A stretch of 64,000 nucleotides of DNA, from assembly GCF_014640615.1 (NCBI RefSeq), contig NZ_BMHH01000012.1, forward strand, positions 1-64,000. The letters are read 5' to 3'. The position numbers and the translations under genes are program-made. The notes beneath the pieces are model-generated. The model saw only the letters and a list, made by a program, of their open reading frames with translations, was not told the origin of the DNA and did no database searches. Positions within the stretch are counted from its first letter, which is position 1. Every line of letters starts with the position of its first letter. Positions 1 to 64,000 of the stretch are shown here, piece by piece. The DNA comes from Paramesorhizobium endophyticum. GTDB lineage: Bacteria; Pseudomonadota; Alphaproteobacteria; Rhizobiales; Rhizobiaceae.

Positions 1-71
1 CTAACACAAATCCAATTCCGCAGATTTGCCAACCCCTTTTTCGGGTCGTCACGGAATCGGGGTATATCATA

Positions 72-1124
72 ATGATTAGCAAGCGAAGCATATCCGCAAT
101 GGGAGTCGCCGCGCTGGCGCTCGCTGCATCCGGACCCGCACAGGCCGAGACGAAGACGCTTTATGTCGGCATGAATGGCGGCAATTTCGAGCGCACCTAT
201 CTCCAGTCTGTCTTTCCGGATTTCGAGAAGGCCAATGACGTGAAGATTGTCGTCGTGCCCGGCACGTCCTCCGACATCCTTGCCAAGGCGACCGCGGCCA
301 AGGACAAGCCGCAGATGCATCTCATGTTTCTCGACGATGGCGTCATGGCGCGCGCCATTGGCGCTGGCCTGTGCGAAAAGCTGAAGCCAAGCCCCGAACT
401 GGAGCAAATCCCGGCCATCGCCCGCATGAAAGACGATATGGCGGCAGGCATCGACCTTGGCATGACCGGGCTTGCCTATAACAAGAAGATGTTCAAGGAG
501 AATGGCTGGCTGGCGCCGACATCATGGATGGATCTGGCCGATCCAAAATTCAAGGACAAGGTCGTCTTTCAGTCCGCGGCGGCGTCCTCCTTCGGGCTCC
601 ATGCCTTCCTGATGTTCAACCGTATAGAGGGCGGCAATGACGAGAATGTCGAGCCGGGCTTCGAGAAATTCCCCGAAACCATCGGCAAGAACGTGCTCGA
701 ATATATTCCGAACTCCGCCAAGATTTCCGAAATGGTACAGACCGGCGATGCGGCGATCTTCCCGCTGACGCCGACCGCCGTCTCTACCCTGCAGGACAAG
801 GGCATTCCGGTGGAATACGTCCAGCCCAAGGAAGGGTCGGTGCTGCTGATGGTGGCCGAATGCGTCATCGCGAACAATTCGGAACCGGAGCTGTCACAGA
901 AGCTCGCCGCATATCTGCTTTCGGCGGATGCGCAGTCCAAGGCGCTCGCCGCCGGCAACATCGTGCCTTCGAACCCCAGAGCCAAGGCGTCCACGCCGAA
1001 ATCAGAAAAGAAGCTCGAAGCCTTCCACGGCTATATGAAAACGGCGGTGACGCTCGATTACGACAAGATCAACGCCAAGCGGCCGGAATGGAACAACCGC
1101 TGGAACAAGCAGATCGAAAGATAA
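72..1124 (+). CDS. periplasmic polyamine-type ABC substrate-binding protein (PotD-like)
   Basis: This 350-residue protein is probably the periplasmic receptor of a spermidine/putrescine-class ABC importer. The N-terminus is a typical Sec signal (lysine/arginine start, hydrophobic core, cleavage after the AQA near residue 25). The mature part begins with the strand-loop TLYVGMNGGNF found in family-1 binding proteins, followed by the TGLAYNKKMFKENG and PTSWMDLADPKFKDK stretches usual for PotD/AfuA-type folds. Length is normal for the family. No permease or ATPase follows; any partner genes must lie before the window, so this may be the last gene of an operon. A strong intrinsic terminator follows within 15 bases. 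The substrate is inferred from family resemblance only; iron(III) or other small ligands are possible. Confidence 0.85.
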   Translation: MISKRSISAMGVAALALAASGPAQAETKTLYVGMNGGNFERTYLQSVFPDFEKANDVKIVVVPGTSSDILAKATAAKDKPQMHLMFLDDGVMARAIGAGLCEKLKPSPELEQIPAIARMKDDMAAGIDLGMTGLAYNKKMFKENGWLAPTSWMDLADPKFKDKVVFQSAAASSFGLHAFLMFNRIEGGNDENVEPGFEKFPETIGKNVLEYIPNSAKISEMVQTGDAAIFPLTPTAVSTLQDKGIPVEYVQPKEGSVLLMVAECVIANNSEPELSQKLAAYLLSADAQSKALAAGNIVPSNPRAKASTPKSEKKLEAFHGYMKTAVTLDYDKINAKRPEWNNRWNKQIER

Positions 1125-1137
1125 CCGATCTTCAGTA

Positions 1138-1167
1138 CATAACCCGGCGGGTATTTGCCGGGTTATG
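1138..1167 (+). terminator. intrinsic terminator after the binding-protein gene
   Basis: A perfect 11-bp inverted repeat (arms 1138-1148 and 1157-1167, loop of 8) follows the stop codon by 14 bases. It runs into TTAATCTAAT, so the U tract is weak. Confidence 0.7.
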
Positions 1168-1288
1168 TTAATCTAATAATTAGCTAATTAAAATTGGATA
1201 CAAATTTTGGATTGCGCTGCGAATATTGAAAGTAAATATCAGTAAAATTTATAGAATAACGATTTAATAACCATGACTTACATATTCA

Positions 1289-1318
1289 CTTCGAAAATTA
1301 TTCTCTGCTGTGCTATAT
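1289..1318 (+). promoter_or_regulatory. candidate promoter of the plus-strand anti-SD sRNA
   Basis: CTTCGAA (1289-1295) and GCTATAT (1312-1318) are separated by 16 bases and end about 9 bases before the first sRNA hairpin. The layout resembles alphaproteobacterial heat-shock-type (RpoH) promoters but the match is loose. It is inferred from spacing and position. Confidence 0.35.
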
Positions 1319-1324
1319 CCGAAT

Positions 1325-1440
1325 CATTGAGTTCAACATTGGCTCCTCCCTGAACTCAATACCTGAACGTGGCGCCTCCTCCCTGCCATGTTCAAAGATA
1401 TGGCCCGCTGCATCCTCCTCCCGCAGCGGGCCTTTTTATT
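1325..1440 (+). ncRNA. three-hairpin sRNA with CCUCCUCCC loops (alpha-r14/NfeR1 or 'cuckoo' type)
   Basis: Three consecutive hairpins each expose a pyrimidine CCTCCTCCC/CTCCTCCC motif in the loop: stems 1327-1335/1351-1359, 1364-1373/1385-1394 and 1402-1411/1423-1432. The third is a GC-rich 10-bp stem followed by TTTTT (1433-1437), so it doubles as the intrinsic terminator and fixes the orientation. The loop motif is complementary to the Shine-Dalgarno GGAGG. From memory, this architecture matches the rhizobial alpha-r14 family (NfeR1 of Sinorhizobium meliloti, repeated anti-SD loops) and the related CcsR 'cuckoo' RNAs of Rhodobacter. A trans-acting translational repressor of many mRNAs is the expected role. 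The 5' end is approximate. Confidence 0.75.
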
Positions 1441-1487
1441 TGTCCGCGCGGCAGGGGAATAATGGGGAGGGGATGAGATGGCATAGG

Positions 1488-1612
1488 CACAAAAAACAAC
1501 ACCCGCCGCGGGAGGAGGTGCGGCGGGTGTGTTAGGATAAGGCTGGCTTGGGAGGAGGAGGCGCCAGCCTTAAATCGCGCGGGTTTGGGAGGAGGTAAAC
1601 CCTTGCGAAGCT
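1488..1612 (-). ncRNA. second three-hairpin anti-SD sRNA, convergent with the first
   Basis: Read on the minus strand, three hairpins again carry CCTCCTCCC-type loops: stems 1597-1602/1581-1586 (weak, 6 bp), 1563-1571/1539-1547, and the strong 11-bp stem 1520-1530/1499-1509, followed by TTTTTT (complement of 1491-1496). The terminal hairpin therefore serves as terminator on this strand. It faces the plus-strand sRNA at 1325-1440, the two 3' ends being about 50 bases apart. Stem sequences differ between the two RNAs while the loops are the same, so this is a diverged pair rather than a recent duplication. The 5' end is approximate and no convincing promoter was identified. Confidence 0.72.
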
Positions 1613-1653
1613 CTATGTTGTGAACACAATAGAGCGGTTAACGCGAAATGAGA

Positions 1654-1698
1654 ATGCACAATAGTGCATGGCAGCAATGTATCTAGTGCATTGCAGCA
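1654..1698. promoter_or_regulatory. paired direct repeat and palindrome upstream of the minus-strand sRNA
   Basis: AGTGCATGGCAGCA (1663-1676) recurs as AGTGCATTGCAGCA (1685-1698) with one mismatch. The start-to-start distance is 22 bp, about two helical turns. The first copy overlaps a perfect palindrome, ATGCACAATAGTGCAT (1654-1669). The block lies between the permease stop codon and the minus-strand sRNA, where an upstream operator or activator site for the sRNA would be placed. The protein that binds is unknown. Confidence 0.4.
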
Positions 1699-1701
1699 TC
1701 C

Positions 1702-3282
1702 TCAAATCAGCGAACTGTCCTTCGGTTCCAAGTCCGGAATGATGCTCTGGATATGGTTGATCTGTTCAACGCACCGCTCCTTTGGCAGGCGGCATGCAAT
1801 CGCCCATGCGTAGATGACCAGAGAGAAGACCGTGATCCCCACGATATCCCATCCGAAGGGAATATCGCCCTTTCCGCCGAACGTGCCGAAATAGGAGAAC
1901 AGGCCAATTCCCACGAGATAGGGGATGAGCCAGCTCGCTTCCCGGAAGTCGAGCGGCCCTGGGTCGAGCCAGCGTCCATGAATGACGAACAGGACAAGGC
2001 CGAGGAGCAGCACCAGGCCCAGCTGCCAGAGCGTATCCCATCCGCTCCAGTAGATGATCAGCGTCGAGACGATGAAGGCTATCGTGCCGATGAGCCTCAC
2101 CGCGGGCAGGCGCAAGGGGCGGCGCTGGTCGGGGAGAAGCTGCCGCAGCGCCACCACGGCAATCGGCCCGACGATGAAGGAGAGGACGATGGAAGCGCCG
2201 TTGAGCCGCACGATCTCATCGAACGAGAAAATCATGAGAATTGCCGCGCCCAGCACGAAATTGAGGATAAGCGCGGGCAGCGGCACGTCGCGCTTCGAAA
2301 GCCCGGCGAGGAATTTCGGAAAAAATCCGTTGCGGGCGAGCGCATAGGCGAGGCGCGCATTGGAGCCTGCCGCCACCAGGCCGCCGCCGAACGGGCCGAT
2401 GACCGCGCCGACATTGAGCAGTGCGACGAGCCAGAGCAGGCCGAGCGAAGTGGCAATGGCGTCGATCGGCCCGAGCCGTGCGTTGATCATCAAACCGTTC
2501 CAGCCATTGGTCAGCATGGAGCCCGGCATCGCGCCAACGAAGGCAAGTTGCAATCCGGCATAGACCAGGAAGCAGATGATGACCGACAGGATCAGCGCCA
2601 GCGGAATCATCCGTCCGGGGTTCTTGACCTCGCCGGCCATGTCGATGGCATGGCGGAAGCCGATATAGGAAAAGATGATACCGCCCGTGGAGACCGCGGC
2701 GAAAATGCCGTGCAGCCCGTAGGGTGAGAAGCCGCCCGCCTGCTGGCTGAAATTCGCCGTGTCGAAGCGCGATATCAACAGCGTGGCGATGATGACGAGG
2801 GGGATGGCGATCTTTACCCAGGTCAGGGTGGAGTTGATCCTGGCGAAAAACTGTACCCCGATGGCATTGATGACTGTAAAGAGAGCGAGGAGCGCTATGG
2901 CAAAGGCCATGGTCCGCCAGTCGGCGAGATCGCCGCTCATCCAGTTCACATGGGGCGCCAGATATTTCAGCATCGCCGCCACTTCCACCGAAACCGTGGA
3001 ATTGTAGCCGATCCAGGCGCTCCAGCCCATCGCCATCGCCACCACATTGCCATGGCTGAACTGGGGAACGCGGGCGATGCCGCCCGGCACCGGCAGCATG
3101 GCGGAAATCTCCGCGAATGTGAGGGCGATCAGCAGGATCGCTATGCCACCCAAGGCCCATGCGACGATCGAGGCGGGGCCCGCCTGCTGGCTTGCAAGAA
3201 GGGGCGCGAACAGCCAGCCCGACCCCAGGACGCCGCTCACGGCGACGAATGTCAAGCCGATCAGCCCGATTTCGCGTTTCAT
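1702..3282 (-). CDS. APC-family amino acid permease
   Basis: A polytopic inner-membrane secondary transporter of the amino acid-polyamine-organocation superfamily, expected to import amino acids or related amines. The protein opens with GLIGLTFVAVSGVLGSGWLF, which carries the TM1 glycine-rich unwound segment of APC carriers, followed by the AEISAMLPVPGG segment of TM2 and about 12 hydrophobic helices. Length is about 526 residues from the ATG at 3282. The frame remains open to 3444; a GTG at 3300 has a better placed GGA-type ribosome site, so the N-terminus may be 6 residues longer, but the ATG lies directly before TM1. It is a single gene: an AT-rich spacer divides it from the divergent YdcF gene, and sRNA elements lie beyond its 3' end. 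The substrate cannot be read from sequence. Confidence 0.85.
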   Translation of the reverse strand: MKREIGLIGLTFVAVSGVLGSGWLFAPLLASQQAGPASIVAWALGGIAILLIALTFAEISAMLPVPGGIARVPQFSHGNVVAMAMGWSAWIGYNSTVSVEVAAMLKYLAPHVNWMSGDLADWRTMAFAIALLALFTVINAIGVQFFARINSTLTWVKIAIPLVIIATLLISRFDTANFSQQAGGFSPYGLHGIFAAVSTGGIIFSYIGFRHAIDMAGEVKNPGRMIPLALILSVIICFLVYAGLQLAFVGAMPGSMLTNGWNGLMINARLGPIDAIATSLGLLWLVALLNVGAVIGPFGGGLVAAGSNARLAYALARNGFFPKFLAGLSKRDVPLPALILNFVLGAAILMIFSFDEIVRLNGASIVLSFIVGPIAVVALRQLLPDQRRPLRLPAVRLIGTIAFIVSTLIIYWSGWDTLWQLGLVLLLGLVLFVIHGRWLDPGPLDFREASWLIPYLVGIGLFSYFGTFGGKGDIPFGWDIVGITVFSLVIYAWAIACRLPKERCVEQINHIQSIIPDLEPKDSSLI

Positions 3283-3599
3283 ATGGCGAGTTTTTTTCAC
3301 GAGTGTTCCAGACGATTTGTTTTGTTGCCCATATATCAGTATCCGGAAGTCAAGATTCCCGAGTTGCGCTGTTTGTGCAACAAAACTTGTGGTGTATCCC
3401 CTTTTTGTGATTAAGATTTTTCCTTTCGTGAATATGAATTCCATCTCTTTTTTGACATAATTGCATTGTGACGTGTTTTATCTATCGCTTATAGGAAGTA
3501 TATATTTTATATAGTTTGTACGCTTTAACTTAGACTTTATAATATTGCACGCGGACTCTTTGAAATGAACATCAGGATATCCACCTAGGGTCGACATTG
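3283..3599. other. AT-rich divergent intergenic region
   Basis: This spacer between the divergent permease and YdcF genes is very AT-rich from about 3400 to 3560 and must hold both promoters. No supported gene, repeat or distinct palindrome was found in it. Confidence 0.5.
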
Positions 3600-4625
3600 A
3601 TGGAATATAATCATTCTAGAAAGCGACCGTGGAAGCCCATGTTCCTGCGCAGCATTCAGCGGATTTTACTGTCCGGTTCCCTGGCCATTGCTGGGGGCGC
3701 CGCGAGCCTTGACGAGGGAAGGACATCTGCGGATGCGCCCGCCGCCGCACAGGCGCTGAGCACACGCGGCTGGCTGGAGGGCTTGACGAGCCTCGATTAC
3801 AGCACCGGCGATTTCCGGCGGGGCATAGAAGACGGCACGGTTTCGACCCTTTATGTGCAATTGGAGAAAGAGCGGCAATCGTTGCAGGCCCTCCAGACCC
3901 TGGTCGAGGACAAGGAAGGGGTGAAGGCTGCGTCCGATAATCTGGCCAGGACCATGTCCGTCATTCGCGCCTTTTACGCCGATTACATCGGGCAGCCCTG
4001 GCTGGGTGACGAGAGCGCCTACCGGTCGCCCGATGGGATCGTGATCCTGGGCGCCAACCAGCCGAGGCTGGACCAAAGGCTCGCCCATGCCTTGCCGATC
4101 ATCCAGCGCTACAAAGATGTTCCGGTCATTCTGTCCGGCGGCGGGCGGACCATCGCCCTGGAAGCGCAGACCATGCATGATTATCTCGCCCGGCACGGCG
4201 TTGCCGAAGACCGGCTGATCATGGAGCCGGATTCGCTCGATACGATAGGAAACGCGGTCTTCAGCGGGCTCGCCCTGATGAAAAAGGGGATACGCGGCGG
4301 CAAGATGCTGCTCGTCACCTCCGATTTTCATGCGCCCCGGGCGCTTTTCCTGTTCCGATCCGTGCTGGGGCCGGGGTTCCGCGTAGCTGTTTCCTCCACG
4401 GCCTCGCCGGGCACGGATGTCGCGGCGCGCATCGAGAGCGAGTTGCAGCAGGAGGCGCTTGCCATCCGGGATGTGCTTCATTGGCCTGCCATCGCCGGGC
4501 AGCCGCCAAGACCGGTGGAAGGCATCTGCGGGGTGTTCTATCAACTCCTGCTGCGGCATAAGCTCTATGAATCGCGCTGGGATCTCGCGCGCCGTTATAG
4601 CGGCCAGTGCAAGCTCCCGGGCTGA
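3600..4625 (+). CDS. YdcF/SanA-family (DUF218) envelope protein
   Basis: About 341 residues. The C-terminal two thirds is a DUF218 (YdcF/ElyC/SanA) domain, shown by DGIVILGANQPRLDQRLAHA, VPVILSGGG, MHDYLARHGV, SLDTIGNAV and LLVTSDFHAPRALFLF. Family members are membrane-anchored or periplasmic and are linked to peptidoglycan and envelope maintenance; the biochemical activity is not firmly known. A hydrophobic N-terminal segment (about residues 15-36) could be a signal or anchor. The start is the ATG at 3600, about 9 bases after AGGG; a TTG directly before it is also open. The gene converges on marC with only 4 bp between the stop codons, so the two share no room for separate terminators. Confidence 0.82.
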   Translation: MEYNHSRKRPWKPMFLRSIQRILLSGSLAIAGGAASLDEGRTSADAPAAAQALSTRGWLEGLTSLDYSTGDFRRGIEDGTVSTLYVQLEKERQSLQALQTLVEDKEGVKAASDNLARTMSVIRAFYADYIGQPWLGDESAYRSPDGIVILGANQPRLDQRLAHALPIIQRYKDVPVILSGGGRTIALEAQTMHDYLARHGVAEDRLIMEPDSLDTIGNAVFSGLALMKKGIRGGKMLLVTSDFHAPRALFLFRSVLGPGFRVAVSSTASPGTDVAARIESELQQEALAIRDVLHWPAIAGQPPRPVEGICGVFYQLLLRHKLYESRWDLARRYSGQCKLPG

Positions 4626-4629
4626 ATCG

Positions 4630-5286
4630 TCACCGTGAATGAAGCAGATCGGAAACGCCGACCCAGATCATCTGAATTCCAATGCAGAGGATGATGAAGG
4701 CCGCAAGGCGCAGCAGGACTTCGGTTCCATTCTCGCCGAGAACGCGCTTGAGGACATCGGCATAGGCATAGGCCAGATAGACCGTGCCGCAGATGGCCAG
4801 CAGGCCGAGGCATGTGGCGATGTCCTGAATGGCAGCGCTGTCGAAATCATTCAAAATATTGGGCCGATCGGTGCCAAGGGCAATGGCGACGGCAATAGAG
4901 CCGGGACCGAAAGTCATCGGCATGGTGATGGGATAGAAGGCCTTGGCGAGCGCGCCCTGGTCGGTCTTGCTTCTCTCGACTTCGCTGTCCGTTGAATCGT
5001 CTCCGCTATCGAGGAGCCGCCAGCCCATGATCGAGATCACGATGCCTCCGGCGATGCGTACGGATGGGAGGCTGAGGCCGAAGAATCCCAGGATATGGGA
5101 GCCCGCGAGAATCGATACGCCCAGCAGCGCGAAACCGCTCACCGCAACCCGCCAGGCAATTTGATGGCGTACCTGGGAGGAGCATCGGGCCGTCATGTCA
5201 AGAAAGATCAGCGCCGTCCCGAGCGGGTTGACGATCGGGAACAGCGTTGCATAGGTCAGGAAGAAAGCGTGAATTGCGTCGTTCAA
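4630..5286 (-). CDS. marC: MarC-family integral membrane protein
   Basis: A 218-residue protein with six predicted membrane helices and the MarC/UPF0056 hallmarks: FPIVNPLGTALIFLDMT near the N-terminus and RIAGGIVISIMGWRLLD in the middle, with a polar loop (about residues 100-120) between the halves. MarC was once linked to multiple antibiotic resistance, but that role was withdrawn; the related NAAT group moves neutral amino acids, and the function here is unknown. The start codon is a TTG at 5286, supported by GGAG eight bases upstream and the usual N-terminal residues of the family. It is convergent with the YdcF gene and divergent from the esterase gene. Confidence 0.88.
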   Translation of the reverse strand: MNDAIHAFFLTYATLFPIVNPLGTALIFLDMTARCSSQVRHQIAWRVAVSGFALLGVSILAGSHILGFFGLSLPSVRIAGGIVISIMGWRLLDSGDDSTDSEVERSKTDQGALAKAFYPITMPMTFGPGSIAVAIALGTDRPNILNDFDSAAIQDIATCLGLLAICGTVYLAYAYADVLKRVLGENGTEVLLRLAAFIILCIGIQMIWVGVSDLLHSR

Positions 5287-5531
5287 AGGAAATTCTCCGC
5301 ACCTTTGATTTATTGTATTCAGTATAAAAATAAAACTCTTGTGTATTATTGCCGCGTGATGAGATTTGTATTTGAGTTATCGTAGAATTTATACTGTTTT
5401 GTATTAAATATTATATGAAGTGTCCGCCTTATTTTTGCCTCAACCTGGTTCGTTACATCGGATTACATTCCGTGATTATGGCGGGGAAATGGCCATCGCA
5501 TCGTTTGGCTTTCCCGCAGGAGGTAAATGTG

Positions 5532-6479
5532 ATGACCGAACCACTCCCAAAGCCCGACCCTTTCATGGCGCCCATCCTTCGCCGCATGAGGGCGGAGCCT
5601 GCGGCCAATATGGAGGACATCTCCGTTCGGGAAGCGCGCGATGGTTTCGCCAGGATGAATGCGCAGTGGAACGCGCCGCCGATCCCCGTCCGGACGGTTC
5701 AGAACCTCACTGTCCCCGGCGCTGCCGGCTCGCTTGACGCGCGCCTTTATTGCAATGTCGAAAGCCGCCCGGTGCCCATTATTGTCTATGTGCATGGCGG
5801 CGGCTGGGTGCTGGGCTCGATCGACACGCATGACGATCTTCTGCGCCGGCTGGCGATTGCGAGCGGCGCTGCCGTGCTTGGCTTCGATTATCACCTTGCG
5901 CCGGAGCATCCGTTTCCCGCTCCGCTTGACGATGTTCTTGCAGTTGTGCGTTTTGTCGCGGAAGGCGGGCTCGGAGGCGGCTTCGATACGCGGCGCATCG
6001 CGCTTGCCGGGGAGTCGGCGGGGGCCAATCTTGTGCTCGGCGCGCTGCTCGACCAGCGAAACAACGGCAATCGCGCGGTCAGCACCGCAGCGCTATATTT
6101 CGGCTGCTATGGGCTGGATTTCGGCAGCTTCAGCTATACTCATTTCGGCGATGGCTCGTTCGGCCTATCCTTGCCAATGATGCGCTGGTTCTGGGCGCAA
6201 TATCTGGGCAAAGCCAGTATCGGGCCCCTCGCGGCACCGCTCCAGGCGGACCTCGATGGCCTTCCGACGCTCTATCTCTGCGCGGGCGGTCTCGATCCTC
6301 TTCTCGACGATACGCTCACCTTGAGCCGGCGGCTTGCCGAAACCGGCGTTGCCCACCGGCTCGATTTTCATCCCGGCGTCATTCATGGCTTCATTCAAAT
6401 GGCCCGCGAATTGCCAGCTGCCGCTGCCGCCATCGATGCCGGCGCCGGGTTCATGATGCATGAATTGGGAAATACATAA
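5532..6479 (+). CDS. alpha/beta hydrolase, HSL-type carboxylesterase/acetylesterase
   Basis: A 315-residue cytoplasmic esterase of the hormone-sensitive-lipase family, which hydrolyses short-chain acyl esters. Visible motifs in order: the oxyanion-hole HGGGW near residue 85, the nucleophile elbow GESAGAN near residue 160, the acid region LDPLLDD near residue 258, and the catalytic histidine in VIHGFIQ near residue 288. The frame is open from 5415, but the ATG at 5532 is chosen because a perfect AGGAGG lies 9 bases before it and the protein then starts as relatives do. It is a single gene flanked by AT-rich spacers. The physiological substrate is unknown. Confidence 0.88.
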   Translation: MTEPLPKPDPFMAPILRRMRAEPAANMEDISVREARDGFARMNAQWNAPPIPVRTVQNLTVPGAAGSLDARLYCNVESRPVPIIVYVHGGGWVLGSIDTHDDLLRRLAIASGAAVLGFDYHLAPEHPFPAPLDDVLAVVRFVAEGGLGGGFDTRRIALAGESAGANLVLGALLDQRNNGNRAVSTAALYFGCYGLDFGSFSYTHFGDGSFGLSLPMMRWFWAQYLGKASIGPLAAPLQADLDGLPTLYLCAGGLDPLLDDTLTLSRRLAETGVAHRLDFHPGVIHGFIQMARELPAAAAAIDAGAGFMMHELGNT

Positions 6480-6662
6480 GTCCTTTGTAAGAAAATCTTG
6501 TTGTAATACTATAAGAAATATAGAATTTTATGGAGAATTAACACGGATACTGCACGATGATTCTAGATAACTGCTTGTTAATACTCTTTTTTAAAGCGGA
6601 ATATAGGCAAGGCCCCTACTTTCTGATGCCGGAAAACGAGTTCTAGCATCAGAGGCGTTGCC

Positions 6663-6896
6663 GTGAGTTTACGATTGTTGCTTTCGCTGATCGCCGTCCT
6701 GCCGCTTGCCATGGCTGCAGCCCAGCCGCCATCGCTGCAGAAGCCGATGGTGCTGTCGACACAAAATCCGCTGATCATGCTTGCCGCGCCGCTTCCATCC
6801 CCGCACCGCAGGCGTTGCACGGGAGCCGTGCGCATCGTCGAGGCCGAGGCGGAGCGCCCGGTCATCGTCGTCAGCGAAATCCGCTGCCGCCGCTGA
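6663..6896 (+). CDS. small putative secreted protein
   Basis: A 77-codon frame beginning with GTG. The first 20 residues form a plausible Sec signal (MSLRLLLSLIAVLPLAMAAA), and the remainder is proline-rich and then basic, with two cysteines (RRRCTGAV and SEIRCRR) that could form a disulfide. No family was recognised. It overlaps the 3' end of the convergent yoaK gene by 26 bp. Support comes from the signal-like N-terminus and from an otherwise empty 390-bp gap before yoaK; the start has no strong ribosome site. It may be spurious. Confidence 0.4.
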   Translation: MSLRLLLSLIAVLPLAMAAAQPPSLQKPMVLSTQNPLIMLAAPLPSPHRRRCTGAVRIVEAEAERPVIVVSEIRCRR

Positions 6897-7641
6897 AGCC
6901 TTTCAATTTCGCGCCCAAATCGTCCAGAACCGGCATGAAGGCCAGGGCCAGGAGAAGGGCAGCAAGAAACAACGTTGCCGAAAAGCCCATCTGCTTGAAG
7001 CCCAAAGCGCCCATCACGCCGCCCGCGAAAAAGAGGAAGACCAGCGAAACCAGCAGCCAGAGCTTGTCATGGTCCGCCTTAACCGGCGGCTTCGAGGTGC
7101 TCGCCGACCGGTTCCAGTAAACAAGCTTGCCAAGCTCGATGCCCATGTCCGTCACGAGGCCGGTGACATGGGTGGTGCGGATTCTCGTCGCCGAGAGCTT
7201 GGTGATGATGGCGTTCTGCAAGCCCATGATGAAGCAGAGGAGCATCACGGTCATGGGGACGAACAATCCCTGGTAGCGGGCGAGGTGCCTGCCCAGGAGG
7301 CCGAAGCAGATCAACAGGCCGGCTTCGAGGACGAGCGGGAAGGCGTATTGGCTTTCCAGGTCGTGCCGGCGGCCCCAGTTGATGAGAATCGCCGAGATGG
7401 CCGCGCCGGCGACGAAGGAGAAAAGCGCCCCCAGCCCCGCCAGGAACACCGTCATGTCGCCCAGCGCCAGATGATCCGCCATCGTGGAGACGATGCCGGA
7501 CATGTGGGAAGTATATTGCTGGACAGCCAGAAACCCGCCTGCATTGGCAGCGCCGGCGATGAAGATTAGATAGCGGGCGAGATGCTGGTCAGCCGCATCC
7601 GTCCGCTCCCTGCCTGTCAGCTTGCGCAGATAGACGAACAC
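6871..7641 (-). CDS. YoaK family (DUF1275) membrane protein
   Basis: An integral membrane protein of about 256 residues with six or seven helices. DUF1275 features are clear: LIFIAGAANAGGFLAVQQYTSHMSG at the start (glycine-rich first helix then the TSHMSG motif) and MGLQNAIITKLSATRIRTTHVTG in the centre (LQNA and RTTHVTG). The function of the family is not established; transport is suspected. The longer frame begins with TTG at 7692, but GTG at 7641, preceded by GGAAAGG at proper distance, fits the family better. Its start is about 50 bp downstream of the ABC-exporter stop, so the two are probably co-transcribed. Confidence 0.85.
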   Translation of the reverse strand: MFVYLRKLTGRERTDAADQHLARYLIFIAGAANAGGFLAVQQYTSHMSGIVSTMADHLALGDMTVFLAGLGALFSFVAGAAISAILINWGRRHDLESQYAFPLVLEAGLLICFGLLGRHLARYQGLFVPMTVMLLCFIMGLQNAIITKLSATRIRTTHVTGLVTDMGIELGKLVYWNRSASTSKPPVKADHDKLWLLVSLVFLFFAGGVMGALGFKQMGFSATLFLAALLLALAFMPVLDDLGAKLKGFSGGSGFR

Positions 7642-7694
7642 GGGCGGACCTTTCCGATAAATGCATAAAGGCCGGTCGCCCGGCCCTTTCAAGC

Positions 7695-9497
7695 TTATAC
7701 GAAGCCCTTGGTGAGTTCCAGCGCCTGCCGCTCGAAAAGCCGCCGGTAGACGCCGTCCTTGCGCCGGATGAGCGCGGCATGGTTGCCCTCCTCGATCACC
7801 TTGCCGCGGTCGAAGACCAGCAGCCGGTCGAGCGAGCGCACGGTGGAAAGCCGGTGGGCGATGACAAGCGTCGTGCGGCCCACCATCAGCCGTTCCATCG
7901 CTTCCTGGATGAGCACCTCCGATTCCGAATCGAGGCTCGATGTCGCCTCGTCGAAGATCAGGATCGGCGCGTCGGCCAGGAAGGCGCGGGCAATGGCGAT
8001 GCGCTGGCGCTCGCCGCCGGAAAGCTTGACGCCGCGCTCGCCGACCAGCGTCGCATAGCCCTTGGGCAGGCCCATGATGAAATCATGCGCGCTGGCAAGC
8101 CTCGCCGCCCGCTCGATTTCCCGCATGGACGCGCCCGGCTTCGCATAGGCAATGTTCTCCGCCAGCGAGCGGTGGAACAGGATCGGTTCCTGCTGCACGA
8201 TAGCGATTTGCGCGCGCAGCGAAGCCTGCTGCACCTGCGACACATCCTGCCCGTCGATGAGGATCCGGCCCTCCATGACGTCGTGGAGCCTCTGGATCAG
8301 CTTGACGAAGGTCGTCTTGCCCGAGCCGGAATGGCCGACAAGGCCGACGCGCTGGCCTGCCGGGATCGACAGCGAGAAGTTCCGGTAGAGCGGCTCGGAA
8401 TGGCCGCCATAAAGGAAGGTGACGTTCTCGAAATCGATGCGCCCTTCCTCGATGGCGATCGGGAGCGCTCCCGGGCGGTCCGCGATGCCAAGGGGCTCCG
8501 CATGAATATCGACGAGCTCTTCCATTTCGTTGACAGACCGCTGCAGGTTGCGCACATGCATTCCTATATCGCGCAGATAGCCCTGCAGGATAAAGAAGGC
8601 GGTCAGCACGAAAGTGATGTCGCCCGCACTCGCCCGGCCTCCCGCCCATAGAATGATGGCAAAGCCGATGACCGCGGCGCGCAGCATAAGCAAGACGAGG
8701 CCCTGCGAGGTGCCGTTATAGGTGCCGCGCATCCAGCCGCGCCGCGTACGGTCGCGCCATTTCTTCATCACCCTGGCGAGGCGCGCATCCTCCCGTTTTT
8801 CCGCGCCGAAGGCCTTGACGACCGCATTGCACGAAACGGCATCGGCCAGCGCGCCGCCGAGCCGGGTATCCCATGCATTGGCCAGGCTTGCGGCGGGGGC
8901 GACGTAGCCCAATGACAGCGCGACGGTGAGGCCGATATAGAGGATCGAGCCCAGGGCGATGATGAGACCCATCATCGGCCAATACCAGCCGAGCAGCAAT
9001 GTGGTGCCGGCCAGCATGACGGCCGAAGGCAGAAGCGCCACCAGCAGGGTGTCGTTCAAGAGGTCGAGCGCCCATATGCCGCGCGTGATCTTGCGCACGG
9101 TTGAGCCGGCAAAGCTGTTGGCATGCCAGTCGCTCGAGAAGCGCTGCACGCGATGGAACGCATCGGCTGCGATCTCCGACATCATCTTCAGCGTCAGGTC
9201 GATGATGCCGATGAAGGCGAAATGGCGCATGAGCGTGGCGCCCGCCGAAAGCCCGAGCAGCACCAGGAAGGCAGTGATCGCCGCGTTCCACGCGGTTTCG
9301 TCTGTGGCCGCGCCGCGCGCCACGGCGTCAACCAGGCGCCCGGAATAAAGCGGCGTCAGGACATCCGCGACGGTGGCTACAAGCACGGTGCCGATGATGA
9401 GGGCGAGCCGTCCCGGCTGGCGCTGCCAATGAACGCGCAGGAATCGAAATACGCTGCGGAAGGCGTTGCCCGTAAGGGCATTGCGAAGAGAAGCCAT
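7695..9497 (-). CDS. ABC exporter, fused membrane and ATPase domains (ABCB/MsbA type)
   Basis: A half-transporter of about 600 residues that would act as a homodimeric exporter in the inner membrane. An N-terminal six-helix membrane domain (about residues 20-310) is followed by a nucleotide-binding domain with Walker A GHSGSGKTT, signature LSGGERQR, Walker B ILIFDEATSSLD and the switch AHRLST. All catalytic residues are present. The ATG at 9497 is preferred; a GTG at 9521 is in frame. Drugs, lipids or peptides are all possible substrates. A small leader ORF with a sequestered ribosome site lies about 175 bases upstream on the same strand, which suggests control by translation or attenuation. 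yoaK follows downstream. Confidence 0.9.
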   Translation of the reverse strand: MASLRNALTGNAFRSVFRFLRVHWQRQPGRLALIIGTVLVATVADVLTPLYSGRLVDAVARGAATDETAWNAAITAFLVLLGLSAGATLMRHFAFIGIIDLTLKMMSEIAADAFHRVQRFSSDWHANSFAGSTVRKITRGIWALDLLNDTLLVALLPSAVMLAGTTLLLGWYWPMMGLIIALGSILYIGLTVALSLGYVAPAASLANAWDTRLGGALADAVSCNAVVKAFGAEKREDARLARVMKKWRDRTRRGWMRGTYNGTSQGLVLLMLRAAVIGFAIILWAGGRASAGDITFVLTAFFILQGYLRDIGMHVRNLQRSVNEMEELVDIHAEPLGIADRPGALPIAIEEGRIDFENVTFLYGGHSEPLYRNFSLSIPAGQRVGLVGHSGSGKTTFVKLIQRLHDVMEGRILIDGQDVSQVQQASLRAQIAIVQQEPILFHRSLAENIAYAKPGASMREIERAARLASAHDFIMGLPKGYATLVGERGVKLSGGERQRIAIARAFLADAPILIFDEATSSLDSESEVLIQEAMERLMVGRTTLVIAHRLSTVRSLDRLLVFDRGKVIEEGNHAALIRRKDGVYRRLFERQALELTKGFV

Positions 9498-9671
9498 GAT
9501 ACTTGCCGGATGCAGCCGCACCCGGTCCCAAAAATCAGAAAATCAGGGAGATAACGCCGCGAAGGGGGAACCGTTCTCGACGGCGCGCAACAATACCGGG
9601 CTCGCCTCGTCTGGAGGCGCCCGGGCGGCAGCCGTCTTGACGCTTTTGCGCGGCGAGCGGTCGGATTTGAC

Positions 9672-9728
9672 CTAGCCGCGCGTATGCCTCAAGCCGCTGC
9701 CTCGCTGAGAAGAACCGAATGCTGGCAT
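9672..9728 (-). CDS. putative 18-residue leader peptide before the ABC exporter
   Basis: On the minus strand a perfect AAGGAGG followed by CTACGA precedes ATG at 9728, which opens a frame for MPAFGSSQRGSGLRHTRG ending in TAG at 9672. The frame is too short for gene finders, but its ribosome site is the best in this part of the window. It lies inside nested hairpins and about 175 bases before the ABC exporter start on the same strand. This is the geometry of a regulatory leader ORF. No homologue was recognised, and translation is an inference. Confidence 0.45.
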   Translation of the reverse strand: MPAFGSSQRGSGLRHTRG

Positions 9729-9745
9729 TCGTAGCCTCCTTGAGG
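9687..9745 (-). promoter_or_regulatory. structured leader: hairpins covering ribosome site and start codon
   Basis: On the minus strand an outer stem CCTCAAG/CTTGAGG (9739-9745 with 9687-9693) overlaps the AAGGAGG ribosome site. A 7-bp hairpin (CGAATGC at 9725-9731, GCATTCG at 9716-9722) encloses the ATG of the 18-codon leader ORF. Both initiation signals can thus be masked, as in translational attenuators or RNA thermometers. The flanking 9522-9671 and 9746-9890 show no supported gene. Confidence 0.45.
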
Positions 9746-9892
9746 ACAGGGAATAGGGAATAAACTCGATAAATAAAGAGAATGCTTTTGCCAAGCCCCC
9801 TTAAGACTCGTTCATCCGGCGGCGTGGCCGAAGGGCAACATATGCCGGAATACTATATTCAGAGTATTCACTTGTTGATTGAAACGCTCCAA

Positions 9893-9933
9893 AAACGCCG
9901 AACGCGGCGAAGCGCAAGGCTCCGCCGCGTTCG
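9893..9933 (-). terminator. intrinsic terminator after the LptA-like gene
   Basis: An 11-bp perfect stem, CGAACGCGGCG/CGCCGCGTTCG (9923-9933 with 9899-9909), is followed on the minus strand by GCGTTTTTGG, giving a moderate U tract about 20 bases after the stop of the LptA-like gene. Confidence 0.7.
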
Positions 9934-9951
9934 AATAAAGAAACTGAATGA

Positions 9952-10212
9952 TCAGCTCTTTTTCTTCAGGGCGTGGTTTCCGGGCGCTTCGATCAGAATC
10001 TTGTCGCCATCCTTGGAGATGATCGCCCGTTTCATCTTGATGGTCGTGTTTCCCTGGGTAATCACGACGTGCCCAGCCGCATGCGTCTTCTGGTCTTTAA
10101 CTTTGATGGTGTCGGCCTGCACCTGAAAATCGCTGACGGTTTCGGTGGCGGCAAATGCCACGCCGTTCAGGGCGAACAAAGAGACCGTTGCGGCGATAAG
10201 TAGCTTATTCAT
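9952..10212 (-). CDS. small periplasmic LptA/OstA-like protein
   Basis: An 86-residue secreted protein. A Sec signal (MNKLLIAATVSLFALNGVAFA) precedes a short beta-rich segment, QADTIKVKDQKTHAAGHVVI then TQGNTTIKMKRAIISKDGDK, which resembles one LptA/OstA repeat (QAD-x-I-x-V ... A-x-G-x-V-x-I-x-QG). True LptA is about twice as long, so this is a single-repeat relative and may not be the lipopolysaccharide-transport bridge. The start is fixed by AAGGAGG seven bases before the ATG at 10212; the longer frame to 10239 lacks one. It lies about 105 bp downstream of the NfrB-like gene on the same strand, so a shared role in envelope polysaccharide is possible. Confidence 0.6.
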   Translation of the reverse strand: MNKLLIAATVSLFALNGVAFAATETVSDFQVQADTIKVKDQKTHAAGHVVITQGNTTIKMKRAIISKDGDKILIEAPGNHALKKKS

Positions 10213-10317
10213 AGGTCGTACCTCCTTATGGTAGAACAAGGACAGGATATGACCCGTTTGTGTTCGTCTTTGGCAGGCGAAGTAAATTTCACGTGACCGT
10301 AAAATAATACAATTCGT

Positions 10318-12495
10318 TCACGCATTTCCCCGAAGAAAGAACGAGAAATCTTCTTCGGCGCCGCTCTCGAATCCGGACGGTTCGGATTGCTCGGCCAAAC
10401 GCCTCTGCTCATCCAGGGCGCATTGCAGCATGTCCCGGTTGATGATGTTCTTGGCTACGAGATAGCTGCCTATCAGCCCGTCTCTCTCGGGCGAGTATTT
10501 CAGCATCGCCTTGTCGAATGCCTGCCTGGAGATGAACCCCTGCTCGACGATGAGGTCGCCCAGAAGGGGCGTATCGGTGCCCAGAAGCGATTGCTGCCGC
10601 CTCACATTTGCATTGGTAAGAAGGCGCAGGCCCGCCATGATGTCCCGGTCGCGTGCGATGAATTGGCGGGGCATGTACCCCAGCGCATCGCGAATCTGCT
10701 CCTGCGCGGTTTCGGATAGGGGGATGGCTGTTGCAAGGCGCAATTTGCCTTCTCCATCCGGCAGCGCCAGGATACGCCAGCGCACGCTGAGCTCGGTCGG
10801 GAAGAGGGCCTTCGCCGCAAGCACGTCGGCTTCGGTCACGGAGGTGAGATCGAGATCGGACTGGAAGGCGATCGCCTCGGCCAGCACCTCTTCGGCCAGC
10901 CACCCTTCCTGCACGAGGATGCGTCCGAAAGGAATGTGCCTCGCGCTTTGCTTTTCGAGGGCGGCCTGAAGATGCTCCTCATCGATCGCGCGCCAGGACA
11001 GGAGAAGTTCGCCGAGCTTGACGCGCTCGATAGGCACCCTGCTCGCGTAGGACGAGTCGGTGAGTACCCCGTCCCAGACGAGTGGGGTCCCCAAGCAGAG
11101 ATGCGACAGATATTGCCTCCAGGCCCGCGCCAAAGCCATGGCTCTCACGAAGTGGCCGATGACGGCGCGCGGCGCCGATAATAGCCCGTGCTGCCAGCCG
11201 AATGTGCTGCCGGTGAAATAGGCGCGCTGGATGATGCGTAAGGCGAACAGAAGCGCATTCAGCAGCAGGAGAAGTTCGATCCATCTTTTCGAGATCAGGA
11301 GCGGCAGCTCATTGTCGGTCAGCATTCCGCTCGCTTCGCCCAAATCGAACAGCGCATATTGCGCGCCGACGAAATAGGCGAGGATCGCCAGGAAAACCGT
11401 CACCGCGATCTTGCGGTCGCGCAAGAGAAAATAACGCTCAGTGAGAGAGCCATGCCAGCCGTAAGTGGCCCAGCTCTGGAAGCAAATGCCGAGCGCCCAT
11501 TGTGCCTTGTGCCGGTACGAGGCGCGAAAACTGTTCGGAAAATATTTCCGCACGCGAAGCGGCATGGTTGCGGTCGCCGTCTTCTCCTTGCCGTAGCCGA
11601 ACCAGGTGGAGCGCCGCATACGGTATTGAACAGGAAGCCGCGCGAGGACAGGCCGCATACCGTGATCGGCGAGGCGCAGGCCGATGTCATAATCCGCCGT
11701 CAGCGTCTCTGTGTTGAACGGCCGGTTGCCTGTCTCCTTCGAAAGTGTCGTGAGCGCACGGCGCGAAAAGCAGGTGCCGGTTCCCGGAAGAGGCACCGTC
11801 CTGGTAAGCCCCTCGCGCACAAGCAGGTCTTTGCCCTGCCATTCCGCGAACTCGTCCATGTAGACGCCGGCCACCAGCTCGTGCCAATCACGCGCCAATG
11901 AGGCGACCGGAAGCTGTATGACGTCCTTGCGCGGCAAAAGATAATTGAAGAGCTGCAATTCCAGCGGATGCAGAATATCCTGGCAGTCGTGAAGCACGAC
12001 GCCGGCAAAGTGCATTCCATGCCGGGTTTCGTAATCGAAAATGGCCTGGACTATCCAGTTGAGGCAGTCTGCCTTGCAGGTCGGGCCGTCATGGGGCACC
12101 TCTATGCGCGTGATCCGCTCGTAGCGCTCCGCCAGGCGCTCGACTTCCTCGGTGGTCGAGGCATCGTTGCGATAGGTGCCGACAAAAATCCTGTAGCTCT
12201 GGTAATCGAGCGCCTTCAGCATGTTTTCCAGCATGGGCGCGGTCACGTCATATTCGAGCCAGGCCGGAACCATGATGGCGATGGGCTGCTCCGGCCGGTC
12301 CCGCAATTGTTCAGGCTTCAGCGGCTTATAACGGCGCTTGGCGGCGAGCCTCGCCCTTATCGTCCGCATCCAGAAACAGGCATCGACGAAAAGATCGTCT
12401 ATGCCCGACACGAGGAGAAGGCTCGCGACGATGACCGTGGCAAACCCCAGCCAGCGGTAATAATCCGCTAGAAAATGCGATAAATCAGGGGCCAT
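10318..12495 (-). CDS. NfrB-like membrane glycosyltransferase with C-terminal MshEN (c-di-GMP) module
   Basis: A 725-residue inner-membrane protein. One N-terminal helix (about 15-32) is followed by a GT2-type glycosyltransferase domain (about 70-350) with HDCQD at 169-173 in the place of the metal-binding aspartates and TADYDIGLRL at 266-275 in the place of the catalytic TED motif. Helices follow at about 360-440. From about 490 to 710 there are two half-copies of an MshEN/T2SSE-N module (VKLGELLLSW ... LQAALEKQ and LLGDLIVEQGFISRQAFDKA). This is the layout of E. coli NfrB, the phage N4 adsorption protein, which makes a secreted polysaccharide when c-di-GMP binds its MshEN domain. The secretin-like partner NfrA is absent here. 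The start is the ATG at 12495, with a weak ribosome site. Confidence 0.8.
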   Translation of the reverse strand: MAPDLSHFLADYYRWLGFATVIVASLLLVSGIDDLFVDACFWMRTIRARLAAKRRYKPLKPEQLRDRPEQPIAIMVPAWLEYDVTAPMLENMLKALDYQSYRIFVGTYRNDASTTEEVERLAERYERITRIEVPHDGPTCKADCLNWIVQAIFDYETRHGMHFAGVVLHDCQDILHPLELQLFNYLLPRKDVIQLPVASLARDWHELVAGVYMDEFAEWQGKDLLVREGLTRTVPLPGTGTCFSRRALTTLSKETGNRPFNTETLTADYDIGLRLADHGMRPVLARLPVQYRMRRSTWFGYGKEKTATATMPLRVRKYFPNSFRASYRHKAQWALGICFQSWATYGWHGSLTERYFLLRDRKIAVTVFLAILAYFVGAQYALFDLGEASGMLTDNELPLLISKRWIELLLLLNALLFALRIIQRAYFTGSTFGWQHGLLSAPRAVIGHFVRAMALARAWRQYLSHLCLGTPLVWDGVLTDSSYASRVPIERVKLGELLLSWRAIDEEHLQAALEKQSARHIPFGRILVQEGWLAEEVLAEAIAFQSDLDLTSVTEADVLAAKALFPTELSVRWRILALPDGEGKLRLATAIPLSETAQEQIRDALGYMPRQFIARDRDIMAGLRLLTNANVRRQQSLLGTDTPLLGDLIVEQGFISRQAFDKAMLKYSPERDGLIGSYLVAKNIINRDMLQCALDEQRRLAEQSEPSGFESGAEEDFSFFLRGNA

Positions 12496-12864
12496 CAGAT
12501 CGCGGGCCTGCCCAGAACCGCCGTGCCGGTGCTTTTATGGAATGCCTTCAGGCTGCTGGCCTCGCTCCCGGATGGGCGCGAAGCTCGGCTCTTTGTTTGG
12601 TCAATCGACGGAACTTGCAAGATACTCAACTCTCTTCTGCTATCGACAGATAACTGGCGCATCGCGAGAGATGCGGACGCAATTCGCCTGCGGGGGCGCC
12701 TAAAGACAAATTAAATTTTGGAAAGAATTAGGCCGAAGGCAGGGTTTTTTGGCCTTATTGTGTACTATAATGATACGCGGCCCGAAAATTCACTCAATTG
12801 TGTTCGCGTGGAGCATTTCTATTCGATTTTTAATCATATTAATTCTTCTCCCCCGTAGAGGAGG
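12496..12864. other. intergenic region without a supported gene
   Basis: Between the starts of the NfrB-like gene and the terminator hairpin of the CorC/HlyC gene. The stretch 12715-12860 is AT-rich and likely carries the NfrB-like gene's promoter. Short frames on either strand have no ribosome site or recognisable product. Confidence 0.4.
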
Positions 12865-12891
12865 CGTCACGGGCAATATGCGCCCGTGACG
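12865..12891 (-). terminator. stable hairpin directly after the CorC/HlyC stop
   Basis: A perfect 10-bp stem, CGTCACGGGC/GCCCGTGACG (12865-12874 and 12882-12891), with a 7-base loop, begins 6 bases after the stop codon. There is no U tract on either strand, so it may protect the 3' end or end transcription only weakly. Confidence 0.45.
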
Positions 12892-12897
12892 GAAAAA

Positions 12898-14241
12898 TCA
12901 TGCCTCCGTGGAGGGCGGAGGGGTGATCCGTGTGGTCAGGAGCTTGTCGATCCGGCGTCCGTCCATGTCGACGATCTCGAAGCGCCACCCACCATATTCG
13001 AAATAATCACCCGCCTCGGGCAGGCGTCCGAGCTGGAACAGCGCGAACCCTGCCAGCGTGTGATAGTCGCCATCCTCGGGCGGAACCATGCCCAGCCGCT
13101 GGAATGCGTCATAGGCGGGCATCATGCCGTCAATTAGCAGCGAGCCGTCCTCACGCTCGACGACGTCAGGCTCTTCGCCTTCCACATCCGGCAAGTCGCC
13201 GGCGATGGCTTCGAGAAGGTCGGTCTGGGTGACGATGCCTTCGAGGCTGCCATATTCGTCGATGACGATGGCAAGGCGCACCGGTGCGCTCTTGAACTGC
13301 TCGAGCACCCGGAAGACGGACATCGACTCATGCACGATCACGGGCTCGCGCATCACGGCCATGGGGTCCAGCGGCTTGCCGTCCAGCACCAGGTCGAGCA
13401 GGTCCTTCTTGAGGATCATACCCAGCGGCTCGTTGATGTCGCCGCGGCCCACCAGCAACTGCTCATGATGGCATTCGCGGATGGCGCGCAGGATTTCCTC
13501 CTGGCTGTCGTCGGCATCGACCCAATCCACCTCCATGCGCGGGGTCATGATGTCGCTGATCCGGCGGTCGCCAATGTTGAAGACGCGCTCGACCACTTCC
13601 TTCTGCGCCTGGTGCAGCAGCCCTGCCTCCTGGCTGGCGGCGACCAGAAGCTTCAATTCCTCCGGGGAATGAAGCGAGCCCTCGCCGGTGCCCGGTTGCA
13701 GGCCGCACAGCCGCAGCACGAGATTGCCGAGACCGTTCAAGGCAATGATTGCGGGACGCAGCAGGAAAAGGAACCATTGCAGCGGCCGGGCTATCCAGAG
13801 CGCCGTTTCCTCACTGCGTTGCAGGGCGAGACTTTTCGGGGCGAGCTCACCCAGCACGATATGCAGCGCCGTGATGATGATGAATGAAATCGCCACGGCG
13901 ATAGCGTGGGAGCTTGCCACAGCGAGCGTGTCGGGCAGGATGAGGCGCGTCAGCGGCTCGATCAGATGCGCAAGTGCCGGTTCGCCGACCCAGCCCAGCG
14001 CCAGGGACGAGATGGTGATGCCGAGCTGTGTCGCGGCAAGATTGGCGTCGAGACGATCGACGGCGCGTTGCAGGACGGCTGCGTTCATCCGCTTGGCCGC
14101 GACGAGCTCCGCCACGCGGCTGCGGCGCACGGCGACCAGTGAAAACTCGGCTGCGACGAAGAATCCATTTGCAGCCACAAGGAAAAGGACAGCTATTATT
14201 CCAAGAATATCAGGCAGACTACTGCCATCGCCGCTAGGCAT
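12898..14241 (-). CDS. CorC/HlyC-family (CNNM, CBS-domain) membrane protein
   Basis: A 447-residue protein with the usual three-part build: a DUF21/CNNM membrane domain (about 1-190, with AEFSLVAVRRSRVAELV and ATQLGITISSLALGWVGEP), a CBS-domain pair (about 205-335, starting RISDIMTPRMEVDWVDADD), and a C-terminal CorC_HlyC domain (about 350-440, DYHTLAGFALFQLGRLPEAG). CNNM/CorC proteins export Mg2+ or Co2+, and the CBS pair senses nucleotides; the old 'hemolysin' label has little support. Start ATG 14241 is preceded by GAGGAAAAC. It is a single gene with a 9-bp stem-loop about 50 bases before the start and a hairpin after the stop. Confidence 0.88.
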   Translation of the reverse strand: MPSGDGSSLPDILGIIAVLFLVAANGFFVAAEFSLVAVRRSRVAELVAAKRMNAAVLQRAVDRLDANLAATQLGITISSLALGWVGEPALAHLIEPLTRLILPDTLAVASSHAIAVAISFIIITALHIVLGELAPKSLALQRSEETALWIARPLQWFLFLLRPAIIALNGLGNLVLRLCGLQPGTGEGSLHSPEELKLLVAASQEAGLLHQAQKEVVERVFNIGDRRISDIMTPRMEVDWVDADDSQEEILRAIRECHHEQLLVGRGDINEPLGMILKKDLLDLVLDGKPLDPMAVMREPVIVHESMSVFRVLEQFKSAPVRLAIVIDEYGSLEGIVTQTDLLEAIAGDLPDVEGEEPDVVEREDGSLLIDGMMPAYDAFQRLGMVPPEDGDYHTLAGFALFQLGRLPEAGDYFEYGGWRFEIVDMDGRRIDKLLTTRITPPPSTEA

Positions 14242-14686
14242 GTTTTCCTCATATGTTCATTGGCCAAAGGCCGCATCGGTCAGGTGCCGGGCTATCACGG
14301 GAGTGCTGATAGCCCAGCATAAAGTAGACGCTATGCCGCCGCGCGTACAGAGGTGTAGGGCGAAAAGGCCTTCGGAAGGTTTATCTTGCACGAAAATATG
14401 CCCGGCATCCGCTCGGATAATGCCTGGTCAACCGCGCGGCGCTGTCTCCCACGGTTGCAATCATCCGCAGCAGCCAGCGCGGCGCGCTTTTCTCGGCGAC
14501 GGCTATGCCCTGCGTTTCGAGCAATCGGGGGACGAAAGCCAATTATAGTTCGTCTCGCTCTCATATGTTTTGTATTTCTACTCAAAACTACCAATAAATT
14601 GGGATAATATAGCCATATATAGGCAACATTATATTATCTGATTGCTAAAATATTCTCACATTTTTACAGTAATACAGAAAAATAAC
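14242..14686. other. intergenic region with a 9-bp hairpin in the CorC leader
   Basis: A perfect inverted repeat, GGGCTATCA/TGATAGCCC (14289-14297 and 14307-14315), lies 48 bases before the CorC/HlyC start and could act in its mRNA leader. The segment 14330-14550 is GC-rich like coding DNA, but no frame gives a recognisable protein; it may be a gene remnant. The segment 14560-14686 is AT-rich promoter-like DNA. Confidence 0.35.
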
Positions 14687-14714
14687 CTTGAATTATTTTA
14701 AGAATCACCCTTTA
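14687..14714 (+). promoter_or_regulatory. heat-shock-sigma-like promoter of the third sRNA
   Basis: CTTGAA (14687-14692) and CCCTTTA (14708-14714) separated by 15 bases fit the RpoH consensus (CTTGAA, then CCCNATNT) in the -35 box and in the start of the -10 box. Transcription would begin near 14721, two bases before the first hairpin. Confidence 0.45.
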
Positions 14715-14719
14715 AGTTA

Positions 14720-14822
14720 CAGCAGTCGACGGGTCGCTCCTCCCACTCTTCACGTCGACTGTTCCCCTCTGGAGGTCATAACCTTCAGCATTGGCCGGGC
14801 TGAAAAGTCCGGCCTTTTTTAT
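14720..14822 (+). ncRNA. third putative sRNA with a CUCCUCCC loop
   Basis: A 9-bp perfect stem, CAGTCGACG/CGTCGACTG (14723-14731 and 14753-14761), presents CTCCTCCC (14737-14744) in its loop. A short self-complementary CCTCTGGAGG follows, then a terminator hairpin (14793-14800/14807-14814) with a run of eight T. Unlike the pair near 1.4 kb, only one anti-SD loop is present and the terminator loop is GAAAA. It lies in the 646-bp spacer between two minus-strand genes, so it must be an independent unit. It is probably related in function to the first two but not the same family member. Confidence 0.65.
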
Positions 14823-14887
14823 TGGCGAAAATTAAGGAAGGGGCGGCCGCATGGCGACAGCCGATCATGGGCTGACGCCGGTTGAGT

Positions 14888-15637
14888 TTACGGCTCGCTG
14901 CGGACGCGCTGGATGAAATGCCAGAGGCTGACTCCTGCCGAAAGGAGCATGGCGCCTATAAACGAATATTGGCCGGTGGTGATGGCGGCGATGCCCGAGG
15001 CGACGGTGCCGATCAGGCCCAGGGTTTCCGGTTTTGCCACAATCGAGCCGATGGAGGCGCTGCTCTGCCATGCCTTGCCGGGCGCCGGCTCTCCCGGGAC
15101 AATGGCGGGTCCTCCACTGTTGCCGGTGGCAAGCGCCAGGGCGCGCGTCCTGACGCGTCCGACCCGGTTCGTCCAGCCATTGCCGAAGACGCTGAAGGTG
15201 GATAGCGTTTGCAGCCAGGCCAGCCGCCGGTCGCAGAGCGTGTTGATGAGATAATCCACGCTTTGGTTGTTGACGGCCTGAATCGTATGAATGCCGATAA
15301 GCCCGTCCGCATCGGCCCCGACGATTTCCTGCAGGGTCATCGACGCCCGCGGCACCCCGGAATTGACCGCGAAGTCGAACATCGCGTAATCGAGACCCGC
15401 AGGCAGGCTGTCGCCGCTGATCCTGTTCCAGTATTCGGCCTTATAGATCTGCTGTGCTTCCTGCCGGTTCAGATCCTCTACGTCTTCGAGCGTGGCAGGG
15501 TGCCCTTCCCACGCCGAAAGCGTCGCCTGGGTAATGCCCATATTGGTGGCGCCGCCGGGATCAGCAGGGTTGTTGGCGAATCCGCCTTCCTCGGCAAAAA
15601 TATACTGGATGCATTTGGGAAAGATACCTTGAGCCAT
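14888..15637 (-). CDS. GH108 N-acetylmuramidase with C-terminal membrane segment
   Basis: A protein of about 249 residues. The first 170 residues are a glycoside hydrolase 108 (ZliS/DUF847) lysozyme domain: the catalytic glutamate is in the FAEEGGFANNPADPGGATNMG motif region near residue 13, followed by AEYWNRISGDSLPAGLDYAMFDFAVNSG and the C-terminal peptidoglycan-binding part with IQAVN and RLAWLQTL. The tail carries a hydrophobic helix (about 205-235), absent from many phage enzymes, which could anchor it in the membrane. There is no signal peptide and no phage neighbours, so this is an orphan (domesticated?) endolysin. Start ATG 15637 follows AAAGGAACC. Confidence 0.82.
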   Translation of the reverse strand: MAQGIFPKCIQYIFAEEGGFANNPADPGGATNMGITQATLSAWEGHPATLEDVEDLNRQEAQQIYKAEYWNRISGDSLPAGLDYAMFDFAVNSGVPRASMTLQEIVGADADGLIGIHTIQAVNNQSVDYLINTLCDRRLAWLQTLSTFSVFGNGWTNRVGRVRTRALALATGNSGGPAIVPGEPAPGKAWQSSASIGSIVAKPETLGLIGTVASGIAAITTGQYSFIGAMLLSAGVSLWHFIQRVRSEP

Positions 15638-15783
15638 CCCGGTTCCTTTCAACTCTCAACCCATGCGGCATGAAGCTTAGGTCGATAAAGTTGAAAACTT
15701 CCATAATCGATGCCGAGACTTTTATTATTCAATAATAATAGCGCGGCGTCGTTAGTCTTGGATTTACCTTTGGTGTTGTAGAT

Positions 15784-16026
15784 TTAATCCCATTCCAGAT
15801 GGGAAAGCGCGGGTATTCTTGCGATGTCAGGTAGATTAAGGATTGGAGGGGTGCGGTAGACGGTAGCCGGGACGTGTCCGACAAGAACGGTGCGGTAGGA
15901 GCGTTTGCGCTGCCTGATCCGCGTAGATCGCGAACGGATCAATTGAAGTTTTGATTGCCGTAATTTCCCGTAAAACCGATTGGAAAGCCACCCCCGCTTT
16001 CTCTTTGATTTCTTCAGGTCTGCCAT
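15784..16026 (-). CDS. small very basic hypothetical protein
   Basis: An 80-residue frame starting with ATG at 16026, preceded by GAGGGGGAT at suitable distance. The first 45 residues are rich in lysine and arginine (KKSKRKRGW, RSRSTRIRQRKRSYR), and the rest is proline-rich and hydrophobic. It stands alone in an AT-rich spacer between the GH108 gene and ku, with its own upstream promoter-like region. No family was recognised. The good ribosome site and lack of a competing gene support it. Confidence 0.45.
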   Translation of the reverse strand: MADLKKSKRKRGWLSNRFYGKLRQSKLQLIRSRSTRIRQRKRSYRTVLVGHVPATVYRTPPILNLPDIARIPALSHLEWD

Positions 16027-16272
16027 ATGCTATCCCCCTCTTCTTGCGTATCTGCGCAATGATTATTAGCTAGCGACTGAAAGCAATCTAGGTAACTCTA
16101 TCGGTTAGAGCTTTCTGATGCAACTCTGTTTACTTAAACTTTTAATGGTCAAGTAATTTGTTTACTTTACTTTATATATAGTTAACGACGGTGCTGTGTT
16201 GGCCGTATACGGAACCAGCGAAATCCAGGCGCGTTACGGAATATGGACGCAAATGCCGGGCGGAGAACCAAG

Positions 16273-17145
16273 ATGCAGCCGATGCCGAGGGCGAACTGGA
16301 AGGGGTATCTCAAGGTCGGGGAACTGGTGTGTCCCGTCGCGCTCTATACGGCTGCCTCGAAATCGGAACGCATCAGCCTGCATATGCTGAACCGCGAAAC
16401 GCACCACCGGCTGAGACGGCAATTCGTCGACAGCCAGACCGGCAAGCCTGTGGAGCGGGAAGAGCAGGCCAAGGGCTACGAGGTCGCCAAGGACGAATAC
16501 CTCATGCTGGAACCGGAGGAAATCGCCTCCGCCGTGCCGGAAAGCGACAAGACGCTCGCCATTTCCAATTTCATTCCCTGCAAGGAAATCGACGATCTCT
16601 ATTTCGACAAGCCGTATTATCTCGCCCCTTCCGACAACCGGGCCGCAGAAGCCTTCGTGCTGATCCGTGAGGGAATGCGGGAGCAGAATGTCGCGGCGCT
16701 GGCCGAGGCCGTTCTCTTTCGCCGGGTCCGCTCGCTGTTGATCCGGGCGGAAGGCGACGGGCTGATCGCCACGACGCTCAATTTCGACTACGAGGTGCGC
16801 TCGGCCAAGGATGCCTTCGATGAAGTGCCTGACATGAAAATCAAGGGCGAGATGCTCGACCTCGCCAAGCACATCATCAAGACCAAGATGGGCAAGTTCA
16901 ATCCAGCCGAATATGAGGACCGCTACGAGGCGGCGCTTTCCGAGCTGGTGAAGGCCAAGATGGAGGGCAGGCCGGTCGAGGTGGAAAAGGCGCGGCCGGC
17001 CGCGAAGGTGGTCGATCTGATGCAGGCCTTGCGCGAAAGTGCCGGCGTGGACGAGAAGAAAAAAGCAGCTCCCGCCGCGAAAAAGCGTACGCGACGCGCC
17101 AAGCCGGAAAAGCAGGCGGCTGCGGCCAAGCGCAAGGCGGGATAA
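16273..17145 (+). CDS. ku: Ku protein, non-homologous end joining (first copy)
   Basis: A 290-residue bacterial Ku homodimer subunit that binds and bridges DNA double-strand ends and recruits LigD. The core (about 1-240) opens with ANWKGYLKVGELVCPVALYT and includes LHMLNRETHHRL, YFDKPYYLAP, and the FNPAEYEDRYEAAL motif near the end. The C-terminal 45 residues form a lysine/alanine-rich tail (KKKAAPAAKKRTRRAK), which in other bacteria helps DNA binding and threading. The ATG at 16273 is chosen because GGAGAACC precedes it; two later in-frame ATGs are possible. It lies 3 bp before ligD, so the two form an operon. Confidence 0.95.
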   Translation: MQPMPRANWKGYLKVGELVCPVALYTAASKSERISLHMLNRETHHRLRRQFVDSQTGKPVEREEQAKGYEVAKDEYLMLEPEEIASAVPESDKTLAISNFIPCKEIDDLYFDKPYYLAPSDNRAAEAFVLIREGMREQNVAALAEAVLFRRVRSLLIRAEGDGLIATTLNFDYEVRSAKDAFDEVPDMKIKGEMLDLAKHIIKTKMGKFNPAEYEDRYEAALSELVKAKMEGRPVEVEKARPAAKVVDLMQALRESAGVDEKKKAAPAAKKRTRRAKPEKQAAAAKRKAG

Positions 17146-17148
17146 TCC

Positions 17149-19671
17149 ATGGCCGGTCTTGCAACCTATCGGGCGAAGCGCAATTTCGGCCTGACGCCGG
17201 AGCCCAAAGGGCAGCACGCGGAGGCGACGGGCAACGCCTATGTCATCCAGAAGCATGACGCGCGCCGTCTGCATTACGATCTGCGGCTGGAATTGGATGG
17301 TGTCCTCAAAAGCTGGGCGGTGACGCGAGGGCCCAGCCTTGTGCCCGGCGAGAAGCGGCTGGCGGTCGAGGTGGAAGACCATCCGCTCGAGTATGGCGAT
17401 TTCGAAGGCACCATTCCCAAGGGCGAATATGGCGGTGGAACGGTCATCGTCTGGGATCGCGGCACCTGGACGCCGATTGGCGACCCGGAGAGGGGCCTTG
17501 CCAAGGGGCATCTCGAATTCGAACTCCAAGGCGAAAAGCTGCATGGACGGTGGCATCTGATCCGCATGGCGCATCGGCGTGGCGAGAAACGCACCAACTG
17601 GCTGCTTATCAAGGGCGAGGACGAGGCGGCGCGGCCTGAAAGCGCGCCGGATATTCTGGAAGAGCGTCCGGAATCGGTGAAGACGGGCCGCGTCGTTGAA
17701 GAAGTAGAGGGGGAGGCTCCGGGCTGGTCCTCGAAAACGGGTAAGATCGAGCGCAAGGAGCCGGAAGAGACGCTTCCCGATCCAGCGAAGATCAAGGGCG
17801 CGACGAAAGCGCCGCTACCGAAATTCATCGAGCCGGCGCTTGCCACGCTGGTCCCGAAGCCGCCTTTGGGCGAAGGGTGGATCCACGAGATCAAATTCGA
17901 CGGCTACCGGCTGCAGGCCCGCATCGAAGCGGGGCGGGTCAAGCTCATCACGCGCGGCGGTCTCGACTGGACGAAGAAATTCGGCAAGGAAGTCATCGAG
18001 GCGCTTGGCGATTTGCCGGTAGGCACGGCGCTGATCGATGGCGAGCTCGTCGTGGAGACGAACACGGGCGCTTCCGATTTCTCCGCGCTGCAAGCCGATT
18101 TGAGCGAGGGGCGCACCGACCGTTTCGTCTTTTATGTGTTCGATCTCCTCTATCTCGACGGCTATGATCTACGGCCGCTGCCGCTCATCGAACGCAAAAA
18201 AATGTTGGAGCCGTTGCCCGGGCCATCCGGCAAGGTGCGCTACAGTTCGCATTTTACGGAAGCAGGTGATGTGGTGCTGAAGTCCGCGTGCCAGCTGGGG
18301 CTGGAGGGCATAGTCTCCAAACGGCGGGATGCGCCCTATCGCTCAGGGCGTGGCCGGGACTGGACCAAGGCCAAATGCATCCATCGGCAGGAATTCGTTA
18401 TCGGCGGGTATGTGCCGTCCACCACCTCGCGCAAGGCTATCGGCTCGCTGGTGATGGGCTATTATGAGGACGGCAAGCTCATCCATGTCGGGCGGGTGGG
18501 CACTGGCTTCACCGCCTCGGTTGCCGAGGATCTCCATCGCCGGCTGGAGCGGATACGCATTCCCTCGAGCCCCTTTGCCGAGAAGCTGACGGCGGAAGAG
18601 GCAAGGGGCGTTCGTTATGTCAAGCCGGTTGATGTCGCGGAGGTGGAATTCCGCAGCTGGACGGGCGCCGGCAATATTCGCCACGCCTCTTTCCGCGGCT
18701 TGCGCGAAGACAAACCAGCGGAGAGCGTTGTGCGCGAAACATTTGGAACCATGCCCCGGCCGGCAGCTGAATTGCGCTCAGGGGTGAAAGAAGCGAAGGT
18801 CAGACTTACCCATCCAGACCGTATTTATTGGCCGGGCGAAGGTGTCACCAAGCAGGGCCTTGCCGATTATTACGCGCAGGTGTGGCCGCATATGGAGCCT
18901 TTCGTCGTCCAGCGCCCGCTTGCGCTCTTGCGCTGCCCGGAGGGGATCGATGGCCATTCCTTCTTCCAGAAACACGCATGGAAGGGTCTCGATCCGAACA
19001 TTGTGCTGGTGAAGGATCCGAAGGACAAAGCGGGCGAGGCGCTCATCAGCATCGACGATCTCGACGGGCTGATCGGCCTTGTGCAGGGCGCGGCGCTGGA
19101 AATCCACCCCTGGGGCTCCACGGTCGAGGATTGGGAGCATGCGGACATGATCGTGATGGATCTCGATCCGGGCGAGGGGGTGCCGTGGAAAGCGGTGATC
19201 GACGCTGCCGCGGAAGTGCGGGACCGGCTCATTCAGGCAGGGCTTACCCCTTTCCTCAAGACCTCGGGCGGCAAGGGGCTGCATGTGGTGGCGCCGCTCA
19301 CGCCGAAGGCCAACTGGACGGCGGTGAAGGCTTTTACCAAGGCGCTCGCCGATTCCATGGCTGCGGATAGCCCCGAGCGCTACGTCTCGACGATCACGAA
19401 ATCCAAGCGGCGCGGTAAAATATTGGTCGACTACTTACGCAACCAGCGCGGCTCCACCGCCGTTGCTCCCTATTCCACCCGTGCCCGCCCCGGCGCGGCA
19501 GTCTCCGCCCCGCTCAGCTGGGATGAACTCAGCCCCGATATCGGCCCCGCCTATTTCACCGTCCTCAATATGCCAACCCGGCTCGCGGGCCTCAGCGAGG
19601 ACCCGTGGGAGGGTTTCCGGGATGCGGCGGTGCCGCTGGAGGTGAAGAAGAAGCGGGGGAAGGGCGGTTAA
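17149..19671 (+). CDS. ligD: multifunctional DNA ligase D
   Basis: An 840-residue NHEJ ligase with domains in the order phosphoesterase, ligase, polymerase. PE domain (about 1-190): QKHDARRLHYDLRLELDG with His42, and DHPLEYGDFEGTIPKGEYGG. LIG domain (about 220-520): active lysine K249 in EIKFDGYR, LIDGELVV, and EGIVSKRRDAPYRSGR. POL domain (about 555-840): DRIYWPGEGVTKQGLADYY, metal-binding aspartates in VMDLDPGEGVPW, and KTSGGKGLHVVAPL. All three catalytic centres look intact. The start ATG overlaps the end of ku within 3 bp. The end is 4 bp from the convergent second ku gene. Confidence 0.96.
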   Translation: MAGLATYRAKRNFGLTPEPKGQHAEATGNAYVIQKHDARRLHYDLRLELDGVLKSWAVTRGPSLVPGEKRLAVEVEDHPLEYGDFEGTIPKGEYGGGTVIVWDRGTWTPIGDPERGLAKGHLEFELQGEKLHGRWHLIRMAHRRGEKRTNWLLIKGEDEAARPESAPDILEERPESVKTGRVVEEVEGEAPGWSSKTGKIERKEPEETLPDPAKIKGATKAPLPKFIEPALATLVPKPPLGEGWIHEIKFDGYRLQARIEAGRVKLITRGGLDWTKKFGKEVIEALGDLPVGTALIDGELVVETNTGASDFSALQADLSEGRTDRFVFYVFDLLYLDGYDLRPLPLIERKKMLEPLPGPSGKVRYSSHFTEAGDVVLKSACQLGLEGIVSKRRDAPYRSGRGRDWTKAKCIHRQEFVIGGYVPSTTSRKAIGSLVMGYYEDGKLIHVGRVGTGFTASVAEDLHRRLERIRIPSSPFAEKLTAEEARGVRYVKPVDVAEVEFRSWTGAGNIRHASFRGLREDKPAESVVRETFGTMPRPAAELRSGVKEAKVRLTHPDRIYWPGEGVTKQGLADYYAQVWPHMEPFVVQRPLALLRCPEGIDGHSFFQKHAWKGLDPNIVLVKDPKDKAGEALISIDDLDGLIGLVQGAALEIHPWGSTVEDWEHADMIVMDLDPGEGVPWKAVIDAAAEVRDRLIQAGLTPFLKTSGGKGLHVVAPLTPKANWTAVKAFTKALADSMAADSPERYVSTITKSKRRGKILVDYLRNQRGSTAVAPYSTRARPGAAVSAPLSWDELSPDIGPAYFTVLNMPTRLAGLSEDPWEGFRDAAVPLEVKKKRGKGG

Positions 19672-19675
19672 GCTC

Positions 19676-20482
19676 TTACCGCTTCCCCTTCGCTTCCTTC
19701 GAAACGCTTTTCCGCAGCGCATCCATGATATTGATGACATTGTCCGGCCGTTGCGGTTCCGGCTCTTCCTTCGCCTTGGCGGGCTTTTTCCGGCCCTTTT
19801 TCTTGGCCGAGATGATGTCGAGGAGGCGGTCTTGCACGGGGTCCTTGACGAGCGAAGGGTTCCACGACCGTGCGCGCTCTTCGATCAGTTGCTTGACGAG
19901 TGGCATCAATTCCTTGTCGGCGGGGACGTCTCCGGCCTTCTGGAAATAGACTTCCGGTTCGCGCACCTCGTCGCCATAGCGCAGCGTCCAGAGGATAATT
20001 CCGCGCCCTCGCGGCTCCAGCATCACCGCGCGCTCGCGGCGGTAAAGGACGAGGCGGGAAATGCCGACCGTGCCGGTTGTCGCCATGGCATCGCGGATGA
20101 CGGAAAAGGCTTCTTCGCCGACCGGATCGTCCGGCGTAAGGAAATGCGGCGTGTCGTACCAGACCCAGTCGATGCTGTCGCGCGGGACGAACATGTCGAT
20201 ATCGATGGTCCGGGTACTTTCGAGCGCCACCGATTCAAGCTCGTCGTCCTCCAAGATGACATAGTCGTCCTCGCCGGTCTGGTAGGCCTTGACCTCATTG
20301 TCCTCCTCGACCGGCTTCTCAGTGACCGCATCGACATATTGGCTGACGACGCGGTTGCCGGTCTTGCGATTCAGCGTATGGAAGCGGACTTTCTCGTTTT
20401 CAGACGTAGCGGGGCTCATCGCGACCGGGCAGGTCACCAGCGACAGTTTCAGATAGCCTTTCCAGTAGGTGCGGCGAGCCAT
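19676..20482 (-). CDS. ku: Ku protein, second copy, convergent with ligD
   Basis: A 268-residue Ku with the same fold (TYWKGYLKLSLVTCPVAM, FHTLNRKTGNRVVSQYVD, YDTPHFLTPDD, WNPSLVKDPVQDRLLDII), but it has diverged widely from the other copy and carries a shorter tail. Two Ku paralogues beside LigD are known in rhizobia, where different pairs work under different conditions and may form homo- or heterodimers. Start ATG 20482 follows GAGGTTCCC. It is transcribed towards ligD from its own promoter, so its expression can differ from the ku-ligD operon. Confidence 0.94.
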   Translation of the reverse strand: MARRTYWKGYLKLSLVTCPVAMSPATSENEKVRFHTLNRKTGNRVVSQYVDAVTEKPVEEDNEVKAYQTGEDDYVILEDDELESVALESTRTIDIDMFVPRDSIDWVWYDTPHFLTPDDPVGEEAFSVIRDAMATTGTVGISRLVLYRRERAVMLEPRGRGIILWTLRYGDEVREPEVYFQKAGDVPADKELMPLVKQLIEERARSWNPSLVKDPVQDRLLDIISAKKKGRKKPAKAKEEPEPQRPDNVINIMDALRKSVSKEAKGKR

Positions 20483-20539
20483 GGGAACCTCACGAACCGG
20501 AGGGCAACGGCCTGCCAGGCCGTTGGTTCCACGATAAGG

Positions 20540-21469
20540 CTAGTTTTTGTCCGAGGTTTCCGCCTCTTCGGCCAGCAGGATAGGCGCCGGTTCGGATGGG
20601 GCGACGGAGGGCGGCTGGGCGACGCCGCGTTTTTTCTCGCGGATGAAGGTGAAGAGGCCCGAAATGATGATGAGGACGATGCCGATCAGCATCGGCAGGT
20701 CGATGGTGTCGTGGAATACGAAATAGCCGAAGAGAATGGCCCAGATCATCTGGCTGTATTGCGGGGAGGCGATGGCGCTTGCCGGCGCGTGCTGCGCGGC
20801 AAACATCAGCAGGATATTCGCCAGCGCCGCGAGAAGGCCATATCCCGCAAGATATAGCCATTGTGTTACCGAGGGATTGCCATAATCCAACGACATTAGC
20901 AGCCCGCAAATGACGATTGGACCGAACAAACCGCTCGAATAGAGCGTGATACGCTTCTCGTATTTGCCCATCACACGGAAGATGACGATGCCAACCGCGC
21001 CGCTGAACCCGCCGAAGAGCGCGCCCAGATGGCCGATCGAGAGCTCGCGGAAGCCGGGCCGCAGCACGATCATGACGCCGATGAAGCCGATGACGACCGC
21101 AGACCACCTTCTCCATCCAACCTGCTCCTTGAGGAACATCACGGAGAGAATTGTCACAAAGGCAGGTAAAAGAAAGATGAGCGCGAAGGCTTCCGCCATG
21201 GAGAGATGCGTAAAGGCGACGACGCTGCCAAGCACACCCGTGGCCGATGTGACGGTGCGCAACAGCCACAAGGGCTTGTTCCGGGTGATGAAGATGTCGC
21301 GCCACTCCTCATCCGCCTTCTTCACGAAGGGCAGCGCCGCCAGCCCGAACACGGCACCGAAGAAGGCGATCTCATAGGGCGAAAGCGTGCCGTCGATCAG
21401 CTTGACGCAGGCGTCCGAGAACGCGAAGGCCGCGTAGGAGGCAAAGGCCAGGATGATACCGTACATCAT
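20540..21469 (-). CDS. DMT-superfamily (EamA) transporter
   Basis: A membrane protein of about 309 residues with ten predicted helices in two EamA repeats (first about 1-135, second about 150-285). Typical signs are the conserved YEIAFFGAVFGL and MAEAFALIFLLPAFVTILSV segments in repeat one and SQMIWAILFGYFVFHDTIDLPM in repeat two. It is expected to export or import small metabolites such as amino acids. A short proline-rich cytoplasmic tail ends the protein. The ATG at 21469 (first of two tandem ATGs) lies after GGAACC; the frame to 21517 has no ribosome site. It is 57 bp downstream of ku on the same strand, so weak co-transcription is possible. Confidence 0.85.
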   Translation of the reverse strand: MMYGIILAFASYAAFAFSDACVKLIDGTLSPYEIAFFGAVFGLAALPFVKKADEEWRDIFITRNKPLWLLRTVTSATGVLGSVVAFTHLSMAEAFALIFLLPAFVTILSVMFLKEQVGWRRWSAVVIGFIGVMIVLRPGFRELSIGHLGALFGGFSGAVGIVIFRVMGKYEKRITLYSSGLFGPIVICGLLMSLDYGNPSVTQWLYLAGYGLLAALANILLMFAAQHAPASAIASPQYSQMIWAILFGYFVFHDTIDLPMLIGIVLIIISGLFTFIREKKRGVAQPPSVAPSEPAPILLAEEAETSDKN

Positions 21470-21709
21470 GACGGGGTTCCGGTGAGGAGAAAGGCGTGAG
21501 GCAATGGGGCGCTGCAAATCGGGCGCCGCTGGGGCTTAGCCAATTTTTTGCGCTGCGACAAAGGCAAAATGCACAAATCAATTTCGTGTGATACGCGCAA
21601 TAATCTTGCTTTTGAAAGCCCTTAAATAAGCTTGCGTTTCGGCGAAATTTGGCATTTCTTTGGCCCACACAACCAATAATGGGACTTCTGGAAAAGAAGG
21701 GGAACAACA

Positions 21710-23308
21710 ATGATCTACTCAAGGCTCAATCTCCGAACTGCCGTCCTGCTCGGCTCGCTCCTCCTTGGCGCCAGCCCCGTCCTCGCCGAAGCCGTGCTGC
21801 ACCGCGGTAATGCCGGCGAGCCGCAGACGCTCGACCAGGCGCATACGTCGATCAATATCGAGGAGTTTATTCTCAAGGACCTCTATGAGGGCCTCACCAT
21901 CTATGATGCCGCTGGCAAGATCGTGCCGGGAGCCGCCGAAAGCTGGACGGTTTCCGACGACGGTACGGTCTATACGTTCAAGCTCCGACCGAATGCAAAA
22001 TGGTCTGACGGCTCGCCCGTCACGGCTGAGGACTTCGTTTTCTCATACCGCCGTGTCGAGGATCCGAAGACGGCGGCGGGCTACGCCAATATTCTTTACC
22101 CGATCAAGAACGCCCAGAAGGTAAATAAGGGTGAATTGCCGGTTGACCAGCTTGGCGTCAAGGCGCTCGACGACAAGACGCTGGAGATCACGCTCGAACA
22201 GCCGACACCGTTCTTCCTTGAGCTCTTGGCGCACCAGACGGCGTTGCCAGTCAGCAAGGCGAGCGTTGAGAAGAACGGAGCAGACTTCGTAAAGCCGGGC
22301 GTGATGGTGTCGAACGGGGCATTCCGGCTCACCGGCCATGTGCCTAACGATAATCTGACGGTGGCGAAAAATCCCGAATATTGGGATGCTCCCAATGTGA
22401 AGCTCGACAAGGTGATCTTCTATCCCATCGACGATCAGGCGGCTTCGGTTCGCCGGTTCGAAGCGAAGGAAATGGACCTCGTCTATAATTTCTCCGCCGA
22501 TCAGATCGACCGCCTGCGGAAGACCTATGGCGATGCGGTGCATGTCTCGCCGACGCTTGCGACCTATTATTACGCCTTCGATTCACGGAACGCGCCTTAC
22601 GACGACATGCGTGTTCGCCGGGCGCTCTCCATGGCCGTAGACCGGGATTTCCTGGCCAACGAGATTTATAGCGGCTCGCAAATTCCTGCCTATTCAATGG
22701 TTCCGCCCGGAATGGAAACCTATGGCGAACCGTCCAAGGCCGATTTCGCGGACAAATCGCAGATCGACCGAGAGGATGAGGCGGTCAAGCTGATGAAGGA
22801 GGCGGGTTATGGCGAGGGCAGCAAGCCGCTCAACATCGAGATCCGTTACAACACCAATCCGAACCACGAGCGTGTTGCGACTGCGGTTGCAGATATGTGG
22901 AAGAACACGTTCGGCGCCAAGGTGTCCCTGGTGAATCTCGACGTTTCGTCACACTACGCCTATCTTCAGGAGGGCGGTAAGTTCAATGTTGCCCGCGCTG
23001 GCTGGGTCGCCGATTACGCAGATGCGGAAAACTTCCTCGCGCTAAATGTCAGCAGCAACAAGACCTTCAATTACGGCAAGTTCAACAATCCTGAATTCGA
23101 TGCCCTGATGAAGCGTTCTTATGAAGAACGCGATCCGGCGGCACGCTCAAAAATCCTCCATGAGGCCGAAGCGCTTCTTATGAAGGAGCAGCCGGTAGCG
23201 CCGCTTCTGACACAGGCCGATCTCTGGCTTGTCTCGGACAGGGTGATGGGCTGGAAGGATAATGCCGCCAACCAGCATCTGAGCAAATATCTGAGCGTCA
23301 GCGAATAA
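21710..23308 (+). CDS. oppA: oligopeptide ABC transporter, periplasmic binding protein
   Basis: A family-5 (OppA/DppA) receptor of 532 residues. A Sec signal of 26 residues ends in PVLA, and the mature part shows GEPQTLDQAHTSINIEEFIL and YTFKLRPNAKWSDGSPVTAEDF, hallmarks of cluster C binding proteins; RRALSMAVDRDFLA and NTNPNHERVATAVADMWK follow. Length is typical of peptide rather than dipeptide receptors. Start ATG 21710 follows GAAGGGG. It heads a four-gene operon (oppA, oppB, oppC, fused oppDF). A palindromic repeat between it and oppB probably lowers downstream expression relative to the receptor. Confidence 0.93.
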   Translation: MIYSRLNLRTAVLLGSLLLGASPVLAEAVLHRGNAGEPQTLDQAHTSINIEEFILKDLYEGLTIYDAAGKIVPGAAESWTVSDDGTVYTFKLRPNAKWSDGSPVTAEDFVFSYRRVEDPKTAAGYANILYPIKNAQKVNKGELPVDQLGVKALDDKTLEITLEQPTPFFLELLAHQTALPVSKASVEKNGADFVKPGVMVSNGAFRLTGHVPNDNLTVAKNPEYWDAPNVKLDKVIFYPIDDQAASVRRFEAKEMDLVYNFSADQIDRLRKTYGDAVHVSPTLATYYYAFDSRNAPYDDMRVRRALSMAVDRDFLANEIYSGSQIPAYSMVPPGMETYGEPSKADFADKSQIDREDEAVKLMKEAGYGEGSKPLNIEIRYNTNPNHERVATAVADMWKNTFGAKVSLVNLDVSSHYAYLQEGGKFNVARAGWVADYADAENFLALNVSSNKTFNYGKFNNPEFDALMKRSYEERDPAARSKILHEAEALLMKEQPVAPLLTQADLWLVSDRVMGWKDNAANQHLSKYLSVSE

Positions 23309-23311
23309 GGT

Positions 23312-23500
23312 CTAGCACCCTCCTTCCCCCTTGCGAGGAAGGTGCCCGCGTCAGCGGGCGGATGGGGGTGGTGACGTTCACGCTTGCTTCGAAAACCCTC
23401 GCGCAAACGTCACCACCCCCACCCGGCCCTTCGGGCCACTTGCCGGGGCGAGCCACGGGTCTCGCCCGTCCTTCGGACCCCCGCAAGGGGGAGGGGAAAA
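23312..23500. repeat. palindromic intergenic repeat between oppA and oppB
   Basis: The 208-bp gap is filled with nested palindromes: a perfect 15-bp inverted repeat (23364-23378 and 23406-23420), and outer arms with CCCCCTTGCG near 23325 and CGCAAGGGGG near 23481. Runs of C and G with the 'CCTTCGG' type loops are typical of repeats dispersed in rhizobial genomes. In transcripts it would form a long stem-loop that may block 3' exonucleases and raise oppA over oppB. Confidence 0.75.
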
Positions 23501-23516
23501 ACTGGTGGAACATGCC

Positions 23517-24440
23517 ATGCTGATGTTTATTTTACGCCGATTGGCGAGCGCGGTGCCGACATTGTTTATCGTCGTCACCTTGTCCTTCTTCCTCATGCGG
23601 TTTGCCCCGGGCGGCCCGTTCAACCTCGAACGGCCCCTTCCGCCGCAGACGATGGAAAACCTCATCAAGACCTATCACATGGATGAGCCGCTCTGGCGGC
23701 AATATCTTATCTATATGGGCAATGCGGTTCGCGGCGATTTCGGTCCGAGCTTCATCTACAAGGACAATTCCGTCGCAGAACTGATCGGCAAGGGCCTGCC
23801 ATACTCCGTCGAGCTCGGCTTCTATGCGCTGCTGCTCGCCCTCGTCGGCGGCGTACTGGCCGGTACGGTTGCGGCCTTGCGGCAGAACAGCGCCATCGAT
23901 TTCATCGTCATGACCGTCTCGACCGTCGGGGTCACCGTGCCGAATTTCGTCGTCGGCCCGGTGCTCACCCTGATCTTCGCCATCATGCTCGCCTGGCTTC
24001 CCGCCGGCGGCTGGGGCGACGGGTCGCTGCGCTTCCTGATCCTGCCGATGATCGCGCTGGCGCTGCCGCAGTTGGCAGTGTTCGCCCGGCTCACGCGCGG
24101 CTCGATGATCGAGGGGCTCAATACGGATCATATCCGCACCGCCAAGGCCTATGGCTTGCCGGCAAAAAGCGTCGTCATCACCCATGCGATGCGCGGGGCG
24201 ATGCTGCCGGTCGTCTCCTATCTCGCGCCATGCGCCGCCGCGCTGCTGACAGGATCGGCGGTGGTGGAGACGATCTTCACGATTCCCGGCGTCGGGCGCT
24301 ACTTTGTGCTGGGCGCGATCAACCGCGACTATACGCTGGTCATGGGGACCGTGATCCTGATCGCCATCTTCGTCATTGTCTTCAACCTGATCGTGGACAT
24401 TCTCTACGGCCTTCTCGATCCGCGGGTGCGCCATGACTGA
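23517..24440 (+). CDS. oppB: oligopeptide ABC transporter permease, OppB type
   Basis: Permease subunit of 307 residues with six helices. The N-terminus MLMFILRRLASAVPTLFIVV and FFLMRFAPGGPFNLERP are classical OppB/DppB signatures. The EAA-loop that docks on the ATPase appears as DHIRTAKAYGLPAKSVVITHA near residue 205. The open frame extends upstream through the palindromic repeat, but that part is repeat-encoded and not protein-like; ATG 23517 is chosen, with GTG 23505 (closer to a GAGGGG) as an alternative. It overlaps oppC by 8 bp (ATGACTGA), so the two are translationally coupled. Confidence 0.92.
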   Translation: MLMFILRRLASAVPTLFIVVTLSFFLMRFAPGGPFNLERPLPPQTMENLIKTYHMDEPLWRQYLIYMGNAVRGDFGPSFIYKDNSVAELIGKGLPYSVELGFYALLLALVGGVLAGTVAALRQNSAIDFIVMTVSTVGVTVPNFVVGPVLTLIFAIMLAWLPAGGWGDGSLRFLILPMIALALPQLAVFARLTRGSMIEGLNTDHIRTAKAYGLPAKSVVITHAMRGAMLPVVSYLAPCAAALLTGSAVVETIFTIPGVGRYFVLGAINRDYTLVMGTVILIAIFVIVFNLIVDILYGLLDPRVRHD

Positions 24441-25557
24441 TATAGCTCATTCGTCGCTGCCGGAAACCAGAAGCCGCAGCCTGTTCCAATTGGCGTTCAT
24501 GCGTTTCCGGCGCAATCGTGCAGCCATGTCGGGCTGCGTCATGCTGGCGCTGATCGCGCTGTTCTCGTTCCTGGGCCCGCATTTCATCAGCCATAGCTAC
24601 GATCAGGTCTTCCCGTCCTATGTGCTGACGCCGCCGAGCCTGGAGCCGCTGCCGGATACGTCCACGCTTCAGGATGTGATGGAGAGCGTCGCCGGGCGGG
24701 CGCGCGTCAAGCTTGAGAAATTCGAGCTCGACGGGCAGAGCTTCACCGCGACCGTCACCTCGGACCGGCCCATCGACCCGCGCACCGTGCGCTATTTCGA
24801 CCGCGCCAACGAGTTCCGCGATACGACCGTGACCGGCACTGCGGACGACGGCAAATCGATGACGCTCACCGGCAAGGTCAACCGCGAATATTTCCCCTTC
24901 GGCACCGACAGCAATGGGCGTGACCTTCTCGCCCGCGTCATGCTCGGCGGGCAGGTTTCGATTGCGGTCGGGCTCCTCGCAAGCCTCGTCTCGCTGGGGC
25001 TCGGCGTCGTCTATGGCGCCACGTCAGGCTATATCGGCGGGCGCGTCGACAATGTCATGATGCGGCTGGTCGAAATCCTCTATTCGCTGCCCTTCGTCTT
25101 TCTCGTCGTCGTCCTGGTCGTGTTTTTCGGGCGCAGTTTCATCCTGATCTTCCTCGTCATCGGCGCGGTCGAATGGCTCGACATGGCGCGCATCGTGCGC
25201 GGGCAGACGCTGGCGCTGAAAAGGCGTGAGTTCATCGGCGCGGCGGAAGCGCTGGGGCTGACGGACTGGCAGATCATCCGTCGCCATATTATCCCCAACA
25301 CCATCGGGCCGGTCATCGTTTTCGTCACTGTCGTGGTGCCGAAGGTGATCCTGCTCGAAAGCTTCCTGTCCTTCCTTGGCCTTGGCGTGCAGGCGCCGCT
25401 CACCAGCTGGGGCGTGCTGATCGCGGATGGCGCCAACAATATCCAGTCGGCGCCCTGGCTGCTGATTTTCCCGGCCATCTTCTTCGTCGTCACGCTGTTT
25501 TCGCTCAATTTCGTGGGCGACGGCCTGCGCGATGCATTCGACCCGAAGGACCGCTGA
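24433..25557 (+). CDS. oppC: oligopeptide ABC transporter permease, OppC type
   Basis: Permease subunit of 374 residues. The OppC N-terminal segment LAFMRFRRNRAAMSGCVMLA and the conserved FPFGTDSNGRDLLARVMLGGQVSI lead into five C-terminal helices. The EAA loop is RREFIGAAEALGLTDWQIIRRH. A periplasmic domain between the first helix and the FGTDSNGRD motif is longer than usual (about residues 60-150, with LPDTSTLQDVMESV), as in E. coli OppC/SapC relatives. It overlaps oppB by 8 bp and stops one base before the ATG of the fused ATPase. Confidence 0.92.
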   Translation: MTDIAHSSLPETRSRSLFQLAFMRFRRNRAAMSGCVMLALIALFSFLGPHFISHSYDQVFPSYVLTPPSLEPLPDTSTLQDVMESVAGRARVKLEKFELDGQSFTATVTSDRPIDPRTVRYFDRANEFRDTTVTGTADDGKSMTLTGKVNREYFPFGTDSNGRDLLARVMLGGQVSIAVGLLASLVSLGLGVVYGATSGYIGGRVDNVMMRLVEILYSLPFVFLVVVLVVFFGRSFILIFLVIGAVEWLDMARIVRGQTLALKRREFIGAAEALGLTDWQIIRRHIIPNTIGPVIVFVTVVVPKVILLESFLSFLGLGVQAPLTSWGVLIADGANNIQSAPWLLIFPAIFFVVTLFSLNFVGDGLRDAFDPKDR

Positions 25558-25558
25558 C

Positions 25559-27160
<1,602 letters not shown>

Positions 27161-27374
27161 GCTGTAACCCATTAAAATAGTGGGATTTTCAGTAAATTAG
27201 CATTATGGCGCGGGCGGGAAATTCTTCCGCCTGGCTCCTTTTAAATAGCATATTTTACACGCTGGACACATGTATTCAGCGAATCTATTCTTTTATTCGA
27301 TTGGTCAATTTGTGGATAATGCTTGAAGTTGGTCTTCTTCAACAATTCCAAAACCGCAAAGGCTCCCCGCCGTC

Positions 27375-28280
27375 ATGAACCAGCATTTGACGCATCTCGA
27401 GCGTCTTGAAGCCGAGGCGATCCATATCTTTCGCGAGGTCGCGGCAACGTTTGAAAATCCCGTGATGCTCTATTCGGTGGGCAAGGATTCCTCCGTCATG
27501 CTGCATCTGGCGATGAAGGCATTCTATCCGGCAAAGCCGCCCTTTCCGTTCCTCCATGTCGATACGACCTGGAAATTCCGCGACATGATTCAATTCCGCG
27601 ACCGCCAAGCGCGGGAATTGGGGTTCGAACTGCTCATCCACATCAACGAAGATGGCGTCAAGCAGGGGGTCAATCCCTTCATCCACGGCTCCAACACCCA
27701 TACCCACATCATGAAGACCGTGGCGCTCAGGCAGGCGCTCGACAAATATGGTTTCGACGCGGCCTTCGGCGGGGCGCGGCGCGACGAGGAGAAATCCCGC
27801 GCCAAGGAGCGCATCTTTTCCTTCCGCAACGCTAGCCACGGCTGGGACCCAAAGAACCAGCGCCCGGAAATGTGGAAGATCTATAACACACGCATCGCCA
27901 AGGGCGAATCCATCCGCGTGTTCCCTTTGTCCAATTGGACCGAACTCGACATCTGGCAATACATCCTGAAAGAGAACATCCCCATCGTGCCGCTTTACTT
28001 TGCGGCCCCCCGTCCCGTGGTGGAGCGGGACGGGATGCTGATCATGGTCGATGATATCAGGATGGAACTGCAGCCTGGCGAAAAGGTGGAAGAGCGCATG
28101 GTCCGCTTCCGCACGCTCGGCTGCTACCCGTTGACCGGGGCGATTGAATCGAATGCGGCGACGCTCTCCGAAATCGTCGGCGAAATGCTGGTCGCCCGCA
28201 CCTCCGAGCGGCAGGGGCGTCTCATCGACAAGGACGAGGCAGGCTCCATGGAAAAGAAGAAGCGCGAGGGATATTTTTGA
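27375..28280 (+). CDS. cysD: sulfate adenylyltransferase subunit 2
   Basis: Small catalytic subunit (301 residues) of ATP sulfurylase, which with CysN converts sulfate and ATP to adenosine 5'-phosphosulfate (APS). It belongs to the PP-loop ATP pyrophosphatases: the [12 protein letters not shown] motif near residue 34 binds pyrophosphate, and [16 protein letters not shown] is the conserved CysD signature. The C-terminal [14 protein letters not shown] is also typical. Length is normal. Its stop overlaps the ATG of cysNC by one base, so the two subunits are co-translated. The 200-bp spacer before it is AT-rich and carries the promoter. Confidence 0.96.
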
Positions 28281-30211
28281 TGAACCAGATCGTTCTCGAT
28301 GCCGGAACGGACGATGTCCTTGCCTTCATGGCCGATCAGGAGCGAAAGCCGCTGCTACGGTTCCTGACGTGCGGCTCGGTGGACGATGGCAAATCGACCC
28401 TCATCGGACGGCTGCTCTACGACACCAAGCTGCTCTTCGAGGACCAACTCGCGGCGCTCCAGAACGACAGCCGCAAGCACGGCACCAATGGCGACGAGAT
28501 CGACTTCGCGCTGTTGGTCGACGGGCTGGAGGCGGAGCGGGAGCAGGGCATTACCATCGACGTCGCCTATCGCTTCTTCGCCACGCCGAAGCGCAAGTTC
28601 ATCGTCGCCGATACGCCGGGGCATGAGCAATATACCCGCAACATGGCGACGGGCGCTTCGACCGCCGATCTTGCTATTGTGCTGGTCGATGCGCGGCAGG
28701 GTATTCTCACCCAGACGCGGCGGCACAGCTTCATCGCCTCGCTGCTCGGCATCCGGCACATCGTGCTGGCGGTCAACAAGATCGACCTTGTAGATTATTC
28801 GCAAGACGTCTTCGCCCGCATCTCCGCCGATTATCTGGCCTTCGCCCGCGATCTCGGCTTCGCCACCATCCAGCCGATCCCCATTTCCGCCCGCCATGGC
28901 GATAATGTCACGCTGAAATCGTCAAAGCTCGATGGGTATGACGGCCCGGCGCTGCTCACCCATCTCGAAACGGTCGCGCTCGACGGTGAGAAAAACGGAG
29001 CGCCGTTCCGTTTTCCCGTGCAATATGTGAACCGGCCCGACCAGAACTTCCGCGGCTTTGCCGGAACGGTCGCTTCCGGCGCTGTTGCGGTAGGAAGCCC
29101 GGTTGTCGTCGCCAAGTCCGGCAAGGCCTCACGGGTCAAGCGCATCGTGACGATGGATGGAGACCTTCAGGAGGCCGTCGAAGGACAGGCGGTCACCCTC
29201 GTGCTGGATGATGAGGTGGAGGTCTCGCGCGGGAATATGCTGGTGGCTCCCGACGCCCGCCCTGATGTCGCCGACCAGTTCGCTGCCCATTTGGTCTGGT
29301 TCGGCGAAGAACCGATGATGCCGGGCCGCTCCTATCTGATGAGGACCGAGACCGATCGGGCGAGCGTTACCATTACCGAGCTGAAGCACCGCATCAACAT
29401 CAACAGCTTCGCCGAGGAAGCCGCGAAAAACCTTGCGCTGAACGAGGTCGGCGTCTGCAATTTTTCCACCGGCGAGCCGATTGCCTTTGACCCCTATGCG
29501 AAGAACCGCTCGACCGGCTCCTTCATCATTATCGACCGCATGACCAATGCGACGGTCGGCGCCGGTATGATCGACTTCGCGTTGCGCCGCGCCTCGAACG
29601 TGCATTGGCAGGCGCTCGACGTCGACAAAAAGGCACGCGCGGCGCAGAAGCATCAGCGCCCGGCGGTGCTGTGGTTCACCGGTCTGTCGGGGTCAGGCAA
29701 ATCGACGGTCGCGAACGTGTTGGAAAAGCATCTCCATGCGCTGGGCAAGCACACCTACATCCTCGACGGCGACAATGTGCGCCACGGTCTGAACCGCGAT
29801 CTGGGCTTCATCGCCGAGGACCGGGTGGAAAATATCCGCCGCGTCGGCGAGGTGGCGAAGCTGATGGCGGATGCGGGGCTGATCGTGCTCGTCTCCTTCA
29901 TCTCGCCTTTCCGTGCCGAGCGCCAATTGGCGCGCGAGCTTTTCGAAGAGGGCGAGTTCATCGAAATTTTCGTCGACACGCCGCTCGAGGAATGCATCAA
30001 GCGCGATCCGAAGGGGCTCTATGCCAAGGCGCTTTCCGGCGAGATCAGAAACTTCACCGGGGTGGATTCGCCCTATGAAAGGCCTGATAATCCCGAGCTT
30101 CACCTTTCTACATCAGGCCAAACAACTGAGGGACTGGTGGGAAAAATCGAGAAATATCTCGGGGAGCAGGGCATTATCGGCAATTATTCCGCCGATTCCT
30201 GGTCGATATAG
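28280..30211 (+). CDS. cysNC: bifunctional sulfate adenylyltransferase subunit 1 / APS kinase
   Basis: A 643-residue fusion. The N-terminal part (about 1-440) is CysN, an EF-Tu-like GTPase that drives ATP sulfurylase: P-loop [17 protein letters not shown], switch [17 protein letters not shown] and NKIDL. The C-terminal part (about 455-643) is APS kinase (CysC), which phosphorylates APS to PAPS: P-loop [20 protein letters not shown], and FISPFRAER. The fused NodQ-type form is usual in rhizobia, where PAPS also serves sulfation of surface or Nod-factor sugars. No sulfotransferase lies nearby, so general sulfur assimilation is the safer call. Confidence 0.95.
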
Positions 30212-30218
30212 TCTCCAT

Positions 30219-30325
30219 CGTCATCCTCGGGCTTGTCCCGAGGGTCTACCAAGGGAACAGGGGAGTGACTGCCGTCGTGAACGATCATTCTGTTGCAGAT
30301 TCTCGGGACAAGCCCGAGAATGACG
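30219..30325. repeat. palindromic repeat spanning the cysNC-cysQ junction
   Basis: Arms of 24 bp (30219-30242 and 30302-30325) are inverted copies with one mismatch, and each arm contains its own smaller palindrome, CTCGGGCTTGTCCCGAG. This dispersed alphaproteobacterial repeat typically encodes SRDKPENDD when read through. Here the right arm lies inside the cysQ reading frame. Confidence 0.8.
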
Positions 30326-31122
30326 ACCGGCGCGCGGCAAGCTCTCCCAATGCGCTCCTTCTCCTGATGGAGCGGGCGGCCATCGAGGCTGGCTGGGCCA
30401 TCATGAAGATTTACGACGCCGGCTTCGATGTTTGCCTCAAGGAGGATGGCTCGCCGGTGACCCAGGCCGACAAGACGGCGGAGGCGATCATTCTGGCAGC
30501 ACTGCGCGCGGCGACCCCTGATATCCCTATCGTTGCCGAAGAGGAGTCCTCGGAGGGGAGGGCGCCTACGCATCCCGGGCACCGCTTTTATCTCGTCGAT
30601 CCATTGGATGGTACGCGGGAGTTCATCAGCCGGAATGGCGATTTCACCGTCAATATCGCCCTCATTGAGCATGGCGCCCCCGTCATCGGCGTGGTTTACG
30701 CACCGGCGCGAGGGCTGCTCTTTTCCGGCGGCCCGGACGGCGCGCGGGAGGCGATAATCGCCGATCGTTTGGCAACGGCTCGTCGTCCGATTGGGATCCG
30801 CGATTGCCCGGCGCGGATGATTGCCGTCGCCAGCCGTTCGCACTCAACACCGGAAACAGACGATTATCTGGCGTGCCTCGATATCGCGGAACGGGTTTCC
30901 GTCGGTTCCTCGCTCAAATTCTGCCTGCTCGCGCGCGGCGAAGCCGATGTCTATCCGCGCTTCGGTCCCACGATGGAGTGGGACACGGCGGCGGGCGACG
31001 CCATCCTGCGCGCTGCGGGCGGCGGAACCTGGACGCTGGACGACTGCCTGCTCACTTACGGAAAAAGCGGCTTCGCCAATCCGTTCTTCGTCGCCCGGGG
31101 AGCCAATCCGGCGAACCGTTAA
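30277..31122 (+). CDS. cysQ: 3'(2'),5'-bisphosphate nucleotidase
   Basis: Inositol-monophosphatase-fold phosphatase of about 281 residues that hydrolyses PAP (the by-product of PAPS use) to AMP, preventing its toxic build-up. Motifs: DKTAEAIIL after GSPVTQA, the acidic metal site AEEESSEG, the FBPase/IMPase signature VDPLDGTREFI, and the second signature EWDTAAGDAILRAAGGG. It closes the cysD-cysNC operon and fits it functionally. The start is uncertain: GTG 30277 sits about 11 bases after AGGGGAG, GTG 30265 is also possible. Either way residues SRDKPENDDR are encoded by the right arm of a palindromic repeat, so the native start was probably remodelled by its insertion. Confidence 0.9.
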   Translation: MNDHSVADSRDKPENDDRRAASSPNALLLLMERAAIEAGWAIMKIYDAGFDVCLKEDGSPVTQADKTAEAIILAALRAATPDIPIVAEEESSEGRAPTHPGHRFYLVDPLDGTREFISRNGDFTVNIALIEHGAPVIGVVYAPARGLLFSGGPDGAREAIIADRLATARRPIGIRDCPARMIAVASRSHSTPETDDYLACLDIAERVSVGSSLKFCLLARGEADVYPRFGPTMEWDTAAGDAILRAAGGGTWTLDDCLLTYGKSGFANPFFVARGANPANR

Positions 31123-31200
31123 AATCAGCTCCCGCTTGTCAACGCGCCATTTACACGTCCTCCGGTAAGGAGAGACAAGGGCTATGGGGCATGCGGGCAC

Positions 31201-33180
31201 ATGGGGCATAACGAACAAAAAGGCGGGCCGCGGAAGCTCGGCGCGGCATTCCTTCGGGACCGGTCGGGCGCGATTGCGATCCTGGCGGCGCTGGCGCTCC
31301 CGGTGGTGATCGGCTTCGTCGCGCTCTCTGTTGAATATGGCCACGGCCTGTTGAAGAAGGTCGAGAACCAGCGCGTGGCCGATGTCGCGGCTTACGCCGG
31401 TGCGCTCGCCTACAACGCTGGCAATTCGGAACCGGATATGGTCGCCGCGGCGCGGAGCGCGGCTGCGCTCAACGGCGTCGCGCCCGGTGATGTGGCGGTG
31501 GCGCTCGTCGCCTCGCCGAAGGATCCCGGGAGCAAGGCCGTGCGCGCAACGGTCACAACCCGCAAGCCGCTTTTTCTCGCCCCGGTGCTCGGCGCGGAAC
31601 GGACGTTGAGCATCGGCGCGCAGGCGTTTGCTTCGATCGGCAAGCCGGGCAGCGGCTGCATCGTGGCGCTTAAAGAGGGTGGAGCGGGGATCGAGCTTTC
31701 GGGCGGTACGAGCGTCGAGTGCGAACGGGTCGCATCGAATGCGAGTATCAAGGCGCCGTGCGGGACGATGATCAAAGCCGAGAACGTTACGTATTACGGG
31801 GACAAGGAACCCGAGCCCTGCCAATGGACCCCGAATATGGTGCAGCAGGACGGAAAAACGGCTGCGCCCGTCTCGAAGCAAAAGACGGACGATCCGCTGA
31901 AGGATAATGAAGGCGTGAAGGATTTTGACGGCACGTTCGATGCGGTGCGGAAAGAGTCCTGGCCGAACCTGGCCTTTTCCGGCGCGGGGCCGGATTTCAG
32001 GTTTGGGGCAGAGGATAGGGATAATACGCCCCCCATGATCGCACAAAAAGTGGCCGCGATCGGCTGCACTTATAATCCGGCCTATTATAGCCAGTGGTAC
32101 ACCAGCCAATGGGAAATCACCTGCCCGGAAAAGACGAATATCGGTTCCATCGAGTTGTCTGGGAGCCAGAAGGTCGAGTTCAAGATCGTTGACGATCCAG
32201 ACACCGACGAGGTCCCTGTTTTCAATGTTTCCGGCGGCATAGTGACCAAAAACAACGGCATGACCCTGATCTTTGGGCGCGCCGATTTCAACATCGCCGA
32301 GGGCGTGAAGGGCGATGGCATAAGTTTCCGGGGCGGTAATTTCCGGATCGGAAAAGGTGTGTGCGATAAGGGCGACAGCATTTGCACCACCGGCAAGATC
32401 ACATTCGGCGATCCGGACTCCTCCATTTCCAGCAAGTTCACGCTGGATGGGGGGATCTCCGCGAGCGGCGGCGCGACGCTCACTCTCGGCTCGCCGCGTT
32501 CCAACGGCAACAGCTATGTCATCAACGCCTCGGGCAAGGGCGATGCGCTCAGAATCGATGGCGGCGGGAGGATCGAGCTGGCCGATGCCACCGCTAATGG
32601 CAGCGTCTTCCGTGCCAATGGCAGGATCAATGGCGGGGGCGGTGGAAGCTGCATCGTTTTTCCCGCTGCCGCGCGTCACGATATTCTGGGAGACGTTGAT
32701 TTCGCAGGTGCTGTCAAACTCGGGGCGGGCCTCTATGTGATCGACGGATATTTCGCGGCCGGCACTGGTGGCGCCAGCTGTGACGGGAAGGGGGCGATCT
32801 ACGGCGAGGATGTGACGCTGTTCATCTCGGGCAGGAATACCATAGCGCGCTGCAATGGGCAGGTGCTCTGCCTCGACGGCGGCAATGGCATCAGCCTGTC
32901 CGCGCCGCAGTCCGGGCCGTATGCCCAACTGGCGGTCGTCGGCCCCCAGGATAAGAACATCACGGCCGGCGTGACGGTCACCGCCGGCGGCAGCGGCAAG
33001 ATTTCCGGCGCGTTCTATTTTCCCAACGGGCCGATCAGCATGGGGGGAGGCGCGACCCTCGGCAGTTCCACCGATTGCACGCAGCTTATCGGCACGAGCA
33101 TCAAGCTCGAAGGCGGCGCGAAGATGATGTCGAAATGCACGGGCAACGACAGCAAAGGCAAGGTGGCGCTGGTCCAATGA
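31201..33180 (+). CDS. TadG-like surface/pilus-associated protein
   Basis: A 659-residue protein with a TadG/TadE-type N-terminus: a short positive stretch, then FLRDRSGAIAILAALALPVV and a transmembrane helix, then EYGHGLLKKVENQRVADVAAYAGALAYN, the usual 'putative Flp pilus-assembly' segment. The rest is a long cysteine-containing, Gly/Ser/Asn-rich exported region with many short beta-type repeats (for example the KITFGDPDSSISSKF and GGGRIELADATANG stretches), likely a beta-rich or beta-helix fold. It begins a three-gene overlapping operon with two TadE-like minor pilins. No Tad secretion ATPase, prepilin peptidase or major Flp pilin is in the window. ATG 31201 has no clear ribosome site. Confidence 0.75.
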   Translation: MGHNEQKGGPRKLGAAFLRDRSGAIAILAALALPVVIGFVALSVEYGHGLLKKVENQRVADVAAYAGALAYNAGNSEPDMVAAARSAAALNGVAPGDVAVALVASPKDPGSKAVRATVTTRKPLFLAPVLGAERTLSIGAQAFASIGKPGSGCIVALKEGGAGIELSGGTSVECERVASNASIKAPCGTMIKAENVTYYGDKEPEPCQWTPNMVQQDGKTAAPVSKQKTDDPLKDNEGVKDFDGTFDAVRKESWPNLAFSGAGPDFRFGAEDRDNTPPMIAQKVAAIGCTYNPAYYSQWYTSQWEITCPEKTNIGSIELSGSQKVEFKIVDDPDTDEVPVFNVSGGIVTKNNGMTLIFGRADFNIAEGVKGDGISFRGGNFRIGKGVCDKGDSICTTGKITFGDPDSSISSKFTLDGGISASGGATLTLGSPRSNGNSYVINASGKGDALRIDGGGRIELADATANGSVFRANGRINGGGGGSCIVFPAAARHDILGDVDFAGAVKLGAGLYVIDGYFAAGTGGASCDGKGAIYGEDVTLFISGRNTIARCNGQVLCLDGGNGISLSAPQSGPYAQLAVVGPQDKNITAGVTVTAGGSGKISGAFYFPNGPISMGGGATLGSSTDCTQLIGTSIKLEGGAKMMSKCTGNDSKGKVALVQ

Positions 33181-33749
33181 GGCATATTTTCCAGACGGCC
33201 TTCCTGTTTCGGCGCTTCTTCATTCGCGAGAAGGATGGCGCGTCGGCCATCGAGTTCGCGGTCATTGCGCCGGTCTTCGTGCTGATCCTTGCCGGGAGCC
33301 TCGATCTCGGCATGGTGATCTATTCGCGCTTCAAGCTCGATTCCGCCGCCTCCAGCGGGGCAAGCTATGCGCTGACCAATGCGGACATGGTCACGTCAGC
33401 GCAAGGCAACGACCTCGCCAACAAGATCGCAGCCCTGATCGCCGCGCGGGCGAGCAATGCCAAGGCGAGCGTGACCGTCAACAACGGCCCCAACGCCGAT
33501 TTCGAAAACGGCGTCATCAAGGCCAGCAAGCAATCGACGGGCGCGGACAGATGCTATTGCCCGACGGGGAACGCGCAATCGCTCGTCTGGGGCGCTGACA
33601 AACAATGCGGCGCGGCCTGCCCGGATGGAACGCGCGCGGGCAAGTTCGTCGCCATTTCCGTGCAGCAGCCTTATCAGCCGATCTTTTCGGGCTATGGCTT
33701 CATTCGCGATGATACCATTTCGTCCGCAACCGTGGTGAGAACCGAATGA
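33177..33749 (+). CDS. TadE-like minor pseudopilin
   Basis: A 190-residue protein starting inside the stop of the previous gene (ATGA). The TadE signature is clear: FFIREKDGASAIEFAVIAPVF and a hydrophobic helix (about residues 22-48), with the glutamate of AIEFA in the place used for prepilin-peptidase processing and helix packing. The exported part has four cysteines clustered near residues 123-145 (DRCYCPTGN and KQCGAACPDG), which probably form disulfides. It belongs to the same operon as the TadG-like gene and the next TadE gene. Confidence 0.82.
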   Translation: MRHIFQTAFLFRRFFIREKDGASAIEFAVIAPVFVLILAGSLDLGMVIYSRFKLDSAASSGASYALTNADMVTSAQGNDLANKIAALIAARASNAKASVTVNNGPNADFENGVIKASKQSTGADRCYCPTGNAQSLVWGADKQCGAACPDGTRAGKFVAISVQQPYQPIFSGYGFIRDDTISSATVVRTE

Positions 33750-34183
33750 AACGGAGCTTGAGACACTTCTGGAAGTCGGAAGCCGGGGTGGCCGCCATCG
33801 AGGCGGCGCTCGTCCTGCCTGTCTTTCTCTTGCTGCTGTTCGGGATCATCGAGTTCGGGCGGCTGTTCTGGGCAAGCCATGCCCTGCAGGAAACGGCCAC
33901 AGTTACCGCGCGGTGCATGGGGCTGCCGCAGCTCGAATGCAGCCGGAACGGCACGTATGACGCGGCGCTGGCAAGTGAATTCGCGAAAAACACGTCGCGG
34001 GGCTGGTTCATCGCGCTCGACCCGGCATCTATCGCGCTCGATCGTGATGCTGAATGCCAGGGGATCGGCGGGTTTTCGTCGGTGGCGCTCGCATATGAGT
34101 TTCAAACCGTCGTGCCGAAGCTGATCGAGGCGCTTGCAGGCGGAACGGCCCTCAAGGCCACGGCGTGTTATCCTAATCAGTAG
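33746..34183 (+). CDS. second TadE-like minor pseudopilin
   Basis: A 145-residue protein overlapping the previous gene by 4 bp (ATGA). It has the canonical start HFWKSEAGVAAIEAALVLPV and a membrane helix (about residues 14-40), followed by FGRLFWASHALQETATVTAR, the normal TadE core. Two or three cysteines are present in the exported part. It ends the operon; the large inverted repeat that follows may act as transcription end. The proteins probably form a small surface appendage or scaffold together with a Tad system encoded elsewhere. Confidence 0.85.
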   Translation: MKRSLRHFWKSEAGVAAIEAALVLPVFLLLLFGIIEFGRLFWASHALQETATVTARCMGLPQLECSRNGTYDAALASEFAKNTSRGWFIALDPASIALDRDAECQGIGGFSSVALAYEFQTVVPKLIEALAGGTALKATACYPNQ

Positions 34184-34199
34184 TTTTCGTTAATAAATG

Positions 34200-34402
34200 G
34201 GGACGCTGGCGCTCTACGTCGCCCCCCTCTGTCCTGCCGGACATCTCCCCCGCAAGGGGGGAGATTGGCTGACACGGCTTTCACCGACCAATTCTGGAAC
34301 GTCTGCGATTGGTGCCGGGCGTTGATGATGGCGTAATCTCCCCCCTTGCGGGGGAGATGCCCGGCAGGGCAGAGGGGGGCGCCATAGGGCGCCAGCGTCT
34401 CC
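34200..34402. repeat. large imperfect inverted repeat (68-bp arms)
   Basis: The arms at about 34200-34267 and 34335-34402 are inverted copies of each other with only a few mismatches; both carry CATCTCCCCCGCAAGGGGG, itself a palindrome. The central loop is about 67 bp. It is a dispersed non-coding palindromic unit of the rhizobial type, and it separates the tadE and ABC-2 transporter units that converge here. Confidence 0.85.
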
Positions 34403-34420
34403 AATCAATCAACCTACTCT

Positions 34421-35178
34421 CTACGACTTCAACCGGTAGCCTGTCCGGAATATCCACCAGACAAGGCCAAGGCAAAGCGCGAGGAAGAAAATGATCATCG
34501 CGATGCTGACGCCTACGCTCACATCCGCCGTCTCGTAGAAGCTCCAGCGGAAACCGCTGATGAGATAGAGAACGGGGTTGAAGAACGTCACATCACGCCA
34601 GAAGGGCGGCAGCATGTGGACGGAATAGAAGGAGCCGCCCAGGAAGACGAGCGGGGTGACGATCAGCAGCGGGATCAGCTGCAGCTTCTCGAAATTGTCG
34701 GCCCAGATGCCGATGATGAAGCCGAACAGGCTGAAGGTGACCGCCGTCGCGACGAGGAAGAACACCATCCAGAACGGATGGCGGATTTCTATGGGAACGA
34801 AGAGCCATGCCGTGGCGAGGATGATCACGCCAAGGATCAGCGATTTCGTCGCCGCCGCACCGACATAGCCGATAACGATCTCGACGAAGGAGATCGGGGC
34901 AGAGAGCACTTCATAGATCGTGCCGACGAATTTCGGGAAATAGATGCCGAAGGAAGCGTTGGAGATCGAGGTTTGGAGCAGCGTCAGCATTATCAGGCCG
35001 GGCACGATGAATGCGCCATACTGCACACCCTCGACTTCCTGGATGCGGCCGCCGATCGCCGAGCCGAACACCACGAAATAGAGCGATGTGGAGAGCACCG
35101 GCGAGACCACGCTCTGCAGAAGCGTGCGGCGCATGCGCGCCATCTCGAAAAGATAGATCGCCTTGATGGCTTCGAAAT

Positions 35179-35182
<4 letters not shown>
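34421..35182 (-). CDS. ABC-2 type transporter permease
   Basis: A 253-residue membrane protein with six helices, of the ABC-2 (DrrB/NodJ/YhhJ-like) group. Signs are the N-terminal [21 protein letters not shown], the [12 protein letters not shown] segment, [20 protein letters not shown], and the late [19 protein letters not shown]. These systems export drugs, polyketides or glycolipids. It overlaps the stop of the upstream ATPase gene by 4 bp (ATGA), so the two form an obligate pair. The substrate is unknown; resemblance to NodIJ is only at family level. Confidence 0.9.
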
Positions 35183-36105
<923 letters not shown>

Positions 36106-36210
36106 GAGACCGCGGCTGAAAGGAAGGGAAGGAATGGGAGCGCATTTGAACGGAACGCACGGATGCGCGCCCGGCCAAGGCTGGCAACATATAGGCCACT
36201 TGCCCCGCGC

Positions 36211-36651
36211 TTACCATAGCAGGCGGATGACAGGCGATATTTCCTGACAAATGGCGGGATAAAAGCGGGCGCTGCAGTGTAAACCAGCGACAGGACGCTC
36301 GGGCGGGCACACGCCCGCGCTGAGGCCCAATATCTCGCCGATGTCGCGGTTGGCCTTGCCCTTGGCGATCCACAGCAGCACTTCGGACTCTCGCTGCGTC
36401 AGGGAGAAATGCTGGCGGAGGATGGCGTCGTCGCTCAGCCGGTTTTCCGCCGCCAGGCGAAACAGATATTCGTCCGTGCCGATGGCGCCGAGGAAGGAGA
36501 GTTGCAGGCTGGACTGGCCCCCCTGGCGGATGGCGAGGCTCGTGTCCGTTCCGCCGCGCTGGTCGCGCTCCTTCATCCACCGGCCGATATGCGCGGTAAT
36601 CGCTTCCAACCCGTCATCCGTTCCCGTCGCGGCATTGACGAGGCGGATGGC
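36211..36651 (-). pseudogene. LuxR-type DNA-binding end of the broken transporter-kinase gene
   Basis: In frame from 36651 down, AIRLVNAATGTDDGLEAITA continues the receiver linker of the kinase, and residues LTQRESEVLLWIAKGKANRD then IGEILGLS match the first two helices of a LuxR/GerE helix-turn-helix. The recognition helix that should follow (usually TVNKHLE...) is missing: the frame runs into SAGVCPPERPVAGLHC and a GC-rich palindrome. The end is therefore truncated or replaced. A frameshift near 36651 separates it from the kinase frame. It cannot bind DNA in the usual way. Confidence 0.7.
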
Positions 36652-38098
36652 TTGCGGCGTCGATCTCCGTCAGCTTCGCCTCGATCCCCCTGATATAGCC
36701 GATTTCGCCGAGCCGGATCAGCTCCGCGACATGGGCGGAGGCGGGGAGGGCGATGCGATGAGTGGCTTCCGGCTTTTCCGCTTGCCCTGCGTCCCCCGCA
36801 ACGCGCCATTGCAGGCCCAGATGAAACGCCAGCTTGTCATAGAGCTGGCCGAGGTCGAATGGCTTGGCGAGCGTGTCGTCATGGCCGCTTTCGGTGTGCT
36901 GCCGCGAGCCGTCGCCGACATTGGCCGAGAGCATGACGATCGGGGCCGTCTGCCTGGCCTGCCGCAGCTGTTCCACCAGTTCCCATCCGCTCATGCCGGG
37001 CATGGAGATATCGACGAGGAACAGGTCCGGCCGCGCGGTTTCGATCTGCGACAGGCATTCGCCGCCACGCTCGATGGCGATTACGTCGAAGCCGAGCGGG
37101 GCGAGCGTCTCGCGCATGAGCTTGCGGTGATCCTCATTGTCATCAACTACCATGATGCGACGGCGCGGGCCCTCATAGCCCCGGATGCGGCGGGACGGCT
37201 CCATCGGCCCCTGCGGGCGGCTGACTTCCGACAGCATCAGCCGCACGGTGAAAATGGTGCCTTCTCCCTTCGTGCTCGCGACGGCGATTTCGCCGCCCAG
37301 CGTCTGGGTCAGCAGCCGGGTGATGGTGAGGCCGAGCCCCAGGCCGGGCATGCGCCCCTGATGCTCCGCTTCGCCGCGCTGGAACGGGTCGAATATCCGG
37401 GGCAGGTCCTTCTGCGAAATGCCGCGGCCCGTATCAGCGATGGTGATGGTCGCCACTTGGCTGCGATAGGCGACATCGAAGCGGATGCGGCCGCTATCGG
37501 TGAATTTCAGCGCGTTCGAGATAAGATTGATGAGTATCTGCCGCAGCCGCTTCTCGTCGGTGCGCACATGGCGCGGCAGCGATGGCGCCCGGCTATGCTC
37601 GAAGGCAAGGCCCTTCGCCAGCGCCTGCGGACGAAACATGTCGACGATTTGGTCGAGGAAATCATGGATGTTGATCTCGTTGGAATAGACCTGCAGCTTG
37701 CCGGCCTCGATCTTGGAAATATCGAGAAGCCCGTCGATGAGGCCCGAAAGATGCTCGGCGCTGCGCCGGATCGCCTTGATCGCCTGATGGCGCGGGGCGG
37801 GGATGGTCTCGTCCCGTTCGAGCAGTTGCACATAGCCGAGCACGGCGTTGAGCGGGGTGCGCAATTCGTGGCTCAATCCCGTGACATAGCGGCTCTTGGC
37901 GCGGTTCGCCGCCTCCGCCACGACGCGGCTGTCATGGGCGAGCACATAGAACCATGAGACGACGCCCGCCATGACGGCGAAGACGAAGAAGACGATCGTC
38001 ACTGTGCGCTCCACCACAACAGCCGTTTCCGGCGAGGCCGTGCCCGCCTGATGGGCGATCATGGCGAGGATGATGCCGATGCCGGCGATGGAGAGTCC
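36614..38098 (-). pseudogene. histidine kinase and receiver part of the broken transporter-kinase gene
   Basis: This frame holds a membrane helix (VTIVFFVFAVMAGVVSWFYV), a HisKA domain with the H-box SHELRTPLNAVLGYV, an ATPase domain with N-box NLISNALKFTD, G1 DTGRGIS and G2 GLGLGLTI, and a receiver domain (IMVVDDNEDH, phosphoacceptor in DLFLVDISMPG, lysine in LAKPFD). All kinase motifs are intact, and an ATG at 38062 could start a free protein, so residual activity is not excluded. It was once continuous with the permease part upstream: the frames meet through a short third frame (38092-38139) reading SAGFALVAHFGAFGDS, implying one-base losses at the A run 38139-38144 and the C run 38097-38100. 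Confidence 0.75.
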
Positions 38099-38138
38099 CC
38101 GAACGCGCCGAAATGCGCGACGAGGGCGAACCCGGCGG

Positions 38139-39050
38139 AAAAAACAGCATCGCGTCGACGCCGACCGGATTGATGTCGTGAAGATGGGCGCGCTTGAACT
38201 CGATGCCCGGCGGCGACAGGCCGAGCGGCTTGTTGACGAACAGATCCGCCGAGATGGTGCAGAGCCAGGCCATAGCGATGATGGAGAAGATGCCGAGCGT
38301 CTCCTGCAGCAGCCGGTAGATGCCGAGTTCCATCAGGAGCAGCGCAATCGCCACGTTGAACACCAGCCAGACGACGCGGCCCGGATGGCTATGGGTCAGC
38401 CGCGAGAAGAAGTTCGACCATGCGAGCGAGCCGGCATAGGCGTTCATCACATTGATCTTCAGCTGCGACACCACGACGAAAGCCGCCATCAGCATGGGCG
38501 CCGCCGTCTGCGAGGGCAGCATGTAGCCGAAGGCGGTGAAATACATCTGCGCCGGATCGGCGGCGCGGATTGCCGGGACGCCGCTGTTCAGCGCCAGCAC
38601 CACGAGGAAGGAGCCCGCCAGCAGCTTCGGCGCGCCGACGATCACCCAGCCCGAGCCCGCCAGGAACACGGCGACCCGGTGGCGAAGCTTGCGCTGCCCG
38701 TCCGGCGGTAGGAAGCGCAGGAAATCGACCTGCTCGCCGATCTGCGCCATCAGCGCGAAGATGACGGCGGAGGCTGCGCCGAATTCCACCAGCCGGAAGG
38801 GCGCGAGAGCGCCGCCGCCGGCATGATGAGTACTGGCAAAGGCGAGCCATTGGCCGAAACTGTCGCGGTTGGCGAAGGCGATGAAGAGGAAGGGAAGGAT
38901 GTTGAGCACGATCCAGAAGGGCTGGGTGACGAGCTGGAATTTCGAGATCATCCGCACGCCATAGGTGACGAGCGGAACCACGGCCACGGCGCTGATGATG
39001 TAGCCGATCCAGAGCGGGATGCCGAGCGCCAGTTCCAGCGCGCCGGACAT
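38139..39050 (-). pseudogene. NCS1-like permease part of the broken transporter-kinase gene (5' truncated)
   Basis: About 300 residues with eight or nine hydrophobic helices resembling the second part of NCS1 purine/cytosine permeases (for example [55 protein letters not shown], and the NKPLGLSPPGIEFKRAHLHD loop). The N-terminal helices expected in an NCS1 carrier are absent: the open frame starts at 39050, next to the truncated ureG. It then shifts frame at the homopolymer 38139-38144. In intact relatives the permease module is fused to the kinase and acts as a transporter-like sensor; here it is a remnant. Confidence 0.7.
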
Positions 39051-39056
39051 GATCGG

Positions 39057-39439
39057 ACCTTCTCGCCCGACCTTGCCGACCTGACGATCTATGTCATCTC
39101 AGTGTGCCAGGGCGAGGAAATCCCGCGCAAGGGCGGCCCCGGCATCACCCGCTCCGACCTGCTGATCATCAACAAGAAAGATCTAAAGCATGTCTCCCAA
39201 AAGTGGGAACCGGTTTTGGGGTAAAGACATGCGCAAAAACAAAAACTTAAAGCGTGTTCCATGAATGCGATAAAATGCAACACGCTTTAGCCCCCTTCGT
39301 CGGCGCCGACCTCGACGTGATGGAGCGAGACGCAACCCGGATGCGCGCCGGCCAGCCCTTCGTCTTCACCGACATGAAGCGCGGCGACGGGGTGGACAGG
39401 ATCGTCTCGTTTCTTGAGCTTGAGGGCGGGTTGGCCTGA
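39057..39439 (+). pseudogene. ureG: ureG fragment, 5' truncated and interrupted by a repeat
   Basis: [20 protein letters not shown], then [15 protein letters not shown] and IINKKDL (39057-39185), followed after a 104-bp interruption by APFVGADLDVMERDATRMRA and GQPFVFTDMKRGDGVDRIV (39290-39439), reproduce the C-terminal half of the urease accessory GTPase UreG. The P-loop half is absent; similarity starts abruptly at 39057, 7 bp from the 5'-truncated permease remnant on the other strand. The interruption is a pair of palindromic repeats placed exactly between the NKxD-type motif and APFVGA. No other urease gene is in the window. Confidence 0.85.
39183..39290. repeat. two palindromic repeats inserted in the ureG remnant
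   Basis: The unit begins with CTAAAG and ends with CTTTAG, as inverted ends. It contains two palindromes: one around CATGTCTCCCAAAAGTGGGA with arms near 39187 and 39226, and one with arms AAAGCGTGTT (39249-39258) and AACACGCTTT (39279-39288). The second is of the same family as the repeat at 50943-50986. Both are dispersed Hyphomicrobiales intergenic units. Confidence 0.8.
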
Positions 39440-39467
39440 TATGCGCCATCCCCCGCCTCAATGTGGA

Positions 39468-40244
39468 TCATTCGGTGTTGAGCATGGTTCGTAGTGCCGC
39501 CGCGTCGGCCCGAAACTGCTCGGGGCTGTCATTCCTAACGAATTCGAGCAGCGCATAGTTTTTTCCGCCCCGCTCTCCCGTGGGGAGGGCCTTGATGCAT
39601 GCGCGCCAATAGTCGACGCGGTCGCGTAGCGGAAGGCGGCTGAAATCGGCTTTCCAGGCGAAGACATGCAGATTGCCGATGCGGTCGCCCAGAGCCGCAA
39701 TTTCCGCAAGCGCTTCGTCAAGCGGCAGGCCTGGCGCGGGTTGCCAATAGAAGAACAGGTTCGGGAATGGCAGGTCCCTTGCGAGTTGCAGTGAGGATTG
39801 GAGGCTGTCGGTCAGCGAGTTCGGATGATATTCCAGCCCGATGGTCATCTCGCGCTCCGCCGCCCTGGACGCAATGCTTGCCAGCGCATTCGTTGCGTCC
39901 ATGCGCTCAGCGGGCAGATATTCGGCAGATGGCCGTTTCCGGCTTCCGGCCCAGACGCGTATGTGGCTCGTCCCCAGCGCTTCCGCCGTATCGAGCGCGG
40001 CAGTGACTTCGGGCATAGTAGCGTCAGGCGCGAAAATGTAGGAGCCGTAGGACGAGACCGTCAATCCGGCGGCGATGGTCCGGACGCCGATTGCCCGCGC
40101 GTTGTGGAGGTCGCCGGGCGGGACGTGAATGTCCGCCCCCCATTCGATCGCTTTCAAGCCGGATGATGCCGCGAGTTCGATGATCGCATCCGGTGTCATG
40201 CCGCGGAAGGTGACCGAGCAAAGTCCGGGCTCGAAATGTCTCAT
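39468..40244 (-). CDS. sugar phosphate isomerase/epimerase-like TIM-barrel protein
   Basis: A 258-residue AP-endonuclease-2/xylose-isomerase-like TIM barrel. Typical parts are FEPGLCSVTFRGMTPDAIIE, the SSGLKAIEWGADIHVP strand, GTSHIRVWAG, and the metal-site glutamates in IGLEYHPNSL and the histidine in GNLHVFAWK. Members isomerise or epimerise keto-sugars or inositol derivatives; the exact reaction cannot be told. ATG 40244 overlaps the dehydrogenase stop (ATGA) and has GGAG before it. It is the last gene of the lacI-DUF2264 operon and lies next to the ureG decay zone. Confidence 0.8.
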   Translation of the reverse strand: MRHFEPGLCSVTFRGMTPDAIIELAASSGLKAIEWGADIHVPPGDLHNARAIGVRTIAAGLTVSSYGSYIFAPDATMPEVTAALDTAEALGTSHIRVWAGSRKRPSAEYLPAERMDATNALASIASRAAEREMTIGLEYHPNSLTDSLQSSLQLARDLPFPNLFFYWQPAPGLPLDEALAEIAALGDRIGNLHVFAWKADFSRLPLRDRVDYWRACIKALPTGERGGKNYALLEFVRNDSPEQFRADAAALRTMLNTE

Positions 40245-41257
40245 GCGATGAGCTCCAGATGTTCGACGCGTATTTGCTGCTGCAAGGGCTCGTCGCGGCA
40301 ATAGCGCTCGATCTCCGCAATGGCCATTTCGCCGAGCCGGCTGCGTTCGAGGCCGATGGCGCCGGCAATATGAGGCGTCAGGAAAACATTCGGCAGGGTA
40401 TAGAACGGCGAGGCGCGCGGCGGCGTTTCGGGATCGGTCACGTCGATAATGGCGTCTATGCGCCCGCTTTCCAGTTCGGCGAGCAGCGCGCCCTCATCGA
40501 CAAGCGCGCCCCGCGCCGTGTTGATGAGCGTTGCACCGTCCTTCATCAGGGCCAGGGCGGCGGCATCGATCATGTGCCGGGTTTCGGGAAGTGACGGCGA
40601 ATGCAGGGAAATCACATCGCTTCGCGCCATCAATTCGTCGAGCCGGATGGATCTTGCGCCGAGCCGGCGAGCCTCCGCCTCGTCCGCGAAAGGGTCGCAC
40701 AGCAGGCACTCGAAGTCGAAGGGCTGGAGCAGCTGCAGCACCCGCCTGCCGATGCGCGAGGCGCCGACGATGCCGACTGTCTGGCCGAGATTACCGATGG
40801 GAAGGGACTGCAGGCGCTCGATCTTTTGCCGGCTTCGTTCTTGGGTGTAGACATGGCGGAAGCGAAAGGCGCGTTTTCCGGCAAGGAGGATCATCGCCAA
40901 GGTGAATTCCGCGACGGGTTGCGCATTCGCTTCGGCTGCGCTGGACACAACGATATCCTGCTCGAAAACCTCCCGCGCAATGAAATGTTTGACCGATCCG
41001 GCGGCGTGCGCGATCATCCACAAGCGCGGCATGAGCGCCAGCTCCCTTTCGCTGATGGCGGGGCAGCCCCATCCCGTGAGCAGGATTTCCGTTTGCCGAA
41101 GCTGGGTTTCGAGGCGGGGATCATGGAAATCGGTGACGGGCCGGCTGTCGAGGATTTCGACTGTCGAAGAGAGCCGTTCGATCAAGGCGGCCGTCAGCAC
41201 GTGCTCCGTTTTCTCTGGCCGCATGGCGAGGCTGAGACGCGGCTTGGCCGTGTTCAT
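40241..41257 (-). CDS. D-isomer-specific 2-hydroxyacid dehydrogenase
   Basis: A 338-residue NAD(P)-dependent dehydrogenase. The Rossmann motif is GQTVGIVGASRIGRRVLQLL near residue 155, followed by SDVISLHSPSLPETRHMIDA, INTARGALVDEGALL, and the active-site triad: arginine in NTARG, glutamate in TDPETPP, and histidine in LTPHIAGA. It would oxidise a sugar acid or reduce a 2-keto acid. It sits between DUF2264 and the TIM-barrel gene with ATGA overlaps on both sides, so it must act on the same substrate pathway. Confidence 0.87.
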   Translation of the reverse strand: MNTAKPRLSLAMRPEKTEHVLTAALIERLSSTVEILDSRPVTDFHDPRLETQLRQTEILLTGWGCPAISERELALMPRLWMIAHAAGSVKHFIAREVFEQDIVVSSAAEANAQPVAEFTLAMILLAGKRAFRFRHVYTQERSRQKIERLQSLPIGNLGQTVGIVGASRIGRRVLQLLQPFDFECLLCDPFADEAEARRLGARSIRLDELMARSDVISLHSPSLPETRHMIDAAALALMKDGATLINTARGALVDEGALLAELESGRIDAIIDVTDPETPPRASPFYTLPNVFLTPHIAGAIGLERSRLGEMAIAEIERYCRDEPLQQQIRVEHLELIA

Positions 41258-43116
41258 GCGCGATCTCCCGGAGCCTGCATCGGACTCACGGTTTGCCCGC
41301 TTTCATGAAAAAGCCGGTCGAGCTCATCCATATCGGGCTGATCAGGCACATTCGGCAGAGCTTGCCGGGCGGTCTCATTGGCGTTGCCGACGAACACCGC
41401 GCAGGCGAGGAAGCTTTCGCCCGCCGGGATATCGGCCCGCAATTGCGGCACGGTGGTTTTGGCGTGGATCAGGTTGGTATTGGGCAGGGCTTTCAGCGCA
41501 ACGCCCTGCCGCGCCACGCTGGAGCCGAGATCGACGATGGCCGAAATATCGGAGCCGCAATCGGCGATGGCCCGCTCCGCTTCCTCCGTCATCCGGTCGC
41601 GGTCGCCGTCATTGCGGAGGATCGGAAAGCCGGCTTCAGCGGTGGATAAGGGGTGCGGCGTGACGATCCGGTGCAGCCTTATGTGCCAGTCCCCCGAAGC
41701 TACAAGCGTCGTTTCGACCTCGACATCGGGATAGGGTTTCCACGTCGCGCGCAGGTTTGTCCCTGCCATGACCGCGCTTTCGTTGGTTTCGCGGACGCGG
41801 TAGTGCAGCCCGTCTTCGGAGAAGGCCAGCATGTTGTCGAAGCCGTTCGTCCTGAAGCCGCGCTCATCGACCTCCACGCCGAAGCCGTAGCGGGAGGAAT
41901 AAGCGAATTTCGCATATTTCTCCGGCCCGCCGCGCATCATGAGGTTTTCCTGGCCGCAGGCAAGCGCGACCACATTTCCCTCCCGCCTTGTGACCACCAT
42001 GCCGGCATGGGCAAGCGGCAACGGGGTGTCGTCCGTACCGAGCGGCTGTTCCTCGGCCTGCCAGAAGGGATGCTCCTCGGGCAGAGCCAGCGGCAAAAAC
42101 GCCTTGAAGGCCCAATAGGGCGAGCCGGCCGAATTGTAGCTTTCGGACATGGTGAGTTGCGGATAGCCGTAGCCGATGGAAAGAATGCCGTCGCAGTCGG
42201 CAATCGGCTTGTCCGCCCACCAGCGCAAATGCCGCAGATAGAGCCCCTTGATCTCCCCCCAGGGCAGCGCCTCCTCATCGGCGAACGCCAAAGCGCCCCA
42301 GAAGCTGCCGCAGGCGAAGCGATATGTCATCGAGCGGCCAAAGGCGAGGACGCCGCCGTCCTCATCGAACCAGGCCCGAAAGTCTTTCGCAAAGAGACGC
42401 GCGCGCTCCCTGTATCGGTCGCCATAGACGTCGCCGGGCTTGCAGAGCTTGGCGTAGATGAGCCCGTAAAAATGCATGGCAAAGGCGATATAGTGATCGA
42501 CGCGGCGATAATTGCCGTCGCGATACCAGCCGTCGCCGAGATAAAACCCTTCTAGTTCGCGCTGATAGCTATCGGTCAGGGCGCGGTTGAACGGAATGCC
42601 AAGATGGTCGAGCGCCATGTCGACCATGATGCGGAAGAATTTCCAATTGTTGTCCGCATAGGTCCGCTCGCGCGCGTCGAGCAGGTAGCGGGCGACATTG
42701 GCCTTCTGCGCGTCGTCAAGCGGCTCCCAAAGGTGCTGCGGCGCAAGGCGCAAGGCAAAGCCGATGGCGGCAAGCTCTACCAGCCTCTGGTCCTTGTCCC
42801 GCACATCGCCCCAATATTCCGGATGCCGCTGGTCGGTGCCGTTGGCGAGACCCTTGGCGAAAAGAGGCCAGTGCTCGAAAGCATCCCCGCTAAGCGCCAG
42901 CGGCGCAATGCCCCATAGCGGTCGTGCAAAGCCTTCCAGATCGGCCGCCGTACGGTCGAAATGCGCCGCCGCCGCGCCGAGCCTTACCCGCGCGCCACCG
43001 GGAGAGAAATAGGGCAGGAGCGGTGCGAAGCTGTCGGCCACCGCCCTTTTGATGTCCGCGCGGCTTTTCAGGGGATTGCCGGAAAGCGGATTGAAGCGGT
43101 TCATGGGATCATTCAT
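41254..43116 (-). CDS. DUF2264 protein, putative glycoside hydrolase
   Basis: A 620-residue cytoplasmic protein (no signal peptide) with DUF2264 throughout. The N-terminal 380 residues contain an alpha/alpha-barrel-like part (PLLPYFSPGGARVRLG, HPEYWGDVRDKDQRLVELAA, DGWYRDGNYRRVDHYIAFAM, SYNSAGSPYWAFKAFLPLAL) and the rest a beta-rich domain. From memory, DUF2264 proteins have been assigned to CAZy GH154 with beta-glucuronidase members; this should be checked. The neighbours (2-hydroxyacid dehydrogenase, isomerase, LacI, sugar receptor) fit cleavage of an imported uronic-acid oligosaccharide. ATG 43116 follows AAGGCGG and overlaps lacI by 8 bp. Confidence 0.85.
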   Translation of the reverse strand: MNDPMNRFNPLSGNPLKSRADIKRAVADSFAPLLPYFSPGGARVRLGAAAAHFDRTAADLEGFARPLWGIAPLALSGDAFEHWPLFAKGLANGTDQRHPEYWGDVRDKDQRLVELAAIGFALRLAPQHLWEPLDDAQKANVARYLLDARERTYADNNWKFFRIMVDMALDHLGIPFNRALTDSYQRELEGFYLGDGWYRDGNYRRVDHYIAFAMHFYGLIYAKLCKPGDVYGDRYRERARLFAKDFRAWFDEDGGVLAFGRSMTYRFACGSFWGALAFADEEALPWGEIKGLYLRHLRWWADKPIADCDGILSIGYGYPQLTMSESYNSAGSPYWAFKAFLPLALPEEHPFWQAEEQPLGTDDTPLPLAHAGMVVTRREGNVVALACGQENLMMRGGPEKYAKFAYSSRYGFGVEVDERGFRTNGFDNMLAFSEDGLHYRVRETNESAVMAGTNLRATWKPYPDVEVETTLVASGDWHIRLHRIVTPHPLSTAEAGFPILRNDGDRDRMTEEAERAIADCGSDISAIVDLGSSVARQGVALKALPNTNLIHAKTTVPQLRADIPAGESFLACAVFVGNANETARQALPNVPDQPDMDELDRLFHESGQTVSPMQAPGDRA

Positions 43117-44164
43117 CGTGAGCCGCCTTCCGTGCCGGTCCCGCCGTCTCGCCTTCGATGAGATGGACTGCCAATTGCACCTGTCGCGCGCCAGCGGAAG
43201 GCTCGGTCAGCCGGCGGCGCAGCAGTTCTATCGCTTCGCGGGCGATGTTGCGGCGATCCACGTGAAGGGTGGAGAGGCGCGGAGTCGATAATTCCGCGAA
43301 GGGAAGATCGTCGAAGCCGATGATGGAGATGTCATCAGGCACGCGCAGCCCCAGTTCCTGCACCGCGCCCAGGGCACCGAGGGCGATGGCGTCATTCATG
43401 CAGAACAGGCCGGTGATATCAGGATCGTCGGTAAGCAGCGCGCGGACGGCGTCGCCGGCCTGCGTGAAGCCGCTTTCTCCCGTCGTCAGGAAGACTTCCT
43501 TGTGGAGGGCGCCGGCCGTATCGAGGATTTCGTGCCGGAAGCCGCGCAAGCGCTCCCGCACGGTGTGCCGGTGGGAAAGGCCGATATAGGCGAGCTTGCG
43601 GTGGCCGAGTTCCACCAGTCGCCGGCCGGCCAGTCGCCCGCCATAGAAATTGGAGGGCGACACGCAGTCGAGCTTCATTGCCGGGTCAGCGCCATTGACG
43701 AGAACCGAGGGGACCACGCCCTGGGCGATCCGGTCGATCGTATGGTCATCGGGATCGAGCCCGATGGCGAGGAGACCGTCCGCGTCGCAGGCAAGCTGCA
43801 TGGTGCTTTCGTCGATCTGCTTCTGATGGAGCAGCCGGATATCCAGTTCGAAGCCTTCGGACGATGCGAGGCCGCGCAGCGTATCGAGAATGTCATGGTA
43901 GAAGGCGCCGATATCGCCGGTCGCCCTCTCGGCGGACATGAAGGCCACGATCTTCTTTCCATCGAGGGGCACGGTACTCATAGCGCCGTGGTTCGGATGC
44001 AGCGGATATCCCAGCTCCGCCGCCACGCCCAGGACTTTGCTCTGGATGGGGGCGCTGATCCCCTTTTCGCCCGAAAGAACGCGCGAGACGGTGCTGATGG
44101 AAACGCCGGCGCGGCGGGCAATGTCCGCCTGGCGTGGCCTGCTGATGGGAGGTGACTCGGGCAT
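43109..44164 (-). CDS. LacI-family transcriptional regulator of the DUF2264 locus
   Basis: A 351-residue repressor. The helix-turn-helix is RQADIARRAGVSISTVSRVL followed by the hinge SGEKGISAPIQSKV, and the sugar-binding core has the periplasmic-binding-protein fold (IIGFDDLPFAELSTPRLSTL near the end). The frame starts further up, but ATG 44164 with AGAAGAG before it gives the usual N-terminus. The gene is divergent from the sugar-binding protein, first in an operon of four, and a palindromic operator lies between. Expected effect: repression of both units relieved by a sugar or sugar acid. Confidence 0.88.
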   Translation of the reverse strand: MPESPPISRPRQADIARRAGVSISTVSRVLSGEKGISAPIQSKVLGVAAELGYPLHPNHGAMSTVPLDGKKIVAFMSAERATGDIGAFYHDILDTLRGLASSEGFELDIRLLHQKQIDESTMQLACDADGLLAIGLDPDDHTIDRIAQGVVPSVLVNGADPAMKLDCVSPSNFYGGRLAGRRLVELGHRKLAYIGLSHRHTVRERLRGFRHEILDTAGALHKEVFLTTGESGFTQAGDAVRALLTDDPDITGLFCMNDAIALGALGAVQELGLRVPDDISIIGFDDLPFAELSTPRLSTLHVDRRNIAREAIELLRRRLTEPSAGARQVQLAVHLIEGETAGPARKAAHDE

Positions 44165-44177
44165 GTCGGCTCTTCTG

Positions 44178-44215
44178 TTTGCATGATTTGCAATTTTATG
44201 CAAATATTGCATTAA
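44178..44215. promoter_or_regulatory. candidate LacI-type operator between lacI and the binding protein
   Basis: ATTTGCA-6-TGCAAAT (44186-44205) is a perfect inverted repeat, flanked by further TGCAT/ATTGCA half sites at 44180-44185 and 44206-44213. It lies 14 bp before lacI and about 70 bp before the binding-protein start, so it can control both. Confidence 0.65.
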
Positions 44216-44274
44216 TAGAAAAAATTGCAACCGATATATGTTCGTTGGAATTTTCCAAAATGGGAGGGAAACGC

Positions 44275-45567
44275 ATGCTATCCATCGACAGGCGCAGGTT
44301 TTTAATGACGGCGGCCATGACGGGTCTCGGGCTTGCCGCCGGCAATCTCACGGGTGCGCGGGCACAGGATACACGGCTGCGATGCGTATGGTGGGGATCC
44401 GCCGACCGCAGCAGGCGCACCAATGAGGTGATCGCGCTCTACCAGAAGGCCAATCCGCAAACGGCGATCAGCGGCGAGATGATAGCGGGATCCGATTACT
44501 GGACCAAGCTCGCCACATCGATGGCCGGCCGCAACGTCGCCGATATTTTCCAGCTGGAGCCATCCACCATCGCCGATTATTCGGGACGCGGCGCCTGCAT
44601 GCAGCTCGACCAGTTCGTCGGATCGGATCTCGACCTTTCGAACTTCGGCAAGGGCGAGGTCGATCTGTGCCGGATAGACGGCAAGCTTTACGGCGTGGGC
44701 CTCGGGCTCAATTCATTCTGCATGATGTATGACGCCGAGACATTGAAGGAAGCTGGACTTTCGATACCTGCCGACCAGATCACATGGACGGCTCTGGCCG
44801 AGCTTGCGCGCGGCTTCAAGGAAAACGGACCGGCACGCCGCAATTACTGGGCCGTGCCCTATGGCGCGCGGTATCATTATGTTTTCGATGTCTGGCTACG
44901 CCAGCGCGGCAAATTATTGTTCAAGGACGGTACGATCGGCTTCAACCTCGACGACGCCAAGGAATGGTTCGCCTATTGGGAGGATTTGCGCACCAAGGGT
45001 TATTGCGTGGCCGCCGATATCCAGACGCGCGACGACAACACCATCGAGTCGAACCCTCTTACGCTCGGAAACTCGGCCATCGGCTTCGCCTATTCCAACC
45101 AGCTTGTCGGTTATCAGCAATTGAACAAGAAGACGCTGTCGATCGGCATGCTTCCGGGGCTCGGGCAGGGGTCGACGGGCCATTATTATCGTCCCGGCCT
45201 GATATGGTCGATTGCCGGGACTTCACAGAATGGCAAGGCGGCGGCCCGGTTCATCAGCTTTTTCGTCAACGACCCGGAGGCCGGGCGCATTCTGGGTGTG
45301 GAACGGGGTGTGCCGCCATCCTCGAAGGTGCGTGAGGCCGTGTTGCCGACACTCAACGAAACGGAGCGCAAGACGGTCGACTATATCACGAGCCTCGCAG
45401 GCAAGGTGGACAGCTATCCCGAGCCGGCCCCCATTGGCGCCAACGAGTTCGACCGCGGCGTGATGCGCCCCATCGCCGACTCGCTCGCTTTCGGCCAGAC
45501 CAACCTCAACGAGGCTGCGCAAAATCTCGTGGATACCGGTACCCGCGTATTGCGAAAGCGCGGGTAA
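44275..45567 (+). CDS. sugar ABC transporter binding protein with a twin-arginine signal
   Basis: A 430-residue family-1 (carbohydrate) receptor. The N-terminus DRRRFLMTAAMTGLGLAAG carries a Tat-type RRxFL motif, unusual for this class; cleavage is expected after ARA near residue 30. The mature part has CVWWGSADRSRRTNEVIALY and a FQLEPSTIADYSGRGACMQL segment. Start ATG 44275 follows a strong GGGAGGG. It is divergent from lacI and presumably induced with it. No permease or ATPase genes follow: gamma-glutamyltransferase is next. It therefore lacks local membrane partners. Confidence 0.87.
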   Translation: MLSIDRRRFLMTAAMTGLGLAAGNLTGARAQDTRLRCVWWGSADRSRRTNEVIALYQKANPQTAISGEMIAGSDYWTKLATSMAGRNVADIFQLEPSTIADYSGRGACMQLDQFVGSDLDLSNFGKGEVDLCRIDGKLYGVGLGLNSFCMMYDAETLKEAGLSIPADQITWTALAELARGFKENGPARRNYWAVPYGARYHYVFDVWLRQRGKLLFKDGTIGFNLDDAKEWFAYWEDLRTKGYCVAADIQTRDDNTIESNPLTLGNSAIGFAYSNQLVGYQQLNKKTLSIGMLPGLGQGSTGHYYRPGLIWSIAGTSQNGKAAARFISFFVNDPEAGRILGVERGVPPSSKVREAVLPTLNETERKTVDYITSLAGKVDSYPEPAPIGANEFDRGVMRPIADSLAFGQTNLNEAAQNLVDTGTRVLRKRG

Positions 45568-45681
45568 CGAACGGATTGTCCGATACACCCTTTGCGCATG
45601 AAGCAGTTCGCCATGGCGGGGCTTGACGTGGCAAACGCAAGTCTCGATGTTACTGCGCATAGAATTTAATGGGGAACGAAC

Positions 45682-63757: not shown

Positions 63758-64000
63758 CGGTCGATCCCGAACTGGCTGTGGCTCAACGCCCGCTCGATGC
63801 CTCGAAGTTCCGCCAATCCCTTCAACCGGCCGATTGCCGGATATCCGGGTTGCGCGCCGCGGGTCAGGTCATCGAGGATCTCCTGGCCGTGGTCGGGGCG
63901 CATCGGGATCTGATGGTCTTCGCGGCCTTCCGCTTTGCGGCGCTTTTCTTCCTTCAGCAGGGCTGCGATGACGGCGACCATATCCGTGCCGCCTTCCAGA
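63754..64000 (-). CDS. uxuA: mannonate dehydratase, C-terminal part (runs off the window)
   Basis: The last 82 residues of UxuA, which dehydrates D-mannonate to 2-keto-3-deoxygluconate. [35 protein letters not shown] and [20 protein letters not shown] are the usual C-terminal motifs; the RPDHG histidine region is near the metal site. The frame is open to the window edge, and the true start lies beyond 64000. It is translationally coupled to uxuB. Together they continue hexuronate breakdown. Confidence 0.93.

Follow-up and report, generated by a model that had tools for sequence, protein, structure and literature searches.

Why genomes keep many similar ar14 RNAs with anti-Shine-Dalgarno (aSD) loops is a question touched by a short intergenic region of Paramesorhizobium endophyticum, where two predicted RNAs of this kind, here called A and B, face each other tail to tail. 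The region lies in a window of 64,000 nucleotides (positions 1 to 64,000 of contig NZ_BMHH01000012.1), with a solute-binding-protein gene to the left of A (72-1124, + strand) and an amino-acid permease gene to the right of B (- strand, running from an assumed start at 3282 to 1702). Published accounts place ar14 RNAs in the Rhizobiaceae, Brucellaceae, and Phyllobacteriaceae and give them three hairpins, identical CCUCCUCCC loops, highly variable stems, and several copies per genome (PMC10746234, PMC7143759, PMC3927594). What might two such copies do, and does their arrangement matter? We consider it likely that A and B are trans-acting ar14 sRNAs with one anti-Shine-Dalgarno output and two separate inputs, in a layout that was inherited and with a short gap that is incidental.

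Identity and folds of the two units

Judged by their sequence and predicted fold, A and B are new members of the known sRNA family ar14 (NfeR1/cuckoo). A search with Rfam covariance models matched unit A (1322..1438, + strand) to ar14 (RF02344) at 69.5 bits and unit B (1494..1613, - strand) at 103.3 bits. Both scores are above the gathering cut-off of 58.8 and both matches span the full length of the model, so the assignment to alpha-r14/NfeR1 made in a preliminary description of this DNA was right. CcsR, which it had also named as having such loops, was not supported: against CcsR1 (RF02791), B reached 32.4 bits and A 31.6 bits, well under the gathering cut-off of 65.3. Besides the score, both units have the three hairpins with the aSD loop motif CCUCCUCCC and the variable yet paired stems of ar14/NfeR1. 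The genome (4.93 Mb) gave four reported ar14 matches, namely A, B, one on contig C1, and one on contig C2.

Folded alone, A has a minimum free energy (MFE) of -48.3 kcal/mol and B of -54.3 kcal/mol, with three terminal hairpins apiece. The fold of A has a z-score of -8.05 and that of B one of -7.10, and for either unit none of 200 shuffles folded as well. The six hairpins in less than 300 bp, three per strand, that had been read from the letters were thereby recovered. On the + strand, A consists of hairpin 1 (1326..1360), hairpin 2 (1364..1394, loop CCUCCUCCC), and hairpin 3 (1402..1437, loop AUCCUCCUCCC), the last followed by a T tract and predicted to act as an intrinsic terminator. On the - strand, B consists of hairpin 1 (1575..1608, loop ACCUCCUCCC), hairpin 2 (1538..1572, loop with CCUCCUCCUCCC), and hairpin 3 (1495..1533, loop ACCUCCUCCC), which leads into a T-rich tail, again as in an intrinsic terminator. 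Strands and terminators had thus been assigned correctly. A consensus scan of positions 1000-2200 reported neither terminator, because its loop limit (3-8) excludes them.

Every one of the six loops contains CUCCUCCC in the fold. The loops had been called the same, which is true of this core and not of the whole loop: loop 1 of A (GGCUCCUCCCU) lacks the leading C of CCUCCUCCC and has a 2-bp GG/CC closure inside it. This loop holds CUCCUCCC only, with 6/8 of its bases unpaired in the MFE structure. The stems had been said to differ completely. They are variable, but this wording was too strong, since the terminator stems of A and B share the sequence CCCGC[T/C]GC, in which the variable base pair is T-A or C-G, a compensatory change, and stem 2 of both units has a loop-proximal UGGC/GCCA in common. 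Counted over both strands of the 64-kb window, CTCCTCCC occurs 11 times where 2.57 occurrences are expected, and six of the 11 are the loops of A and B.

Conservation of A and B in the genus

Our genus sample comprises six genomes, G000 to G005, where G000 is the genome of this window. Sequence in common with named records links G001 to Phyllobacterium leguminum ORS 1419, G002 to Mesorhizobium sp. RMAD-H1, G003 to Paramesorhizobium deserti A-3-E, and G004 to Phyllobacterium phragmitis 1N-3. Orthologues of A and of B, in convergent order, were found in all six. Across the six genomes, mean column identity reaches 93% in the A orthologues and 95% in those of B, and the pairwise nucleotide identity of rpoB in the same set ranges from 89.8 to 93.6%. 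The motif CUCCUCCC is present in 34 of the 36 orthologous loops, the exceptions being loop 3 of A in G005 and loop 1 of B in G004. This bears out the earlier proposal that the loops are under selection, with the qualification that they are nearly but not perfectly fixed.

We then compared the arms of the stems among 29 of 30 genus copies, i.e., the 12 of the pair and 18 others drawn from 24 further genus matches (the six left out were all below the cut-off); one copy, L054, was dropped for having only two loop anchors. With their own arms, hairpins 1, 2, and 3 reached -16.3, -18.0, and -27.4 kcal/mol, and with arms swapped between copies they reached -10.0, -11.5, and -16.2 kcal/mol. Joining a 5' arm with the 3' arm of another copy costs on average 6.3, 6.5, and 11.2 kcal/mol, and the own-pair median was reached by 10.3, 10.0, and 3.0% of the swaps, respectively; as related copies are not independent, these values are to be read as a comparison and not as a probability. 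Hence, the stems are kept by pairing and the loops by sequence, and the opposite pattern of stems without covariation and drifting loops was not found. A MAFFT alignment of all 30 copies misregistered hairpins 1 and 2 and was excluded from covariation.

Upstream regions and the two inputs

The upstream region of B contains a 13/15 match to the VtlR-binding motif CAATGCAGCCATGCA given in PMC12595884 (1665..1679, - strand), which covers -66 to -52 relative to where the Rfam match of B begins. It is the only hit to this motif with two mismatches or fewer on both strands of the 64-kb window. The B orthologues of all six genomes have a match with 2-3 mismatches (12-13/15) that starts at -66 to -68. 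The same region holds a TGCA-N6-ACAT sequence (1677..1690, - strand) that is one base off the LsrB box of NfeR1, described as TGCA-N6-GCAT (PMC10746234); the distances are similar, the published box occupying -72 to -57 relative to the start site and that of B -77 to -64 relative to the start of its Rfam match. A looser Agrobacterium form, GCAT-N3-TG-N3-T, is matched by B with one mismatch; this form is frequent by chance, with 85 hits on one strand of the window when up to one mismatch is allowed. An element of 34-42 nt upstream of B (1660..1702, - strand) recurs in five loci of other genera, in four of them before a DUF1127-like ORF followed by ar14, and in the fifth (L152) directly before ar14; the 13/15 VtlR match lies inside this element. 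The ORFs of these four loci were identified visually by their MN[L/I]IRNYRNWRRYRE start, and Pfam was applied only to the two DUF1127 proteins of the own genome. A clear CTATAT -10 element is absent from B, which has a weak AAGATAG-like sequence instead. Unit B and its VtlR-type box are separated by a stretch with a palindrome-like TGCACTATTGTGCA (window 1655-1668, - strand), which is partly conserved in the B orthologues.

Upstream of A, a predicted promoter, CTTCGAA-N17-CTATAT (1289..1318, + strand), resembles the published RpoD signature of NfeR1 homologues, CTTAGAC-N17-CTATAT (PMC10746234). Sequences related to it, together with a more distal ATAACCATNAT-like one, precede A in all six genus genomes. 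In the 600 nt upstream of the six A orthologues, the best matches to the VtlR motif have 4-6 mismatches and lie at unshared places; the looser Agrobacterium form has a single exact match there, at -187 in G001. Copies A and B appear to differ in promoter: in A the core is RpoD-like and no LsrB-type box is recognisable, and in B such a box is combined with a weak core. A generic sigma-70 consensus scan of 1000-2200 reported no promoter for either unit. The likely promoters (about 1289-1318 for A and 1655-1690 for B) fall outside the stretch that had been described before (1325..1612).

Many ar14 copies of the genus follow a DUF1127-like gene. Such an ORF lies upstream of 16 of the 18 other genus copies examined. 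A motif search of the 600 nt upstream of the A and B orthologues showed no DUF1127-like ORF in any of the six genomes for either unit, which speaks against membership of the pair in the DUF1127 + cuckoo (CIN1) group. Seven of these DUF1127-linked copies match the VtlR motif with 0-2 mismatches at best, and the other nine with 4. The latter nine are no better than the best A match of G002 and G005; hence, the box evidence is not clean, and the mismatch count alone cannot separate A from all of the 16. The nine have one shared variant, however, and the A matches do not. The two other ar14 copies of the own genome, on contigs C1 (57540-57661) and C2 (285980-286099), lie behind 48-aa DUF1127 genes, and their VtlR-type boxes deviate from the Brucella motif at 1 and 2 positions.

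These upstream elements have counterparts in described regulatory circuits. In Brucella, AbcR2 and three DUF1127 genes are the reported targets of activation by VtlR (PMC12595884). In A. tumefaciens the reported target is AbcR1, and VtlR and LsrB are called orthologues whose circuits are said to have diverged (PMC7486931). For S. meliloti, one paper reports no LsrB control of the AbcR RNAs (PMC7486931). NfeR1 is described as having three redundant aSD motifs, with LsrB indispensable for its expression (PMC10746234, PMC7143759). Among the closest known systems, ar14/NfeR1 of Sinorhizobium meliloti (SmelC397) shares with A and B the three hairpins, the aSD loops, the variable stems, the intrinsic terminator, and the multiple copies; here, in contrast, two copies face each other and one of them, A, has no recognisable LsrB-type box. 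The ccaF1-CcsR1-4 locus of Rhodobacter sphaeroides (DUF1127 + cuckoo/CIN1; PMC10253847) also carries aSD-loop sRNAs and is like the 16 of the 18 other genus copies, but A and B have no upstream DUF1127-like ORF and are far under the CcsR1 (RF02791) cut-off. AbcR1/AbcR2 (ar15) are, like A and B, paired related sRNAs with aSD-type motifs, of which VtlR controls one of two in Agrobacterium and Brucella (PMC7486931); they belong, however, to another family and are laid out in tandem.

We propose that A and B would each be made as a transcript of about 115-120 nt, running from its own promoter to its own intrinsic terminator. By analogy with the family, the three loops would expose CUCCUCCC and pair with the Shine-Dalgarno regions of several mRNAs, the translation of which would be blocked, as has been reported for NfeR1. 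B is the NfeR1-like copy and would be made on activation by a VtlR/LsrB regulator: it should respond to LsrB/VtlR because a VtlR/LsrB-type box lies upstream and no DUF1127 gene stands between this box and the RNA. A has the same loops behind another conserved promoter, one without a recognisable box, and would be made under another signal. Given the box at B and the different promoter at A, the pair most likely represents the same output with two inputs. As for individual targets, the best ntrB-like hit was below the cut-off of its family. The ar14 copies of the genus fall into three classes: some follow DUF1127-like genes, one (B) stands alone behind a VtlR/LsrB-type box, and one (A) has the same loops with another promoter. 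The pair raises the question of whether such copies persist because their inputs differ and not because their targets do.

One might instead regard A as a decaying redundant copy and B as the only one that acts, which we find unlikely. A has the lower score (69.5 vs 103.3 bits), its loop 1 is one C short and partly closed in the fold, and its loop 3 has drifted in G005. In S. meliloti, only one of six NfeR1 loci was reliably detected and the five others were not (PMC7143759), so that A or B could be silent. Yet A keeps a mean column identity of 93% in six species, its promoter sequence is conserved, and the stems of its hairpins 2 and 3 are intact in all six, which argues against decay.

Convergent order and the gap between the units

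The two Rfam-defined 3' ends are separated by a spacer of 55 bp (1439..1493). The tail-to-tail pair at about 50 bp pointed out in the preliminary description is thus real, and the synteny comparison upheld its convergent order in all six genus genomes; its tight apposition as a working unit was not upheld, as neither the length nor the sequence of the spacer is conserved. The gap between the 3' ends of A and B measures 55 bp in G000, 58 bp in G001, 276 bp in G002, 1959 bp in G003, 171 bp in G004, and 1934 bp in G005. In G003 and G005 it contains a divergent gene pair that encodes a regulator of the AraC_N type and a short-chain dehydrogenase (SDR), at 2372-4155 of locus L057 (G003) and 2505-4283 of locus L059 (G005). 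These two gaps are 76% identical over 1787 bp (blastn), and blastn among the six genus spacers gave no good match apart from this cassette.

To place the gap states among the species we used rpoB. Its nucleotide tree, ((G002,G000),G003,(G001,(G004,G005))), has supports of 0.97-1.0, and the protein tree agrees with it, two of its nodes being weak (0.25 and 0.54). On the nucleotide tree the two cassette genomes are on separate branches, and so are G000 and G001, which have the shortest gaps. Of the cassette, the gap of G002 shows no more than a match of 18-21 nt (E 0.04), too weak for use. The cassette may be ancestral and later deleted; whichever gap state came first, tight apposition is not the feature that was conserved. 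Close AraC/SDR pairs occur elsewhere in G000, G001, and G004, with AraC identities to G003 of 74, 75, and 53%, and in G002 the only such pair is more distant (AraC 46-47%, SDR 35%); within the genus, the position of the araC/SDR cassette varies.

With a gap that ranges from 55 to 1959 bp and holds genes in two genomes, neither the close apposition nor sponging by read-through is conserved. Sponging had been suggested for antisense RNA made by read-through of either unit. It needs transcription past a strong terminator and, in G003 and G005, across about 1.9 kb and two genes, and we rejected it as a conserved mechanism on the gap lengths; for G000 taken by itself it has little probability. From the comparison of the six loci, the genus seems to have inherited the tail-to-tail order, and the shortness of the gap in G000 looks incidental.

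Outside the genus, the arrangement of ar14 neighbours is another one. In the 55 genomes from outside the genus among 61 searched, those at most 3 kb apart form at least 26 tandem pairs, at least one divergent pair, and no convergent pair among the matches listed. In 35 further genomes from other genera of the family (129 matches; our own selection), we counted 28 tandem, no divergent, and no convergent pairs within 3 kb. Both samples together give at least 54 tandem, at least one divergent, and no convergent pairs among the matches listed, the tandem count being slightly inflated by overlapping matches (e.g., on G061 C2 and G028 C12). Within the genus there are six convergent and four tandem pairs. 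Hence, among the matches listed in the genomes searched, the convergent order is seen only in this genus. The synteny of the permease gene was uninformative, the best match outside the genus being 42% identical in a search of 61 family genomes (including G000 and G001).

Motif searches extended this comparison. The pattern CTCCTCCCN72-102GGGAGGAG occurs in 35 of 394 family genomes, two of which are G000 and G001. Among the other 33 we examined 21: no ar14 match was found in 20 loci, and the remaining one (G250, L153, 2 kb) has a single ar14 at 58.6 bits, just below the cut-off, without a partner. An A-type terminator was found in 20 stretches of named genomes, of which 16 were scanned at the gathering cut-off and 12 contained ar14 (13 units). 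None of these 16 stretches had a convergent ar14 pair, several matches lying near the end of a stretch with their surroundings visible on one side only. The sequence ATAACC, part of the A promoter, is absent from the 120 nt upstream of all 13 units with the A-type terminator. In the literature searched for NfeR1/alpha-r14, cuckoo/CcsR, and convergent sRNAs, largely open-access texts without supplements, we recognised no convergent ar14 pair.

Might the convergent layout itself be functional, with A and B controlling each other by antisense read-through or polymerase collision? We hold this to be quite improbable, even though the order is convergent in all six genus genomes and in none of the at least 54 tandem and at least one divergent pairs listed outside the genus, and the gap is merely 55-58 bp in G000 and G001. 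These two genomes do not form a sister pair in the rpoB nucleotide tree, the gap reaches 1959 bp and encloses two genes in two species, and both A and B end in a stable, GC-rich terminator stem followed by a T-rich tail. Moreover, common descent alone predicts a shared order in six related species. A variant in which the order is under selection, with the transcription of A and B coupled through collision, supercoiling, or occasional antisense read-through into a switch between two inputs with the same output, has equally little probability in our view. That the six intergenic inverted repeats in less than 300 bp are repetitive GC-rich sequences without RNA function (REP-like or bidirectional terminators) is extremely improbable, given only four reported ar14 matches in 4.93 Mb, and the family scores, the promoter conservation, and the pairing kept despite varied arms speak against it.

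Elsewhere in the window, an ar15-family (AbcR-type) match lies at 14724-14820 (+ strand, 49.4 bits) and contains a CTCCTCCC site at 14737-14744; by eye, the surrounding ORFs include no obvious LysR-type regulator. A further Rfam match, to the Brucella sRNA CI27 (BASRCI27), lies at 39176-39371 (+ strand), with 72.1 bits for a cut-off of 59.8. Four more CTCCTCCC sites are located outside Rfam matches, at window positions 5175, 50300, 57362, and 60359.
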